A stretch of DNA of 64,000 nucleotides from Planctomycetaceae bacterium (GTDB taxonomy: Bacteria > Planctomycetota > Planctomycetia > Planctomycetales > Planctomycetaceae): the NCBI GenBank assembly GCA_015485495.1, contig WFTL01000130.1, positions 1-64,000 of the forward strand, read 5' to 3'. Shown here in pieces: positions 1-64,000 of this stretch. Each line of letters begins with the position of its first letter. Position 1 is the first letter of the stretch. Below the pieces are notes generated by a model that searched no databases, had not been told where the DNA came from, and saw only the letters and a list, made by a program, of their open reading frames with translations. Both the position numbers and the translations under genes were made by a program.

Positions 1-1226
1 AGCAGTTCCACCAGCGGCAGAAACAGGGCGATCACGATGAAGCCCACAATGAGCCCCAGGACGACCACCATGATCGGTTCCAGAAGACTCACGAGGCTTT
101 CCACCCGCACTTCCACTTCTTCGTCGTAGACGTCGGCCACCTTGTAGAGCATGTCGTCCAGTGCTCCCGTTTCTTCCCCCACGTCCACCATGTTCACCAC
201 CAGATCATCCACGATCTTCGATTCCCGCAGCGGCACGGCGATGGTTTCCCCTTCGCGAATGGCCGTGTAGATGTTGTCGAACGCGCGCACGAACACCGCA
301 TTGCCGGCCGTGTCGCGGGAAATGATGAGGCCTTCCAGAATGGGAACGCCGGATGCAATGAGCGTTCCCAGGGTGCGCGTGATGCGCGCAATGATGCCCA
401 TGTGGAGGATTTTTCCGATGAGCGGTATGCGCAGCGACACCCAGTCGACCACGAACGCTCCGGTCTGGTTCTTGCGCAGAATCTTGATGAAGATCCAGAA
501 GGCCAGCGGGATGATGAAGATCATGTACCAGTATTTGGCCGTCAGATCGCTGAATCCGATGAGCATCTGAGTCATCACCGGCAGATCCAGTCCGAAGCCT
601 TCGAAGATCTCTTTGAACTTCGGAATGATGAAAATCATGATGAACGACACGATCCCCACCGCCACGGAAATCACGGCGGCCGGGTAGATCATGGCGCCGA
701 TGATCTTCCGTTTGAGCGACTGGGATTTTTCCTTGAATTCCGCCAGACGCTGCAGAATGACTTCCAGCGCCCCACTGGCCTCCCCGGCCTTCACCATGTT
801 CACATACAGATTGTCGAAGGCCTTCGGCTGTCTGGCCATCGCTTCGGACAGCGTGTTGCCCGATTCGATGTCTTCGATGATGTCCATCAGAGCGTTGCGC
901 AGAGCCCCGGGTTTGTTCTGCTGTTCCAGAATCCGGAGGCTGCGGAGAACGGGCAGGCCGGCGTCCTGAAGCGTGGACAACTGGCGCGTGAACAGCGTGA
1001 GCTGCTTCGCCTTGACTCCGCCGATGGTGAAGGCCTTACGGCGTTCCGCATCCTTCGACCGGGCCGGTGCGTCTTCTTTCTTCTTCCGGTCCTTCTCGCG
1101 GATCTTGGTGACATAGAAGCCCTTTTCACGAATCATCGTCTGGGCTTCGGCTTCCGACGGCGCCTCGATCGTGTCCTTCACTTCAAGGCCCGTGCTGTCC
1201 ATCGCTTCGTACTGGAAGATTGGCAT
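1..1226 (-). CDS. pilC: Type IV pilus inner-membrane platform protein PilC (GspF family), 3' end cut by the window
   Basis: This is the polytopic platform protein on which the pilus ATPases act in the inner membrane. The ATG at 1226 opens a frame that runs to the window edge, giving 408 complete codons; family members are about 400-420 residues, so only a few residues are missing. Two T2SSF repeats are visible, at about residues 76-199 and 282-402. Membrane segments lie near 178-203, 232-250 and 385-405. The conserved pattern of 'GEASGALE' in the first repeat and 'GEETGALDDML' in the second is present. It is the last gene of the minus-strand pilB-pilT-pilB-pilC block, 685 bp downstream of the nearer PilB ATPase, so it may have its own promoter. 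GspF of a type II secretion system is the alternative, but the neighbouring PilT favours a pilus. Confidence 0.93.
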   Translation of the reverse strand, partial: MPIFQYEAMDSTGLEVKDTIEAPSEAEAQTMIREKGFYVTKIREKDRKKKEDAPARSKDAERRKAFTIGGVKAKQLTLFTRQLSTLQDAGLPVLRSLRILEQQNKPGALRNALMDIIEDIESGNTLSEAMARQPKAFDNLYVNMVKAGEASGALEVILQRLAEFKEKSQSLKRKIIGAMIYPAAVISVAVGIVSFIMIFIIPKFKEIFEGFGLDLPVMTQMLIGFSDLTAKYWYMIFIIPLAFWIFIKILRKNQTGAFVVDWVSLRIPLIGKILHMGIIARITRTLGTLIASGVPILEGLIISRDTAGNAVFVRAFDNIYTAIREGETIAVPLRESKIVDDLVVNMVDVGEETGALDDMLYKVADVYDEEVEVRVESLVSLLEPIMVVVLGLIVGFIVIALFLPLVEL

Positions 1227-1597
1227 GCCGCGGTCTCCCGTCAGATCGGCGTTCCAGGAATCAGCGGATCCGTCCCGGAGCCTGTCCGGCTGCAGGCATC
1301 CTGCCCGCCTGGCTCCGAAATTTTCAAAGGACGTCCTGACATCCTGATTCCCCTGAGACGGTACATCATGCTGAATTCATGAAGCTCTGTCCACAGTCCC
1401 GGCCGCCATGCCTCCTGCGGATTTTCCCGCAGGCCGTCCATCCGGAATTCCGGCCGGAACGGTTTCCCCGTCTGCCGATGACACCCATCCGCAGCTCAGA
1501 AGCAGTCTACCGGTCCGGCGAACGGCGTCCAGAAACGCGCAAATCTCACGGTCGTGTCGCGGCAGCGGCCGTCCGGCAGTGTTCACCCTGCCCGTTC

Positions 1598-1634
1598 CCT
1601 CACCCCGGCCCTCTCCCGGTGGGAGAGGGGGTCA
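1598..1634 (+). repeat. REP-like palindromic repeat, copy 1
   Basis: The core is CCCTCTCCC, a short GGT loop, then GGGAGAGGG, preceded by CTCACCCCGG. The same sequence returns in reverse complement at 1801-1836, so the two copies can also pair with each other around a 166-bp loop. Repeats of this general CCCTCTCCC...GGGAGAGGG form are scattered in many high-GC genomes. Confidence 0.7.
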
Positions 1635-1800
1635 GGATGCGGACTCTGGATCCGGTCTCGAACGCTTCCGGGCAGGACAATTGAAGCAACCTGTAAGGGC
1701 GACTGAAGGACAGGGCGAACGTTTTCTCCCATTCTCACCGCGAGAGAACGGGGCGGTCACAATCTCCCTCTTCCTTTGGACGAGGACCGGGCCTCACAGT

Positions 1801-1836
1801 CTCCCTCTCCCAGAGGGAGAGGGCCGGGGTGAGGGG
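1801..1836 (-). repeat. REP-like palindromic repeat, copy 2 (inverted)
   Basis: CTCCCTCTCC, a short loop, GGGAGAGGG, then CCGGGGTGAGG. This is the reverse complement of the copy at 1598-1634 with small differences in the loop. It sits just downstream of the pilB-type stop codon (minus strand), where it could stabilise the 3' end or act as a factor-binding element. Confidence 0.7.
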
Positions 1837-1911
1837 CGCTGCATCCGGAGGTTCGCGGCGGTTCCTTCGGTTCGCAGAAAACCAGCGTACCGGCCGCAGA
1901 AATCCGACCGG

Positions 1912-3618
1912 CTATTCCACGTCGTCCATGATGGTTTCGCGGACGACTTCGTCGATGGTGGTCTTGCCGTCGAAAATGAGTTTGAGGCCGGCTTCGCGCA
2001 GGGTGGTCATGCCCTGACTGCGGGCGACTTCGCGGATTTCATCGGCCGACTGTTCCGACGCGATGCAGTCGCGGATTTCGTCGGTGACCGTCAGCAGTTC
2101 GTACAGCCCGATGCGTCCCTTGTAGCCGGAATTGCTGCAGCGGGCACAGCCGCGGCCGTAGTAAAATTTGTATTTGCGGGCCGTGTCCAGGGGCAGCTGC
2201 AGTTCCATGAGCAGTTCATCGGACGGTTCGAATTCCGTCCGGCATTCCGTGCAGATGCGGCGGACCAGCCGCTGGGCCAGAATGGCTTCGACCGTGGCGG
2301 TGATCAGAAACGCGGGAACGCCCATGTCCCGCAGCCGCGTGATGGCGGTGGGCGCATCGTTGGTGTGCAGCGTGCTGAATACCAGATGTCCCGTCAGAGC
2401 ACTCTGCACGGCGATTTCGCCGGTTTCGTAGTCGCGGATTTCTCCCACCAGAATCTTGTCCGGGTCGTGCCGCAGAATGGCCCGCAGCACATTGGCGAAG
2501 GTCACTCCGACATCCGGATTGATGGGCACCTGAACGATGCCTTCGATGTCGTATTCGATGGGGTCTTCGCTGGTGATGATCTTCGTTTCGGTGTCGTTCA
2601 GTTCGTTGAGGGCCGAATAGAGCGTGGTGGTTTTGCCGCTGCCGGTGGGACCGGTCACCAGGAGAATCCCGTTGGGCGCCTTGATGAGCGACCGGAAGCG
2701 GTTGAGCGTGGTGGCATCCATGCCGATCTTGTTCAGATCCAGAGCCACCACGGTGCGGTCCAGCACCCGCATGACGACCGCTTCGCCGAACAGGGTCGGC
2801 AGCACGCTGACCCGCAGGTCGACAGGATTGCCGCCCACATTCAGTTCGATGCGGCCGTCCTGCGGCAGCCGGCGTTCGGCAATGTCCAGATCGGACATCA
2901 CCTTGATCCGCGAGACGATGGCGTTCGCCAGATGCCGCGGCGGCGGCACCATTTCGTACAGCACGCCGTCCGCCCGCACACGGATCTTGAATTCATCCTC
3001 GAACGGTTCCAGATGGATGTCGCTGGCCTGGTCGCGGATGGCCAGCAGAATCACCATGTTCAGCAGTTTCTTGATGGGAGCCGCATCCGACAGTTCTTCT
3101 TCGGAAGCCAGGTCGTAGCCGCGCACCTGCTGCTGTTCGTCTTCTTCCGAAGTCAGATCGCTGATCACATCGCTGATCGTTTCTTCGCGTTCTGAATAAT
3201 GCCTCTGAATGGCTTCTTCGACTTCGGCGGGACTGGACACCGCTCCGCGCACTTCATGTCCCAGAAAGTTGCGCAGGTCGTCCAGAGCGGCCACGTTCTG
3301 CGGGTCCGCCATGGCCACGGTGAGCACGTTGTCCTTCAGCGACACCGGCATGATGTGGTAGATCTCGGCCATCGTCTGCGGAACGATTTCCAGCACGCTG
3401 GGCGGCACGTTCGTTTCCGACAGATTGATGACCGGCATGCCCCACTGTTCGGCCAGCGCCTCGGTGACCTGCTCTTCGGTCACGTAGCCCATGCGGATGG
3501 CCACCTGGCCGATGATTTCTCCGGGACTCTGCTTCTGTTCCTCGAGAACATCCCAGAGCTGGTCGTCGGTGAGGTAACCGAGATCGACGAGAATCTGTCC
3601 GAGTTTTCGCTGGGCCAT
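1912..3618 (-). CDS. pilB: PilB/GspE-type pilus extension ATPase (copy 1)
   Basis: 568 residues, the normal length for a PilB/GspE assembly ATPase, which powers pilin polymerisation from the cytoplasmic face. An N-terminal MshEN/GspE domain covers about residues 1-140. The Walker A motif GPTGSGKTT is at about 323-331, the Asp box EDPIEY near 351-356, Walker B ILVGEIRD near 389-396 and the His box HLVFSTLHTND near 411-421. Two CxxC pairs (Cys456/459 and 491/494) form the zinc-binding site typical of PilB and GspE. An acidic linker (about 143-178) separates the N-terminal and ATPase domains. It lies 88 bp downstream of pilT. It could serve a type II secretion system instead, but PilT and PilC next to it favour a pilus. 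Confidence 0.93.
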   Translation of the reverse strand: MAQRKLGQILVDLGYLTDDQLWDVLEEQKQSPGEIIGQVAIRMGYVTEEQVTEALAEQWGMPVINLSETNVPPSVLEIVPQTMAEIYHIMPVSLKDNVLTVAMADPQNVAALDDLRNFLGHEVRGAVSSPAEVEEAIQRHYSEREETISDVISDLTSEEDEQQQVRGYDLASEEELSDAAPIKKLLNMVILLAIRDQASDIHLEPFEDEFKIRVRADGVLYEMVPPPRHLANAIVSRIKVMSDLDIAERRLPQDGRIELNVGGNPVDLRVSVLPTLFGEAVVMRVLDRTVVALDLNKIGMDATTLNRFRSLIKAPNGILLVTGPTGSGKTTTLYSALNELNDTETKIITSEDPIEYDIEGIVQVPINPDVGVTFANVLRAILRHDPDKILVGEIRDYETGEIAVQSALTGHLVFSTLHTNDAPTAITRLRDMGVPAFLITATVEAILAQRLVRRICTECRTEFEPSDELLMELQLPLDTARKYKFYYGRGCARCSNSGYKGRIGLYELLTVTDEIRDCIASEQSADEIREVARSQGMTTLREAGLKLIFDGKTTIDEVVRETIMDDVE

Positions 3619-3706
3619 GGCCGAACCGAATGCAGGAAGAAGGGACGCGGAAAATGGCCGGTCTGTTCCGAACGCGGCCGGTCACCCGGATCGGCCGCGG
3701 CGGACA

Positions 3707-4828
3707 TCAGTCATCGTATTCGTCTTCCTCATCGTCCTCATCATCGTCGAAGATGCCTCGCTTGGCCCGCTCGATCCTGGCCCGCAGTTCCCCGGGGTTG
3801 TTTGACCGCGTGATCACATCGTATTCCTCACACAGGCCGTTCTTCCAGAGATTGAACAGCGAATCGTCCAGCAGCACCATGCCGAACTTGCGCCCCGTCT
3901 GAATGGCGGAATTGATGCGGAACGTTTTGCCTTCCCGAATGAGATTCGCGATGGCGCTGGTGACGACCAGCATTTCGTAGGCGGCCACCAGCCCTTTGGG
4001 CTTGCGCGGCAGCAGAGCCTGGCTGAGAATGCCGATGATCGCGTTGGCAAGCTGCGTGCGGATCTGTTCCTGCTGGTTCGTGGGAAACACATCGATGATG
4101 CGGTCGACCGTTCCCTGGGCGCCGGTGGTGTGCAGCGTGCCGAACACCACGTGGCCGGTTTCCGCCGCCGTGATGGCCGCGGAAATCGTTTCCAGGTCCC
4201 GCATTTCCCCCACCAGAATGGCGTCCGGATCCATCCGCAGAGCCCGCCGCAGAGCTTCCGGGAACGACGGCACGTCCACACCGATTTCCCGCTGACAGAT
4301 CGTCGACTTGCGGTGTTCGTGGTAGTACTCGATCGGATCTTCCAGCGTGATGATGTGATGATCCATGTTGTGGTTCATCCAGTTGATCATGCTGGCCAGG
4401 CTGGTCGTTTTTCCGGATCCGGTCGGTCCGGTGACCAGAAACAGGCCCCGGGGACGCTGAATGAGTTCCCGGACGACCGGCGGCAGCCCCAGTTGCTCGA
4501 ATGTCAGAAACTCATTGGGAATCCGCCGCAGCACCATGCCGATCATGCCGCGCTGCTTGAACACCGCCACACGAAACCGGGCCGCATCCCCGTAGGCGAA
4601 TCCGAAGTCCGTCCCGCCGACTTCCTGCAGTTCCTGCTGGTTGCGTTCCGGTGTGATGCTCTTCATCAGAGACGTCGTGTCTTCTTTGGTGAGCGTCTTC
4701 GTTTCCAGACGAATCATGCGGCCGCCGGCCCGGACCACCGGAGGCTGGCCGACCGTGATGTGCAGGTCGCTGACCTTCTCGCGAACCACCGTTTCGAGCA
4801 GTTTGTCGATCTGAAGCTGTCGAGCCAT
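3707..4828 (-). CDS. pilT: Twitching motility retraction ATPase PilT
   Basis: 373 residues. PilT depolymerises the pilus and drives retraction. The start MARQLQIDKLLETV at 4828 is chosen because homology begins there and an AGGA lies about 10 nt upstream; the open frame extends further without similarity. Walker A GPTGSGKTTS is at about 134-143, the Asp box LEDPIEYY near 162-169, Walker B ILVGEMRD near 204-211 and the His box VVFGTLHTTGA near 227-237. The retraction signature reads AIANLIREG (about 292-300; consensus AIRNLIRE). It lacks the zinc CxxC pairs of PilB, as expected. The last 13 residues are almost all Asp/Glu, an unusual acidic tail. It lies between the two PilB-type genes. Confidence 0.94.
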   Translation of the reverse strand: MARQLQIDKLLETVVREKVSDLHITVGQPPVVRAGGRMIRLETKTLTKEDTTSLMKSITPERNQQELQEVGGTDFGFAYGDAARFRVAVFKQRGMIGMVLRRIPNEFLTFEQLGLPPVVRELIQRPRGLFLVTGPTGSGKTTSLASMINWMNHNMDHHIITLEDPIEYYHEHRKSTICQREIGVDVPSFPEALRRALRMDPDAILVGEMRDLETISAAITAAETGHVVFGTLHTTGAQGTVDRIIDVFPTNQQEQIRTQLANAIIGILSQALLPRKPKGLVAAYEMLVVTSAIANLIREGKTFRINSAIQTGRKFGMVLLDDSLFNLWKNGLCEEYDVITRSNNPGELRARIERAKRGIFDDDEDDEEDEYDD

Positions 4829-5366
4829 CGATCCTGTTTCCTGAATCCTCCGGAGACGCAGCCGTCCCCGGAATCTGTCGCGCATCGGTCGCCGGACGCC
4901 GCCCGGCTGCCGTTCGCCACACTCCCGAATCCGCCCGGCCCCGGAAAGGCTCTCCAGGCCGGATTCCCTTTTCTGCAGGAAAACCGTCTTCCCACAGGAC
5001 ACCACGTACCCAAAATGGGCGCCGCCGGAACGGCAGACTGCTGCGGATTGTGGCGATTCGGCCGGGACGATGGTACTGTCTGCGCGCCGCAAATGCAGGA
5101 AATCCGGGCTTCCCTTCCGCTTCGAGCGGCCGTGGCCGCCTGACTGGCAGAATCCGACCAGCAGAATCCGACCAGCCGCGTCTGCCGACCGTCCTGCGCA
5201 CAATACGGCCCCTGGGCGCTCAGACCGGCCCGTTTCTTCCCGGAACCGGCCACCGTTTCGCGGTGAAATGCCCCAAACAGGCACAGGCACATGGCCGGAT
5301 TCCGTTCCCGGGGCAATTCCGGCCACTGCGGCCGGGCTCCTGGTGCGAAACCACTCACACAGTGCC
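4829..5366. other. Intergenic spacer between pilT and the second pilB-type gene
   Basis: No supported gene in 538 bp. It contains a perfect 14-bp tandem duplication (5148-5175, annotated separately). A long frame running into pilT from upstream shows no similarity before the pilT start. Confidence 0.55.
5148..5175. repeat. Perfect 14-bp tandem duplication
   Basis: CAGAATCCGACCAG occurs twice back to back (5148-5161 and 5162-5175) in the spacer upstream of pilT. It looks like a recent slippage duplication. No function is evident. Confidence 0.8.
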
Positions 5367-7058
5367 TCAATGGCCCCCTTTGGCCAGCTTCTGGACTTCA
5401 GCGAGCGACGTAATGCCCTGCATGGCCTTGTCTTTGGCGTCATCGACCAGCGTTTTCATGCCGAACAGCCGGGCCTGGCGGCGGATGTTCTGAGCGGGTT
5501 CGCTGTTGAACGCCATTTCCCGCAGCGTCGAATTCATCGTCATCAGCTCGAACACAGCCCGCCGCCCCTTGTAGCCGGTGTGCTGACACGCATTGCAGCC
5601 GCGTCCCCGCACCCAGTTGCCTTCTTCGACTTCCTCCGGCGTCAGATCGAAGAACTCGATTTCTTCCGGCGACGGCTGATACGGTTCCCGACATTTTTCG
5701 CAGACGACACGGACCAGACGCTGGGCCATCACGGCCATCAGTGAACAGGCGACCAGAAACGGCTGGACCCCCATATCGATCAGACGTGTAATGGCTCCGG
5801 GCGCATCGTTCGTATGCAGTGTGCTGAAAACCAGGTGTCCTGTCAGAGAAGCCTGAATTGCCATTTCTCCGGTCTCCGTGTCCCGGATTTCGCCGACGAG
5901 GATCACATTGGGGGCCTGGCGCAGCATGGCCTTGATGATGCGGGCGAAGTCCAGGCCGATGGAGTGTTTCACTTCGACCTGGTTGATGCCCGGCAGGTAG
6001 TATTCCACGGGGTCTTCGGCCGTGATGATTTTGCGGTCGGGGCGGTTCAGTTCGCCCAGAGCACTGTACAGCGTGGTGGTTTTCCCGGATCCGGTGGGTC
6101 CGGTCACCAGAAAAATGCCGTTCGGTCTCCGGATGATGTTCTGGAACGTGCGGTAGTTGTCTTCGCTGAAGCCCAGGTTGCGGATTCCGATTTTGATGCT
6201 GTCCCGGTCGAGAATCCGCATCACGATGGCCTGGCCGTGATTCGTGGGCAGAATGCTGACCCGCAGGTCGAATTCCTTGCTGCCCATGCGGTGTTTGATG
6301 CGGCCGTCCTGAGTGCGGCGTTTTTCCGCGATGTCCATATTGGCCATGATTTTGAAGCGGGACACGAGGGCGGCCAGGAGCCGTTTGGGGGGGCTGTCGC
6401 GTTCGATGAGGACGCCATCGATGCGGTAACGGATGCGAATGCGGTCTTCGAACGGTTCGATGTGGATATCGCTGGCCCGCATCTGCATGGCTTCGGCGAT
6501 GATCAGATTGGCCAGGCGGATGATGGGGGCACTGTCGTCTTCGTCCCCGGCCAGAGCCTGGGTGGCTTCGACGTCCGTAAAATCGATCTGAGTTTCCGTG
6601 AAGTCGGAAATCATCGTGTCGACCGATTCCGTTTCGGTCTGGCCGTAGTGCCGGTTGATGGCTCCCTGGATGGATTCCATGGGGGCCATGACGACACGGA
6701 TTTCGCGGTCCAGCATGAACCGCAGCTTGTCCAGCACGTCGATGTTGTTGGGATTGTGCATGGCGATGACGACCGCATCGCCATCGACATCAACGGGAAT
6801 CACAAGGTTTTCCCGGGCCATCGATTCCGTAACCAGTTCGATGACGGAATTCGGAATCTGCCGTCCTTCCAGATCGACGAATTCATGCCCGAAGTGTTCC
6901 GCCTGGGCGCGTCCCAGGTCGCTGCTCTGAATATACCCCAGACGGACCAGGGCATCTTCGACCGTGATGCCGATGCTGGCCGCCATTTCGCGGGCCTCTT
7001 CGAGCTGGTCTTCTCCGATCGTGCCGTCATCGACGAAACGCTGCAGCCAGTCTGCCAT
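5367..7058 (-). CDS. PilB/GspE-type assembly ATPase (copy 2)
   Basis: 563 residues with the complete architecture of an extension ATPase: N-terminal MshEN-like domain (about 1-140), linker, Walker A GPTGSGKTT (320-328), Asp box AEDPVEYY (about 347-354), Walker B ILVGEIRD (386-393), His box LVFSTLHTND (409-418) and zinc CxxC pairs (Cys453/456, 488/491). The ATG at 7058 is preceded by GGGAG about 8 nt upstream on the minus strand, while an upstream in-frame start adds 15 residues without similarity. It is clearly related to, but divergent from, the copy at 1912-3618. The two may serve different pilus or secretion systems or act as alternative extension motors. It is the first gene of the minus-strand block. 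Confidence 0.92.
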   Translation of the reverse strand: MADWLQRFVDDGTIGEDQLEEAREMAASIGITVEDALVRLGYIQSSDLGRAQAEHFGHEFVDLEGRQIPNSVIELVTESMARENLVIPVDVDGDAVVIAMHNPNNIDVLDKLRFMLDREIRVVMAPMESIQGAINRHYGQTETESVDTMISDFTETQIDFTDVEATQALAGDEDDSAPIIRLANLIIAEAMQMRASDIHIEPFEDRIRIRYRIDGVLIERDSPPKRLLAALVSRFKIMANMDIAEKRRTQDGRIKHRMGSKEFDLRVSILPTNHGQAIVMRILDRDSIKIGIRNLGFSEDNYRTFQNIIRRPNGIFLVTGPTGSGKTTTLYSALGELNRPDRKIITAEDPVEYYLPGINQVEVKHSIGLDFARIIKAMLRQAPNVILVGEIRDTETGEMAIQASLTGHLVFSTLHTNDAPGAITRLIDMGVQPFLVACSLMAVMAQRLVRVVCEKCREPYQPSPEEIEFFDLTPEEVEEGNWVRGRGCNACQHTGYKGRRAVFELMTMNSTLREMAFNSEPAQNIRRQARLFGMKTLVDDAKDKAMQGITSLAEVQKLAKGGH

Positions 7059-7378
7059 AACAATCTCCCGAATCACCGGACACCGGCCGGCGTTTTCGAT
7101 CACCGGCCGGGGCGGACGAGCACGGCCCGGCGGAAATCCTGCGTTTCATCGCGCCGCAGAACTTCCACCAGCCCGGTCAGCGGCCCCTGCGGCCGCATCC
7201 GCCAGCCGGGTCATTGTACCGGCGGGCCGACGATTCGCACGCGCCGACCGGCCCCATCCGCACAGGGAAACCGAATCGATCGCGCCCGGACAACCGGGCG
7301 GTTCAGTCTGCAGACGATTCCGACCGCCGGCAGGCGCCATGCGGCCGCCCCGGTTTCGGTTCGTGGCGCCGGCCGAAT
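7059..7378. other. Intergenic spacer
   Basis: 320 bp of GC-rich sequence between the second pilB-type gene start and the oxidoreductase stop, both on the minus strand. It should contain the promoter of the pilus block, but no clear -35/-10 pair or terminator hairpin was found. Confidence 0.5.
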
Positions 7379-8761
7379 TCAGACGGTGAATCCGGGCCGG
7401 CTTGGCCGCGTCTTCAGAGCGCTCGCCTGTTCGTCTCCGATGAAGTCTTCCTTCACCGGATCCCAGTGCAGTTCGCGCCGCAGCATCAGGGCGATGTTGC
7501 ACAGATGGCAGGACGTCATCGTGCGGTGGTGCGTGTAGACATCTGAGACCGGATCTTTGCGCGCGGCCACGCAGTCGAAGAAGTTCTGCATGTGGCCCAC
7601 CGGCGTTCCCCCATACAGGTCGGCGATGACAGCATCCAGTTTTTCGTGGTCGGCCTTCGTCAGTTCTTCCACGGGACGTCCGGTGAGGCGGCCGCGATTG
7701 ACGAAAATCCGGCCTTCACTGCCTTCGAACAGGATCCCGTTGCCGAATTCCGTCTTCCCGTCTTCCGACCGGTATTCATGATTGACCGTCATTTCCGCTC
7801 CGTCCGCATACGTGAGCGTGATGTGGAATTCGGTCGCCGTGTTGAAGGCATTGGGCAGTTCGATTTCCCCGGCCAGCCAGGCCGGGAAATCGAAATTGTC
7901 GGGAACGGCCGCCGGAAACGAACCGGTTCCGGACACACGCACCGGTCCGTCGTGTTCGTGTCCCAGAGCCCACTGAGCGATGTCGATGTGGTGGGCTCCC
8001 CAGTCGGTCATCTTGCCGCCGGAATATTCGAAGAACCAGCGGAACATCTGCCGGCGTTCGTCCATGTACAGCGCTTCGGGAGCCGGGCCCAGCCACATGT
8101 TCCAGTCGAGTTCCGGAGGCGGCTGCGTGGCTTCGAACGGTCCTTCATCCGGAGCTCCGCCGATGGCCACATGGGCCCGCACATCCTTTCCCAGGTAGCC
8201 TTCCCGCACCATGGCGATGGCCTTCAGGAAGCGGCCTTCGTTTTCGGAACGCTGCTGCGTTCCCACCTGGAACACCCGGCCGGTTTCCTTCACCACCTGA
8301 GTGATCTGCCTGCCTTCTTCGATGGTCAGTGTCAGCGGTTTTTCGCAGTACACATCGGCCCCGTTTCGCAAAGCCGCGATGGCAATCGGCACATGCCAGT
8401 GATCGGGCGTCCCGATGGTGACGATGTCCGGCTTCGTTTTGTCCAGAAGATCCCGGTAGTCCGTGAACATCTGAAGACGATTGTCGAATTTCGCATTGAA
8501 TTCGTCGTTGTGCTTCTGATCCACATCGCACACCGCGATGGTCTGTCCCAGAGCCGCCGCCTTCATGGCGATGTAGCCGCCCTGACTGAACCGCCCCCGA
8601 CTGCCTCCCACGCCGATGGAAGCGACCGTGAGGCGATCTGCGGCCGACGTCCGGGCCGAAGCCGTTTTTTTCCAGAACAGCGGGACTCCAAAAGCTGCTC
8701 CCGCTGCGGCGGATGTCTGCAGGAAACGACGACGGGAGGAGGCGGATGAACGGGATGACAT
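7379..8761 (-). CDS. Gfo/Idh/MocA-family oxidoreductase with Tat signal
   Basis: 460 residues. The N-terminus has a twin-arginine signal (SSRRRFLQTSAAAG), so the protein is probably folded with its NAD(P) and exported. A Rossmann domain begins near residue 44 (TVASIGVGGSRG). The family motif CEKPLT occurs near 135-140 and a DWGAHHIDIAQWALGH segment near 260-275, as in the alpha/beta C-terminal domain. Members act on sugars, inositols and related polyols. Planctomycetes carry many Tat-exported paralogues, mostly without a defined substrate. An SD-like GAGGG lies about 9 nt upstream of the ATG. It is monocistronic here. The substrate cannot be inferred from context. Confidence 0.9.
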   Translation of the reverse strand: MSSRSSASSRRRFLQTSAAAGAAFGVPLFWKKTASARTSAADRLTVASIGVGGSRGRFSQGGYIAMKAAALGQTIAVCDVDQKHNDEFNAKFDNRLQMFTDYRDLLDKTKPDIVTIGTPDHWHVPIAIAALRNGADVYCEKPLTLTIEEGRQITQVVKETGRVFQVGTQQRSENEGRFLKAIAMVREGYLGKDVRAHVAIGGAPDEGPFEATQPPPELDWNMWLGPAPEALYMDERRQMFRWFFEYSGGKMTDWGAHHIDIAQWALGHEHDGPVRVSGTGSFPAAVPDNFDFPAWLAGEIELPNAFNTATEFHITLTYADGAEMTVNHEYRSEDGKTEFGNGILFEGSEGRIFVNRGRLTGRPVEELTKADHEKLDAVIADLYGGTPVGHMQNFFDCVAARKDPVSDVYTHHRTMTSCHLCNIALMLRRELHWDPVKEDFIGDEQASALKTRPSRPGFTV

Positions 8762-9085
8762 AAAACACCCTCAAAAATCAAGAAGGCGGCCGACGGAGTC
8801 GACCCGGGGAAGGCAGGCCGGGATGGAAGGACCGTTCCACTCCCGCCCGGACGCAGTTTCTGTGGAACGGATGCTCCACAGTAAAGCGGACGCAAAGGCC
8901 TGCCGCAAGAGTTCCTGCCGACACCGGCTGTAACGATCGGTCCGGTCAGGCAGGCTGTAGGAGGCCTCGACGGTGCGGTGCATTCGGCCGGCTCAACGTC
9001 CGATAATCCTCAGCGTTGCCCTGTCCCCTTCCCTGTCCGGCGTCTGCCGGCCGGTTCTTTCTCGACGGGAAACCCGGAGAAGCCG
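8762..9085. other. Divergent intergenic region
   Basis: 324 bp between the minus-strand oxidoreductase start and the plus-strand small gene. It must carry both promoters, but no convincing -35/-10 pair could be assigned by eye. Confidence 0.5.
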
Positions 9086-9322
9086 ATGGCCCGTTCCATG
9101 AACGTTCTGGCGCTGATTCGCGACGAACATCGCTATGTGTTTCTGTACGACGATGCCAGTCTCGACGAAGTCCTCAGCCGCCTGAGCGCATCGGCGGCCG
9201 ATCCGGAACTGGAATTCACCTGGTATGACGCGGCGGTTCTGTCGCAGCGCGTCCGCCGCATGGCCCAGGAACTCGAACAGGCCGAACAGACGCCGATCGA
9301 AGACTGGCCCTTCGCGGCCTGA
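9086..9322 (+). CDS. Small conserved-looking protein, 78 aa, function unknown
   Basis: ATG with GGAG about 8 nt upstream. The protein (MARSMNVLALIRDEHRYVFL...) is soluble, acidic and has no Cys, signal peptide or membrane segment. Its codon use matches neighbouring real genes. It ends 36 bp before the xerC start on the same strand, so the two are probably co-transcribed. I do not recognise a domain. An internal Met at residue 5 is an alternative start. Confidence 0.7.
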   Translation: MARSMNVLALIRDEHRYVFLYDDASLDEVLSRLSASAADPELEFTWYDAAVLSQRVRRMAQELEQAEQTPIEDWPFAA

Positions 9323-9358
9323 CCGGCCCGCGAACCTCCAAAAAGCAATCACTGCCAG

Positions 9359-10264
9359 ATGCACGCTGCCGTCGACCGATTCCTGAATGCTCTGCGAATC
9401 GAACGCAACGCGTCTCCGCTGACCATCAAATCGTACGCCGATGATCTGGCCCACCTGCAGGAATTCCTGGAACAGCACCGGGGAACCATTCCGGATGTCC
9501 GGGAGATCGACGTCAGCCTGCTGCGCCGATATGCTGCCTGGCTGCATGAATGCGGCTACGCCCGCAGCACGATTGCCAGACGACTGGCCTGTCTGCGCAG
9601 TTTTTTTCGTTTCTGCCAGCGGGAAGGCCTGTGCGACTCCAATCCCGCCCGTCCTCTGCGGACACCCCGGGCCGGACGCACGCTGCCCCATTTTCTGACC
9701 ACCGACGAAGTGGGACGCCTGCTTCTGGCTCCGCCGGCCACCACACCGGCCGGACTGCGGGACCGCGCCATTCTGGAAACCATGTATTCCGCCGGCCTGC
9801 GCGTCGCCGAAGTGGTCGCCCTGAATGTCGATCACTGGGACCGGGCCGCCGGAATCCTGCGTGTTCATGGAAAGGGACGGCGGGAACGGATCGCACCGGT
9901 CGGCAGCTATGCCACACAGGCTCTGAACCGCTGGATGGAAGTCCGTCAGCCGGATCCGAAGGCCCCGCCCGAACAGACGGCCGCCCTGTTCCTCAATCGC
10001 TTCGGACGGCGGCTGTCGACACGCAGCATCGGCCGCATGCTCGAAAAACACATCCGCACGGCCGGCCTGTCCGCTCGAACGTCTCCTCACACCCTGCGAC
10101 ACAGCTTCGCCACGCACCTCCTGGACGGCGGGGCCGATCTGCGAAGCGTCCAGGAACTGCTGGGGCACCAGAGTCTGACAACCACTCAGATCTACACCCA
10201 CATCAGCACCAGGCGGCTTCGAGAAACCTACGAACAGGCTCACCCCCACGCGCAGGCCGGCTGA
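9359..10264 (+). CDS. xerC: Tyrosine recombinase XerC
   Basis: 301 residues, the normal XerC/XerD length. The enzyme resolves chromosome dimers at dif sites together with XerD. A SAM-like N-terminal domain (about 1-90) precedes the catalytic domain. The catalytic set is intact: Arg148 (AGLRVAE), Lys172 (HGKGRRE), His244 and Arg247 ([10 protein letters not shown]), His270 (LLGHQS) and Tyr279 (IYTHIS). Nothing phage-like or transfer-related surrounds it and no att repeats were seen, so it is a housekeeping recombinase rather than an integrase. Assignment to XerC rather than XerD rests on overall resemblance only. Confidence 0.9.
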
Positions 10265-10900
10265 ACGATCGGCCGCCGCTGTCGTTTCTCAACAGCCCCA
10301 CCTCGCCAGGAATGTCTTCCGCCGGCCCGCCGAGGCGTTCTTTCTGCTCGGCGCTCTCCCGCACGCCCGGCGGTGAGGGCCACTCAGCGTCCCCGTTCCC
10401 CGGCACACGCGCCGAACCGATCCTGACGCCCGCCCGTTCCAGGCCGGCACCATGCAGAAAACGGTCCGCGCCGTACGGATACCGCTCGTTCCTGCTGCCG
10501 GCCCAGACATCACCGCAGAGCCGTCTTCCGAGAATGTGGCACCAGGACGCCTGTTCCAAATGCCTCCCTGTCTCCAGGGGCTCTCCGCTTCCCGCGCCCC
10601 CGTGTTCCTTCCCGTCCGCACTGGCCCGATCGCCCTGCCTGGAGATCCGCGCCGGCTGTCTGCCGGCGGCCCCTGATGCCGATCGACGCCGACTTGAACG
10701 TTTCTTTTGCGCCACACCCATTTTGTCAGAACGACAATGATGAGTCAGGCGGACCGGGCTCCCGTTGAAGAATCTTCCACGCCCAGTTTCACGAACCGGC
10801 AAACTCTGCCCCACACTCACGGTCGCATAGTCATCGTAACACAATTGTAGCAAATGACTTGCACTTACAAACCAGATTTTCTCCAGGCTGTCGTCCAGTT
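10265..10900. other. Intergenic spacer between xerC and the csrA leader
   Basis: About 640 bp without a credible gene. The sequence becomes markedly AT-richer from about 10820 (GTCATCGTAACACAATTGTA), as expected for a promoter region ahead of csrA. Frames on both strands here look like shadows, with Arg/Pro/Ser-rich composition and no motifs. Confidence 0.5.
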
Positions 10901-10916
10901 TGGCACACCGATCGCA
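10901..10916 (+). promoter_or_regulatory. Possible sigma-54 type promoter upstream of csrA
   Basis: TGGCAC-ACCGA-TCGCA has the invariant GG (10902-10903) and GC (10914-10915) separated by exactly 10 nt. The -24 half is a perfect TGGCAC; the -12 half has one mismatch to TTGCA. It would start transcription near 10927, about 70 nt before the csrA ATG. Motifs this good are expected about twice by chance in a window of this size, so support is limited. Confidence 0.3.
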
Positions 10917-10923
10917 ACACGAA

Positions 10924-10956
10924 GTCATCATGACGACATGTCAACATGGGGACATG
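10924..10956 (+). promoter_or_regulatory. Palindrome-rich csrA leader
   Basis: Three adjacent dyads lie just upstream of csrA: GTCAT-C-ATGAC (10924-10934), the perfect 8-bp palindrome GACATGTC (10935-10942), and CATG-GGGA-CATG (10945-10956). The last would present GGA in a tetraloop, which is how CsrA/RsmA binding sites are displayed. The SD region also contains overlapping GGA (AGGAGGA, 10984-10990). Together they suggest CsrA autoregulation or an operator. Confidence 0.4.
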
Positions 10957-10998
10957 AAGTCACAACGACAATCATTCATTTTCAGGAGGAACCGAACC

Positions 10999-11232
10999 AT
11001 GTTGGTACTGACCAGAAAACCGGCAGAAACCATCCGCATCGGCAGGGACATTGTTGTCAAAGTGATCAAGACGGGAAGCGGGTCTGTGAAGATCGGCATC
11101 GATGCTCCTCAGTCCGTGCGGGTGCTGCGTGGAGAGAAGTGTGAGACGGACCCTGAAGCGGTTGTGCCGGCCGCTTCGGCGACGGCAACGTGGAGCGGTC
11201 CGCTGTCGGACCAGTTTCCTCACGTGGCCTGA
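10999..11232 (+). CDS. csrA: Carbon storage regulator CsrA
   Basis: 77 residues. CsrA is a dimeric RNA-binding protein that controls translation by covering GGA motifs near ribosome binding sites. The N-terminus MLVLTRKPAETIRIG and the VKIGIDAPQSVRVLRGEK segment are diagnostic. The C-terminal extension after about residue 50 is longer than in E. coli CsrA (61 aa) and low in complexity. A strong SD (AGGAGGA) precedes the ATG. The S41 protease gene starts 71 bp downstream with no terminator between, suggesting an operon ending at 13440. No flagellar gene or FliW homologue is nearby. Confidence 0.95.
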   Translation: MLVLTRKPAETIRIGRDIVVKVIKTGSGSVKIGIDAPQSVRVLRGEKCETDPEAVVPAASATATWSGPLSDQFPHVA

Positions 11233-11303
11233 ACAGAGGAAGGACGGGATTTTCCCTTCAGGCAGTGTTTTGTCAGGAGGCTCTCTTCAGGAGGAGAATC
11301 AGC

Positions 11304-13379
11304 ATGAGGACTCACAATTATCATCACGGGAATCGGATGTTGCTGCTGGCGGTCATGGGCAGCCTGTTTCTCGGGTGTTCGCTGTCAGCGACCGCTCAGA
11401 ATTCGGAACCCGGCCGCCGGGGTTTCCACTGGTCCGGGTTGTTTTCACCGCGGGGCAGCCAGGAAGAATTCCATCTTTCCGATCGGGACGACCGGCATTC
11501 CGTTCAGCCGCTGGGCCGTTCGCCCAGACGACCGGACTGGCATTCAAAGCAGGCGGGCGCAGTCTGTCCATACGAACGCCGTCGATCTGAAAGGGGCGGA
11601 TCGTTCCTGTCCGACTGGCGGCGCGGGCGTTTTCAGGAAACGTCCTGGGAGCAGACTCCGAATCGTTTCCGGGGGCTGCGCGATCCGTTTCGGGATCCCG
11701 GCGGGAGTGCGCTGGACGATTACCTGACCCGGCATGGTTACCGGCCGGATCGGGACACGGAATCGGCCTTTCCGCTTCTGCCCCGAAACAACAGCCGATC
11801 CGACATTCTTCCGGATCTTCGGAACGTTCCGGGCGGATCACAGCGGAACGGAATCCCGAATGGCGATTACGATCCCCTGACGCCGCCTCTGCCCCGGCGC
11901 GAAGGAAGTGACGACGCGGCGACTCTGGCAGAATGGATCACGGCGCGCTATCGGAATCCGGTTCATGTCCGAACGGTCCGTTCTCTGTCAGCCGATCAGG
12001 GGCTGCAGTTGTATCGGGAAGTGTCGCTGAAAACCGATGCCCGTCATCTGGAGCCCAGTTCGTATGACCTGCGGGTGCGTCGCGGTCTTCGCAATCTCGG
12101 TCTGCTGCTGGAGAATCGGGCCGCGGCGAGCGCTCTGGGCCTGTCCACGGATTCGTTCCGCACGGACGGATTCCGCGACGTACTGGCCCGGATCTGGGAT
12201 TCCATGAACGTCCGCAGCCGTCAGGATGCCGAACGGGTCGTGCAGACCGTGATGCGGCATGCCGAACGGGTGCCTGGCCTGACTCCGGGCGCCGTGGCCT
12301 TCGAATTCGCCAATGCCACGGTGGACACTCTGGACCGTTTTTCCGCTCTGGAACCGGAAGAACCGCAGGCATCTCCCAGTGCGGCTCTGGAAAGCGAGAT
12401 GGTGGGCGTGGGGGTGGAAATCCGCGAACACGAAGACGGTCTGTCCGTCGTGCGTGTTCTGCGGGGCAGTCCGGCCGCCCAGGCGGGACTGAAATCCGGA
12501 GACATCATCACGGCCATCAACCGCCGGTCGATTGCCGGAATGTCCATGGCCCAGTCGGTCGACCTGATGAAAGGCCCGTCCGGCACGACGGTTCGGTTCG
12601 ACTTCCGTCGCGGATCCGACCGGACCGGAACGGTGCAGGTCACCCGGCGACGGTTTCGCGTGTGGAGCGTCAACGACGTTCGTCTGATGCCCGGCACCCA
12701 GGTGGGTTATCTGAGCCTGAGCCAGTTTGCTCAGTCGTCCACGGAAGAAGTGGATCAGGCTTTGCGGCAGCTTTACCGCCGCGGCATGAAGTCTCTGGTG
12801 CTGGATCTGCGGGGAAATCCGGGAGGTCTGCTGACGACCTGCGTTCGCATCACCGATCGGTTTCTGCCCTGTGGAACGATCGTGTCCACGAAAGGCCGGC
12901 TGAGTTCCGACAACATGCGGGAAACGGCCACGTACGACCGCACATGGGATGTTCCTCTGGTGGTTCTGATCGACGGCGACAGTGCCAGCGCCAGTGAAAT
13001 TCTGGCAGCGGCCATTCAGGACAATCGTCGGGGTATCGTCGTCGGACAGAAATCGTACGGCAAAGGAACCGTGCAGACGCATTTCCCTTTGCAGACGATT
13101 CACGGCAACCTGAGGCTGACCACGGCCCGTTTTTATTCTCCCGACGGACGGGCGATGTCCGGCCGCGGTGTGACTCCCGACGTCCCCGTTGCCGATGACG
13201 ATGGTCCGGCTGACGGAGACCGGGTTCTGGAAACAGCGGTTCGGATCGCTCAGAGCCGCGAGCTGAAGGACATGGCCGTCGCGGCCGGACGCTGCCGAAT
13301 CCGGCGGGATCCGGGTCGGCACCGTTCCTTCCACGGTGCTCTGTTCGACGCGATTCCGCAGCAGACTGTCCGCCGGTGA
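11304..13379 (+). CDS. Carboxyl-terminal processing protease (S41 family) with PDZ domain
   Basis: 691 residues. An N-terminal signal peptide (hydrophobic stretch about 12-28, LLLAVMGSLFLGCSLSATAQ) directs it to the envelope; a Cys in the stretch also allows a lipoprotein reading. A long Arg/Asp-rich region precedes the PDZ domain (about 367-440, with GVGVEI and GSPAAQAGLKSGDII). The S41 domain follows (about 455-625), with GYLSLSQF, the LDLRGNPGG motif, the nucleophile Ser560 in GDSASASEI and the general base Lys587 in SYGKGTVQ. So it is predicted active. The start at 11304 has a strong SD (AGGAGGAG). The N-terminal ~360 residues are longer than in typical CtpA and have no recognised domain. 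Confidence 0.9.
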   Translation: MRTHNYHHGNRMLLLAVMGSLFLGCSLSATAQNSEPGRRGFHWSGLFSPRGSQEEFHLSDRDDRHSVQPLGRSPRRPDWHSKQAGAVCPYERRRSERGGSFLSDWRRGRFQETSWEQTPNRFRGLRDPFRDPGGSALDDYLTRHGYRPDRDTESAFPLLPRNNSRSDILPDLRNVPGGSQRNGIPNGDYDPLTPPLPRREGSDDAATLAEWITARYRNPVHVRTVRSLSADQGLQLYREVSLKTDARHLEPSSYDLRVRRGLRNLGLLLENRAAASALGLSTDSFRTDGFRDVLARIWDSMNVRSRQDAERVVQTVMRHAERVPGLTPGAVAFEFANATVDTLDRFSALEPEEPQASPSAALESEMVGVGVEIREHEDGLSVVRVLRGSPAAQAGLKSGDIITAINRRSIAGMSMAQSVDLMKGPSGTTVRFDFRRGSDRTGTVQVTRRRFRVWSVNDVRLMPGTQVGYLSLSQFAQSSTEEVDQALRQLYRRGMKSLVLDLRGNPGGLLTTCVRITDRFLPCGTIVSTKGRLSSDNMRETATYDRTWDVPLVVLIDGDSASASEILAAAIQDNRRGIVVGQKSYGKGTVQTHFPLQTIHGNLRLTTARFYSPDGRAMSGRGVTPDVPVADDDGPADGDRVLETAVRIAQSRELKDMAVAAGRCRIRRDPGRHRSFHGALFDAIPQQTVRR

Positions 13380-13407
13380 CACCGGCTGCCTGACGAGCGG
13401 AACGGGA

Positions 13408-13440
13408 CGGAACCACGATGGTTCCGATCGTTCTTTTTTC
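13408..13440 (+). terminator. Intrinsic terminator of the csrA-ctp operon
   Basis: An 8-bp stem CGGAACCA/TGGTTCCG with a 3-nt loop (13408-13426) is followed by ATCGTTCTTTTTTC. It lies 29 bp after the protease stop codon. It is the clearest intrinsic terminator in the window. Confidence 0.85.
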
Positions 13441-13534
13441 TGTCGACGGATTCCCCGTCCACCGTCTTTGGCCATGTTCCTTTGTTCAGAACATGCAACG
13501 ACCCTCTCGGTGATCGGGGTCCTGCCGGAAAATC

Positions 13535-13574
13535 GGAAACCGGCCGACCTGCACTGTTCGGCCCGCCGGTTTCC
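13535..13574. terminator. Likely terminator between convergent genes
   Basis: A 10-bp stem GGAAACCGGC (13535-13544)/GCCGGTTTCC (13565-13574) is followed on the plus strand by TGTTTTC and on the minus strand by GATTTTCC. It can serve the minus-strand DUF1080 gene, whose stop is at 13629, and act as a backstop for the plus-strand operon. Confidence 0.6.
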
Positions 13575-13628
13575 TGTTTTCACTGCGGGTGCGACCGGAC
13601 CGACTTCCTGCCGTCCGGATGTGAACGG

Positions 13629-14282
13629 TCACAGCGGCCGAATGAACACGTTGCGGTACCACACTTCGCTGTGGTGATCGGTGAGCATGATGCGACCGGT
13701 ACGGTTGCAGCCGAATCCGCGTCGGTCCCGAAACTTGCTCTGCTGAATATGCTGCCGCCAGCGACGGCTGCCGGCTCGTTCATCCACAGTCAGCTGTCCG
13801 TTGATCCAGTGCTTCAGCCGCTGCCCGCGAACGACGATACGGCCGACATTGAATTCCCCGGCCGGACGAACACGGACCGGCTGCGTGCGGGGCGCGAACA
13901 CGTCATAAAGCGATGCGGTTTTGTTTTTTTCCGACAGATCGGGAAAAGCCGCGTCATCGAGAATCTGAAACTCGCAGCCCAGCAGACTGTCGCCGTACCG
14001 GCGAACGCGGTATTTGATTCCGCTGTTTCCGCCTTCAGAAATGCGGAATTCGAACCACAGCTCGAAATCCGTGTAGCAGCAGCGCGTCACGATGTGACCG
14101 CCCCGGCCCTGCAGGTGCAGCGTCCCGTCGTCATCGAACGCCCAGCCTTCCCGAACCGGCCGGCCGGATTCTGTCATCCAGTGGTGCAGCGAGCGGCCGG
14201 GAAGAAGATTCGTGAAGGAATGCTGCGCCGACACCCGGCCGGTCAGCAGCAGCAGGACGCAGAACAGCAACGGACGCATCAT
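13629..14282 (-). CDS. Exported DUF1080 (3-keto-disaccharide hydrolase-like) protein
   Basis: 217 residues. The start at 14282 (MMRPLLFCVLLLLTGRVSAQ) gives a clean signal peptide with an AxA-type cleavage site and has GGAG about 8 nt upstream. The frame extends further upstream but that part has no similarity. The mature part fits the DUF1080 jelly-roll fold: LLPGRSLHHW, GGHIVTRCCYTDFELWFEFRIS, NSGIKYRVR and a C-terminal VWYRNVFIRPL strand. Many family members are planctomycete proteins thought to act on carbohydrates. At 217 residues it is close to a single domain. It is monocistronic. Confidence 0.85.
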   Translation of the reverse strand: MMRPLLFCVLLLLTGRVSAQHSFTNLLPGRSLHHWMTESGRPVREGWAFDDDGTLHLQGRGGHIVTRCCYTDFELWFEFRISEGGNSGIKYRVRRYGDSLLGCEFQILDDAAFPDLSEKNKTASLYDVFAPRTQPVRVRPAGEFNVGRIVVRGQRLKHWINGQLTVDERAGSRRWRQHIQQSKFRDRRGFGCNRTGRIMLTDHHSEVWYRNVFIRPL

Positions 14283-14619
14283 CGCGTCTCCATGAAACAC
14301 CATGCCATCGAAAACACACACGGAACCGGCCGCGACGATAACAGGAACGGCAGGCCGCTGTCCCCTCAGAAACCGCATCGGCACAGAAAAACAGGATGTT
14401 TTGGCAGTCTGGGAAGCGGTGTTCCCGGTCGAAACGGCGGCGGACCGTTCTTCGGAACGATCTGGCCACGCTGTCCGGTTTTCACTACCGTTCGTGTTCT
14501 GCAGTCGGCCGTGCGGCTGTGGCCTTCGACGGGAACATCGGACGAATCATGCGAACGAACCGGTTCGCTGAAACCGGGACGGATGTCCCGGCAGGGATCT
14601 GTTGCAGGGAGGCAACTGA
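14283..14619. other. Divergent intergenic region
   Basis: 337 bp between the minus-strand DUF1080 gene and the plus-strand SbcD-like gene. It should contain both promoters. Nothing else was recognised. Confidence 0.5.
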
Positions 14620-15669
14620 GTGGGATCCATCTGTTTTCTGCACACTGATTACTGGCGACTGGCCGAGCCGATTGCCGGGCTGACCGGCGCGCCGGGCTGG
14701 CTTCGCCGGCTGGTCCGGGACGCCGGTCGGACGGCCGTTCTGAAAACCTTCGAACTGGCATCCGCTCACCAGGTGGATTTCCTGTTTCTGGCCGGAGCCG
14801 CCACGAATGAGCCGGCTCATCAGGACTGCGTGGCCGCGTGGCTGTCCGGGCCACTGAACGCTTTGAAAAGCCGTGGCATACGTGTGGTGATGGCCGCATC
14901 GGGCAACGCGGCACTGGACCGTCTGGCCGACGTGGTTCTGCATCCGAATCACTGGCTGGCCGTCGACTGCCGACCGTCGCTGCGACTGACTCCCGTGCCG
15001 ATCGGCGAAACCTCGACGTGCGAACTGGCTCTTGTTCCGTTCACGTCGGGCTTTTTGCCCGCGGCATCGCATCGGTACCGGTATCGGGTGTCGCAGCATC
15101 ATACCGTCGAGACCGATGTCCGTGGGCACCGCTGGGTGTCAGCGGGCGTCACGCAGACGCTGCATCCCGGAGAAACACAGACCGGCGGATGTCTGATCGT
15201 CCGAACTTCGTCGACCGGCGGGTGCGATGCGGAACCGGTCGTGGATTTCCACCGCACCGGTGTGCTTCGCTTCGAACGCCGAGGCATTCGGATCCCGGCC
15301 GCTGCCGGCCTGGCGGCGTCGTCCATCTGTGACGCCGTGACGGAAGCATCCCGCACTCTGACTGCAGAAGGCGAAACGGCGATCGTCGCCTGGGATGTGG
15401 AACTGACCGGCGGAGAAGAATGCGGTGTGCCGATCGAAGCGGAGGCTCTGCAGGAGACACAGCTTCTGGAGGCGGTTCGTTCTGCTCTGCAGAACGGGCA
15501 TCTGGGAACCTGGCCGCGCCGCATCGACGTACGGCTTCCTGAGGATCCGGCAATTCCGGAACAGGAAGACACCTGCATCCGAACATTTGGAGGTGTTCTG
15601 CGCGACCGAAACACAACCGACCGCGAGCCGCTGATCATCGGTCTGCGGCTGCTCCGCCGGACGGCCTGA
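14620..15669 (+). CDS. SbcD/YhaO-like protein with degenerate metallophosphoesterase motifs
   Basis: 349 residues, GTG start with GGGAGG about 10 nt upstream. The N-terminus follows the SbcD/Mre11 nuclease fold (CFLHTDYWRLAEP, then FLFLAGAATNEP, then VMAASGNAALD). Every metal-binding motif is altered: the D-x-H of HTADWHLG reads Y-x-R, GDxFD reads GAATN, and GNHD reads GNAA. It should therefore be a non-catalytic homologue. The gene is followed after 60 bp by an SbcC/YhaN-like ATPase, the usual partner order, so a complex is likely. The C-terminal ~200 residues carry no motif I recognise. An unrelated protein with chance N-terminal resemblance cannot be excluded, but the partner gene argues against it. 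Confidence 0.65.
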   Translation: MGSICFLHTDYWRLAEPIAGLTGAPGWLRRLVRDAGRTAVLKTFELASAHQVDFLFLAGAATNEPAHQDCVAAWLSGPLNALKSRGIRVVMAASGNAALDRLADVVLHPNHWLAVDCRPSLRLTPVPIGETSTCELALVPFTSGFLPAASHRYRYRVSQHHTVETDVRGHRWVSAGVTQTLHPGETQTGGCLIVRTSSTGGCDAEPVVDFHRTGVLRFERRGIRIPAAAGLAASSICDAVTEASRTLTAEGETAIVAWDVELTGGEECGVPIEAEALQETQLLEAVRSALQNGHLGTWPRRIDVRLPEDPAIPEQEDTCIRTFGGVLRDRNTTDREPLIIGLRLLRRTA

Positions 15670-15729
15670 CGCCGGACAGCGGGGATTCTTCGGAGTCAGC
15701 CGGCTCCGTCATTTTGAAAGGACAAAACA

Positions 15730-18700
15730 GTGCGACTGACGAATCTGACGGTGGATCAGGCGGGCATTCTGAAGAACGTTCGGCTGCAGAATCTGAGTGA
15801 TCTGAACGTGATTCTGGGCGGCAACGGATCGGGAAAATCGACTTTGGCGCGGTTCATTTTCGATCTGCTTCTGGCCAGAAACGGTCTGTCTGCCGACTGT
15901 TCGGGACAGCCGGCGACCGGTCGCATCGAACTGTCGCACGACGGATCCGCCTGGGTTCTGGACACGGAACCGTCCGGAACAGCCGCATCGATTCAGGTCC
16001 GGTGCGACGGTCGTCCGACCGACTGCCATGTCTGGCGCGGGCGGCGATCGAGCTGGATGACCGACCAGGTTCTTCAGGACGTCTTTTTTCCTCGTTACGA
16101 AAACGCCGATCGGTTCGACCATCTGACGAAACTGTGTCTGCAGACAGAACGCCCCCGGACCGATGATGCCGACCGGCGCCGTGCCGAAGCGGCGGCCGAG
16201 CGGGCCTTTCAGGAACGAACGACTGTGGAGCAGCAGATGGAAGCGCTTCGCAGGCGGCGCTGTCGTCTGGAAGCTCAGCAACAGGCGCTGATAGAACACA
16301 CGGGACCATCGCCGGCCAGGATTCATCAGATCCAGGCCCAGATCGAAACGGTGCGTCAGCGGCAGTCGGAAGTTCGTCGGCACATCATTCGGCTGACGGA
16401 AGAGACGCATTCGCTGCAGGAAACGCTTCGGACTTTGTCCGCCCGTCGGGCTGTGAAACTGGATCGGCGCCGCCTGCAGCAGGAACTGGCTGAACTTCAG
16501 AGCCGACGGGATCAGTGGACGCGGATTCAGGTGATGGTCGAACACCTGACGGACCCGATGACATCGACCGACCTGCCGGCTCCGGAACGATCCGGACGTG
16601 CAGTACGGGCGGTGATCGAACGGCTCGAAAACGTTCTGGCCGGACGGACGGAAGAGGCCGCCGGCCTGTCGGAGCACGGCATCGATCAGGAAGTCGCCGT
16701 TTTGTGCCGCTTCGCCCAGGAACAGAACGACTCCGTTCAGGCCTGGCAGCAGACCTGCGAACAGCAGTGCGGCCGCCAGGCCCTCAACGGCATCGTCCAT
16801 GCCCGCATGCTTCTGGATGCCCGCATCCGGGCTGTCCAGGAGGAACTTCAGCGGGCGGACAACCTGCTGGACCGTTCTTTGCACGAGAATCCGGCCTGCC
16901 GTGCGGTGTGGCATCAGTCGTATCGTGCCGAGCAGAACATGGCCGAGACGGCCGCGGAATCGCTGCGGCAGCGGCTGGCGGACACCCGGGCGCAGCTTAC
17001 AGCGCGGCAGACCGAACAGACCACTCTGCAGAAACAGCAGCGTCATCTGACTGCCCGTCTGGAAGACCTTCGCAGGAAGCTGCAGGCCGTTCCCTCACTG
17101 GAACAGATCGATGAATTTCAGGCGCAACTGGCGGAAATCGATGCGGAGCTGGAACGGCTGGCGGAACGTCGTCGTGTGCTGACGACCACGGAAGAAGGGC
17201 TGCGTGAGACGGCTGTCCGTCTGCAGGAACAACCGCATCCGGAAAACCCGGTGCTGGAAATCGCATCGCGCTGGCTGCAACAGATCACTCAGGGAGAGTG
17301 CCTCCGGGTCGCTGCCTGCCGTGACGCCCGCCAGCTTGTTGTGGACACATCCGTGGCCGACACTCCCCTGCAGATCTGTCAGCTCAGCCGCGGCACACAG
17401 CATCAGCTGGGACTGGTTCTGCGTCTGGCCCTGGCCTGTGTGCATGCCGAACACGGGCGTTTTCCGATGGTCATCGATGATGTCTTTCTGACATCGGACG
17501 ATGAACGCGGCCAGGCGACGGCCGACCTGTTGCGCGATGTGGCCGCAGGCGGTCAGCAGATTCTGCTGCTGACCTGTCAGAACGACGTGTGCGATCTGCT
17601 GGCATCCCGTGGAGCAGGTCGCTATGTGCTCCAGGAAGCGCGGTCTGCTGCACCGATAAAGCCTGTCCGGCAGGCCGCTGCACCGCAGGTCGAAGTGCCC
17701 CTGACGATCAGGACATTCGATGTACAGCCCGATCCGGAGGCCGAAGAGACGGCAGAAACTTCTGCGGAGACCGTCGAGTCCGGAACAGGAACGGACGATC
17801 CGCCCTGGCTGTACTACGTGGAAGCGGACGCACCGGTCACGGAACTGTCCGGGCTGGCGCTGAGCGAACAGCGGGGGCTGGCTGCCGGCCGAATCGTCAC
17901 CGTAGACGATCTGCTGACATGCGTCGTATCGGAAACGCGTGAACGCATTCAGCAGGCCGGATTTTTCATCACGGATGAGCGGCTGACCGCTCTGAGGCAC
18001 CAGGCAGAACTGCTCGTCCGGATCCCGATGCTGCGACCACGTGATGCGGAACTTCTGGTGGTCAGCGGCATCCAGACGGTTCGTCAACTGGCCCACCTGC
18101 GTCCGGAAGCCGTCTATGAGCTGGTGACGCGGTTCCAGAATTCCGATTCCGGCCAGCGGTATCGGCGCCAGGGAATGGCGATCGATCGCCAGCAGGCGAT
18201 CAACTGGACACGCTGGGCCCTGCATGCCCGCAGTCTGCCCCAGGCCCGCGATGCGGTTTTGGGAAGGGCGTCCCGGCATGATCGGGATCACCGTCTGCTT
18301 TCCGCATCGCGCCGTCCGCGAGCCGGCTCCCGTGCAGCGACCCGTCGCCACGCACGCCCTCAGAAGACCTCCGCCGAACAGCAGCGGCTCCGCATGCGCC
18401 GCCGGCGCACCAGCCGCAGACACGCGGCGGCCGGGGCTTCTGCGGAACCGTCGCGTTCCGACGGCGACCTGAAGTTCTACCTGCAGCGCTCCAGTCCGGT
18501 CGAAAAGGCCCCGTCCATCGGACCTCGGACGGCGGAACGGCTGCGTCAGGTGGGAGTGGACACGGTGGATGATCTGCTGAACTGCGATGCCCACACGGTG
18601 GCCACGCTTCTGGACGATCGTCGGATTCGCCCGGCCGATGTCGAGCAGTGGAAGCGGCAGGCGGCGCTGGTGTGCACGGTGCCGAAGCTGCGCGGCCACG

Positions 18701-18906
18701 ATGCGCAGATTCTGGTCGCCTGCGGCCGGCACACGCCGGACGACATCTGCAGCATGTCGGCCGAACAGTTGTACGCGGTCGTGCAGCCTTTCTGCGAGAC
18801 CACGGAAGGAGCACGCATCATCCGCGGCGGGCGCAAACCGGATCTGAAGGAAGTGCAGGACTGGATCAGCTGGGCCGGCCAGTCGCGTTCCCTGCGTGCT
18901 GCCTGA
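15730..18906 (+). CDS. SbcC/YhaN-like coiled-coil ATPase fused to two DUF4332 helix-hairpin-helix modules
   Basis: 1058 residues, GTG start with AGGA about 9 nt upstream. The Rad50/SbcC-type head is split: Walker A GGNGSGKST at 30-38, ABC signature LSRGTQHQLGL near 552, Walker B MVIDDVF near 580. Gln/Arg-rich coiled coil spans about 155-535. A CEQQC pair (Cys343, Cys347) sits mid-coil where Rad50 has its CxxC zinc hook, but with one extra residue. After a short linker comes a first DUF4332-like block (about 690-840), a very basic Arg/His-rich linker (about 845-905) and a second block (about 913-1056) with a clear helix-hairpin-helix, APSIGPRTAERLRQVGV. HhH motifs bind DNA backbones. It follows the pseudo-SbcD gene by 60 bp. 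Role inferred: structural maintenance or repair of DNA. Confidence 0.8.
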   Translation: MRLTNLTVDQAGILKNVRLQNLSDLNVILGGNGSGKSTLARFIFDLLLARNGLSADCSGQPATGRIELSHDGSAWVLDTEPSGTAASIQVRCDGRPTDCHVWRGRRSSWMTDQVLQDVFFPRYENADRFDHLTKLCLQTERPRTDDADRRRAEAAAERAFQERTTVEQQMEALRRRRCRLEAQQQALIEHTGPSPARIHQIQAQIETVRQRQSEVRRHIIRLTEETHSLQETLRTLSARRAVKLDRRRLQQELAELQSRRDQWTRIQVMVEHLTDPMTSTDLPAPERSGRAVRAVIERLENVLAGRTEEAAGLSEHGIDQEVAVLCRFAQEQNDSVQAWQQTCEQQCGRQALNGIVHARMLLDARIRAVQEELQRADNLLDRSLHENPACRAVWHQSYRAEQNMAETAAESLRQRLADTRAQLTARQTEQTTLQKQQRHLTARLEDLRRKLQAVPSLEQIDEFQAQLAEIDAELERLAERRRVLTTTEEGLRETAVRLQEQPHPENPVLEIASRWLQQITQGECLRVAACRDARQLVVDTSVADTPLQICQLSRGTQHQLGLVLRLALACVHAEHGRFPMVIDDVFLTSDDERGQATADLLRDVAAGGQQILLLTCQNDVCDLLASRGAGRYVLQEARSAAPIKPVRQAAAPQVEVPLTIRTFDVQPDPEAEETAETSAETVESGTGTDDPPWLYYVEADAPVTELSGLALSEQRGLAAGRIVTVDDLLTCVVSETRERIQQAGFFITDERLTALRHQAELLVRIPMLRPRDAELLVVSGIQTVRQLAHLRPEAVYELVTRFQNSDSGQRYRRQGMAIDRQQAINWTRWALHARSLPQARDAVLGRASRHDRDHRLLSASRRPRAGSRAATRRHARPQKTSAEQQRLRMRRRRTSRRHAAAGASAEPSRSDGDLKFYLQRSSPVEKAPSIGPRTAERLRQVGVDTVDDLLNCDAHTVATLLDDRRIRPADVEQWKRQAALVCTVPKLRGHDAQILVACGRHTPDDICSMSAEQLYAVVQPFCETTEGARIIRGGRKPDLKEVQDWISWAGQSRSLRAA

Positions 18907-19114
18907 TGACAGGCGGTATTCCCCTGGCGCTGTTCCGCTTCGCCCGATGACACGGGCACGGTCTTGCTGTGCGAGTTTCGGGATGGTCGGAGGCATCGGA
19001 GCGGCGGCTGTCGTTTTCTGAGTCGCGACTGGCTTGCGGGAAACCGTGCCGGCCGCCACGATGGAACCTGCGGGACAGGCATGTCGCAGGGGTGCGGAGA
19101 CGCAGGCAGCGGGA

Positions 19115-20965
19115 ATGTCACGACGGAAACAGTCGAAGACCTGGTCGGCCTCGGCGTTTGAAGACGCGGCCCACCTGAGGGATGTGATCAGCTCAGCGGT
19201 CGACGGGATCGTCACGATCGACGAACACGGCATCATCGAAGCGGTCAATCCGGCTGCAGAACGGCTGTTCGGATACACCGCAGATGAACTGATCGGCCGG
19301 AACGTCTCCCTGCTGATGCCGGCCCCCTACCGGGACGCGCACGACGGATACATTGCGGAATACCTGAGGACCGGACGGAAGCGCATCATCGGCCTGGGAC
19401 GCGAGGTTCAGGGGCGTCGACGGGACGGATCCATCTTTCCTTTGTACGTAGCCGTCAGTGAGACCAATCTGGGCAATCGCCGGGTGTTTACGGGGACTCT
19501 GCACGACCTGACGGCCCTGAAAATCGCCGAAGAACGGGCCACGCAGTTCGGCAGAATTCTGGAAGAATCGCTCAATGAAATCTATGTCTTCCGGATGGAC
19601 ACCCTTTTGTTTCTGCACGTGAACCGGGGGGCGGTCCGGAACACGGGATATTCAGTGGACGACCTGACCCGGATGACTCTGGCGGATCTGAGTACGGAAT
19701 TCACGGAAGCGCAGGTTCATGAACTCATTGAACCGCTGGTCTCAGGAACCCAGGAAACCCTGGAATTCGAAACGACTCATCGCCGCCGCGACGGAACGAT
19801 CTACCATGTGCTGCTGAGGCTGCATCGGACGGAGTGGAGCGGACAGCCGGCTCTGGCGGCTTTCGTTCTGGACATCAGCGAACGGGTGCAGCGGGATCTG
19901 GAACTGAGCATCACGCGGCGGGCGATCCAGGCCGCCAACGAAGGAATCGTCATTTTCAGCGCCACGGAACCGGGCCACCCGATTCTTCTGACGAATCCGG
20001 CGTTCGAGACACTGACCGGGTACACGGCCGGCGAAGCGGCGGGACGTTCCTGTGATCTGCTGTCCGGCCCGGGAGAGGCCCCGGAAGGAATCGCCGAACT
20101 GCAGCAGGCCATCTCCGAACACCGGGAGTACCGGGCGACCATTTCGTGTACGCGACGCAACGGGGACACGTTCTGGAACGAAATCTCTTTGGCGCCCGTG
20201 CGTTCCCCCGACGGAACCGTCACGCATGTGGTGGCCGTGATGGAGGATGTTTCGCGGCGTCGCGCCGCTCAGGAGCAGCTTCTTCAGGCGGAACGACTGG
20301 CCGCCATCGGGCAGATGGTCACGGGGCTGGCTCACGAAAGCCGCAATGCTCTGCAGCGGGCGCAGGCCTGTCTGGATATGCTGGCACTGGATCTGAGCGG
20401 GAATCCGGAACTTCTGGAACTGACCGAAAAAACGCGTCGGGCTCTGCAGGATCTGCACCGCTATTACGAAGAAGTCCGAAATTATGCAGCCCCGATCCGT
20501 CTGCGGCGGAGGCCGACTGATCTGAGGACGCTGTGGCGCCGTGTGTGGCGCGACCTGGAACCGGAACGCTACGGTCGCGACCTGCAGCTCACAGAACAGG
20601 GCTCCGAATCGACCGTGTGCCAGGTCGACGAATACCGCATGGAGCAGGTGTTTCGAAACATTCTGGAAAATGCCGTCGCGGCATGCTCCGCTCAGGGATG
20701 CATCCACATTTCCTGGAAACTGCGGCACCAGCCCGACTGCCCGCATCTGGAAGTTCTGATTCGCGACAGTGGCGAAGGAATTCGTCCCGACGCACTGCAG
20801 AAACTGTTTGAACCGTTTTTCACCACCAAACAAAAGGGAACCGGTCTGGGCCTGGCGATCGTCCGGAGGATCATTGATGCGCACGGAGGAACCATCTCGG
20901 CAGCCACTCCTCCTGATGGGGGAGCCGAAATTCGCATCGTGCTGCCGCAGCGCCCGGCCGGTTGA
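19115..20965 (+). CDS. Three-PAS sensor histidine kinase (NtrB/AtoS-like)
   Basis: 616 residues from the ATG at 19115; upstream in-frame TTG 19034 and ATG 19061 are possible starts. PAS1 (about 18-140) matches FixL-type PAS, with [14 protein letters not shown] placing a His (residue 76) where FixL has its heme ligand. PAS2 covers about 145-260. PAS3 (about 265-390) resembles LOV domains, with [14 protein letters not shown] (Cys313) and [10 protein letters not shown], though several flavin-contact residues are changed. HisKA follows with the phospho-acceptor His407 ([10 protein letters not shown]), then HATPase_c with N (ILENAVAA), G1 (RDSGEGI) and G2 (GTGLGLAI) boxes. No membrane segment, so it is a cytosolic sensor. 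Its likely partner is the NtrC-type regulator 383 bp downstream. Confidence 0.88.
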
Positions 20966-21348
20966 CGCATCATCCCATTCCGACAGACAGCTTCCGTGTG
21001 TTCGCCCTCCAGCTTCCGACGCCTGTCCGACACCTGGATTTCCGCCCGGCCTGTGCGAACTGGCACACCCGGTGCACACATTCACATCGGTATTTCGTCT
21101 CATTGGGGTCTGGACCACCGCACCCGCGGGACAGTCGCCAGGGAGCGAAGGGGCGACGCAGGACGGCCTGTCGTGTCGGACCGGGGACTGCAGTCTGGTG
21201 GTGTCCGCGGCCGGCGTCGTTTCCAGGCGATTTCGGCACGTGCGCTGCTTGATGGCTGCCCAGCCCGATGAACAGAGCGGAAGAACGCCCTGCTGCGGCC
21301 GGCTCGAAACGGAAATCGTCTTTTCTCAATTGACGGAGATGTGGACTC
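20966..21348. other. Spacer between the kinase and its regulator
   Basis: 383 bp without a supported gene. It contains a sigma-54-like promoter motif at 21061-21076 (annotated separately), so the regulator may be transcribed on its own. Confidence 0.5.
21061..21076 (+). promoter_or_regulatory. Possible sigma-54 promoter upstream of the NtrC-type gene
   Basis: TGGCAC-ACCCG-GTGCA has GG (21062-21063) and GC (21074-21075) separated by exactly 10 nt, with one mismatch in the -12 half (TTGCA). Transcription would begin near 21087, about 260 nt before the regulator start, leaving room for enhancer sites. Its position in front of a sigma-54 activator suggests autoregulation, but chance matches of this quality are expected in a window this large. 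Confidence 0.35.
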
Positions 21349-22779
21349 TTGCCTGACCTGCCGACTGTCAGACTGCTGTTCGTCGAAGACGAAGACGATT
21401 TCCGGGAAACCACGGCTCTGTGGATGACACGCAAGGGGCATGAGGTTTTCGAAGCGTCCAATGCACAGGAAGCCCTGCAGCTTCTGGCCCGGCATCAGTT
21501 CGATGTGGCCGTGATCGACTACAACATGCCGGGGATTTCCGGTGTGGAACTGCTGCAGCGCATGAAGGAAGACGATGTCGATACCGAGGTCATCATTCTG
21601 ACCGGCCAGGGCACCATCGAATCGGCCGTGCAGGCGATGAAGCTGGGGGCCTGCGATTATCTGACGAAACCGTTTCCTTTGAGCGATCTGGAGCAGCGGA
21701 TTCGTCTCGCCTGGCAGCGCGGACGGCTCAGCCGGGAAAACCGTCAGTTGAAGGCCGTGATTCGCCGCCAGCGTCCGAAGGTCCGGATGATCGGCGAGTC
21801 TCCCGCGATGAAGGAAGTGTTCCGCCTCATCGAACGCGTGGCTCCGACGGACAAGGCCGTCCTCATTCAGGGCGACAGCGGCACGGGCAAGGAACTGGTG
21901 GCCCTGGCCATTCAGGAAAACAGCCTGCGGGCCGATCGTCCGTTCGTGACCATCAACTGTGCGGCCCTTCCTGAGAATCTGGTGGAAAGCGAGCTGTTCG
22001 GTCACACGAAAGGGGCGTTCACCGGAGCGACCGCTGACAGTCCGGGGCTGTTCGAAGTGGCGGACGGCGGAACCCTGTTCATTGATGAACTGGGAGAGCT
22101 GCCGGCCGCCCTGCAGCCGAAGCTGCTGCGGGTTCTGGAGGACGGATCTTTGCGCCGCGTGGGATCTCACAAGGAACGTCGGGTCGATGTGCGGATCATC
22201 GCCGCGACAAACTGCGATCTGGCCCAGGCCGTCCGCGAAGGCAGGTTTCGTGAAGACCTGTACTACCGGGTCAACGTCATGTCGCTGCAGCTTCCGCCGC
22301 TGAAAGACCGCGGCCGCGATATCGATCTGCTCATTGATCACCTTCTGGGAGACGACTGGCAGATCGAAGAGGCGGCCCGCCGCATCCTCAATGAATATTC
22401 CTGGCCGGGCAATGTCCGTCAGCTCATCAATACGCTCGACCGGGCCACCGTTCTGGCCGACGGCAACCTCATCACGACAGACGATCTTCCACCCGATATC
22501 GTGGAAGGCCGCTTCGCGCGCCGTACGACCGTTCCCCAGGACACATCACGCCTGGATGAAATCGAAAAAGCCCACATCATGGAAGTTCTGGAGCGGGAAA
22601 ACGGGAACAAGGCCCGCGCTGCCCGCGCTCTGGGTATTCACCGCCGCAAGCTGTACCGGCTGCTGGAACGTTTCGATCTGCACACTCCCGAATCCGCCGG
22701 GCGCCGGCGAACGGCCGACACCGACCCGTCTTCCTCGGCCGTGGGAGACCCCGAATGCGGCACCACGAACGATTCCTGA
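21349..22779 (+). CDS. NtrC-family sigma-54-dependent response regulator
   Basis: 476 residues, TTG start with GGAG about 10 nt upstream. The receiver domain (1-125) has the acidic pocket EDEDD and phospho-acceptor Asp57 (VIDYNMPG), with Thr and Lys (TKPF) in place. The AAA+ domain (about 145-375) has Walker A GDSGTGKE, the exact GAFTGA loop needed to contact sigma-54, Walker [11 protein letters not shown], and the R-finger region [12 protein letters not shown] Fis-type HTH lies near 420-445 ([20 protein letters not shown]). So it should be a fully active enhancer-binding protein. It is probably phosphorylated by the upstream PAS kinase. Targets are not evident locally apart from possible self-regulation. 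Confidence 0.93.
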
Positions 22780-23042
22780 TTCACACACGGTTCGCCTTCC
22801 CGACAGCCGCACCGGGAACGGCATTCCGTCCTGCGCAGACGGTCGTTTGGAGTCTCGTGAAAACACCGAGCAGCTGAACCGGCGAGCGAACGGTGCAATC
22901 GACCGGACCGAATCCCCGGACAGCCTCTGTCTCTTTACGAATTTCCGACTGGTGCCGGCAGAAACACGGTGTACGATTCGATCGGAACAGAACGGAAACG
23001 AGGCGACCTGGACTGCTGAAAACGGAGTGAAGGACGGCCTGC

Positions 23043-23477
23043 ATGTCATTTCTGCCGAAAAAGAATGTCCTGGTTCCCGTGGACTTTTCTGACACGTCGG
23101 CTCCTGCGGTCAGAACGGCACAGGAACTGTCTTCCGGAAGCGTCCACGTCATCTACGTCAATCCGTCTCTCAATCCGGTGTCTCCGCTGGCGGTGTGGGG
23201 GGACGAAGAAGCCGAACAGCGGTGTGCTGAAACGGCCCATCAGTACCTGAAGTCCTGGCTGCAGGAACACGGCATCGACAGCGTCCGGACCGCGGTGCCC
23301 ATCGGGCAGCCGGCGGAAGAAATTCTGCGTTACGCGGACAGCCACGAAATCGATCTGGTCGTGATTCCCGCTCACGGCCACACCCGACTGGCCCAGGCCC
23401 TTCTGGGTTCGGTTGTGGATCGCGTTGTCCGCTGTGCATCTGTCCCGGTGCTGGTCCTGCACAAACAGTCATCGTGA
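23043..23477 (+). CDS. Universal stress protein (UspA family)
   Basis: 144 residues, a single Usp domain. The N-terminus KNVLVPVDFSDTSAPAV, the central DLVVIPAHGH and the C-terminal GHTRLAQALLGSVVDRVV-type loop are characteristic. The ATP-binding pattern G-2x-G-9x-G(S/T) is mostly kept, but the first Gly is replaced (IPAHGH), so nucleotide binding is uncertain. It is cytosolic. It stands alone 263 bp after the NtrC-type gene, which raises but does not show that it belongs to the same regulon. Confidence 0.88.
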   Translation: MSFLPKKNVLVPVDFSDTSAPAVRTAQELSSGSVHVIYVNPSLNPVSPLAVWGDEEAEQRCAETAHQYLKSWLQEHGIDSVRTAVPIGQPAEEILRYADSHEIDLVVIPAHGHTRLAQALLGSVVDRVVRCASVPVLVLHKQSS

Positions 23478-23841
23478 TCGGAGGGTCGATCTGCTCCGGT
23501 GGAATCGCCTCCGAAATATCCATGCCGAACAGGGAAAAGCGGTCGAGCACCGGCTGCTCGGGAAACAGACGGTCGATGTGTTCCGCATCCACCGGCGACT
23601 CTTCGTCTGATCGCATCCCAGCGTCTTCCGAGTTGCCGAACCAGCGTCGCTCCGCTCCTGGTTCCGGCCCGCGGGCTTCCCGGGTGGTGCGAGAAATCGT
23701 CATGAAAGGCCGAGGCACCTGCGGGGCGGCCATCACTCGTACAGCGACCGGACGGTTCCCGCCGTTCCGCTGCCACCGCTCGTTCCGATCCACCGCTTCC
23801 ACGGCAGAAAGTCGCGTCGGCATTCTGCCACCTGCGGCAAA
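23478..23841. other. Spacer between usp and tRNA-Val
   Basis: 364 bp. On the minus strand, from an ATG at 23616 with GGAAG upstream, the sequence down to about 23478 has coding-like codon use (DEESPVDAEHIDRLFPEQ...). The frame then runs antisense through the whole usp gene without a stop until 23170. I therefore do not call a gene here. Confidence 0.4.
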
Positions 23842-23915
23842 TGGTCCCTACAGGACTCGAACCTGTGACCTTTCGGATGTGAACCGAACGCTCTAACCAA
23901 CTGAGCCAAGGGACC
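23842..23915 (-). tRNA. tRNA-Val(CAC)
   Basis: Complete cloverleaf of 74 nt on the minus strand. The acceptor stem GGTCCCT/AGGGACC is perfect, with discriminator A. The anticodon arm TTCGG-TTCACAT-CCGAA gives anticodon CAC. The T arm is ACAGG-TTCGAGT-CCTGT. The CCA end is not encoded. Confidence 0.97.
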
Positions 23916-23932
23916 GAAAACGGATCGTCTGC

Positions 23933-23961
23933 CTTGTAGCGTCTCCCGGCGGACGGTTCAA
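23933..23961 (-). promoter_or_regulatory. Promoter of tRNA-Val(CAC)
   Basis: On the minus strand a -35 box TTGAAC (23956-23961) and a -10 box TACAAG (23933-23938) are separated by 17 bp. The -10 lies 17 bp upstream of the tRNA 5' end at 23915, a good sigma-70-type arrangement. Confidence 0.6.
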
Positions 23962-24089
23962 GATCGTCGCCGAACCGGCATGCGTTTTCGCAGGTTCCTG
24001 TCTCGACTCACTGCGAAATCGGCGGCAGGAAAGCCGTTTCCGCCGATCCGACGAACCGGAATTCGTTTCCGGAGCATGAACAGAAGGAA

Positions 24090-24123
24090 GGGAGGGCGGC
24101 TGTCTGCGGACAACCGCCCTCCC
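24090..24123 (-). terminator. Terminator of the first pilin-like gene
   Basis: A 10-bp stem GGGAGGGCGG (24090-24099)/CCGCCCTCCC (24114-24123) is extended by an inner TGTC/GACA pair. On the minus strand it is followed by TTCCTTCTGTT. It lies 37 bp after the stop codon of the gene at 24161. Confidence 0.75.
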
Positions 24124-24160
24124 CAAAACGGATGATCACCGTGTTCGGCCAGCGCCTGCT

Positions 24161-24490
24161 CTACTGCTTCGGTGATTCCGGATAGCTGCCCACATTGCAG
24201 GCCAGAGCACATTCATTGCCGTCGCAGTTATCGATCTGATCGACGAACCGGGATCCGACGGTGAGGGCCTTGGTCTGCCCGTTGTTCTTGTAGGAAGCCA
24301 GTCCCGACGTGAAATAGGTCTGGTTGACAGAACCGATCGCTTCTCCCAGGTCATTCAGCTCATCGACAACCGAACATTGCAGTTCCACGAGTCCCACAAT
24401 CATCCCCACGACCAGAATCGTGCCGACCAGAACGAGTTCTGCCGACAGAATCACGCCGGCTTCATCTTTCCACAGTGTCCTGAACATCAT
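24161..24490 (-). CDS. Pilin-like / TadE-Flp-like small membrane protein, copy 1
   Basis: 109 residues. The N-terminus MMFRTLWKDEAGVILSAELV leads into a single long hydrophobic segment (about residues 14-37), the layout of Flp or TadE-type pilins and pseudopilins. A short charged leader ends in Gly and is followed by a hydrophobic helix with a Glu. The Glu is at +6 after the Gly rather than the usual +5. The C-terminal region has conserved Cys residues (DNCDGNECALAC), likely disulfide-bonded. The start at 24490 is chosen because it begins at the paralogue's start; the upstream in-frame extension is only basic residues. A near-copy lies 492 bp upstream at 24983-25312. A role in the pilus encoded at 1-7058 is possible but not shown. 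Confidence 0.75.
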   Translation of the reverse strand: MMFRTLWKDEAGVILSAELVLVGTILVVGMIVGLVELQCSVVDELNDLGEAIGSVNQTYFTSGLASYKNNGQTKALTVGSRFVDQIDNCDGNECALACNVGSYPESPKQ

Positions 24491-24982
24491 CTTTCTGCCT
24501 TTCCTTTTTCTACGGTGCACCCGCATCTGCTGGACCCCTCCTGATTCCGCAGCGGGAGCATCCGCTGCGAATCGGTGGTCGTCGGCACCCCGTAGTGCCG
24601 CACTTCAGCCGTCGGCACAGATCGTTCCGAACCGGCGCAGGAAAGGCTGCTGCCAAAAGGCATCATTGGCTCAAAACCGTGGTTTCGACCGACTGATGAA
24701 CAGCGGTCCGCTGCGCGGCGCGGTTTTTCTGATGCGAGAAATCAACAGCCGCCGCGGTTCGTCTGAACAGTGTGTTGCTGACACCACGTCGGCTTCCGGA
24801 AACGCTGACATCAGCAACCGGGAAGGCCTTCGCTCCGGATGATGCCGTTTCTCACCCGATCCGATCCGGCAGTTTTTCTTTTCCCGCCCTGAATGGCGGA
24901 TCATGAAACGCAGCTGGCCTCTTCCGGAGAAATACCGGAAGAGGCCAGGCGGGGAGATGTTCAGCCGTGGAGGTTTCTGCGG
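24491..24982. other. Spacer between the two pilin-like genes
   Basis: 492 bp. It contains the strong hairpin at 24914-24948 just after the stop of the second pilin gene. The rest holds no supported gene; it should include the promoter of the copy at 24161-24490. Confidence 0.5.
24914..24948 (-). terminator. Terminator-like hairpin of the second pilin-like gene
   Basis: A perfect 14-bp stem CTGGCCTCTTCCGG (24914-24927)/CCGGAAGAGGCCAG (24935-24948) with a 7-nt loop begins 34 bp after the stop codon at 24983 (minus strand). The following T-run is weak (CTGCGTTTC), so it may also act as a stabilising 3' structure. Confidence 0.65.
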
Positions 24983-25312
24983 TCAGAATCCCTTCGGAGC
25001 TTCGGGAGCGCCGCCGGCCACACAGACGATGGCGCATTCGTTCCCGTCACACGCATCGACCCGGTCCAGGAAACGGGATCCTGACGTTGCGGCTTTGATC
25101 CCATTGAACCTCTTGTAGGACAGAATGCCTGTGTACTGGTATGACTGGTTGATGGAGCCGATGGCTTCCCCCAGATCGTTCAGTTCGTCGACAACGGAAC
25201 ACTGCAGTTCCACGAGACCGACGATCATGCCGATGACCAGGATGGTTCCGATGAGCACGATTTCTGCCGACAGGATCACGCCTGCCTCGTCGTTCCAGAG
25301 AGCTTTGATCAT
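24983..25312 (-). CDS. Pilin-like / TadE-Flp-like small membrane protein, copy 2
   Basis: 109 residues, the same length as copy 1 and closely similar throughout (GVILSAE, the hydrophobic helix, ELQCSVVDELNDLGEAIGS and ACDGNECA all shared), so it is a tandem duplicate. The N-terminal segment (about 11-35) is one membrane helix after a short charged leader. Three Cys near the C-terminus match those of copy 1. The ATG at 25312 is preceded by AAGG. A purine-rich run is found upstream on the plus strand (pyrimidine-rich in the transcript leader). Each copy has its own terminator hairpin, so the two can be expressed separately. Confidence 0.75.
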   Translation of the reverse strand: MIKALWNDEAGVILSAEIVLIGTILVIGMIVGLVELQCSVVDELNDLGEAIGSINQSYQYTGILSYKRFNGIKAATSGSRFLDRVDACDGNECAIVCVAGGAPEAPKGF

Positions 25313-25897
25313 GTTTCTGTGCCTTTTTTGAGAGAGATGAGAGAAGAGGAAGAGAGAGAAACCGTCAGGAGAAACAGACAGGATGCTCCGCGCCGGCAGA
25401 TGGCCCCTGCTGCCGGAACTTCACAGCACGGACGCGACAGAGTGTCCGGCTGTTCCCGCACTTGTTCCCTGTCCGGCGGCCAGCCGGGCGACACGGAATC
25501 AGATGAATTCGCAATGCATCATTTGTTCCGGTGGAGCACACACGTGCGGGCGCAGCGCCGGATGACTGCGCCCGCTTCCGCAACACCGGCTGCAGCACCA
25601 GGTTAGGTCTTCACGGGATCCGCACATGCTGCCAGGGGGCAGCCCGCCATGTGTTCAGCCGTCTGAACATTCTGTCTGCTTCGCGGATTCAGTGATCTGA
25701 CACCTCCGTGTCGCTGATGCACCGTGTCCGCAGAACGAAAGTGACGAACCATGTTCCGGTTTTGACGGCAGGCCGCTTCTGCTCGACCAATCGGATCGCT
25801 TCTGCTCGTGTCCCGATTGACGAACCGTCCGGTCGTGTTATCCTGCCGCCGTTCGATGGGCCCTGATTTCCGATGCGGACGGGCAGCGGCCGAACGA
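25313..25897. other. Spacer between the pilin-like genes and tRNA-Leu
   Basis: 585 bp without a supported gene. The 25325-25370 stretch is strongly purine-rich on the plus strand (GA repeats). A sigma-70-type promoter for tRNA-Leu lies at 25817-25844 (separate entry). Confidence 0.5.
25817..25844 (+). promoter_or_regulatory. Promoter of tRNA-Leu(GAG)
   Basis: TTGACG (25817-25822) and TATCCT (25839-25844) are separated by 16 bp, about 53 bp upstream of the tRNA 5' end. This is a reasonable sigma-70-type promoter in an otherwise featureless spacer. Confidence 0.5.
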
Positions 25898-25983
25898 GCG
25901 CATGTGGCGGAATTGGCAGACGCGCCAGGTTGAGGGCCTGGTGGGAGTTTTATCCCGTGGAGGTTCGAATCCTCTCATGCGCA
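25898..25983 (+). tRNA. tRNA-Leu(GAG)
   Basis: 86 nt with the long variable arm of class II tRNAs. The acceptor stem GCGCATG/CATGCGC is perfect, with discriminator A. The anticodon arm CCAGG-TTGAGGG-CCTGG gives GAG. The variable arm is TGGGAGTTTTATCCCG. CCA is not encoded. Confidence 0.97.
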
Positions 25984-26700
25984 GTCCCGGAATGCGTTCT
26001 CCAAGTTCCGGTGAAAGAACGTATTTTCGGCCGGCCTGTGCCGCCCTTCCTGGCTGGCCCGGACTGGTCCCCGCAGAATGCCGGTTGCATCGCCAGCCGG
26101 TCTGCAGGCACGCACGCAGGCGGCAGAAGATCCGGGTGAACTGACTGCGTTCGCGTTTTCCGGTCGTCCTGATGTGCACGGAACCAGCCGTCGCTGCAGC
26201 CAGTCGCAGAAACTGTGCCTGCCGACGCGCATCGAAGGGCAGACCCTGGTCTGCAGCGGAAGTTCGACCGTTGCAGCGGTGCAGATTTTCTCTGCGGGGG
26301 CGCCCGGGGCTTCCGTTCCCGGACGCATCGGATGCTGACGCGGACCGGACTGGTGGTTCACGCCGAGAACGAACGCCGATGCCTGCCGGAGTTCGTTCTG
26401 TTCTGAATCTGCTGAACGCTGCACCTGTACCGGTTGTATGACCAGTGCGGCCGGCCGCAGCGTCCGGGCCAGATTTCCGGAACGTCCCCATCGTTGAGCC
26501 TTCGCTGAGACGTTCGTCTGGCATCTCCGGCAGAACAAACACGTATCCGGGACCGAACGGGCTGATCATGCCGAATGGGTCCGGGCTGTCTCTGGCCGGG
26601 CGCCGAAGAAAGACTCGGGGCAGGAGGCCCTGCTCCGATGTTGCGCATCCAGGCCGGATCGCAGTCTTCGCCCGTATTGTGTCGCAGAAGGGATTTCAGA
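25984..26700. other. Intergenic spacer before the Cys-rich lipoprotein
   Basis: 717 bp. Several short frames on both strands were examined, the longest being 243 codons on the minus strand overlapping the tRNA. None has motifs, a good start or consistent codon use. No terminator or promoter stands out. Confidence 0.5.
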
Positions 26701-27855
26701 ATGCGACCCATTCCGAAGCTGATCGTCTTTGTGATTTCCGCTTCCCTGTTCGCCGGCTGCGGGACGGGACGGGCCCTTCAGCGAGACCGCGGCGATGTTT
26801 CCGACGCCGCTTCCGCGACAGAACGTTCGTCCGCAAAACATGCAGGCACGCGGCGTTCCGGTCTGCCGGCTCCACCACCCCCGGCTCCACCGGCCTACGG
26901 AGTCTCCTGGACGCGGTCCATTCGTTCGCTGTTCCGAAAGGATGAACAGCCCCTGGCGTCGGCACAGAACGCTTCGCTGAGCCGGACTGTGAACGAACAG
27001 GACGACCCGTTCGTGGAAGTGTCCGATTCGCCGCGCTGTGACAGCCAGGGAAGTGATGACGCATGCGGCAGCGGCTGCACGGATTCATCGGCCGAATGCG
27101 GCGAAGGGAACCGATGGACCTGGAAGCGTCCTCATCTGCCGAAATGCCGACTGTTTTCCGGGCTGAAGTGTCTGCGTATCTTCCGAAAAGAAGCGGGCTG
27201 CGCCGACACGGACTGCAGCGACGAAGGATGCCGGCAGGATGTGGAATGTGAATCGGAATGCGTCCAGGAGTGCGACACAGACGCCTGCTGTACGGAGTCC
27301 TGCTGCGAACAGGACGCGGATTGGTGGACGTTCGACGGTACCGACGACGGCTGTGGTTCCTCCGGGTGCGGTGAATCGGTCAGCACCGACTGCACTCCCT
27401 GCGAACTGGATCGGCCCTGTCTGGCGGAACGACTGAACGATCCTTTCGTGCCGGAAGGCCATCAGGCCGCTCCGGTTCCGGCCCCGGCCGCACCCGGACC
27501 GACACACGACCTGCAGGCTCCGTCGCCCGTTCCGTCGGCTCCGATGCCTGTTCCCGCACCGGACACGCAGGCGTGGCTGCCCACCCCCTTCATCGGCATT
27601 TCGTCAGACCGCCAGGACAGTCAGTATTTTCCGGCGGCCGCGTCCCGCATGAGTACCATTGTGGAACCGCCACCGTGGCAGGGACCGTCAGCGGCGACTC
27701 CTGAACCGGTATCCAACGGACCTCTTCAGGCCATCAGTTACCGCCGGACGGTCCGTTCGGACCGGTCGCACCGGGCGGATGCCGGAAACGGGTCCGGAAA
27801 CACCGGCACGGGATTCAGCGTGATCACGATTCAGCCTCGACGGTCTGTCCGCTGA
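26701..27855 (+). CDS. Cys-rich, Pro-rich secreted lipoprotein of unknown function
   Basis: 384 residues from an ATG with AGAAGGG about 6 nt upstream. The signal (MRPIPKLIVFVISASLFAGC) ends in a lipobox with Cys20. A middle region (about 110-240) is very rich in Cys, about 20 residues with CC pairs and many acidic residues. The last third is rich in Pro, Ala and Ser. The Cys density suggests metal binding or disulfide cross-linking in the envelope. I recognise no domain. It converges with the methyltransferase gene 31 bp away. A distantly similar composition (Cys cluster, low-complexity tail) appears in the protein at 39111-40073. Confidence 0.75.
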   Translation: MRPIPKLIVFVISASLFAGCGTGRALQRDRGDVSDAASATERSSAKHAGTRRSGLPAPPPPAPPAYGVSWTRSIRSLFRKDEQPLASAQNASLSRTVNEQDDPFVEVSDSPRCDSQGSDDACGSGCTDSSAECGEGNRWTWKRPHLPKCRLFSGLKCLRIFRKEAGCADTDCSDEGCRQDVECESECVQECDTDACCTESCCEQDADWWTFDGTDDGCGSSGCGESVSTDCTPCELDRPCLAERLNDPFVPEGHQAAPVPAPAAPGPTHDLQAPSPVPSAPMPVPAPDTQAWLPTPFIGISSDRQDSQYFPAAASRMSTIVEPPPWQGPSAATPEPVSNGPLQAISYRRTVRSDRSHRADAGNGSGNTGTGFSVITIQPRRSVR

Positions 27856-27860
27856 TGCGT

Positions 27861-27883
27861 CCGGCCGATCGTTTTGGGGCCGG
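27861..27883. terminator. GC-rich hairpin between convergent genes
   Basis: CCGGCC (27861-27866)/GGCCGG (27878-27883) with an 11-nt loop lies in the 31-bp gap between two convergent stop codons. No strong T-run follows on either strand, so the assignment is tentative. Confidence 0.3.
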
Positions 27884-27886
27884 CCG

Positions 27887-28777
27887 TCAGTGGCTGGGCC
27901 GATCCGGTCTTTCTGCATCCTCCGGGCGGACAAAAACGAACTCATTGCATCCGTGGCCCGGCGTGGTGGTCAGTTCCTGAAGCCGAAAGCCCCGATCGCG
28001 CAGAAAGCGAAACACGTCTTCCGGCCGGGCGGTTTCGAACGGCCAGCCGCCGACCCAGTCGACCAGATCGTACCACCGGTGCATGCCCCGTCCCTGCGTT
28101 TCGCGGATCCACCTGGATGCGGGAACCAGCGGATTCCGCAGCGTCACAAGTCTCAGCAGCATCGCCAGACAGGTGACGACCAGCCGTCGAACGAACAGGA
28201 CGACTCCCACACCGGCCGTCAGCACAGGCCGCAGCGGGCCGGGGAGTTTCTGATAGATCTTTTTGATGCCGCGCCACAGGCGCGACACATACTGCTGATC
28301 GTTGTAGATGGCCAGAACGAGACACCCGCCCGGACGCACGCGTTCCGCCAGATGGTCCACGGCCTGCCACATGCTGCCGGTGTGATGCGCCACCCCCCAG
28401 CAGTACACGACATCGAACATCCCCAGATGCTCCAGAAAAGCTTCGTCCAGCAGAGAACCGTGCTGCACGTCCCAGGTACGTTCTTCCGTCCCGAACTGTT
28501 TCTGCAGGTGCTGTGTGCAGGCGACGGAATCGGCATCGATGTCGAATGAAACGACGGAGGCTCCCAGACGAAAGGCAGCCAGGCTGAACAGACCGCTGCC
28601 GCTGCCGGCATCGAGAAAGCGGCAGCCGGTCAGTTCGTTTCGATTCAGGAGGGAAATCAGAGACTGTTCGGCCGCAGCGATCCGGGTGTCGTCGAGACGC
28701 GACAGAAAATCGGACCAGTTTTTCCCGAAGGCAAAGGCCGGTTCGCTGCCGGCGTGTGGTTCTGATCCGTCTGCCAT
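27887..28777 (-). CDS. Class I SAM-dependent methyltransferase
   Basis: 296 residues. Motif I FLDAGSGSGLFSLAA (about 54-68) with the following acidic VVSFDID and the motif near DVVYCWGVAHHTGS (about 122-135) identify a Rossmann-type methyltransferase, close to UbiE/Coq5-like enzymes. A hydrophobic stretch near 185-215 (VLTAGVGVVLFVRRLVVTCLAML) suggests a membrane-associated insertion. The C-terminal part has RETQGRGMHRWYDLVDWVGG, often found in methyltransferases near polysaccharide or lipid genes. An AGGA lies upstream of the ATG. The substrate is not predictable. The topoisomerase gene ends 68 bp upstream on the same strand. Confidence 0.85.
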   Translation of the reverse strand: MADGSEPHAGSEPAFAFGKNWSDFLSRLDDTRIAAAEQSLISLLNRNELTGCRFLDAGSGSGLFSLAAFRLGASVVSFDIDADSVACTQHLQKQFGTEERTWDVQHGSLLDEAFLEHLGMFDVVYCWGVAHHTGSMWQAVDHLAERVRPGGCLVLAIYNDQQYVSRLWRGIKKIYQKLPGPLRPVLTAGVGVVLFVRRLVVTCLAMLLRLVTLRNPLVPASRWIRETQGRGMHRWYDLVDWVGGWPFETARPEDVFRFLRDRGFRLQELTTTPGHGCNEFVFVRPEDAERPDRPSH

Positions 28778-28845
28778 GATGAGTGATCCTCGACCGGCTC
28801 TTCGGGAAATGCCGTCCGCCCGCCTGCTTCCATCGAATCAGGAAT

Positions 28846-31251
28846 TCAGCCGTTTTCCTCCAGCGCCGTCCAGTCCACCAGTTCGATCTCCGGCCGGATG
28901 ACTTCGCGAAACTGAATCCGTTTGCTGGTCTGTACGCCGCGGCCTCCGCGGGAGGTCACCTGATATTTCTGCTGACCGAAAGCCACGATCCGATCACTGC
29001 TGTTGCGCACGCGCAGGCAGTCCCCAGGACGCGACAACTGGACCATCCCCAGAACCTGATCGTCTTCATCCAGGCGAATCCCGCGCACTCCGCGTCCCGC
29101 ATTGGTCAGCAGAGGCACATCGTCCAGAGAAAAGTGAATCACACGGGCCCGGGCCGTGGCCAGCATGCAGGTTTCTGCGTCGGTGATCAACTGGCAGTCC
29201 ACCACGGCGTCTCCGGATCTCAGCCGGGCATACCGGCGTCCGGCTTTCGTGGAAGCGGGCCGAAACGTGTGATAGGGAATGGAAAAAATCTGGCCCAGCT
29301 TCGTCACAACCAGCAGCAGCGGCCCCCACTCATCGGAATCCTCGTCGACCGCTTCGATGAAGCGGGTGTCGGTCGTCAGCGCCGCCACAACGGTGGCTCC
29401 ATCCCGCAGGCGCACATGTTTGGCCAGAGGATCGCCGTAACCGGAGGACACGGGAATCTGATCGACCGGGACGGAAAAGGCCACGCCGTCGGAACTGAAC
29501 ACAACCACATTGTCCAGCGTACTGGCCGGTACGACTGCCAGCACGCGGTCTCCTTCCCGAACGCGGGTTCGTTCGACACTGGCGAGCTGGTTGACGCGCT
29601 TCACCCAGCCTTCATGAGTCACCACGACATTGGTGTTTTCCCGGACGATGTAGGCCGACGGATCGAATTCCGTAATTTCCTCCGGCGATCCCAGAGGACT
29701 TCGCCGCCGGTCGCCGAACTGTTCGGCCACGTCTTCCAGTTCGGTCTGCACCAGTTTCCACAGCCGGCTGTTCGACTTCAGCAGCCGTTCGATGCGGGCC
29801 GCTTCGGTTCGCTTCTGTTCGAGCTCTTCAAGAATGCGGTCGATTTCCAGTTCGGAAATCCGGTACAGCGCCAGATCGAGAACGGCATTCGCCTGGATGT
29901 CATCGAGAGGAAACTTCTTCATCAGCCGGGCGGCCGCATCTTTTTTCCCCTGACTGCGGCGAATGATGCGCAGAGCCGCATCCAGACCGTCGAACAGAAT
30001 TTCGAAACCTTCGAGAATATGGATGCGTCGGCGGAGCTGTTCGAGCTGATATTCCAGTCGCCGGCGGACCGTCGTGAATCGAAAATCCAGAAAATGCTGC
30101 AGCAGTTCCCTGAGACTGAGCACACGGGGAACCAGGCCGCCTCGTCCGTCCGGAACCAGGGCCGTGGCGTTGTAACTGAAATTCTGTTCCAGGGCCGTGT
30201 GCCGATACAGGTAGGCCATCACGGCTTCCGCGTCGTCGCCCGATCGGATGTTCAGCACAAGACGCAGACCGTTTTCTTCGCTCGTTTCGTCGTTGACTTC
30301 GGTCAGCTGGGGCAGCCGGCGGGACTCGATGAGGTCTCCGATTTCACTCAGCAGAGAACCGCTGGTCACACCGTACGGAATCGAAGTGATCACCAGCCGG
30401 TCCCGGACTTCGCGCCGGCCTTCCCGGTCGAAACGCCATTCCCCCCGGATCCGGATGGTCCCGCGGCCGGTTTCGTAGGCCCGGCGCAGTTCCCGCCGTT
30501 CCGTCAGAATGCGTCCTCCCAAAGGAAAATCGGGGCCTTTGATGAACTTCATGAGCTGAGCGACGGTGGCATCGGGATGACCGATCAGATGCACGCAGGC
30601 CCGGACGACTTCGCTGAGATTGTGGGGCGGCAGGCTGGTGGCCATTCCCACGGCGATGCCCTGAGCACCATTGATCAGCAGCGCCGGAAAACGCGCCGGC
30701 AGAACTTCCGGTTCCACCGTGGCCGCGTCGTATGTCGGCCGCATGTCGACCGTGTCATAACGCAGCTCATTCATGAGCTGTTCGGCCAGAGCCGACAGGC
30801 GGGCTTCGGTATAGCGATCGGCCGCCTGACGCAGGCCGACAATGGAACCGAAATTCCCCTGGCCGCTGACCAGCGGATACCGCAGAGTGAAATCCTGCCC
30901 CATGCGCACCAGAGCGTCATAGACCGCATCGCCGCTGTGAGGATGGTAGGACCCGGTCGTGTCTCCGCAGATTTTTGCACATTTGCGGGTCTTGCTGTCG
31001 GCCGTCAGATTCAGGCCGTGATACATGACGTACAGAATCCGCCGCTGGACGGGTTTCAGTCCGTCGCGCACATCCGGCAGTGCCCGGGACGTGATCACCG
31101 ACAGCGCGTAATTCAGATACCGCCGCCGGGTTTCTTCACTGATGGGAACGAACTGCACGTCGCCGACGTTCGACAGATCCCTGTCGAACAGACCGGCATC
31201 GCCGTTCTGTTTTCCCTGTGACTTCGTTTTTCGTGACTTCCTGCGAGCCAC
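28846..31251 (-). CDS. Type IIA topoisomerase A subunit (GyrA/ParC-like), divergent
   Basis: 801 residues, GTG start with CGGAG about 8 nt upstream. The breakage-reunion domain begins near 35, with the active-site Tyr147 in RYTEARL, and the C-terminal beta-pinwheel is complete. Two near-universal motifs are altered: the HPHGDS-type segment reads HPHSGDAVYD (103-112), and the GDxPAAMRYTE segment reads VGLRQAADRYTE. The GyrA box (QRRGGKG) is only partly kept as TSRGGRG near the end, so gyrase-type supercoiling is uncertain and a topo IV-like role is possible. The B subunit is not in the window. The genome probably has another, canonical GyrA; this would then be a paralogue. Confidence 0.88.
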   Translation of the reverse strand: MARRKSRKTKSQGKQNGDAGLFDRDLSNVGDVQFVPISEETRRRYLNYALSVITSRALPDVRDGLKPVQRRILYVMYHGLNLTADSKTRKCAKICGDTTGSYHPHSGDAVYDALVRMGQDFTLRYPLVSGQGNFGSIVGLRQAADRYTEARLSALAEQLMNELRYDTVDMRPTYDAATVEPEVLPARFPALLINGAQGIAVGMATSLPPHNLSEVVRACVHLIGHPDATVAQLMKFIKGPDFPLGGRILTERRELRRAYETGRGTIRIRGEWRFDREGRREVRDRLVITSIPYGVTSGSLLSEIGDLIESRRLPQLTEVNDETSEENGLRLVLNIRSGDDAEAVMAYLYRHTALEQNFSYNATALVPDGRGGLVPRVLSLRELLQHFLDFRFTTVRRRLEYQLEQLRRRIHILEGFEILFDGLDAALRIIRRSQGKKDAAARLMKKFPLDDIQANAVLDLALYRISELEIDRILEELEQKRTEAARIERLLKSNSRLWKLVQTELEDVAEQFGDRRRSPLGSPEEITEFDPSAYIVRENTNVVVTHEGWVKRVNQLASVERTRVREGDRVLAVVPASTLDNVVVFSSDGVAFSVPVDQIPVSSGYGDPLAKHVRLRDGATVVAALTTDTRFIEAVDEDSDEWGPLLLVVTKLGQIFSIPYHTFRPASTKAGRRYARLRSGDAVVDCQLITDAETCMLATARARVIHFSLDDVPLLTNAGRGVRGIRLDEDDQVLGMVQLSRPGDCLRVRNSSDRIVAFGQQKYQVTSRGGRGVQTSKRIQFREVIRPEIELVDWTALEENG

Positions 31252-31413
31252 ACCGGTCTCCGATTTTCCTGCGGGTTCCCCGACACGTCTGAAACACCGT
31301 CCCCGTCCGGAACGAAACGTCCGCTTCCAGCGAAACCGGACGCCCCTGAGTCAGAATCGATCAGGCCGCGGATTCTAGGGAATCGGCGGCAGGAACAAAG
31401 TCAGACCGGCGGA

Positions 31414-33162
31414 TCACGAATCGCCGGCCGGTTTCCAGTCGATCAGCCGCAGCTCCACGCGATTCAGTCCCCGAAACGAATTGATCACGGGAGCAAAACT
31501 GACCGACAGCGGGCCGTCCACCGCGGCAATCTGTTCCGCCCAGTCTCCCCGGCCGAAAGCCACGGCACGCAAAGCCGTCCCGTTCTGCCGAATCCGCAGA
31601 CTCAGATGACGGTCTCCGTCGCCCATCGTCCGCGGGGGTTCCACCAGACGCACGCCGGTGGCGGCGAAGCGCGGAGCCGGGTTGCGCTCTCCAAACGGTC
31701 CCAGACGATCCAGTTCCTGGACCGCCTGCCGTGTGACTTCCGAAAGCAGAACCTCCGCATCGATGTCCAGGGCCAGATCGGATTCCTGCGGCTGGAAATG
31801 TTCTGCGGCCCAGGCCGTCACGGCATCGCGAAACCGGTCGACGTCCGACGCGCGCACCTTCAGGCCCGCCGCGGCCCGGTGACCTCCGAAGGCAAGCAGT
31901 GTGTCGGCACATCCTTCCAGAGCCGCGTGCAGGTCGAATCCGGCCCAGGACCGGGCGCTGCCCTGCCCGCTGCCGTCATCTTTCAGCGCAATCAGAATCG
32001 CCGGCTTTTCGAACTGTTCGGCCATGCGGCTGGCAACAATACCGATGACTCCCGGATGCCAGTCGCGCCCGGCCAGGACGAGCACGGGCTGTTCCAGCCA
32101 TTCGGGATGCTGTTCCATCTGTTTGCGGGCATCGCGCAGTACCCGACGTTCCACCGTTCGGCGGTTGTCGTTGAGCTGTTCCAGGTATTCCGCCAGCACC
32201 ACAGCCCGCTCCGCATCCGACGTGGTCAGCAGCTCCACGGCCAGTCGGGCCTGGCCGAGCCGTCCGGCCGCATTGATGCGTGGTGCCAGAGCAAACCCGA
32301 TGTCTTCTGCAGAAAACTGAGATTTGTCGGCCAGACCGGCCACCTTCAGAAGAGCCCGAAGTCCCGTAGACGGATCCTCCCGAACGCATTTCAGACCGTG
32401 TTTCACCAGAACCCGGTTCTCATCGATCAGCGGCACCACATCCGCGACCGTTCCGATGGCCGCCAGGCCGACTGCCGACGTGAGAAACTGCCGCATTTTC
32501 GGGCTGGCCCGACGGCCGTCGCCCAGCCGCTGACAGACCGCCCAGGCCAGCTTGAAGGCCACCCCCGCACCACACAGATCGCCGAAGGGGCTGGCGGTTC
32601 CAGGAAGTCGGGGATGCACCAGACACGCTGCAGGCGGCAGGGTCGGGCCGATCTGATGGTGATCCGTGATGATCAGTTCCAGACCGCGTTCGGCCGCCAG
32701 TTCGGCTTCGGCAATGCTGGCAATTCCGCAGTCGACGGAAATCAGAAGACGGTCCGGATCTTCGTCATGAAGCTGGCAGACAGCATCCCGGTTCAGACCG
32801 TAGCCCTCTTCCATGCGACAGGGAATGTAGTAATCCACCTGCCGGGCACCGGCCAGAGACAGACAGTGCCACAGGATGCTGGTTCCGGTAACTCCGTCGA
32901 CATCGTAGTCGCCGTAGACCGTGATCCGCCGACCGGATTTCATGGCCTCCACAATCCGATCGGCTGCCTGGTCGATTCCCGGCAGCAGCGACGGATCTCT
33001 CAGTTTCGACAGAGGAGAACGCAGGAAATCACTGGCGGCCTGGGCCGTGGTCATTCCCCGCGCCACGAGTACCTGCGCTACCAGGGGAGGCAGTTTGAGG
33101 GCCCGGGACAGGCGCCCGATGGCAGCAGGATCATGCGGACGAAACGACCAGGGTCGGGGCAT
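31414..33162 (-). CDS. recJ: Single-stranded-DNA exonuclease RecJ
   Basis: 582 residues, close to E. coli RecJ (577). RecJ digests 5' single-strand ends in RecF-type recombination, mismatch repair and base excision repair. The DHH-domain motifs are intact: VYGDYDVDGVTG (Asp85, 87, 89), VDCGIAS (about 143-149) and TDHHQIG (167-169). The DHHA1 domain follows, with the GGHRAAAGL motif, then the OB-fold domain. No SD is obvious upstream of the ATG. It lies 162 bp downstream of the topoisomerase gene start side, same strand, possibly with its own promoter. Confidence 0.95.
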   Translation of the reverse strand: MPRPWSFRPHDPAAIGRLSRALKLPPLVAQVLVARGMTTAQAASDFLRSPLSKLRDPSLLPGIDQAADRIVEAMKSGRRITVYGDYDVDGVTGTSILWHCLSLAGARQVDYYIPCRMEEGYGLNRDAVCQLHDEDPDRLLISVDCGIASIAEAELAAERGLELIITDHHQIGPTLPPAACLVHPRLPGTASPFGDLCGAGVAFKLAWAVCQRLGDGRRASPKMRQFLTSAVGLAAIGTVADVVPLIDENRVLVKHGLKCVREDPSTGLRALLKVAGLADKSQFSAEDIGFALAPRINAAGRLGQARLAVELLTTSDAERAVVLAEYLEQLNDNRRTVERRVLRDARKQMEQHPEWLEQPVLVLAGRDWHPGVIGIVASRMAEQFEKPAILIALKDDGSGQGSARSWAGFDLHAALEGCADTLLAFGGHRAAAGLKVRASDVDRFRDAVTAWAAEHFQPQESDLALDIDAEVLLSEVTRQAVQELDRLGPFGERNPAPRFAATGVRLVEPPRTMGDGDRHLSLRIRQNGTALRAVAFGRGDWAEQIAAVDGPLSVSFAPVINSFRGLNRVELRLIDWKPAGDS

Positions 33163-33410
33163 CGTGCGGACCAGATGTGGCCGGTGAGAGGAACAGCCCG
33201 GCCGGGCGGCAGGATTCCGCGCCGTCCGTGCGGGAACAAAAACGGATTACACATTTCTCCGAACGAACTGTCAAACACGGGGCGATTCCAGCCACCCGAC
33301 AGACCGGACAACGGCACACGTCGTTCTTCCCCTGCCGCCGATTCGCCGGCCGACCCGCCAGGTTCCCCGTTTCTCCGACCGGTATTTCCCGCTGCGGAAC
33401 GGCCATCTGC

Positions 33411-34205
33411 CTACGGGACGGTTTTCCCGGCATCGAGCAGCGGGCCGGCCGGCCGGAATCCAATCAGTGAGTAGTCGAACCAGCGGGTGCCTCCGCTGTC
33501 GTTTCGCAGACGCTGGACCAGCTGTGGCAGTCCGTCGGCTGCCATCCTGCGGAAACCGGCCTGAGCATCGTTCCAGGTGAGCAGCAGCAGCGTCAGAGGC
33601 CGCGGTTCCGCAAAGGCCTTGCTCGCTTCCAGGCACTGCCTGCTGAATTCTTCCGCAGACGCAAAGGAAATCCGGCGACCGGTGTGCCCGTCGGTGAACA
33701 GCACCTGGCCGTTTTCGAGCAGGTGCAGTTCCCACACGGACACGTGTTTTTCCATTTCATCGTACTGGATGAAAAAACGAAAAAGATCCTCCGGCCGCTG
33801 CTCCAGACGCTGCCGGAGTTCCCGCACGGCCTGTTCCAGATCCCCGGCCTCATCCGACCGCCCCTGACGGCGCAGCCGGACAACCTGATCGGTCAGCCGT
33901 TCCGGCAGCCGAAGCGTTCGCGCCAGCGTGCGGCTGACCTGGCGGTGCTGTTCGGAAAGACTTCGAAACTGTTCCGCCAGTTCCTGCTGCCGGGTCCGGA
34001 TGGCGGCAGAAGCGGCCTGTTGAGCGGTCTGGAGTTCCTGCCGCAGGCGTGCGTATTCCCGTTCGAGGGCCTGCTGTTGTTTCTGAGAGGCTTCTGCCTG
34101 CAGGCGGGCCGTCTGCCGCACATCCATGAACTGAGCGAAAATGACGATCAGCAGCAGGTCCACCAGAGGAGTGAGCTGGAATGTCAGACGGCGGCGCAGA
34201 CGCAT
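33411..34205 (-). CDS. ExbD/MotB-like membrane-anchored coiled-coil protein
   Basis: 264 residues. The ATG at 34205 overlaps the stop of the ExbB-like gene by 1 bp (TGATG), so the two are translationally coupled. A single N-terminal helix (about 10-27, FQLTPLVDLLLIVIFAQFM) carries Asp16 at the position of the proton-relay Asp in ExbD/TolR. A long Gln/Arg/Glu-rich coiled coil (about 28-140) follows, then a compact domain (about 165-255). The coiled coil is longer than in ExbD, which is about 140 residues in total. The frame is open upstream but those residues are an off-frame reading of the ExbB-like gene. It probably works as the rod or stator half of a proton-driven complex. Confidence 0.75.
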   Translation of the reverse strand: MRLRRRLTFQLTPLVDLLLIVIFAQFMDVRQTARLQAEASQKQQQALEREYARLRQELQTAQQAASAAIRTRQQELAEQFRSLSEQHRQVSRTLARTLRLPERLTDQVVRLRRQGRSDEAGDLEQAVRELRQRLEQRPEDLFRFFIQYDEMEKHVSVWELHLLENGQVLFTDGHTGRRISFASAEEFSRQCLEASKAFAEPRPLTLLLLTWNDAQAGFRRMAADGLPQLVQRLRNDSGGTRWFDYSLIGFRPAGPLLDAGKTVP

Positions 34206-34915
34206 CAGTCCGATGCTCCCTGTTCTTCGCTGCCGGAATCTTCCGCTGTCAGATCTGTGACGAATCCGAGTTCTCGCTTGGCCGCCGCCACAACATCCTG
34301 CACGTGCCGCCGGCTCCGGGCCAGACGTTCGAACCGCGTTTCCAGCAGGCTGCTGACGAACATCAGAACGATGGCCGCCAGCAGCCCCGCAAACGTCGAC
34401 CAGATCGCATCGCCGAAACGCGCCACCACGACCGACAGGGTGGCGGCCGTGTCGTCCACGGACGCGGATGTCTGCAGCGCCGAACCAATCGCCAGAATCG
34501 TGCCCAGAACACCGGCCAGAGGATAGGCTTCGGTCATCGTGCGAGTCACATTGACGGCCGTTTCGAAGGCCAGAGAATCCAGATAGCTGCGCCGTTCGTC
34601 GAGAATCCGCAGACGCATCAGGCACGCCTGCCGGTCTTCCTGCCGCGTCGGATCCCGCAGCACGTCCCGAATGTCGGCGACGAAGGCGTCGATCTGCCGA
34701 ATGAGCGGCATGCTGCTTCCCAGGACGCTGCGAAAACGCAGTCCGCGCGTGAATTCATCCAGACTGGTCGCCATGCCGCGCAGATCCCGGCGATACCAGA
34801 TCCACAGCACCAGCCAGACCAGAAGATGCGCGGCCGCCGCGACCGTGATGATCGCGGCCATCCGTCCGGAAAGCGACGCCAGCCAGGGCGCCAGTTGACG
34901 AAAATCGACACTCAT
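34205..34915 (-). CDS. MotA/TolQ/ExbB-like proton channel protein
   Basis: 236 residues from ATG 34915 (an upstream GTG at 34921 adds two residues). Three membrane segments fit the ExbB layout: about 19-40, about 129-148 (YPLAGVLGTILAIGSALQ) and about 165-190 (FGDAIWSTFAGLLAAIVLMFV), with the long cytoplasmic loop between the first and second. The Gly-Thr-rich second helix is the family signature. It overlaps the downstream ExbD-like gene and lies 136 bp after the 1229-residue membrane protein. No TonB, TolA or Pal gene is nearby, so the load that the channel drives is unclear. Confidence 0.8.
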   Translation of the reverse strand: MSVDFRQLAPWLASLSGRMAAIITVAAAAHLLVWLVLWIWYRRDLRGMATSLDEFTRGLRFRSVLGSSMPLIRQIDAFVADIRDVLRDPTRQEDRQACLMRLRILDERRSYLDSLAFETAVNVTRTMTEAYPLAGVLGTILAIGSALQTSASVDDTAATLSVVVARFGDAIWSTFAGLLAAIVLMFVSSLLETRFERLARSRRHVQDVVAAAKRELGFVTDLTAEDSGSEEQGASD

Positions 34916-35050
34916 GAACACGCCGCACCGGTGAGAACCGAAGTCCGAGACGTCAGAAACGGAATTGAGCGTCCCGCCGGAATTTGTAACCGATCCGGAA
35001 ACAGACTGTCAGGGGAAAACCGGCGGCCGCTGTGGCGGCCGCTGTGGGTG

Positions 35051-38000
35051 TCATCCGGATCGATGCTGCAGAACCGACAGACGAGCCGACTGCACACAGG
35101 CCAGGGGCAGCCGGCGGCTGTCCGGATCGGACGGATCGACGTGCCAGAGCTGCACCCAGTCGTCCCAGCGGGTCCGGGATCGGGCGAACACGGCACTTTC
35201 CGCCGACACGACACCGATGCCGAAGGTGATGGCCAGAGGCGTCGGTGCAGGACGGAGCTGATGCGGCCGCGACAGATCCACCGTGATTTCCCGGTCGTAC
35301 TGACCTTCCGGCCAGATCGTCAGCCCGTCGCGTCCCACATCGAACGGATGCGACCCGACCAGACTGCGGCGAAGCTGTTCCTGAACGAGTTCGACGCCGG
35401 CCTTGCGGTAGAATCCCTGAAGAGCCGTATCGAAACTGTGCAGACGCCCGCTGCCGGCTTCAGGCAAAAATCCCTGATCTTCCACGGCGGCGACGATCCA
35501 GTGGCTCTGTTCCTGCAGCAGAATGCGGATCGGTGCATCGGGTGCGTCTTCGGCAGTCAGTTCCAGTCGAATGGTGTTGCAGGCCACCTGGATGCGGCTG
35601 CAGTGCAGCCCGCTGTCCGCCCATGCCGGGCAGCGCCGCAGAAGCTGGACCAGTTCCCGTTCGACGAATCGGTGCAGATCCCGTTCCGCATGATGCAGCA
35701 CACCATGCCAGGCCCGCCTCTGGCTGAAACGCCGAAACGATGCCGTCTGCCGTTCCAGACGGCGCAGGCGGGCATACGCCTTCGGCAGCGTTCCGGAATG
35801 GAATCCGGGACGCAGCAGCCGCGGGACGGTCTCTCCGTGACTGCCCACAATGACCGGCTGCAGCACCGGCACCCGATTGCTGGCATACAGACGCCAGTTT
35901 TCCTTCAGTTCCCACACGAGAAACCCGAACACGCCGGGAAACAGAAACCAGGTCGTGGCCACGATGGAATCGGCCAGCACCTGCCCGATGAACGGTTCCA
36001 GCAGCCCGCGGCCGCTGCGGACAACCAGCGGTGTCAGCGGCAGAATGATCTTGTGGGCCACGGTGACCACGGGAAAGTGTTTGATGGGATTGATCTGCGG
36101 TTCGATCAGCAGGTTCACATAGATGCGAATCAGAAACACGACAAAGGACCACACCACGCCGACCACGGCCTTGACGATGATCGACAGCCAGGATTCTTCA
36201 CTGTGAAACCGCAGCCATTCGTCGACGGCGTAAATGAACCGTTCGATCAGCGACAGGGTCCATCGGAAGAAATCGGCGATCCAGTCGATGGCCGCCATCA
36301 CCACCCGAGCCTGCAGGCGGTGCAGCGCATGGCCGATCCATTCGGCCGCCAGCTCTTCCGTATCCCGGCCCAGGCGCGAATTGAGCACACCGCTCAAAAG
36401 AACACTGATCACCACTGCCCACGGAACGGACAGAGGCTGCAGGCCCCACAGATTCGGAATGGCGATTCCGCCCGCCCAGGTGAGCAGCACCGGAGTGACG
36501 ATCCAGTGACGCAGCAGGGAAACGACCCGGCTGTTCAGCACCCAGCGCACCGGCGGAAACCGCAGAACGCTGCGGGGCAGACGCCACAGCAGAAAGGAAA
36601 TCACCTGCCAGAGCACCTGGAGCGACGCGGTCACCGCGGCCCGCACGGTCGGCAGGTGGACCAGCGCCATCACCAGCAGGCCGATCAGCAGAATAAGAGA
36701 ATAGCGTTCTGCCGGAGCGAGCAGGTGGTCGCGCCCGACGACATCCGAAACCGGTTCCCCCACGATTTCCTTCAGGCTGCGCGGTTCTGCAGAAGCTGAA
36801 GAGGCGGCGGTGGCCGGAGGCCCGCCGACGGCTGTGAACACGGGGGCTGAAAACGGACTGTCGATTCCGACGGCGTCGGGCGAATCGGAGAATGCCTGTC
36901 CCGGACCGGCCGGTGCAGGATCAAAAGACTCGGAACCCGGGACGGAACCGGCTGGCTGTGTTTCCGGCTGTTCCGGGGCGTTCGCTGCGTGGCCGCCGGA
37001 TCGGTGGGGCACGAACAGTTCGATCAGATGAGAAATGCCTTCGACAATGATCAGCGCTCCCCCAAAGGGGATCGCGAGAAACAGCGTGGCGAAGCGGCCG
37101 CTGCGGGTGCCGAACGCCAGGGAACTGACACGCTGCAGTCCCCGCAGGTAAAATTCCCCGCGGCGATACACACCGTCCATGGCGATATCGAGACGGTCGT
37201 CGGTCCGCAGCAGATGGTCCCCCCGAAACAGCTCCGCCGGATCCGTCAGATCACTCAGCTTCAGGTCGTTGCGACTGATGGCATCCCGCAGATACCCCAT
37301 TGTCAGATAGCCGCGCAGCGCGATGCAGTCGAGCGATTCTTCGATGAGCTTGTGGAAGGCGACGTCTTCGGGAACGTTCTTCGGACGCAGTCCGACCGTC
37401 TGAAGCGTTTCACGCAGTGCCGGACGCATGCGCTGCCGCATCTGCTGTTCCGCCAGTTCCGCGGCTTCCGTGAGCAGTTCGGCAAGCTGTTCCCGTTCGC
37501 TTCCGGAAAGGCGCACGGACACCAGCCGGGACGCACTGCTGGCCAGATGCTTGGCCATCATCACTTCCCGCAGGTTCTTCAGCGGGCGTCTCAGAGGAAG
37601 CCGTCCGCGGGACACGATCCACTTCACCAGATCCACCCGGTACGTCACCCGTTCATGGTCCAGACAGACCTTCTGCAGATCATGAAGCAGTTTCTTGTCG
37701 GCGTTCCAGAAACCGTGAGTGGAGTTGTGGAACAGTTCGGTCAGCGACGACTGCCACGCGTCAGTTTCCGCATCGTCGAACTGGAGAGCCGACTGAAGGC
37801 GGCGAAGCAGTCCGCGGATGGCCTGTTCCGCCGTGTGCAGAGCCTGTTCCCGCTGAGCGGGCGTGGGAGCCGCTTCGGCCGCCTGGATAGCGGCCAGACC
37901 GGCGGCCACGGAATTGCCTCGCTCGAATGCCCGGTCGTGACGACGCAAGAACCGTTCGTACCGCCGTTCCGACGGCTTCACCGTGCCGCTGGTCTGCCAT

Positions 38001-38740
38001 CTCCGCCGCACATCGCTCAGCCGGCCTTCGTCGAGAACCTGCTGCGGTGTGATGTCCGGTTCCGGAGCGCCCGAAAGACGCGTGGCCTTGTACAGCAGAT
38101 CCGGATCCACATCGATCTGCGGTATGACGCCGGACGGATCACGATCTGCCAGCGACGGAAACCATGTGGAAATCAGGTCCGGAGCAAAACGGATGAATTC
38201 CCACCACACGGCTGCGAATTCCAAAAACGCCTCCATACGCGATTCCGGATCCACCAGCCGGCCTTCCGCAGCCAGAACAGCATGGGCTTCGTCGAACGGC
38301 ACCTGGCCGACGTGATCGATGTGAGCCTGAATGCGGGCACGCGTCAGACGCCCTTCGTCCACCAGGGCCTGCAGAGCCCGGTCGATCGCTCCGTGAAACA
38401 GACGCCGCCAGACCAGTCCAAGCTGGTCCTGAACAGACAGTTCTTCTGTGTCGTCTTCTTCGGGGAAGGCGATCAGCACGATCGGATCCGGCAGGGAATC
38501 GAACGATTCCAGTCCGAGTTCGTCCGGATGCGTCAGCCGCCGCACTTCGGCCGATCGAATCACACAGACGTCCGTGTGCGGAACCCGTGCGGACAGACGA
38601 GCGAAGTTGTGCAGTTCCCGAACGACCCGCCGGGTCACACGCGGTTCGACCAGAAACGTTCCGGCGTCAGCCCGCCGCACCGCCCGCCGCAGCTCAGATT
38701 CCGTATCCGTGTCGCGATGATGTTCTTCAGATCTTCCCAC
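35051..38740 (-). CDS. Large multi-domain membrane protein, 1229 aa, function unknown
   Basis: GTG start with AAGGA about 9 nt upstream. The N-terminal ~560 residues are soluble and rich in Arg and Glu. A first membrane helix pair lies near 565-595 (FATLFLAIPFGGALIIVEGI). A Pro/Ala/Ser linker follows (about 600-680). Further helices lie near 690-760, 780-830, 875-900 and 950-975, and the C-terminal ~230 residues are soluble. I recognise no enzymatic motif. It is the first of three minus-strand genes ending with the ExbB- and ExbD-like pair. Given that order and the short gaps, it is the candidate load or scaffold of a proton-motive-force-driven envelope complex. That is inference from context only. 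Confidence 0.7.
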   Translation of the reverse strand: MGRSEEHHRDTDTESELRRAVRRADAGTFLVEPRVTRRVVRELHNFARLSARVPHTDVCVIRSAEVRRLTHPDELGLESFDSLPDPIVLIAFPEEDDTEELSVQDQLGLVWRRLFHGAIDRALQALVDEGRLTRARIQAHIDHVGQVPFDEAHAVLAAEGRLVDPESRMEAFLEFAAVWWEFIRFAPDLISTWFPSLADRDPSGVIPQIDVDPDLLYKATRLSGAPEPDITPQQVLDEGRLSDVRRRWQTSGTVKPSERRYERFLRRHDRAFERGNSVAAGLAAIQAAEAAPTPAQREQALHTAEQAIRGLLRRLQSALQFDDAETDAWQSSLTELFHNSTHGFWNADKKLLHDLQKVCLDHERVTYRVDLVKWIVSRGRLPLRRPLKNLREVMMAKHLASSASRLVSVRLSGSEREQLAELLTEAAELAEQQMRQRMRPALRETLQTVGLRPKNVPEDVAFHKLIEESLDCIALRGYLTMGYLRDAISRNDLKLSDLTDPAELFRGDHLLRTDDRLDIAMDGVYRRGEFYLRGLQRVSSLAFGTRSGRFATLFLAIPFGGALIIVEGISHLIELFVPHRSGGHAANAPEQPETQPAGSVPGSESFDPAPAGPGQAFSDSPDAVGIDSPFSAPVFTAVGGPPATAASSASAEPRSLKEIVGEPVSDVVGRDHLLAPAERYSLILLIGLLVMALVHLPTVRAAVTASLQVLWQVISFLLWRLPRSVLRFPPVRWVLNSRVVSLLRHWIVTPVLLTWAGGIAIPNLWGLQPLSVPWAVVISVLLSGVLNSRLGRDTEELAAEWIGHALHRLQARVVMAAIDWIADFFRWTLSLIERFIYAVDEWLRFHSEESWLSIIVKAVVGVVWSFVVFLIRIYVNLLIEPQINPIKHFPVVTVAHKIILPLTPLVVRSGRGLLEPFIGQVLADSIVATTWFLFPGVFGFLVWELKENWRLYASNRVPVLQPVIVGSHGETVPRLLRPGFHSGTLPKAYARLRRLERQTASFRRFSQRRAWHGVLHHAERDLHRFVERELVQLLRRCPAWADSGLHCSRIQVACNTIRLELTAEDAPDAPIRILLQEQSHWIVAAVEDQGFLPEAGSGRLHSFDTALQGFYRKAGVELVQEQLRRSLVGSHPFDVGRDGLTIWPEGQYDREITVDLSRPHQLRPAPTPLAITFGIGVVSAESAVFARSRTRWDDWVQLWHVDPSDPDSRRLPLACVQSARLSVLQHRSG

Positions 38741-39110
38741 CTGGTTCCTTCAGCCAGTGTCCGGTGAGACGATATCCGACGAATCGGATTCCCGTCCAGC
38801 GGATGCCGCGTTCCGTCCGGCAAAACCGCTGCCGCGAAGCACCCGGGCCGAGTGATCGGAGGAATCCCGTCCGGGGCAGGACGGGGCGATTTGACAACAG
38901 CATTCACCGGCCGGTAAAACGGGGAAGCTGCGTTGTCTGTTTCGATCTGAATGTCGTTGTCGGCCAGCGCAGCAGGGTTCGGGGCTGAGTGGTCCTGTGT
39001 TCTGACCGCTGCCGCCGCCGAGCCGTCTCGTCTCTGATTGCGTTCATGGGGCGTTGCGGCAGTTCGGCTTCCGAACTTCTTCGTGTGGGCCTTTTGCCTG
39101 TGAGGTTGGC
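38741..39110. other. Divergent intergenic region
   Basis: 370 bp between the minus-strand 1229-residue gene and the plus-strand acidic secreted protein. Both promoters must lie here. No clear boxes, hairpins or small genes were found. Confidence 0.5.
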
Positions 39111-40073
39111 ATGCGTTTTCTGACTGCGTTTTCTGCCGTTGCCTGGATGGTGTCCGGGTCTGCGGCCATGGCCTTCTGTTACTATCCGGTTCCCTGGTTC
39201 GGCGGATGGGGCGTGGCCTGGCAGCCGGCTCCTTACTACTACGCTGCGTCCCCGGTCTACGCATACCGTCCGGTTCCGGTTTCCTGGTACGCCGGCTACG
39301 GCGTCGCATCGTACGGAACCAGTGCCGGTCCGACGGACTGCTGTCCGTCCGAATGCGTTTCCTCATGCTCTTCTTCGTCCGGCTGCACGTCCGGCGACTG
39401 TCAGCCTGTCCGTTCAGACAAGGCACTCGATCCGGAACGCGACCCGCACTTCCGTGACGGAACGGGAGAGCGCCGCGAAGATCGCCAGGAACCGGAACAG
39501 ACCAGAGAGCCGTCCGATCGCTGGCACGATTACGAACGGGACGATGCCTTCGAACCGGAACGGGATGCCGAACCGGCCGACCCGGACGGTCTGGATATGG
39601 ACTCCGAACCGGAACGCCCCGATTTTCTGGATCGGGATCGCGGCAGCCGGTTCGGAAACGATGCTGACAATGAATCTGAACCCTTTGACGACGATTCGTT
39701 CCGCTCGGATCCCTCCGCATTCGACAGAACGGATCCCGATCTGGATGCCGACGACGACCTGTTCCGCGATGCCAACCGGCCGCCGGTCGATGAACCGCTG
39801 CCGGAAGACACGGCCGAACCGGCGTCTGGCGATGCCGATTCCGACAGCGACGTGTTTCTGCCGGCGCCGGACAGCACCCGGGGAGCCTGGCTGCGGCGCG
39901 GCCTGTTGTCCCGGGAGGAATCCCGTTCGCGTTCCGGCGACGGCATGCACCGGATTCGTCTGACCGGCTGGACACGGTCCGTCCGCACAGCACGATCCGG
40001 ACGCCTGGTCACACAGCCGCAGCGTCCCGCGTGGATCGGCATCCCTCACACAGACGGCCGGATTCGCCGCTGA
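39111..40073 (+). CDS. Acidic, low-complexity secreted protein
   Basis: 320 residues. The signal peptide MRFLTAFSAVAWMVSGSAAMAF is followed by a Tyr/Pro/Gly-rich segment (about 22-70, with YYPVPWFGGWG) and a Cys cluster (CCPSECVSSCSSSSGC, about 77-95). A long Asp/Glu/Arg/Pro-rich region of very low complexity (about 100-255) makes the protein strongly acidic. The last 50 residues are basic. No domain is recognised. The layout suggests a disordered envelope or matrix protein. Codon use matches neighbours, so it is not obviously acquired. A 12-bp stem-loop follows the stop. Confidence 0.7.
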   Translation: MRFLTAFSAVAWMVSGSAAMAFCYYPVPWFGGWGVAWQPAPYYYAASPVYAYRPVPVSWYAGYGVASYGTSAGPTDCCPSECVSSCSSSSGCTSGDCQPVRSDKALDPERDPHFRDGTGERREDRQEPEQTREPSDRWHDYERDDAFEPERDAEPADPDGLDMDSEPERPDFLDRDRGSRFGNDADNESEPFDDDSFRSDPSAFDRTDPDLDADDDLFRDANRPPVDEPLPEDTAEPASGDADSDSDVFLPAPDSTRGAWLRRGLLSREESRSRSGDGMHRIRLTGWTRSVRTARSGRLVTQPQRPAWIGIPHTDGRIRR

Positions 40074-40088
40074 ACAGTTCGCCGCAGG

Positions 40089-40156
40089 AATCCGCTGAAG
40101 ACGCCGCATGAGGCGGTCTCGGGCAGACCGTTCCCGTCGCCGTTTCAGCGGATTCG
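40089..40156 (+). terminator. Long stem-loop after the acidic secreted protein gene
   Basis: A perfect 12-bp inverted repeat GAATCCGCTGAA (40089-40100)/TTCAGCGGATTC (40145-40156) encloses 44 nt with a smaller internal CCGC/GCGG hairpin. It begins 16 bp after the stop. No T-run follows, so it may be a factor-dependent terminator or an mRNA-stabilising structure. Confidence 0.5.
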
Positions 40157-40352
40157 GTGAATGTTCGCTCCGGTTCCCGCCCCGGCGACCGACGGCACGC
40201 CGTTTCTTTCGGGTTGATCGGAATCGCACGAAGACCGGCGATCGGCTGTTCGGCCTGCCACCGGTGCGGCCGGTTCGCCGGCGTTGACCGCGGCAGGATG
40301 CCCGCGACAATGACAAAGGAAGGCGAACCGGACTGCGGCAGGAGCCAGGGAA

Positions 40353-42068
40353 ATGTCGTCATCAGAAGGCGAAACGATTCGAGCCGATTCAGACTCAGAT
40401 TCGGTCGTGCATTCCGAAGCGGACGGCTCAGGCGGGACGGCGAATCGGACGATCGGACAGTATCTGATTGAACGCCTGCAGCACTATGGGGTCCGGGACC
40501 TGTTCGGCATTCCGGGCGATTTCGTGCTCCAGTTCTACAGCATGCTCGAAGCCAGCCCGATTCGGGTGATCGGGACAACGCGGGAAGATTCGGCCGGCTA
40601 TGCGGCCGATGCGTATGCCCGGGTGCACGGCGTCGGAGCCGTCTGTGTGACGTACTGTGTGGGGGGACTGAGTCTGTGCAATTCGATCGCCGGAGCCTAT
40701 GCGGAAAAGTCTCCCGTGATCGTGATCAGCGGAGCACCGGGAATCGAAGAACGTCAGTCCGATCCGCTGCTGCACCACCGTGTGCGCGACTTTTCCACTC
40801 AACGGGAAGTCTTCGAAAAAATCACCGTGGCATCGGCCTCTCTGGACGATGGTCTCACGGCCTTCCGGGAGATCGATCGCTGCCTGGAAGCGGCTCTGCG
40901 TTTTCAGAGACCGGTTTATCTGGAACTGCCCCGGGACCGTGTTCAGACCCCGTCGCTGGTGCCGCACGTTCCGGTCACGGACAGTCCCGTGAGCGATCCG
41001 GCGGCGCTGAAAGCATCGCTGGACGAAGCGGCCCGAATGATCCAGGCCGCTCGCCAGCCCGTCATTCTGGCCGGCGTGGAGGTGCATCGGTTCAACCTGC
41101 GCCGCGAAGTGCTGCGGTTCGCGGAAACCCATTCCATCCCTTTCTGCACCACGCTGCTGGGCAAGTCCGTCATCAGCGAAAAACACCCTCTGCACCTGGG
41201 TGTCTACGAAGGAGCCATGGGACGCGACGATGTACGCTGTTTCGTGGAAGACAGCGACTGCGTCATTGTGCTGGGAGCCTTCATGACGGACATCAATCTG
41301 GGCATCTTCACCGCCCGGCTGCGCCCGGAACGCTGCATTTACGCCACCAGCGAAAAACTGCGCATCGCTCACCACCACTACCACGACGTGCTGTTTACGG
41401 ATTTCGTCCGCGACCTGTCTTCCATGTCGCTGCAGGTGAAGGCCGTTCTGCCTGCGGTGGAACGGCCCGATCCGCCGGCCTTCCGTGCGGAACCCGGACG
41501 TCCCGTGACCATCGCCCGCCTGTTCGATCGCATCGACGGACTGCTGGATGATCACACGGTCATCGTGGCCGACACGGGGGATGCCCTGTTCGCAGCGTCG
41601 GACCTGACGATCAGCCAGCACACGGAGTTTCTGAGCACGGCCTACTACACGTCGATGGGATTCGCCATCCCCGCCGCACTCGGTGTTCAGGTCGCGGACG
41701 CATCGCTGCGGCCGGTGGTCCTGGTGGGAGACGGCGCGTTCCAGATGACGTTTCAGGAACTGTCCACCGGCCTGAATCTCGGGTTCAACCCCATCGTCAT
41801 CGTGCTCAACAACAAAGGCTACACGACGGAACGGTTCATTCAGGAAGGCCCGTTCAACGACATTCCGAACTGGCACTATCATCGTCTGCCGGAACTGTTT
41901 GGAGGCGGCAGCGGCTTCGACGTCCGCACCGAGGACGAACTGGAAGCGGCTCTGCAGGCCGCCCGGGACTGCACAGACAGCTTTTCCCTGCTGAACGTCC
42001 ACCTGGATCCTCACGATGTGAGCCCCGCTCTGAAGCGGCTGGCCGACCGTCTGGCCGCTCGCATCTGA
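40353..42068 (+). CDS. Thiamine-pyrophosphate decarboxylase (pyruvate/indolepyruvate decarboxylase family)
   Basis: 571 residues, the PDC/IpdC length. Such enzymes remove CO2 from 2-keto acids to give aldehydes. The catalytic Glu78 ([14 protein letters not shown]), the His141-His142 pair (LLHHRV) that separates PDC-type from other TPP enzymes, and the TPP motif GDG (459-461) with NN near 487-488 are present. The N-terminal ~30 residues are an acidic Ser-rich extension not typical of the family. AGGAG precedes the ATG. The enzyme could feed fermentation (acetaldehyde) or aromatic keto-acid breakdown; there is no alcohol dehydrogenase nearby to settle which. It is probably monocistronic. Confidence 0.88.
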
Positions 42069-42105
42069 ACCGCCCGGAAATGTGGTTCGAATCGTTCTCC
42101 TGTTT

Positions 42106-42135
42106 TCTCTGCAGATTCTTTCTCTGCAGATTCTT
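42106..42135. repeat. Perfect 15-bp tandem duplication
   Basis: TCTCTGCAGATTCTT occurs twice in direct succession (42106-42120, 42121-42135), 38 bp after the decarboxylase stop and about 180 bp before the TetR start. Each unit carries a CTGCAG palindrome. It may be a regulatory direct repeat or slippage. Confidence 0.8.
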
Positions 42136-42270
42136 CGGGGCGGTAGTCGGCCTGACATCGGCCGCTCTGGACAGGCGGCTGTGACCGCGTGCCTGCTGCG
42201 CTTCCGAATTTCCGGAAATTTCGCGGCAACGAAAAACGGCCTGCGTTCGCGGATCGCCCTGTTCTTAGAA

Positions 42271-42292
42271 TTAGTTGTCCGGCAACAACTAA
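42271..42292 (+). promoter_or_regulatory. Inverted repeat, probable TetR-family operator
   Basis: TTAGTTG (42271-42277) and CAACTAA (42286-42292) form a 22-bp interrupted palindrome in the only AT-rich patch upstream of the TetR gene, ending 25 bp before its GTG. TetR/AcrR-type regulators of efflux operons usually bind such a site over their own promoter, so this is the likely autoregulatory operator. Confidence 0.6.
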
Positions 42293-42317
42293 CATCCTGG
42301 GACGGGAGACGGCACCG

Positions 42318-43010
42318 GTGGCGCGGCCCCAGACAATTTCGGACGACCAGATCCTGAAAACCGCCTGTCGGTGTTTTCTGGAGCATGGTCCCGGTGTGTC
42401 GACGGAAACGATCGCCAGTGAACTCGGCGTGTCCGCTCAGGCGCTGCTCAAACGGTTCCGTACAAAGCGGGAACTGCTGCTGGCTTCCGTGCTGCCTCCG
42501 GAAACCGCGTCCTGGACGTCTCTGGTGGAATCCGGTCCGGACGACCGGCCCCTGACCGTTCAGCTTTCTGAAATCGTCGAGCGGCTGGCCGAGTATTACC
42601 TGGACATCGCCCGCCGCATGTCGGTTTTGCAGTTCGCCGGTTTCAGTCCGAAGGATCTGGAGGGCCGGTATCGGGAACTGCCGCCGCTGCGCAACATCCG
42701 GATCGTGGCCGGCTGGTTCGAACGGGCCGCCCGGCGGGGACTCATTCGCGTCACGGACTGTCAGGTTGCGGCACTGACGGTTCTGTGTGCCCTGCACGGT
42801 CCGGCGATGCTGACTCGTTTTCTGGGACGTCATCCCACGGGGCACTCATCGGCTTCTTACGTGGATGCCGTCGTCGATCTGATCATCAATGGCCTCAGGA
42901 CCGACCAGCCGCCGGAAGACGAAGCCGCTGCAGCCGGCATGCTGACGGGCGCGGCGGCTCCACCACCATGGTCCGGTGAATCAAAGGACCGGGCGGGACT
43001 CCCAAAGTGA
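42318..43010 (+). CDS. TetR/AcrR-family transcriptional regulator
   Basis: 230 residues from a GTG with GGGAG about 8 nt upstream; the frame is open upstream but begins before the operator and shows no similarity. The N-terminal HTH (about 9-50: ILKTACRCFLEHGPGVSTETIASELGVSAQALLKRF) is typical. The C-terminal ligand domain is divergent. Its stop overlaps a possible GTG of the next gene (GTGA), and the SD of the membrane-fusion gene lies inside the junction, so the three genes 42318-47580 form one operon. It is expected to repress this operon until a toxic ligand binds. The last ~30 residues are low-complexity Ala/Pro-rich. Confidence 0.85.
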   Translation: MARPQTISDDQILKTACRCFLEHGPGVSTETIASELGVSAQALLKRFRTKRELLLASVLPPETASWTSLVESGPDDRPLTVQLSEIVERLAEYYLDIARRMSVLQFAGFSPKDLEGRYRELPPLRNIRIVAGWFERAARRGLIRVTDCQVAALTVLCALHGPAMLTRFLGRHPTGHSSASYVDAVVDLIINGLRTDQPPEDEAAAAGMLTGAAAPPPWSGESKDRAGLPK

Positions 43011-43021
43011 GGAGAGAGAAC

Positions 43022-44362
43022 GTGCGTATTCTGCTGAACACGGCAGCAGGTCTTTTCATTCTGGGGGTGGGTATCGGCGGCTACCTGCTGTTCGGAAAGC
43101 CTCCGGAAGTCCCTCAGGATGAACAGCGCGTGGACCCGCGCCCGCTGGTGCGGACGGCACCGGTCGCGGCGTACACGCGTCCTGTGGTCATCGAACTGGA
43201 CGGCGATGCGAATGCCTGGCGGGTCATCACGGTGGGTGCTCAGGTGCGCGGGCAGATTCTTCGCCGCATGCCGCAGACGCGCAACGGCATGCGGGTGGAA
43301 AAGGGCGACATTCTGTTCGAGATCGATCCCACCACCTACGCTCTGGAAATCCAGCGTCTGGAAGCTCAGCTCGACCAGACCGAAGAAGAGATTCGCGGTG
43401 TTGAAGTGGACATCCGAAACACGGATGAACTGATTCAGCTGGCCGAACAGGAGTGGGAACTGCAGCACCGGCAGTATCTGAGAATCAAACGGGCACTTGA
43501 TCAGGGCTCGGCCGCTCAGTCCGAAGCCGACACGGCTGCCCGCCAGGAACTGACTGCCCGCAATGCGCTGCAGACGCTGCGGAACAACCGACGGTCTCTT
43601 GAACAGATGCTGCGTCAGAAGCGTGTCAGTCGAAAACTCGTGACAGCCCAGCTCGAACAGGCCCGCGTCAACATGCGGCGCTGCACCGTGCGGGCTCCGG
43701 TCACCGGCCGGATCGTGGACGACCTGGTCGAAGAAGGCGACTACGTCACGGACGGGCAGGCTCTGGTGCACATCAGCGATTCCAGCCGAATCGAAGTCAC
43801 CTGCAGCATGACGCCCCGGGAACTGGCATGGATTCTCCAGAAATCCGCTCAGGCCGCCCGCGAAAGCGGAACGCCTCTGGAAGAGCCGCTGGCCCGTCCG
43901 ATCCCCTGCGAAGTGGCCTATTCCTTCGAGGGGACGGAAGTCATCTGGGACGGGGAACTGTCGCGGTTCGAAGGAACCGGCATGGATCGGGACACGCGCA
44001 CATTTCCCTGCCGGGTCATCGTGTCGGAACCATCGGACTACGAACTGCGTGACAGTCAGGGAGGACGCCTTCTGGTCGCCCCGTCGCTGCTTTCCGGAAT
44101 GTACGTGACAGTGCGTGTTCCTGTGGAACCGGTGGTGCCTCTGCTGGAGCTTCCCGTGGAGGCTGTCCGTCCGGGCGGTCGGGTCTGGGTGGTGCGGGAC
44201 GGTCATCTGCAGGTGCGGCCGGTCCGTCTGGCTCATTCGACCGAGGACCATGTGCTGGTGCGGACCGATGAAACCGATCTCACCGAAAACGATCAGGTGA
44301 TCGTGTCTCCTCTGGTGGTCGCCACGGACGGAATGGAAGTGCGTGTGGAGACGGCTCCGTGA
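43022..44362 (+). CDS. RND efflux membrane-fusion protein (HlyD/AcrA family)
   Basis: 446 residues from the GTG at 43022, chosen because GAGGAGAG sits 7-12 nt upstream; an in-frame GTG at 43007 is possible. A single N-terminal membrane anchor (about 5-25) is followed by the split biotinyl-lipoyl domain (GAQVRGQILRRMP ... VRAPVTGRIVDDLVEEGDYV) around a helical hairpin (about 105-215, Gln/Glu/Arg-rich), then a beta-barrel domain. It bridges the RND pump to an outer-membrane duct across the periplasm. It overlaps the pump gene by 4 bp. No TolC-type gene is in the operon, so the duct is encoded elsewhere or shared. Confidence 0.9.
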   Translation: MRILLNTAAGLFILGVGIGGYLLFGKPPEVPQDEQRVDPRPLVRTAPVAAYTRPVVIELDGDANAWRVITVGAQVRGQILRRMPQTRNGMRVEKGDILFEIDPTTYALEIQRLEAQLDQTEEEIRGVEVDIRNTDELIQLAEQEWELQHRQYLRIKRALDQGSAAQSEADTAARQELTARNALQTLRNNRRSLEQMLRQKRVSRKLVTAQLEQARVNMRRCTVRAPVTGRIVDDLVEEGDYVTDGQALVHISDSSRIEVTCSMTPRELAWILQKSAQAARESGTPLEEPLARPIPCEVAYSFEGTEVIWDGELSRFEGTGMDRDTRTFPCRVIVSEPSDYELRDSQGGRLLVAPSLLSGMYVTVRVPVEPVVPLLELPVEAVRPGGRVWVVRDGHLQVRPVRLAHSTEDHVLVRTDETDLTENDQVIVSPLVVATDGMEVRVETAP

Positions 44363-47300
44363 GACGACTCATTGCCTGGGCGATTCGTCAGACGCCTGCC
44401 ATGAATACGATCATGGTGGCGGTGATCGTCGTGGGAATCACCGCCGGATTCTCGCTGCGCCGGGAGGAGTTTCCTCAGTTCGATCTGGAACTCATTCTCG
44501 TCGGCGTCCCTTACCCGGGGGCCAGCCCCGAAGAAGTGGAGACGGGGATCTGTCAGAAGATCGAAGAAGCCATCCGGTCCGTGGAAGGAATCAAGAAGAT
44601 CACGTCTGTTGCCAAAGAGGGCGTCGGCAATGTGATCATCGAGGTCCGGGCGGACGTTCCGAGCGTCCAGAAGGTGCTCAGCGAGATCCAGTCGGAAATC
44701 GACCGCATCCCCAGCTTTCCGGATCTGGCGGAAGAACCGGAAGTGCAGCAGGTGACGTTTCGCTACCCGGCCATCACGGTGGGGGTCGTGGCGACCCGAA
44801 CAGAATCCGGTCCGGACGCCGATCGCAGGCTGCGTCAGGTGACCGAAAAAGTGCGTGACGACCTTCTGCTCATTCCGGAAATCTCCGTGGCCAGCATCGT
44901 GGGTGCTCCCGCGTATCAGATCGATGTGGAAATCCCCGAACGGACGCTCCGCCAGTACGGCCTCACGCTCAGCAGCGTCGCCCAAAGCCTGCGTGAACGG
45001 AACGTGGAACTGCCGGGCGGCAGCATCCGCACGCCGGCCAGCACGTTTCTGGTTCGGGGCAAGGGGCGGCGGATTCGCGGAGAAGAAATCGCCCGGATAC
45101 CGATCCTGACCGATCCGGACGGCGTCGTGCTCACAGTAGGCGATCTGGGAACGGTGCGCGATGAATTTGCAGACAGCGAGTCGATCAGTCGAATCAACGG
45201 CCGTCCCGGCCTGGCCATCAGGATCAGCGCCGGCAAACGAGAGGATCTTCTGGCGATGACGGCCTCCGTCCGGCAGTACGTCGAACAGACACCGCCGCCC
45301 CCCGGTTACGAATTCGTCATCTGGGGAGATTCCTCCGTGAATGTCCGCGACCGGCTGGATCTTCTGCGGCGCAACGGAGTGCAGGGACTGATACTCGTGT
45401 TCATTGTGCTGGCTTTGTTTCTGGAATTCCGGCTGGCCTTCTGGGTGTCCATGGGCATTCCCATTTCGCTGCTGGGAGCCTGCGCGGTCCTGCTGTACCT
45501 GGACCACACGCTCAACATGCTCTCGCTGTTCGCGTTCCTGATCGCTCTGGGCATCGTGGTCGATGATGCCATCGTGATCGGTGAAAACATCTATGCGCAC
45601 CGGGAAGCCGGAAAACCGTTTATCCGGGCGGCGGTCGACGGAACTCTGGAAGTGGTTCCGTCCGTGGGCATGTCCATTGCCACGACGGTCGTGGCCTTCA
45701 TGCCGATGCTTTTCGTCACCGGAACGATGGGCAAGTTCTTCGCCGTGATGCCGGTTGCTGTGATCGCCATGCTGATCATTTCGCTGCTGGAAAGCACGTT
45801 CATTCTGCCCTGTCATCTGGCGCACGGTCGCAGGGAACCGTTCTTTCTGACCGCCGGGCTGAATCGGTTCACCATCCGGACACTGAATACGTTCATCCGC
45901 CGCGTGTATGAACCGATTGCCCGGCGGGCTGTGGCCAGCCCCGCCATCACGCTCAGCACGGCGGTCACCGTCGGCCTTCTGACAGCCACGCTGCTGACCA
46001 ACGGGACAGTCGAACAGGTGTTCTTTCCGAAGGTCGATGCCCCGCAGATCAGTGCCGACATCGCCTTTCCGGACGGGACCCCGCTGAGTATCACGGATGC
46101 CGCCACGCAGCGGATGGAACAGGCCATTCTGGCTGTGGGCGACCGGCTCAGCGATGCCGACCGTCCCCTGATCCGTACGGTGCACCGCGTCGTGGGCAGC
46201 GGTGCTGCCGCCGGAAACGACAGGGCATTCGGCGGCGGCAGTGCGGAAGGCGGCCACGTGGGACACGTTCAGGTGCAGCTTGCCGACAACACGCAGCGCG
46301 ACCACACCAGCCAGGAAATCCTGACTCTGTGGCGCGCCGAAGTGGGAGAGATCGCGGGTGCCGAATCGCTGACGTTTCGCACCGAATCCCGAGGTCCGGG
46401 AGGGCGGGAGATCGAATTCAAACTGCTGGCACCGCCTGAGTACATGGCTGAGCTGGAACACATCGTCGAGATCACCAAACGCAAACTCCGGACCTACGAA
46501 GGCGTCAGCGATGTCGACGACGATTCCCGGCCCGGCAAGTGGGAACTGCAGCTCACCGAACGCCGGCAGGGGGTGTCTCTGGGAGTTCCTCTGGAACGCA
46601 TCGCCCGCACCGTACGGGCCTCCTACTATGGCGAAGAAGTGATGCGTCTGCAGCGCGGCCGTCACGAAGTCAGGCTGATGGTCCGTTATCCGGAACAGGA
46701 ACGGCGATCTCTGGCCCGGCTGGATGAGATTCAGGTGGATGCCGGAGACGGGATCCGCCGCCCGATCACCGAACTGGCCAGCGTGACCGTTGTCCGCGGC
46801 TATTCCGAAATCAACCGCATCGATCAGAAGCGATCGATCACCGTCAGTGCCGATGTGATCGAGGGACAGGGGAATGCCGCGGACATCGTGCGCGATCTGA
46901 AAGCATCGTTCCTGAACCAGCAGATTGCCGAAAACCCCTGGCTGACAGTCCGCTGGGAAGGACGGGAAGAACAGAGGCGGGAATCCATCGGCAGCCTCTT
47001 CCGGGGCATGGCCATCGCCCTGATCGTCATGTACGTGCTGCTGACCATCCAGTTCACCTCATACATTCAGCCGGCGATCGTCATGGGCGTCATTCCGTTC
47101 GGCTTTGTCGGTGCCATCTGGGGACATGCGATCATGGGAATCCCTCTGACCCTGTTCAGCATGCTGGGCCTGGTCGCTCTGACCGGTGTCGTGGTGAACG
47201 ATTCCATCGTGCTGGTCGATTTCATCAACGCCCGCATTCGAAAGGGCGTTCCGGTTCAGCAGGCCATTCTGGAAGCCGGCACGCGGCGGTTTCGCCCTGT

Positions 47301-47580
47301 TCTGCTGACCTCCATGACGACCATCGCCGGACTGCTCCCCATTCTCACAGAACGGTCCTTCCAGGCCCAGATGGTGATCCCCATGGCCGTCAGTCTCTGC
47401 TTCGGCCTGTCTCTGGCCACCATCCTGGTGCTCATACTCGTCCCGACTCTGTATTCGATTTACGGCATGGTCATGGGAGACCGCCTGCTCGATTCATCCA
47501 CGGAAAGGCAGCTCGCCGAGGCGGCTGCACCGGCAGTGCCCGCGTCTCCGGGAATGCGTCCGTTTTTCCAGCACGAATGA
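44359..47580 (+). CDS. RND-family efflux pump (AcrB/MexB-like)
   Basis: 1073 residues, the full RND length with two repeats of one plus five membrane helices and large periplasmic loops. The GTG start overlaps the membrane-fusion stop (GTGA). The proton-relay Asp pair is present in helix 4 (GIVVDDAIVIGENI). In helix 10 the AcrB Lys is replaced (GVVVNDSIVLVDF), as in many RND proteins outside the classical drug-efflux group. Substrate cannot be read from the sequence. Hydrophobic drugs, bile-like compounds or organic metabolites are all possible. Its expression is expected to follow the TetR regulator at the operon start. Confidence 0.93.
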   Translation: MRRLIAWAIRQTPAMNTIMVAVIVVGITAGFSLRREEFPQFDLELILVGVPYPGASPEEVETGICQKIEEAIRSVEGIKKITSVAKEGVGNVIIEVRADVPSVQKVLSEIQSEIDRIPSFPDLAEEPEVQQVTFRYPAITVGVVATRTESGPDADRRLRQVTEKVRDDLLLIPEISVASIVGAPAYQIDVEIPERTLRQYGLTLSSVAQSLRERNVELPGGSIRTPASTFLVRGKGRRIRGEEIARIPILTDPDGVVLTVGDLGTVRDEFADSESISRINGRPGLAIRISAGKREDLLAMTASVRQYVEQTPPPPGYEFVIWGDSSVNVRDRLDLLRRNGVQGLILVFIVLALFLEFRLAFWVSMGIPISLLGACAVLLYLDHTLNMLSLFAFLIALGIVVDDAIVIGENIYAHREAGKPFIRAAVDGTLEVVPSVGMSIATTVVAFMPMLFVTGTMGKFFAVMPVAVIAMLIISLLESTFILPCHLAHGRREPFFLTAGLNRFTIRTLNTFIRRVYEPIARRAVASPAITLSTAVTVGLLTATLLTNGTVEQVFFPKVDAPQISADIAFPDGTPLSITDAATQRMEQAILAVGDRLSDADRPLIRTVHRVVGSGAAAGNDRAFGGGSAEGGHVGHVQVQLADNTQRDHTSQEILTLWRAEVGEIAGAESLTFRTESRGPGGREIEFKLLAPPEYMAELEHIVEITKRKLRTYEGVSDVDDDSRPGKWELQLTERRQGVSLGVPLERIARTVRASYYGEEVMRLQRGRHEVRLMVRYPEQERRSLARLDEIQVDAGDGIRRPITELASVTVVRGYSEINRIDQKRSITVSADVIEGQGNAADIVRDLKASFLNQQIAENPWLTVRWEGREEQRRESIGSLFRGMAIALIVMYVLLTIQFTSYIQPAIVMGVIPFGFVGAIWGHAIMGIPLTLFSMLGLVALTGVVVNDSIVLVDFINARIRKGVPVQQAILEAGTRRFRPVLLTSMTTIAGLLPILTERSFQAQMVIPMAVSLCFGLSLATILVLILVPTLYSIYGMVMGDRLLDSSTERQLAEAAAPAVPASPGMRPFFQHE

Positions 47581-47748
47581 CCCCCGCCGCGTGATGCGCC
47601 TGCCTGTCAGCGGCGTCCGCTGGTTTTGCTGGACGCAGATTCCGCCCGCTCGTACCATACGGGTCCCTCCGAAACGTTCCGCGGAACGCTCCGTTCCTCC
47701 TTCCTGATTTCCGGTTCTCTGCCGAACCGCGGGTGTCCTGGTGTCTTC

Positions 47749-50187
47749 GTGAAACAGGTCGCGTTTTTTCAGATCGCCGTCTGCCTGCTGGCCGTTTCCG
47801 CGGCGCCGGTCGCTGCGGACGTTCCGCCTGCCGATGCATTCCGTTCCGAACTGTCGGCCTATTTCGGCCGGTACTGCATCGACTGTCACAGCCGTTCCGA
47901 TGCGGCCGGCGGCATCGTTCTGGATGAACCGGTCGCACCGGACGACCTGTCTGCGGAACGCAAAAAATGGCTGCGGGTTCTCAACATGGTGCGCGTGGGT
48001 GCGATGCCGCCGGAAGAGATCGAACAGCGCCCGTCCGTCCAGGACAGCGCCCGTGTGGCCGATCTGCTCAGTCAGGCTTTGTACGACTTCGACTGCGGGC
48101 CGCACATTCCTCCCGGACACCCGACCATTCGGCGTCTGAACCGCACGGAATACAACAATACGGTGCGAGATCTGTTCGGCATCGATCTGACTCCCGCCGA
48201 TGATTTTCCGGCTGATGATGTGGGAGAAGGTTTCGACAACATGGGCGGTGTTCTGAGCGTCTCTGCGCTGCTGATGGAAAAGTATCTCACGGCCGCCGAA
48301 CGCATCGTGGAAACGCTCATCGACACGACGGATTATTCGGTGCCGCGGACCTGGCACTTCGACTCCACAGTTCTCCAGGCGGATGCTGCCGGGTTCGAAG
48401 ACGCTCGCGGACTGCGATGGCTGACAGGCGGCGGAGAACTGTCGTTCACCGTGGTCGTGCCCGTCGCCGGAGACTACCGCGTCGGTTTCGATGCGGCCGC
48501 GCGGCCGAAGGCGGAAACATCCGTGGCCGGTGTTCTCTGTGTCGATGGAGATCCGGTTTCCGAACTGGAACTGCTGCAGAGCGAACTTCCCCGTCATTAC
48601 CGGCGCCGGATCCGTCTGTCCGGCGGCAGCCATCGTGTTTCCTTCCGGTTTCCCGACAACGAACAGGATTCTGACGAGAACGATCAGAGCGGAGATCCGG
48701 GATCGGAATCGGGATCGGACAATCAGGAACAGAACACCGAACCGGCGGCCGCCGACGCGCCGGCTCCGCAGCCGGGAATCGGCCACATCTCTGTCCGGGG
48801 TCCTTATGGAGACATTCGGCCCGTTCGCTCAGACAGCCACCGACGCATCGTGTGTGCGGAACCGGGACCGGACTGCTCCGTTTCGGAAGCGGCCGAACGG
48901 ATTGTGGAGCCTCTGCTGAAGCGCGTGTTCCGCCGTCCGGTGTCTGCTGAGGAGACCGGACGTTACAGAGACTTCATTGTTCAGCTTCACGAAGGCGAAC
49001 AGTACACGTGGGAACAGGCCGTGGCGGCCGGAATCCAGGCCATGCTCGTCTCCCCCCATTTCCTGTTTCGGGTGGAAAAGGATCCGGACGACGGTCAGGA
49101 CGAACGGCTGCTGAGCGATCACGAGCTGGCCGTCCGGCTGTCGTACCTGCTGTGGAGCAGCATGCCGGATGACGAACTGTTTCGCCTGGCCGATGAAGGA
49201 CGGCTTCACGAACCGCAGGTGCTGATTCCGCAGATTCATCGCATGATTCAGGATGACAGATCCCAGGCGTTCGTGGACAGTTTCGCCGCACAGTGGCTGA
49301 ATCTGCGTCTGCTGAACGGAGCGCAGCCGGATGCGGAGACCTTTCCGGAATTCGACGAACAGCTTCGTCAGGACATGCTGCAGGAAACGACTCTGTTTTT
49401 TCGGCATATCATGCTGAAGGATCTGAGCGTGCTGGAACTTCTTCAGGGGCGTTTCACCTTCGTCAACAGACGTCTGGCTGCTCACTATGGCCTTGATGGA
49501 GTCGATGGGGAGCAGTTTGTTCGGGTGTCGCTGGACCAGGTGCCCCGCCGCGGCGTTCTCACGCAGGGCGCCATTCTGACGCTGACTTCCTACCCCCGGC
49601 GCACCAGCCCCGTGCGGCGGGGAAAATGGATTCTGGAGAATCTTTTCGGCGATGCGCCCCCGCCGCCGCCGCCCGGTGTGCCGGAACTGGAACAGGCAGC
49701 CGGAAACGGCGAGGCGCTGTCCGTTCGGGAACAGATGGAACGGCATCGCACTCATCCGGTGTGTGCGTCGTGTCATCAGACGATGGATCCGCTGGGGCTG
49801 GGACTGGAGCACTTCGACGCCATCGGACGCTGGCGGGATTCCGACCAGGGACATCCGATCGATGCGTCCGGAGCCCTGCCGAACGGGCGAACTTTTTCCG
49901 GGACCGAAGAACTGCTGGAGATTCTTGCGACAGAGCGTCGAGACATGTTTTTGAAGACTCTGGCCGGAAAACTGCTCGTCTATGCCACAGGCCGCGGACT
50001 CATTCATTCCGATGAATGCGTCCTGCGTGACTGTCTGCATCACATGAAACAGAATGGATACCGTTTTTCGTCTCTTGTCGAAGCGGTTGTTCTTTCGGAT
50101 CCGTTTCGAAAACGCGGCCGCCCGGAACAGACGTTTCCGAAAGGCCCGTCACAGGAACGCACAGCCCGACAGTCGCTGCTCGAATGA
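47749..50187 (+). CDS. DUF1592/DUF1587 cytochrome c-like protein (planctomycete type)
   Basis: 812 residues from a GTG at 47749, chosen because it begins the signal peptide (VKQVAFFQIAVCLLAVSAAPVAA); an upstream TTG adds 41 residues without signal character. The order of domains is diagnostic: a cytochrome c-type CIDCH motif, DUF1587 (RRLNRTEYNNTVRDLFG), DUF1595 (FRRPVSAEETGRY), DUF1592 (LSYLLWSSMPDDELF), DUF1588 (RTSPVRRGKWILENLFGDAPPPPPP, with a second CASCH heme-type motif) and DUF1585 near the end. Such proteins occur in great number in planctomycetes with an unknown redox role outside the cytoplasm. The downstream DUF1552 gene overlaps its stop, so the two form a pair. Confidence 0.92.
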   Translation: MKQVAFFQIAVCLLAVSAAPVAADVPPADAFRSELSAYFGRYCIDCHSRSDAAGGIVLDEPVAPDDLSAERKKWLRVLNMVRVGAMPPEEIEQRPSVQDSARVADLLSQALYDFDCGPHIPPGHPTIRRLNRTEYNNTVRDLFGIDLTPADDFPADDVGEGFDNMGGVLSVSALLMEKYLTAAERIVETLIDTTDYSVPRTWHFDSTVLQADAAGFEDARGLRWLTGGGELSFTVVVPVAGDYRVGFDAAARPKAETSVAGVLCVDGDPVSELELLQSELPRHYRRRIRLSGGSHRVSFRFPDNEQDSDENDQSGDPGSESGSDNQEQNTEPAAADAPAPQPGIGHISVRGPYGDIRPVRSDSHRRIVCAEPGPDCSVSEAAERIVEPLLKRVFRRPVSAEETGRYRDFIVQLHEGEQYTWEQAVAAGIQAMLVSPHFLFRVEKDPDDGQDERLLSDHELAVRLSYLLWSSMPDDELFRLADEGRLHEPQVLIPQIHRMIQDDRSQAFVDSFAAQWLNLRLLNGAQPDAETFPEFDEQLRQDMLQETTLFFRHIMLKDLSVLELLQGRFTFVNRRLAAHYGLDGVDGEQFVRVSLDQVPRRGVLTQGAILTLTSYPRRTSPVRRGKWILENLFGDAPPPPPPGVPELEQAAGNGEALSVREQMERHRTHPVCASCHQTMDPLGLGLEHFDAIGRWRDSDQGHPIDASGALPNGRTFSGTEELLEILATERRDMFLKTLAGKLLVYATGRGLIHSDECVLRDCLHHMKQNGYRFSSLVEAVVLSDPFRKRGRPEQTFPKGPSQERTARQSLLE

Positions 50188-50198
50188 GGAACCCAGCT

Positions 50199-51530
50199 AT
50201 GCACCGTTTCAGAATCACTCGCCGCACGACCCTGCGGGGCATCGGAACCGGCCTGGCGTTGCCGCTGCTGGACATCATGGAACCGGTCGCAGCCGCGAGC
50301 GCCGAACTGACGGCCCCGCCCGTTCGGTCTGCCTTCATTTTTTTCCCGAACGGCGTCATCGTCGATGACTGGCAGCCGCAGGGTGAAGGCCGTGCATTCC
50401 GCCTGGGCCCCACGATGGAACCGCTTCAGGAGTTTTCTCAGGACATTCTCATTCTGTCCGGACTGGCCCAGCATCATGCCCGGGCCAACGGCGACGGTCC
50501 CGGCGATCACGCACGGAACACGAGTGCATTTCTGACCGGAGCTCAGCCGCGGAAGACATCCGGCGCCGACCTGTTTGTGGGCACGTCGATCGATCAGGCC
50601 ATCGCCGCCCGCATCGGGGACTGCACCCGGCTGTCGTCCATGGAACTGGGGCTGGAAGACGGTCGCCAGGCAGGCAACTGCGATTCGGGCTACAGTTGTG
50701 CGTATTCCAGCAACATCAGCTGGAAAGGACCATCCACACCGGCCGCCAAAGAAGTGCATCCCCGCCTGGCATTCAATCGCCTGTTCGGCATTCGGGAAAA
50801 CTCCAAAGAACAGAAGCGGCGCGATGCAGCCCGAAAAAGCGTGCTCGATTTCGTCGCCGCCGATGCACAACAGCTGCGACGGCGGGCCGGCGGAAGCGAC
50901 CGTGCGCGGCTGGATGAATATTTCCAAAGCGTGCGGGAAGTCGAACAGCAGATCGAACGGGCCGCCCGATTCGTGCCTCCCGATGTTCCGGACACCGAAC
51001 TGCCGGAAAATATTCCGGGAGAGTTTCAGACCCATGTCCGGCTCATGTACGAAATCATGGCTCTGGCATTCCGGACAGATTCCACGCGGGTCTGTTCCTT
51101 CATGCTGGGGAACGGAGGATCCGATCGCACCTATCCGGATGTGGATGTGAAGGACGGCCATCACAGCCTGTCCCATCACCGCGATCAGGAAGACAAAATC
51201 GCGGCGCTGCGGCGCATCGACCGCTATCTGGTCGAACAGTTCGCCTGGTTCCTGAAACGCCTGAAATCCATGCCCGAAAAGGACAGCACTGTTCTGGATC
51301 ATTCCATGATTCTCTACGGCAGTGCCATTTCCGACGGAAATCGGCATCGCCATGAAAATCTGCCCATTCTGCTGGCCGGCCGGGGAGGCGGCACGATCGA
51401 TACCGGCCGCCACGTGCGGTACCAGGAAGAAACCCCTCTGAACAATCTGTTTCTGGCGATGAGTCAGCGGATGGGAGCGGATCTGGAGTCGCTGGGCGAC
51501 AGCACCGGAGTTCTGTCTCTGACTGAGTGA
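50199..51530 (+). CDS. DUF1552 protein with Tat signal
   Basis: 443 residues from the ATG at 50199, chosen because GAGGA lies about 9 nt upstream; an ATG at 50184 overlapping the DUF1592 stop (ATGA) is the alternative. The N-terminus RRTTLRGIGTGLALPLL is a twin-arginine signal, so export after folding is expected. The body matches DUF1552 (FIFFPNGV, LSGLAQHHA, DHARNTSAFLTG, and HSLSHH near residue 320), a family partly like alkaline-phosphatase-fold proteins. DUF1592 and DUF1552 genes nearly always occur together in planctomycetes, which supports a joint function, but none is established. Confidence 0.9.
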   Translation: MHRFRITRRTTLRGIGTGLALPLLDIMEPVAAASAELTAPPVRSAFIFFPNGVIVDDWQPQGEGRAFRLGPTMEPLQEFSQDILILSGLAQHHARANGDGPGDHARNTSAFLTGAQPRKTSGADLFVGTSIDQAIAARIGDCTRLSSMELGLEDGRQAGNCDSGYSCAYSSNISWKGPSTPAAKEVHPRLAFNRLFGIRENSKEQKRRDAARKSVLDFVAADAQQLRRRAGGSDRARLDEYFQSVREVEQQIERAARFVPPDVPDTELPENIPGEFQTHVRLMYEIMALAFRTDSTRVCSFMLGNGGSDRTYPDVDVKDGHHSLSHHRDQEDKIAALRRIDRYLVEQFAWFLKRLKSMPEKDSTVLDHSMILYGSAISDGNRHRHENLPILLAGRGGGTIDTGRHVRYQEETPLNNLFLAMSQRMGADLESLGDSTGVLSLTE

Positions 51531-51582
51531 CGGCCTGGCGGCCCCGTCTGCACGAACGACGCTCCCGCGGCAGAGGGCCGTT

Positions 51583-52197
51583 TCAGGGAGGCGGCATCGT
51601 GGCGCTGGCAGCAATGGTGAACAGCCCCATCAGCACGATCCACACGATTCCCAGTCCGTGCCAGAACCATCCGCAGAACGTGACTCCCCAGAAATACTCA
51701 TGGTCATAGCGATCCGTCAGTGCTTTCAGAAACACCCAGACGACAAACAGCAGAGCCACGACCATGTGCACGGCATGCAGGGCAATGAATACGAACGCCG
51801 CCTGCGGGATGGCCGACGGACCGGACATCGGCATGTGACGCAGCAGCATCGTCAGCCCGAATGACTGGACGCTCAGAAAACCGGTTCCGGCCAGCACGGC
51901 CAGAAACAGGCTGCGGCGAAACGGCTGCTGCTTTTCCCATCGCACAAAGACCGAAGCCCGGACCAGACACAGACTTCCCAGCGCCAGCAGAATGGTGCTC
52001 ACCCCGAAAGACAGAAACACCATCGGCCTGCCTGCGGACGTGCCGGACGACAGGAACACGGCCATCCGGCTGATCAGGCCGGCAATCGTCAGCAGGCCCA
52101 GCGACACGGTGAAGAAAGCGACTGCCAGACCTCCCGGTCTCTGCAGAAAACGTTCTCCGCGGGCGTGCCGATGATCGTCGGGCATCACAGAATGCAT
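51583..52197 (-). CDS. Cytochrome c oxidase subunit III-like protein
   Basis: 204 residues with five predicted membrane helices (about 25-45, 58-80, 95-118, 130-160, 172-198). The His-rich ALHAVHMVVALLFVV and EYFWGVTFCGWFWHGLGIVWIVL segments match CtaE/CyoC. Subunit III stabilises the oxidase. Here it is alone: no subunit I or II gene lies in the window. The gene ends 52 bp from the convergent DUF1552 stop. An alternative start at residue 5 is possible. Confidence 0.85.
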   Translation of the reverse strand: MHSVMPDDHRHARGERFLQRPGGLAVAFFTVSLGLLTIAGLISRMAVFLSSGTSAGRPMVFLSFGVSTILLALGSLCLVRASVFVRWEKQQPFRRSLFLAVLAGTGFLSVQSFGLTMLLRHMPMSGPSAIPQAAFVFIALHAVHMVVALLFVVWVFLKALTDRYDHEYFWGVTFCGWFWHGLGIVWIVLMGLFTIAASATMPPP

Positions 52198-52307
52198 GAA
52201 TTCCAGACCGAAGCAGGACAGACACAGGCAGGCAGAATCCCGGACGGGGTTCCCGGCCAGGTTACCAGACCGGACGCGTTCTGCGGATCGGACAGTCGGA
52301 GGAATTC

Positions 52308-52973
52308 ATGAATTATCTGGCACACGGCTGCCCTTTTCTGGATGATCCGCCGTTCACAGCCGGAACGGCTTTGCCGGACTGGCTGCGCGTGGCCGCCCCC
52401 CGCATCCGAATTCGCCCAGGGCCGCTGCAGCAGGCTCTGCAGACGGTCAGCGATGACCCCGGACGCCGCCTGCTCGAAGGCATCCTTCGGCACCAGAAGG
52501 ATGACGCAGCCTTCCACACGGGAATCGCCTTCCAGACGCTCAGCGCCCGAATCACTGCCGCATTCCGCGACCTGATGCCCGGCACCCACGACCATCGCCC
52601 TGCACTGCTGGGCCATGTCGTTCCGGAAATGCTGCTGGACAACGAACTGGAACGCCGGCGCCCGGGCCTTCTGGCAGATTATTACGAGACTCTCGCAGCA
52701 GTCGATCCGGACTGGATTCAGCAGACGATCACTCCCGTGCTGCGTCAGCCGCCGCAGCGGCTGGCGGAATTCATTCGCCTTTTCGGCACCATCCGGTTTC
52801 TGTACGACTATGCGGACAACGCCCGTTTCCTGTATCGCATCAATCAGGTTCTGTCCCGCGTCGGCCTGGCCCCCTGCGGCACGGATGTCTTCCCGGTGTT
52901 CGATCTGTGTCGTCGGCGACTGACCGGGGTGGCGGATGAGCTGCTGCAGTTTCGTACACAATCGGACGGCTGA
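52308..52973 (+). CDS. AcpH/DUF479-like protein
   Basis: 221 residues. The ATG has a strong SD (GGAGGAA). The N-terminus MNYLAHGCPFLDDPPFTAGT resembles the start of the acyl-carrier-protein phosphodiesterase family (MNFLAH...GN..GDF). The middle ILRHQKDDAAFHTGIAF and TALPDWL parts fit the same pattern of spaced His and Asp. The family removes the phosphopantetheine arm from ACP, but divergence is high here and the assignment is tentative. It is followed 27 bp away by the convergent alpha/beta hydrolase gene. Confidence 0.55.
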   Translation: MNYLAHGCPFLDDPPFTAGTALPDWLRVAAPRIRIRPGPLQQALQTVSDDPGRRLLEGILRHQKDDAAFHTGIAFQTLSARITAAFRDLMPGTHDHRPALLGHVVPEMLLDNELERRRPGLLADYYETLAAVDPDWIQQTITPVLRQPPQRLAEFIRLFGTIRFLYDYADNARFLYRINQVLSRVGLAPCGTDVFPVFDLCRRRLTGVADELLQFRTQSDG

Positions 52974-53000
52974 CCTGTTCGGCAGCTTTCAGTCCATCGG

Positions 53001-53909
53001 TCACACGCCGACCGAACGGCGCTGGTGCGCTGCCTGAACGTGTTCCGCAATGAGATCGGCGATTCGATCGACATGAACCGGCGGCAGATCGTGCCCCATT
53101 CCGGGAATGATCTCCAGACGGGATTTCGGAATACAGACGGCCACATCCCGTCCCCCTTCCACCCGCACCAGCGGATCCGCATCACCGTGGATGACGAGCG
53201 TCGGCTGACGGATTTTCCGTGTCCAGCGCCGCAGATCGCCGGTTTCGATGATGGCGGCCAGCTGACGCTTCTGTCCGGCCGGATCATGAGAACGATCGAC
53301 AGCGGCCGTGATCAGGTGCCGCAGTTCCCGGTCCGACAGTCCACCGTGCTGAGTGCTGATCCGTGTCCAGATCTGCATGGCCGAATCGATGATCTGTTCC
53401 CGGGTGCGGGCCGGTCGCGGGCGAAACAGAAGCCGCGCCACATCTCGCCGCGGACCGCGAAGATGGCGACCGTTGGTGGAAGTCATCAGTGCCGTCAGAC
53501 TGATCACCCGTTCCGGCCGGGATGCGGTGAGAATCTGAGCGATCATACCGCCCATGGAAGCACCCACCACATGAGCCTGCGGAATGTCCAGAGCCGTCAG
53601 CAGGCTGTCGGCATCGTCCGCCAGATCCGGAAGTCCGTACGGAGCCAGCCCGCGGATTCCGATGCGGCGCAGAAGCGTCTGCAGCAGGGGGTGCGGAGCC
53701 CGCTGCCCCGTCATTTTCTGAGACAGTCCCACGTCTCGATTGTCGAACAAAACGGTCCGCAGCCCGGCCTCATTGAGTCGCCGGACCAGACGGGGAGGCC
53801 AGGCCGTCAGTTGAGACGCCAGGCCCATGATCATCAGCACCGGCGGTCCATCCGCCGGTCCGCTTTGTTCGTAGTACAGTTCTGTCCGTCCGGCAGTCGT
53901 CAGGGGCAT
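53001..53909 (-). CDS. Alpha/beta-fold hydrolase
   Basis: 302 residues from ATG 53909 (GGAG about 10 nt upstream; the in-frame upstream Met adds 11 non-conserved residues). The catalytic triad is visible: nucleophile Ser in GASMGGMIAQ (about 116-125), Asp in HGDADPLV (about 235-242) and His in GMGHDLP (about 265-271). The oxyanion HG-like region reads IMGLASQ. The cytosolic enzyme belongs to the group of small-molecule esterases and haloalkane dehalogenase-like enzymes; the substrate is unknown. The TlpA-like gene starts upstream on the same strand with a 75-bp gap, so the two may be co-transcribed. Confidence 0.88.
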   Translation of the reverse strand: MPLTTAGRTELYYEQSGPADGPPVLMIMGLASQLTAWPPRLVRRLNEAGLRTVLFDNRDVGLSQKMTGQRAPHPLLQTLLRRIGIRGLAPYGLPDLADDADSLLTALDIPQAHVVGASMGGMIAQILTASRPERVISLTALMTSTNGRHLRGPRRDVARLLFRPRPARTREQIIDSAMQIWTRISTQHGGLSDRELRHLITAAVDRSHDPAGQKRQLAAIIETGDLRRWTRKIRQPTLVIHGDADPLVRVEGGRDVAVCIPKSRLEIIPGMGHDLPPVHVDRIADLIAEHVQAAHQRRSVGV

Positions 53910-53984
53910 GGAGCCGTCTCCGGGACCAGGACATCGCGACATGCATTCCAGGACGTTCCGACACCGCTGCCTGTCCCGGAAACA

Positions 53985-54650
53985 TCAGTCCGGCGGGCGG
54001 CTGAGCAGATTCTGGACGAGTGGAATGATGTCGTCCTCATACGTAAAAGCTTCTTCTCGATCGCTGTCCGGGTCGTACAGAGAGGCATCGAATCGCTGCA
54101 CCAGACGGCCATCGGGACCGTACACGCAGACAGCCGGAATCGACGGAAGTTCCAGACGGCGGAACACCTCGTCTGCCGGCGTCACGCTCAGAATCACAGG
54201 ATAGCAGGCCTGAACTTTCTCCAGAACCGTCTCCACCCGATCTCGAAAGGATTCCGGAGGCCGTTCCCTGCTTCCGGTGTAGTCCACGTCGAACGCCAGG
54301 CAGGCGATGCGCTCGCTGTCGAGCTTCTGCAGTGTGGCCAGATGCGGCAGTTCACGCACACAGGGCAGACATGATGTGGACCAGATATCCACGACCACGA
54401 TGCGGCCGCGATTCGCTTCGACAAACGCGGTGACATCGTCCCAGGTCCCCATGGCCAGAGACGGTTCAGGAACCGCGGCCGGTTCCGATGAGTCATCTCG
54501 ATGGACATCTGCTGTTTCGTTCGGGCCTGCCGGGAGGGTCCGCCGGGACGCGGTCTCCTGATCCGCCGGCCCGCAGCCGGCAGCCGCAGCGCCCAGACCG
54601 GCCAGCAGAACCAGAACCATCCTCCACCTGTCAGAAACCTTCCTATGCAT
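53985..54650 (-). CDS. TlpA/thioredoxin-like lipoprotein
   Basis: 221 residues. The ATG has AGGA about 8 nt upstream. The signal MVLVLLAGLGAAAAGC ends in a lipobox with Cys26, so it is anchored outside the cytoplasm. After a disordered linker comes a thioredoxin-fold domain (about 68-215) with the redox motif STSCLPCVREL (CxxC, Cys-Leu-Pro-Cys) and a cis-Pro near SIPAV. It may reduce disulfides for cytochrome c maturation or envelope protein repair. It has an unusually elaborate leader (54765-54927) with a leader-peptide-like ORF and alternative hairpins, suggesting regulation after transcription begins. Confidence 0.87.
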   Translation of the reverse strand: MHRKVSDRWRMVLVLLAGLGAAAAGCGPADQETASRRTLPAGPNETADVHRDDSSEPAAVPEPSLAMGTWDDVTAFVEANRGRIVVVDIWSTSCLPCVRELPHLATLQKLDSERIACLAFDVDYTGSRERPPESFRDRVETVLEKVQACYPVILSVTPADEVFRRLELPSIPAVCVYGPDGRLVQRFDASLYDPDSDREEAFTYEDDIIPLVQNLLSRPPD

Positions 54651-54764
54651 GTGTATCCTGGCCCTCCAGAACGGCCATTCTGGTCAGATCATTCGAAACG
54701 ATTCAGAACATGCGATCGGTCCGATTCACACCGGACCGCTGCAAACACGGGGCGACCGCATAAA
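54651..54764. other. Proximal part of the TlpA-like gene leader
   Basis: This connects the TlpA-like start codon to the structured leader element that begins at 54769. No separate gene is visible. It contains an AT-richer patch (GATCATTCGAAACGATTC) that may hold a secondary promoter. Confidence 0.4.
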
Positions 54765-54768
54765 GGAC

Positions 54769-54798
54769 GGCTCAGGCCGGCAAAGACCGACCTGAGCC
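54769..54798. terminator. Hairpin in the TlpA-like gene leader
   Basis: An 8-bp stem GGCTCAGG (54769-54776)/CCTGAGCC (54791-54798) with an inner CCGG/CCG(A) pairing. On the minus strand it is followed by GTCCTTTATG, so it may work as a weak terminator or attenuator about 120 nt before the TlpA-like start. Confidence 0.4.
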
Positions 54799-54837
54799 GC
54801 GGAATGTCGATCGAATGGTGATCCGATCGGAGATGGT

Positions 54838-54863
54838 GGCTGTCGGCGCGACAGCCCGCCGAC
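54838..54863 (-). promoter_or_regulatory. Mutually exclusive hairpins in the TlpA-like gene leader
   Basis: GGCTGTC (54838-54844) pairs with GACAGCC (54850-54856), but the overlapping GTCGGCG (54842-54848) can instead pair with CGCCGAC (54857-54863). A closing GGTGGC/GCCACC pair (54835-54840, 54878-54883) surrounds both. Competing stems of this kind are the hallmark of attenuators and riboswitches. The region lies directly downstream (minus strand) of the 14-codon ORF at 54866-54910. Confidence 0.4.
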
Positions 54864-54865
54864 TG

Positions 54866-54910
54866 TCACACAGCCCTGCCACCTCGAATGGTACTACAGG
54901 AATCGTTCAC
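54866..54910 (-). CDS. Possible 14-codon leader peptide upstream of the TlpA-like gene
   Basis: On the minus strand, AGAAAGGAGGTGATCC (54912-54927) is perfectly complementary to the conserved 3' tail of 16S rRNA. Seven nt after its AGGAGG comes a GTG opening a 14-codon ORF (MNDSCSTIRGGRAV, then TGA). It is the strongest SD in the window, in front of a tiny ORF that runs into competing hairpins. That is the layout of a translational leader peptide. No run of one amino acid is present, though it has one Cys, and the product is a redox lipoprotein. Confidence 0.4.
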   Translation of the reverse strand: MNDSCSTIRGGRAV

Positions 54911-54927
54911 CGGATCACCTCCTTTCT

Positions 54928-55313
54928 GGACACAGGACCCCGTCCGAACGCTGGCAGCACAGTCGTTCTTTCGGGCGGATGAATGCCGGATGCGTACGTC
55001 CGGCCCTGATGCGCTGCATTGTCTGCTCAATCCCGGATCAGAACAAGCCGGAATTCCGCCCGGTGTCAGATCTCTGGATTCGCGTCGGCCGTTCCGGCTG
55101 CTCCTTTCTCGCTGCTGACAGCGTCTGGCACTCGAACACCGGACGCTGATGCCTGCCGGATAATGAGTCCCGTACGGAACCGGATGAAACCACGGTCCGG
55201 ATGGCCGGTCCGCAGGTTCCGGGTGCGGCAGACACCCGGTTCCGCCGCATTTTCATCACGGTCCGTTGTCGGCGCGGGCCGGTGAAGCGGGGGAAGCGGC
55301 CCGGGGTCCGCGC
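54928..55313. other. Spacer upstream of tRNA-Val(TAC)
   Basis: Continuation of the gene-free region between the TlpA-like leader and the tRNA promoter. Several frames of up to 100 codons were checked; they lack motifs and credible starts. The promoter for the minus-strand leader should lie in 54930-55000 but was not clear. Confidence 0.45.
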
Positions 55314-55342
55314 TTGAAAAGCCTTCTGTTCCCCACGATACT
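55314..55342 (+). promoter_or_regulatory. Promoter of tRNA-Val(TAC)
   Basis: TTGAAA (55314-55319) and GATACT (55337-55342) with exactly 17 bp between them, 34 bp upstream of the tRNA 5' end. A strong sigma-70-type promoter by sequence. Confidence 0.7.
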
Positions 55343-55376
55343 CCCGCCTCCGCGGCGATCTCCCGCAATGCCGAAC

Positions 55377-55450
55377 GGGCGATTAACTCAGTTGGCCAGA
55401 GTGCTTCCCTTACAAGGAAGAAGTCGGGGGTTCGAGTCCCTCATCGCCCA
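55377..55450 (+). tRNA. tRNA-Val(TAC)
   Basis: 74-nt cloverleaf: acceptor GGGCGAT/ATCGCCC, D arm AACTCAGTTGGCCAGAGT, anticodon arm CTTCC-CTTACAA-GGAAG with anticodon TAC, T arm CGGGG-TTCGAGT-CCCTC (with one mismatch/wobble). CCA is not encoded. With the tRNA-Val(CAC) at 23842 the window has two Val isoacceptors. Confidence 0.97.
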
Positions 55451-55537
55451 TTGTTTTCCTTTGGCCGTCGGCGCCCGGCCCGCACTGCCATCGGTGATTC
55501 TGTTCATCCCGGGCCGGCTGTTCTTTCAGGACCGTCC

Positions 55538-56599
55538 ATGATGGCTGTCATGAAGCGGATCGTGCTGGCCGCACTGTTTTTTTGCGCGCTGGCTGTCGGC
55601 AGTCGGGCAGACGACCGTCCGGATCCCGTTCCGCTGATCTTCGATACGGACATCGGAAACGACTGCGACGACGTGCTGGCTCTGGGAATGATCCACGCGC
55701 TGCAGTCCCGCGGGGAATGCCGTCTGCTGGCGGTGACCATTACAAAGGATGAAGACCAGGCGGCCGCATTCACCGACTGTGTCAACACGTTCTACGGTCG
55801 AGGGAACATCCCCGTCGGTGTCTGCCGCAGCGGCATCACACCGCAGCCAGGCCGCTTTGTCGGTCTGGCCCGGAAACAGGACAACGGCCGTGATCGGTAC
55901 CCGCATGATCTTCGATCCGGACGCGATGCCCCGGATGCGGTGGCCCTGCTGAGGCGGACTCTGGCAGCACAGGAGGACGGCAGCGTGGTGATCGTCCAGG
56001 TCGGATTTTCCACCAACCTGGCCGGTCTTCTGGCGTCTCCGGCCGACCAGTCCAGCGATCTGGACGGGACGGCTCTTGTGAAACAGAAGGTCCGTCTGCT
56101 GTCGATCATGGCGGGCGCCTTTCAGCCGATTCCCGGGCCGGACGGACGCCCCGTCGAACATCTCGAATACAACGTGGTCCAGGATCTCCCTTCAGCGAAA
56201 CGCCTGGCCGACACGTGGCCCACGCCGATCGTCTGGAGCGGATACGAAATCGGCCTGGCTCTGCCGTATCCGCATCAGAGCATTCTGCACGACTACGATT
56301 ACGTGGACCATCATCCTCTGGCCGAAGCCTACACGGTTTATTCACCCCCGCCCCACAATCGGCCGACGTGGGACCTGACAGCCGTGCTTCACGCCGTCCG
56401 CCCCCGGCACCATTATTTCGATCTCAGTGCTCCCGGTCAGGTCACCGTGGAAGACAACGGGCGAACGGCGTTCCGGGAAACGGCCGGCGGCCGCGACCGT
56501 TTTCTCATTCTCACAGACGCTCAGAAAGCCCGCGTCCTGGAAGCTCTTGTGCTGCTGTCCAGTCAGCCGCCTGCGGCGACTGTTTCTGTCGATCCCTGA
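55538..56599 (+). CDS. Exported inosine/uridine-preferring nucleoside hydrolase
   Basis: 353 residues from ATG 55538 (AGGA upstream); ATGs at 55541 and 55550 are also possible. A signal peptide (MKRIVLAALFFCALAVGSRA) precedes the enzyme, so it acts outside the cytoplasm. The calcium-binding motif DTDIGNDCDDVLAL (36-49) is the IU-nucleoside hydrolase signature (DTDxGxDxDD). The enzyme cleaves nucleosides to base and ribose. The genes that follow encode ribokinase and a ribose ABC transporter on the same strand, giving a coherent pathway: periplasmic cleavage, ribose import, phosphorylation. The gap to rbsK is 68 bp. Confidence 0.88.
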   Translation: MMAVMKRIVLAALFFCALAVGSRADDRPDPVPLIFDTDIGNDCDDVLALGMIHALQSRGECRLLAVTITKDEDQAAAFTDCVNTFYGRGNIPVGVCRSGITPQPGRFVGLARKQDNGRDRYPHDLRSGRDAPDAVALLRRTLAAQEDGSVVIVQVGFSTNLAGLLASPADQSSDLDGTALVKQKVRLLSIMAGAFQPIPGPDGRPVEHLEYNVVQDLPSAKRLADTWPTPIVWSGYEIGLALPYPHQSILHDYDYVDHHPLAEAYTVYSPPPHNRPTWDLTAVLHAVRPRHHYFDLSAPGQVTVEDNGRTAFRETAGGRDRFLILTDAQKARVLEALVLLSSQPPAATVSVDP

Positions 56600-56667
56600 C
56601 CGGCTGCCGGCGTTCCGGCTGCCCGCTTCTCCTCTCCGGCCTGTCCGGTTATTTCCATGCTGTTTCC

Positions 56668-57597
56668 ATGAGTGCTTCCTGTTCTCCGACCGTCGCGGTT
56701 GTCGGTTCCATCAACATGGATCTTGTGGTTCGCACGGGAACGCTGCCTCGTCCCGGCGAAACCTGCCTGGCGGAGGAATCTCAGGAGGTATGCGGGGGCA
56801 AGGGGGCCAACCAGGCTGTTGCCGCCGCGCGGGCCGGCGCGAAGGTGTCGATGATCGGCCGTGTGGGAGATGATTCCTTTTCGCAGCGTCTGATGGACAA
56901 CCTGTGTCGCGAACAGATCGACTGCGGCGCCGTTCAGACAACAGAGCACTGTGCCAGCGGGCTGGCTGTTGTGGCTGTCGAACATTCCGGACAGAATGCG
57001 ATTCTCGTTGTCCCGGGAGCCAACAGCCGCCTGACGGAAGACGACGTCCGCAGCGCGCAGTCGGTCATCCGTGCCGCCGACGTGCTCCTTGTTCAGCTCG
57101 AAATCCCGCTCCCGGCCGTTCACACGGCGATCCGCCTGGCCCGGCAGGCGGAGGTCCGAATCGTCTTCGACCCGGCTCCCGTGTCCACACAGCTTCCGGC
57201 AGATCTGTTCGATGTGGATGTCCTCTGCCCGAACGAATCAGAAGCCGCTGCCCTGTGCGGATTTTCGGTGGACTCCGACGAATCCGCCGGCAAAGCCGCT
57301 CAGACTCTGTACGATGCGGGAGCCCGTCGCGTGGTGATCACCCGCGGAAACCGCGGCACCGTGACCTTCGACGGCCGGAACATGGTTCAGGATGCAGCGT
57401 TCCCGGTGGACTCGGTCGACACGACGGCCGCCGGAGACGCATTCGCAGGTGCTCTGGCTGTGCGCTGGGCGGAAGGAGCCGACTTTCTCGACGCGGTCCG
57501 ATTCGCATCCGCGGCGGGTGCCTGTGCGGCGTCACGACCGGGAGCCCAGCCGGCGATGCCGCAGCGGACAGAGATCGATGCCCTTCTGAAAGGATGA
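56668..57597 (+). CDS. rbsK: Ribokinase
   Basis: 309 residues, PfkB family. Ribokinase makes ribose 5-phosphate from ribose and ATP in the cytosol. The first PfkB signature GGKGANQAVAAARAG (about 43-57) and the second, DTTAAGDAFAGAL with the catalytic Asp near 263, are present, as is the substrate-facing VVGSINMDLV at the N-terminus. The SD is weak. Its stop overlaps the ATG of the rbsB gene's longer reading (ATGA), so rbsK-rbsB-rbsA-rbsC form one translationally coupled operon. Confidence 0.93.
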   Translation: MSASCSPTVAVVGSINMDLVVRTGTLPRPGETCLAEESQEVCGGKGANQAVAAARAGAKVSMIGRVGDDSFSQRLMDNLCREQIDCGAVQTTEHCASGLAVVAVEHSGQNAILVVPGANSRLTEDDVRSAQSVIRAADVLLVQLEIPLPAVHTAIRLARQAEVRIVFDPAPVSTQLPADLFDVDVLCPNESEAAALCGFSVDSDESAGKAAQTLYDAGARRVVITRGNRGTVTFDGRNMVQDAAFPVDSVDTTAAGDAFAGALAVRWAEGADFLDAVRFASAAGACAASRPGAQPAMPQRTEIDALLKG

Positions 57598-57599
57598 AC

Positions 57600-58589
57600 A
57601 TGCAACGCACGGGAATTCTGCCGGCGGCCGGTGTCCTTCTTCTTCCTCTGCTGTTTCTGCCAGGATGCCGCGACAGCAGCGAAACGGCATCCGTCTCTGA
57701 AAACCCGGCCGATTCATCGAACGGGCGGCCCCGCGTGGCGCTCATCATGAAATCTCTGGCCAACGAGTTCTTTTCGACGATGGCTGCAGGAGCAGAACAG
57801 CATCAGGCCGATCATGCCGATGAGTACGAACTGATCGTCAACGGCATCAAAGATGAACGCGATCTGGCCCGTCAGGTGGCCCTGGTGGAAGAAATGACGG
57901 CGGCCGGCGTCGATGCGATCGTCATTGCACCGGCCGATTCCAAAGCACTCGTGCCGGTCCTGCGGCGTGCCCGCCAGGCCGGCGTGATCGTCGTCAACAT
58001 CGACAATCGCCTGGATGCCGACGTTCTTCGGCAGGAAAACGTCCGGATTCCTTTTGTGGGGCCCGACAATCGGGCCGGAGCCCGGGCGGTGGGAGCCTGC
58101 GTGGCCGAACACCTGCAGCCGGGCGACCAGGTGGCCATTCTGGAAGGGATCCGCACGTCCGACAACGCCCGGCAGCGTCTTCTGGGATTTCAGGATGCCA
58201 TGCAGGCGGCCGGGATGGAAATCGTCGACAGTCAGTCGGCCGAGTGGGAAATGAGTCGGGCCAGCACGGTGGCTGCATCCATGCTCAGTGAACACCCCGA
58301 ACTGGCCGCTCTGCTGGCGGCCAACGACAGCATGGCTCTGGGAGCCCTGGCGGCGGTTCGCGCGGCCGGCCGATCCGGACAGATCCTGATTGCCGGGTTC
58401 GACAACATTTCCGCGGTGCGCAGCGCGATTCAGGAAGGCCGCATTCTGGCCACGGCCGACCAGCACGGCGATCAGCTCGCCGTGTTCGGCATCGAGGCGG
58501 CTTTGAAGATCCTGAAGAATCCGGATGAGATTCCGGACGATGTGGAGACTCCTGTCGATCTGATCACTGCGGAAACTGTTGCCCCGTGA
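57600..58589 (+). CDS. rbsB: Ribose ABC transporter substrate-binding lipoprotein
   Basis: 329 residues from ATG 57600, chosen because AAAGG is well spaced upstream; an ATG at 57594 is in frame and overlaps the rbsK stop. The signal ends in a lipobox (LLLPLLFLPGC, Cys23), so unlike E. coli RbsB it is membrane-tethered. The periplasmic-binding-protein fold is clear: VALIMKSLANEFF, GIKDERDLARQ, VIAPADSKALVPV, GPDNRAGARAVG and IAGFDNISAVRSAI. It captures ribose (or a similar sugar) and hands it to RbsC. Its stop overlaps the rbsA start (GTGA). Confidence 0.9.
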   Translation: MQRTGILPAAGVLLLPLLFLPGCRDSSETASVSENPADSSNGRPRVALIMKSLANEFFSTMAAGAEQHQADHADEYELIVNGIKDERDLARQVALVEEMTAAGVDAIVIAPADSKALVPVLRRARQAGVIVVNIDNRLDADVLRQENVRIPFVGPDNRAGARAVGACVAEHLQPGDQVAILEGIRTSDNARQRLLGFQDAMQAAGMEIVDSQSAEWEMSRASTVAASMLSEHPELAALLAANDSMALGALAAVRAAGRSGQILIAGFDNISAVRSAIQEGRILATADQHGDQLAVFGIEAALKILKNPDEIPDDVETPVDLITAETVAP

Positions 58590-60142
58590 ATGAGCCGTCT
58601 GCCCTGCTGACCGGACGAGGACTCGCACGCTGCTATGGCCGCGTCCGTGCCCTGCAACATGTCGATCTGGACGTGAACGCCGGGCAGATTCATGCGCTGC
58701 TGGGGGCCAATGGAGCCGGAAAAAGCACACTTGTGCGGATCATTTCCGGACTCGACCGCCCGTCAGCCGGAACCATGCAGTTCCAGGGGAAGCTCTACGC
58801 TCCTGCAGACAAGCGAGCCGCCGAAGCGGCCGGCGTTCAGATCGTCCAGCAGGAACTGAACATCCTGCCGACGCTGTCCGTGGCGGAAAACCTCATGCTG
58901 GGCCGTTTTCCGGCCTGGGCGGGCGTTATTCGACCTCGCCGCCTCATGGAACTCAGCCGTCAGGCTCTGAACCGCGTCGGTCTGACCGATCTGGATCCGG
59001 CTACGATGGCGTCTGAGATCGGTGTGGGCCACCGGCAGCTGATTGAAATCGCGGCCGCACTGCAGCGCCGCTGCCGGCTGCTGATTCTGGACGAACCGAC
59101 GGCCGCTTTGAGTGCCGCCGAGGTTCGGCATCTGTTCGATCAGCTGCGCCGCCTGAAACAGCAGGGAACGGCAATCATCTACATCAGTCACCGTCTGGAT
59201 GAAATCCGCTCCCTGGCCGACCGCATCACCATCCTGAGAGACGGCCGGGATGTGGGCGTCTGGAATTCGGGACAGTTGTCTGATGCAGAACTGGTGCGCC
59301 GCATGACCGGAGAGGCGGAATCGGCGGCCGGCCGCCCGTTTGTTTCCTGGCGGCAGTCCCGCACGGCTCTGCGCATCAGCGGTCTGTCGTCCGGTCCCGT
59401 ACAGAATGTGTCGCTGACCGTAAACCGGGGAGAACGTCTGGGCATTGCCGGTCTTGTGGGATCCGGACGGACGGAACTGCTGCAGGCTCTGTTCGGCGCG
59501 GAGACCGCTTCGGCCGGGCGGGTTCAGGTTGAGGGACGCACATCGGACGCGCCGTTCGGGCATCCCGCCGAAGCGGCCGCGGCCGGGATGGGACTGGTTC
59601 CCGAAGACCGGCGGCACAGCGGGCTGCTGCTGAGCGAATCGATTCGGGCGAACATGACACTCAGTACGCTCCGGTCGTTCAGCTCATTCGGAATGGTACG
59701 TCGAACGGACGAAGCGGCCGCTGTAAAGAGGATGACAGTGCAGACAGACATCCGCTGCACCGACACCGAACAGCCCGTCCGGACGCTCAGCGGCGGCAAC
59801 CAGCAGAAGGTGGTGGTTGCCCGGTGGCTGCTGCGGAACAGCGATATTCTGCTGTTCGATGAACCGACACGGGGGATCGATGTGGCGGCCCGTCGCCGGA
59901 TTCATGACCTCATCGCCTCGCTGGCGCAGAACGGCTGCGCGATTCTCATGGTCAGCAGCGACACCGATGAACTGCTCGATCACTGCGACCGCATCGCCGT
60001 CCTGTCTGCCGGTCGGCTGGCAGCGGTGTTCGAACGCCCGAACTGGTCGCGGGAACAGATCATGCAGGCGGCCTTTTCCGAATACGGTGCCCGCACACGG
60101 CCCTCGGGCGACCTGTGTTCTGAAGGAGACCATTCCGAATGA
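58586..60142 (+). CDS. rbsA: Ribose ABC transporter ATP-binding protein (two nucleotide-binding domains)
   Basis: 518 residues, GTG start overlapping rbsB. Two ABC domains in tandem. The first has Walker A GANGAGKST (about 45-53) and Walker B LLILDEPTAAL (about 164-174), with an unusual signature region (IGVGHRQLIEIAAAL). The second has the family's altered Walker A GLVGSGRTE (no Lys), signature SGGNQQKVVVARWL and Walker B ILLFDEPTRGI. That pattern is standard for RbsA/XylG/MglA. It overlaps rbsC by 4 bp. Confidence 0.94.
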   Translation: MNEPSALLTGRGLARCYGRVRALQHVDLDVNAGQIHALLGANGAGKSTLVRIISGLDRPSAGTMQFQGKLYAPADKRAAEAAGVQIVQQELNILPTLSVAENLMLGRFPAWAGVIRPRRLMELSRQALNRVGLTDLDPATMASEIGVGHRQLIEIAAALQRRCRLLILDEPTAALSAAEVRHLFDQLRRLKQQGTAIIYISHRLDEIRSLADRITILRDGRDVGVWNSGQLSDAELVRRMTGEAESAAGRPFVSWRQSRTALRISGLSSGPVQNVSLTVNRGERLGIAGLVGSGRTELLQALFGAETASAGRVQVEGRTSDAPFGHPAEAAAAGMGLVPEDRRHSGLLLSESIRANMTLSTLRSFSSFGMVRRTDEAAAVKRMTVQTDIRCTDTEQPVRTLSGGNQQKVVVARWLLRNSDILLFDEPTRGIDVAARRRIHDLIASLAQNGCAILMVSSDTDELLDHCDRIAVLSAGRLAAVFERPNWSREQIMQAAFSEYGARTRPSGDLCSEGDHSE

Positions 60143-61098
60143 CCGGACAGGCATGGAAACGCGCAGCCGTGCAGTACGGCGGTCTTCTGGGAGTCGTTGT
60201 CGTTCTGCTGCTGGTCTTCGGACTGACCAGCGACAATTTTCTGCGCCGCTCCACGATGATTTCGATCGCCAACCAGATTCCGGACCTGACGTTCATCGCC
60301 GTCGGAATGACACTGGTTCTGATCTGCGGCGGAATCGATCTGTCGGTGGGCTCTCAACTGGCCCTGGCATCGGCCGTTCTGGGAGTTCTCATGACGGATT
60401 TCCGGTGGCCGCTCTGGGCCGCCGTGCCCGTGAGTCTGTTTTCGGGGTCTCTGTGCGGACTGTGGAACGGAGTCGTGTCCGCCGCGTTCCGCATCCCGTC
60501 GTTCATCGTCACTCTGGGGATGCTGGAAATCGCCCGCGGCACCACCAAGGTTCTCACCGATTCGCAAAGTCTCTACCTGGGATCCTCAGTCGAATGGTTC
60601 GGCGTTCCGTTGTCCGGGATTCCCGTATCGCCCGCTTTTCTGCTGGCGGTCGGCACCGTGCTGGCCGGGCAGTTTCTGCTCACACAGACCGTCTTCGGCC
60701 GTTACTGCGTGGCGATCGGAACCAGTGAAGAAACAGTCCGTCTGTCGGGAATCCGATCGTGGCCGGTCCTGGTGAGCGTTTTCGTCATCAGCGGCATTCT
60801 GTGCGGCCTGGCCGGACTGGCTCAGACCGCTCGTCTGTCCACCGTCGATCCGAATGCTGCCGTGGGACTGGAACTGGCTGCCATTGCGGCGTGTGTGATC
60901 GGCGGCACCAGCCTGATGGGAGGACGCGGCAGTGTGATCGGATCGTTCTTCGGCGTCCTGATCATCGCCGTGCTGCAGACGGGCCTGGCCCATCTGGGCG
61001 TGTCGGACGCCAGCAAACAGATCATCACCGGCTGCGTGATCGTCGCCGCCGTCTTCCTGGATGCCCTCCGCACGCGTTTCCGCAGCAACGGAGCATAA
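60139..61098 (+). CDS. rbsC: Ribose ABC transporter permease
   Basis: 319 residues with about 8-10 membrane helices; the family signature GIDLSVGSQLALASAV (about 67-82) and GLAGLAQTARLST are present. It forms the channel with RbsA and RbsB. The ATG overlaps rbsA's stop (ATGA). A palindrome GGAGCAT-A-ATGCTCC (61090-61104) spans the stop codon and may help 3' end formation, though no T-run follows. RbsD (mutarotase) is missing from the operon. Confidence 0.93.
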   Translation: MTGQAWKRAAVQYGGLLGVVVVLLLVFGLTSDNFLRRSTMISIANQIPDLTFIAVGMTLVLICGGIDLSVGSQLALASAVLGVLMTDFRWPLWAAVPVSLFSGSLCGLWNGVVSAAFRIPSFIVTLGMLEIARGTTKVLTDSQSLYLGSSVEWFGVPLSGIPVSPAFLLAVGTVLAGQFLLTQTVFGRYCVAIGTSEETVRLSGIRSWPVLVSVFVISGILCGLAGLAQTARLSTVDPNAAVGLELAAIAACVIGGTSLMGGRGSVIGSFFGVLIIAVLQTGLAHLGVSDASKQIITGCVIVAAVFLDALRTRFRSNGA

Positions 61099-61321
61099 TG
61101 CTCCATTGGACCATGCGGCGTGTTTTCGAACCCCCGTTCCCCTGTCCGGAATGATCTGCAGCTCACTGACAAAGAGAAACCTGCAGGAAGGCAGCGCCAT
61201 TCAGAAAACGTGCTGGGTTATCCAATTTCCTGGAACCGCATCCTCAGCAATTCTGTCGGTCCGAAACACACTCCGCCTGCAGCTCTCGAACAAACGATTT
61301 CGTTTCGGCAGCGGGCGGCGT

Positions 61322-62392
61322 TCATCGGAATCCGGCTGTCCCGTCTCGAGGGGTGCTGCTGAATAACGGGTGCAGGATTCGGGACCGGCGGGGCAGGGAC
61401 AGTTCGACTGAAAGCGGTCGGTGATCCGATCCGAAGGCCGGACCAATGCGTGAAGCCACCACCGTCAGGTCATCGGAAACCAGACAGTGATCGATGACCA
61501 GCCCGAACAGCAGCCCCGGCACGGGCTGCCAGGTCGGTTCGTATCCCGAATCGACGACAACGTGCTTCAGCCCGCTGGCCCGGACCAGGTCGCAGAAATT
61601 CGGAGACCACGGCGTGAGGTTGAAGTCGCCGATCATCACGACGGCGCCCTCTTCATGTTCACGGCGCCACTGCGTCAGATGACGGACGATCTGATGCAGA
61701 TGCTTCTGGCGGTCTCGAAACCGACGCGGCGACATCGGAGAAATCGGATGCACAGCCGCGATGCGGCAGAGACGGTCTCCGATGCGGACCGTCGCCAGCA
61801 GTGATCCTCCTGAACGATTGTCGCCGAACGCCCGGACATCGGTGAGCGGCCTTCTGGCAAGCAGAGCGACTCCGAACGGCCCCGGTCCGGGACGGGCCGC
61901 CATGTAGCCGTACTGCTGCCCGGGCCCCCGCTGCAGATGGTCCAGCAGGGGCGGGCCGACTTCGAACACCGCGAGGACATCCGAATCGCTGCGTTCCAGT
62001 GCGTCTGTGATGGCGTCGTAGTCGGTATTGCCGATCCAGATGTTGGCGGCCGTGATCGACAGATCGGATTCGCGATCGGCTGAACAGACGGCCGCCACGG
62101 GCACCGCGGGGACCATCCATGGCATCTGCAGCGCCACACAGATCACAAGGACAGCAGCCAGACGGACGCATCGGGTGAACACGGCCGGAATCAGAAGACC
62201 GACGGCCACAATGATCAGCTGAACCCGCAGGCTGGCCGCCAGTTCGCTGAGCCAGAAAAAGCGAGCCGGAATGGCGCACAGACTCATCACGACGGTCGCC
62301 GCTGTACCCAGCAGAAGCCCCCGGCGGACTTTCTCCCGGTATCCGGCAGCCCTTTGATGCGGAATATCTGTCGTACGAAGGATGTCGTTCAT
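61322..62392 (-). CDS. Membrane-anchored endonuclease/exonuclease/phosphatase-family protein
   Basis: 356 residues. Three N-terminal membrane helices lie in the first ~110 residues (about 28-48, 58-75, 80-105). The EEP domain follows (about 110-340) with AANIWIGN, VFEVG, AAVHPIS, GDFNLTPWSP (catalytic Asp/Asn), IDHCLVS and SDHRPLSVEL (catalytic Asp-His). So the active site is intact and faces outside. This layout (three helices plus EEP) is shared with the YafD group. Substrates may be phospholipids, sugar phosphates or nucleic acids. It is monocistronic; the MFS gene upstream is on the same strand with a 70-bp gap. Confidence 0.87.
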   Translation of the reverse strand: MNDILRTTDIPHQRAAGYREKVRRGLLLGTAATVVMSLCAIPARFFWLSELAASLRVQLIIVAVGLLIPAVFTRCVRLAAVLVICVALQMPWMVPAVPVAAVCSADRESDLSITAANIWIGNTDYDAITDALERSDSDVLAVFEVGPPLLDHLQRGPGQQYGYMAARPGPGPFGVALLARRPLTDVRAFGDNRSGGSLLATVRIGDRLCRIAAVHPISPMSPRRFRDRQKHLHQIVRHLTQWRREHEEGAVVMIGDFNLTPWSPNFCDLVRASGLKHVVVDSGYEPTWQPVPGLLFGLVIDHCLVSDDLTVVASRIGPAFGSDHRPLSVELSLPRRSRILHPLFSSTPRDGTAGFR

Positions 62393-62462
62393 TGGCAGGC
62401 TCGACTCCCCGGGAACAACCGATCACGCCGAAAATTGCCGGCCGGCCGGCCCGTTCAGTCGG

Positions 62463-63833
62463 TCAGGTCGACATCTGCGCCGCGGCGGCCGCCTGTTCCT
62501 CCCGGGCTTCACCCAGCAGAAAAAAGAACATGGTGACGGATGACACCAAAGCCACGCTGCTGAGCAGAAACAGGTATTCCGACCAGCTTCGTTCAGCAAC
62601 AGCTCCGCCGAACCACTGGAACACGGCATTGATTCCGAAAGCGATGGCATCCAGAAGGGCGACCAGAAAGCCGACATGCGGTCCGCCGAAGCGGATCGAA
62701 AAGACGCTCATCGGAATATAATAGCAGGGAGCAATGCAGGCCCCGTAGATGAACAGAATGCCGACGGTGACGGGAACCTGCTGCGATTCGGTCAGCGGAA
62801 TCTGCTGCAAAGCCCGGAACAGCACGATGCAGCCGGTGGCACTCAGCAGCAGCGCTCCCATGACCCACGCGGTCGTCCGGCGATCCAGCGCATCGAACAG
62901 AAATCCGCCGGCCAGGACGGCCACCAGAGATCCCCAGGGAAAGGCGGATGCGGTCATGGACGCTCCGGAATCCGTCATGTCCAGGGTATCCTTCAGCAGC
63001 CGCGGCAGCACCAGCAGAAAGTCCCACATGATGGTCATGGCCGTCAGGCTGATGGTGATGAGCCAGAACTGACCGGATATCGCGAAACGCAGCAGGGCTG
63101 CCGGCAGCGTGGTTCCTGCCAGAGGATGAGATGACGCGACAGCATCATCAGAAACTGTTCTCGTCAGTCCTTCAGAGGCGTCGGCGACGCTGGCGGCATC
63201 GGCAGCACCGCGTCTGCCCCGCAGGCCCGCCAGCCGGGCCTCTGCGCGGCCGGCCGTCTTCCAGAACAGCAGGGCCACCGCAGCGCCGATGCCGCCGGCC
63301 GTCAGCAGGACGCTTCGCCAGCTGAACACGGATATCAGCGCCCCCAGGCCCAGAGTGCCCAGAATGCTTCCGGCCCGGGAACTGGTCGACAGAATTCCCC
63401 ACACGCGACCGTATTCCGACGGAACGAATGACTGCCCCACCATGCACGTCATTCCCGGCCAGCCGAACGATTTGGCCATCAGGGCAAGAAAAAATGTCGT
63501 CTGAAACAGAATCACGGTGGAGGACAGCCCGAACGCGGCGATGCCCAGGGAGGCTCCCAGAAGTCCCACAGCGAAGGTTGCGCATCCGCCCAGCCGGTCA
63601 GCGGCCCAGCCGCCGATGAACTTCCCCAGGACGGCTCCCACCGTACTCATGGCCAGAATGCGTCCCCACTGCGTTTCGTTCACGTGCAGCTCCGTTTCCA
63701 GAGCCGTGGACACGCCGCCTGGTGCCATCCGCAGCACCATGAACCAAGCATATCCGACATACATGCTCAGCAGAAGCACAAACTGAGTGGATCGTTCTCC
63801 GGGCAATGGACTGTCGGGCGAATCGGGATGCAT
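62463..63833 (-). CDS. MFS transporter, OPA (GlpT/UhpT-like) type
   Basis: 456 residues with about 12 membrane helices. The N-terminal half has YVGYAWFMVLRMAPGGVS and GKFIGGWAADRLGG (the MFS A-motif between helices 2 and 3), and SFGWPGMTCMVGQSFVPSEYGRVWGILSTS as in organophosphate:phosphate antiporters. The central cytoplasmic loop (about 205-245) is Ala/Arg-rich and long. The substrate may be glycerol 3-phosphate or another phosphorylated metabolite, but the phosphate-binding Arg pair could not be confirmed by eye. Confidence 0.85.
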   Translation of the reverse strand: MHPDSPDSPLPGERSTQFVLLLSMYVGYAWFMVLRMAPGGVSTALETELHVNETQWGRILAMSTVGAVLGKFIGGWAADRLGGCATFAVGLLGASLGIAAFGLSSTVILFQTTFFLALMAKSFGWPGMTCMVGQSFVPSEYGRVWGILSTSSRAGSILGTLGLGALISVFSWRSVLLTAGGIGAAVALLFWKTAGRAEARLAGLRGRRGAADAASVADASEGLTRTVSDDAVASSHPLAGTTLPAALLRFAISGQFWLITISLTAMTIMWDFLLVLPRLLKDTLDMTDSGASMTASAFPWGSLVAVLAGGFLFDALDRRTTAWVMGALLLSATGCIVLFRALQQIPLTESQQVPVTVGILFIYGACIAPCYYIPMSVFSIRFGGPHVGFLVALLDAIAFGINAVFQWFGGAVAERSWSEYLFLLSSVALVSSVTMFFFLLGEAREEQAAAAAQMST

Positions 63834-64000
63834 CGAGCACGCAGACTGATGGTGACAGGGAAGAAACCGGCCGATGCGCTGTAACGTACGCCGACAGGTC
63901 CTCGCACCGCAACCGACGCCGGTGAATTCGGAATCGACCGGGATGACGGCTGTTGTGTGGCGATGCGAATCGATATAAACGAGACACGCTTTGTGTGACA

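Follow-up and report, generated by a model that had tools for sequence, protein, structure and literature searches.

The window (the whole stretch of DNA that was analysed, 64,000 nucleotides) carries two adjacent genes on the forward strand, to which all coordinates below refer. The first (14620..15669, GTG start) encodes a pseudo-nuclease subunit of 349 amino acids, a degenerate YhaO/SbcD/Mre11-like metallophosphoesterase, and the second, which follows on the same strand after 60 bp (15730..18906, GTG start), encodes an SbcC/YhaN-like coiled-coil ATPase of 1058 amino acids with a tandem DUF4332 tail. The start of the 349-residue frame agrees with the M-x-x-I-x-F-x-H-T-D starts of its relatives. 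An open frame of 388 amino acids with a TTG start (13482-14648) was considered as a third subunit and rejected; it has no family match, overlaps the start of the pseudo-nuclease, and has no counterpart upstream of the pair in relatives, and it is probably not a gene.

The 349-residue protein has no match in Pfam, NCBIfam, or PADLOC, and its assignment as a diverged SbcD/YhaO, proposed in a first-pass annotation of this DNA, is borne out by profile comparison. The alignment of 14 close relatives matches that of eight intact YhaO proteins in hhalign with a probability of 99.6 (E=7.4e-25, 316 columns), and a chance resemblance to SbcD is ruled out by this profile–profile alignment. Motifs I and II of the window type align with intact YhaO without gaps, and a late motif, SAGxxQ....E...GC, pairs with GNxQGR..ExGxxGC of the intact proteins; in the window protein, this retained motif reads SAGVTQTLHPGETQTGGC (15139..15192), the counterpart of GxxQGRxxxExGxxGC in intact YhaO. 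An intermediate group connects the two types, as the window type aligns with it at E=5e-31 and the group itself aligns with intact YhaO at E=1e-48 in profile–profile comparison, and one of its members matches Pfam Metallophos (E=3e-6). Profile searches against PDB sequences also place SbcD/Mre11 at the top, with E=0.0018 for the window's type and approximately 1e-10 for the sister lineage. The homology spans the phosphoesterase and C-terminal regions of SbcD/Mre11/YhaO, the window protein being approximately 65 residues shorter than intact YhaO, and a conserved C-terminal block, NGHLGTWPRRI (15493..15525), in which G-x-x-G-x-W-P is invariant in 14 relatives, probably falls in the region expected for the capping domain. 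AlphaFold2, run on the window protein as a single sequence with no alignment, returned a pLDDT of 35.5; the predicted metallophosphoesterase fold is assigned via the sequence profiles, by which the small protein is a true YhaO/SbcD/Mre11 homologue.

The first-pass annotation had described the three metal-binding motifs as lost, and the catalytic positions are indeed gone, motifs IV and V (His; GHxH) included, although only two of the three replacements that it had named stand as alignments. Former motif I (14641..14664) reads HTDYWRLA for HTADxHLD, with Asp replaced by Tyr and His by Arg, and former motif II (14794..14808) reads GAATN for GDxFD, with the metal-binding Asp replaced by Ala; both align with their counterparts. 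The letters GNAA (14902..14913) lie in the region of former motif III (GNHD), but the profile alignment shifts them by one position relative to it and they are not conserved; relatives read GHAE, RHPE, ATRD, or DADT at this position, so the shared "GN" is a coincidence. At most one doubtful His is left in the window protein among the seven metal ligands and the proton-donor His, and the pseudo-nuclease would be catalytically dead by every sequence criterion, an inactivity argued from its residues. The closest lineage keeps H-T-D-x-x-R-L where intact nucleases read H-T-A-D-x-H-L, which places a new Asp/Arg pair near the lost metal ligands, and H8, D10, R13, and L14 of former motif I (window numbering) are invariant across the closest 14 relatives.

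The extent of the loss was assessed at eight Mre11 positions, D8, H10, D49, N84, H85, H173, H206, and H208 in P. furiosus numbering. In Mre11, metal 1 is held by D8, H10, D49, and H208, and metal 2 is held by D49, N84, H173, and H206. The seven metal ligands are common to PolD DP1 and Mre11, and H85, the proton-donor His, is essential for the nuclease activity of Mre11 (PMC4996933). An alignment of 95 partners was read at these positions, including nine references (eight YhaO and one SbcD), all from the window's class. All eight positions are present in 9/9 references, and among the remaining 86 aligned partners, N84 and H85 occur together in none and H206 occurs in none.

The degenerate form is widespread. 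Approximately 100 degenerate loci were read from 93 genomes, 62 genera, and 14 families, all in the window's class (one locus was drawn twice), where class and family labels (f1, f2, f3, and so on) are the groupings of the genome collection used and f1 is the window's family. N84 and H85 are found together in none of these approximately 100 homologues, whereas all eight positions are kept in 22/22 partners sampled from the phylum's other classes, a set selected for resemblance to the degenerate group and not by motif, and this difference argues that the degenerate motifs are not due to chance. All eight positions are likewise present in five named partners from other phyla (Deinococcus, Latilactobacillus, Bosea, Natrinema, and Pseudosulfitobacter), and in both of these intact sets an ATPase gene follows the partner wherever the stretch allows. 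In total, 31 intact loci from 24 families were read, and within the class itself the few loci read in f2 and f3 also encode intact YhaO; none of these counts estimates prevalence, as the loci were taken from profile hits with a preference for the strongest ones. The search for orthologues with intact motif positions, which the first-pass annotation had suggested, thus yielded none within the clade, and the intact copies form a separate clade.

Outside the window's family, the erosion is incomplete. N84, H85, and H206 are lost in 48/48 of these members, and the set D8/H10/D49/H208 is complete in 28/48; the absence of the former three residues throughout indicates that metal 2 and the proton donor are gone from the clade, while many members keep the metal-1 set. 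In the two lineages of the window's family, A and Y, the metal-1 site is also lost, commonly with a replacement of His10 by Arg. The loss looks stepwise from the aligned residues, the metal-2 site and the proton donor going first and the metal-1 site later. The same counts would suit a different history, in which members outside f1 with D8, H10, D49, and H208 keep a single-metal site for another activity, either a structural metal or a phosphoesterase for another substrate, and the window protein derives from such a form and became fully dead only later. We regard this as improbable, since the proton-donor His, reported essential for the Mre11 nuclease (PMC4996933), is lost in all 48 of them, and the window lineage is without metal 1 too.

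The history of the pair was also read from an ATPase tree, which is independent of the motif columns and whose root was not inferred by the program. The tree separates 57 degenerate pairs from 26 intact pairs by one branch with an SH-aLRT support of 100, and a single loss is thus sufficient to explain this set. Intact partners occur across the other classes of the phylum and, judged by motif, in other phyla too, which makes loss, and not gain, the natural direction. Three degenerate lineages can be distinguished: lineage A, which includes the window and carries DUF4332; lineage Y, a second copy in the same family; and one lineage in other families. Taken from sequence and tree, the nuclease subunit appears to have lost its activity once, in or near the ancestor of the bacterial class, probably planctomycetes, and to have been retained since then.

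One locus on a truncated contig, L185:164-1558 (G309), has a degenerate partner, and in a first tree its long-branched ATPase grouped next to the intact clade; the locus was omitted from the second tree of 57 and 26 pairs and could be an independent loss.

The window's ATPase gives weak SMC/AAA matches in Pfam and NCBIfam, together with a C-terminal DUF4332 match (E=1.1e-32) in two stretches with helix-hairpin-helix similarity (17881..18219 and 18508..18876). Walker A (GGNGSGKST, 15817..15843), the ABC signature (LSRGT, 17383..17397), and Walker B (FPMVIDDVF, 17461..17487) of a split ABC head are all present and are separated by the coiled coil. The description of these motifs as intact is accurate for the window itself, but the signature is degenerate in two same-genus relatives (LSLTT and LSQQT) and the His of the H-loop is replaced by Gln617 (17578..17580). 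Gln is found at this position in 21/28 type A ATPases, whereas the His is kept in 8/8 intact, 9/9 lineage Y, and 45/48 other ATPases; the replacement suggests slow ATP hydrolysis.

DUF4332 is present in 27/28 type A ATPases, and in the 28th case the domain is encoded by an ORF of its own; no ATPase outside type A carries it. The CxxC zinc hook is the defining feature of Rad50/SbcC, and none was found in the window's coiled coil; the intact YhaN copies read here are also without CxxC. Type A ATPases instead carry lineage-specific residues in the coiled coil, namely C326 (16705..16707, in 26/28) and C390-x4-H395 (16897..16914, in 26/28 and 25/28), which are not conserved outside type A, and this Cys-Cys-His triad is a candidate metal site of the coiled coil or a candidate substitute for the hook. 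In two species of the window's family, the frame is open and the Walker A/B motifs are lost, with GLNPQAGND / LVLREV in L139:2238-5393 (G395) and SAGSEESSD / LILNQC in L136 (G376); judged by sequence, these species may have no enzymatic activity left in either subunit.

Where a locus extends far enough, the two genes are almost always neighbours on one strand, often with a 4-base overlap, which confirms the canonical place of the partner directly ahead of the ATPase; this arrangement is seen in nearly all genomes examined. In 23 neighbourhoods spanning up to 26 kb, no effector, third gene, or other conserved neighbour was found beyond the pair, which is a stand-alone two-gene unit. One exception is L048:5156-8773 (G017), where a type A DUF4332 ATPase has no upstream pseudo-nuclease and an Hsp70-like gene is found instead. 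The pair was also considered as a mobile element, and no copy of the window's pair was found on plasmid or viral contigs.

Pairwise dN/dS of the pseudo-nuclease is 0.05-0.20 among close relatives and 0.26 between the window and G002, with similar values for the ATPase, as estimated by simple Nei–Gojobori counts with partly saturated synonymous sites. These values point to purifying selection on the pseudo-nuclease, and together with the open frames, they disfavour a pseudogene. A decaying, near-functionless remnant left after the loss of the nuclease would account for the stepwise loss of motifs, for the two species in which the Walker motifs are gone, and for the degenerate signature of the same-genus relatives, but such decay is very hard to reconcile with full-length open frames at approximately 100 loci, with dN/dS of 0.05-0.26, and with the new invariants that are shared lineage-wide (HTDxxRL in the partner and C326/C390/H395 in the ATPase), and we give it almost no weight.

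Among the closest known systems is YhaO–YhaN, an SbcCD-like exonuclease/ATPase pair, whose genes are likewise adjacent, in the same order and of the same sizes, and whose two subunits are both homologous to those of the pair by profile; the clade differs in having no catalytic N-H and no first His of GHxH, and the window lineage has additionally lost DxH and GD and gained the tandem DUF4332, the Cys-Cys-His triad, and the H-loop Gln. SbcCD and Mre11–Rad50 (MRN) likewise join a metallophosphoesterase-type partner with a coiled-coil ABC ATPase in one operon, but the window protein has no metal site, no CxxC was found in its ATPase, and the pair is apparently non-nucleolytic. Lamassu (LmuABC) is similar in combining a Rad50-like ATPase, LmuB, with a non-nuclease partner, yet the window pair has neither an LmuA effector nor a conserved third gene, and is widespread and not sporadic.

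The first-pass annotation had also raised the possibility of a new defence system, which the data do not favour: no effector or neighbour is conserved, the pair is spread over 14 families, and the partner has no match in the defence library. In a related reading, which follows a proposal made for LmuB in Lamassu, the pair recognises DNA ends or hairpins and then alerts or recruits an effector, such as a nuclease encoded apart from it (the genome's intact SbcCD, for instance). The best defence-library match of the ATPase is LmuB (E=7.8e-14), an intact SbcD is encoded elsewhere in the window's genome (G000), and Lamassu itself is described as pairing a Rad50-like sensor with an effector that is a distinct protein (PMC10586767). 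However, most of the similarity to LmuB falls in parts that the whole superfamily shares, coiled coil and ATPase, the 23 neighbourhoods hold no conserved effector or third gene, and the class-wide distribution is unlike the sporadic spread described for Lamassu (PMC10586767), all of which disfavours Lamassu or another defence role; we consider this sensor function unlikely, although less so than a single-metal activity.

The explanation that we prefer, at about even confidence, is a YhaON/SbcCD-type complex whose nuclease was inactivated once and kept as a scaffold, and whose function we infer to be that of an ATP-gated DNA clamp or tether. Like Mre11/SbcD in SbcCD, the pseudo-nuclease would be located at the base of the heads of the ATPase, holding and gating them, and ATP-driven closure of the heads would clamp ends, hairpins, or duplex DNA and leave it uncut. 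For the lineage of the window, the tandem DUF4332/HhH tail would supply extra DNA contacts, the Cys-Cys-His triad may substitute for the zinc hook as a coiled-coil contact, and slow ATP turnover upon replacement of the H-loop His by Gln would favour a long-lived tether over a processing machine, with cutting left to the separate intact SbcD. A precedent is provided by the B-subunits of eukaryotic replicative DNA polymerases, in which an inactivated Mre11-like phosphoesterase is likewise kept as an assembly scaffold (PMC4996933), although their partner is a polymerase and not a Rad50-like ATPase, and they carry an OB domain. Counting against the clamp are the type A ATPase of G017, which has no upstream pseudo-nuclease, and the two relatives with lost Walker motifs (L139 and L136), whose species an ATP-gated clamp does not fit.

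More tentatively, and at somewhat less than even confidence, the pair may be a class-specific, housekeeping, SMC-like complex that organises DNA as a tether or clamp, derived from a YhaON/SbcCD ancestor with its nuclease switched off and extended in one lineage by a DNA-binding tail of the DUF4332/HhH type and by a coiled-coil contact through Cys-Cys-His, and would then represent a nuclease-free end state of Mre11–Rad50. It has long been asked whether Mre11–Rad50 matters mainly as a nuclease or as a DNA tether and sensor, and point mutants are the usual means of addressing this. A class-wide complex in which the nuclease was turned off once, early, and in steps is seemingly a natural separation-of-function experiment, and the gene pair would allow the non-nucleolytic role of such complexes to be studied directly. 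A search of an openly licensed full-text library turned up no description of a conserved, nuclease-dead SbcD/YhaO in planctomycetes or any other group, which is weak evidence of novelty, as most subscription journals lie outside that library. For annotation, the label "DNA repair exonuclease", when given by neighbourhood, would misname a widespread family, the most diverged members of which are missed by Pfam and NCBIfam. The window's genome carries a second, paralogous pair of dead YhaO and YhaN (L049:1547-6534, G000:C175), which belongs to lineage Y and is without DUF4332.
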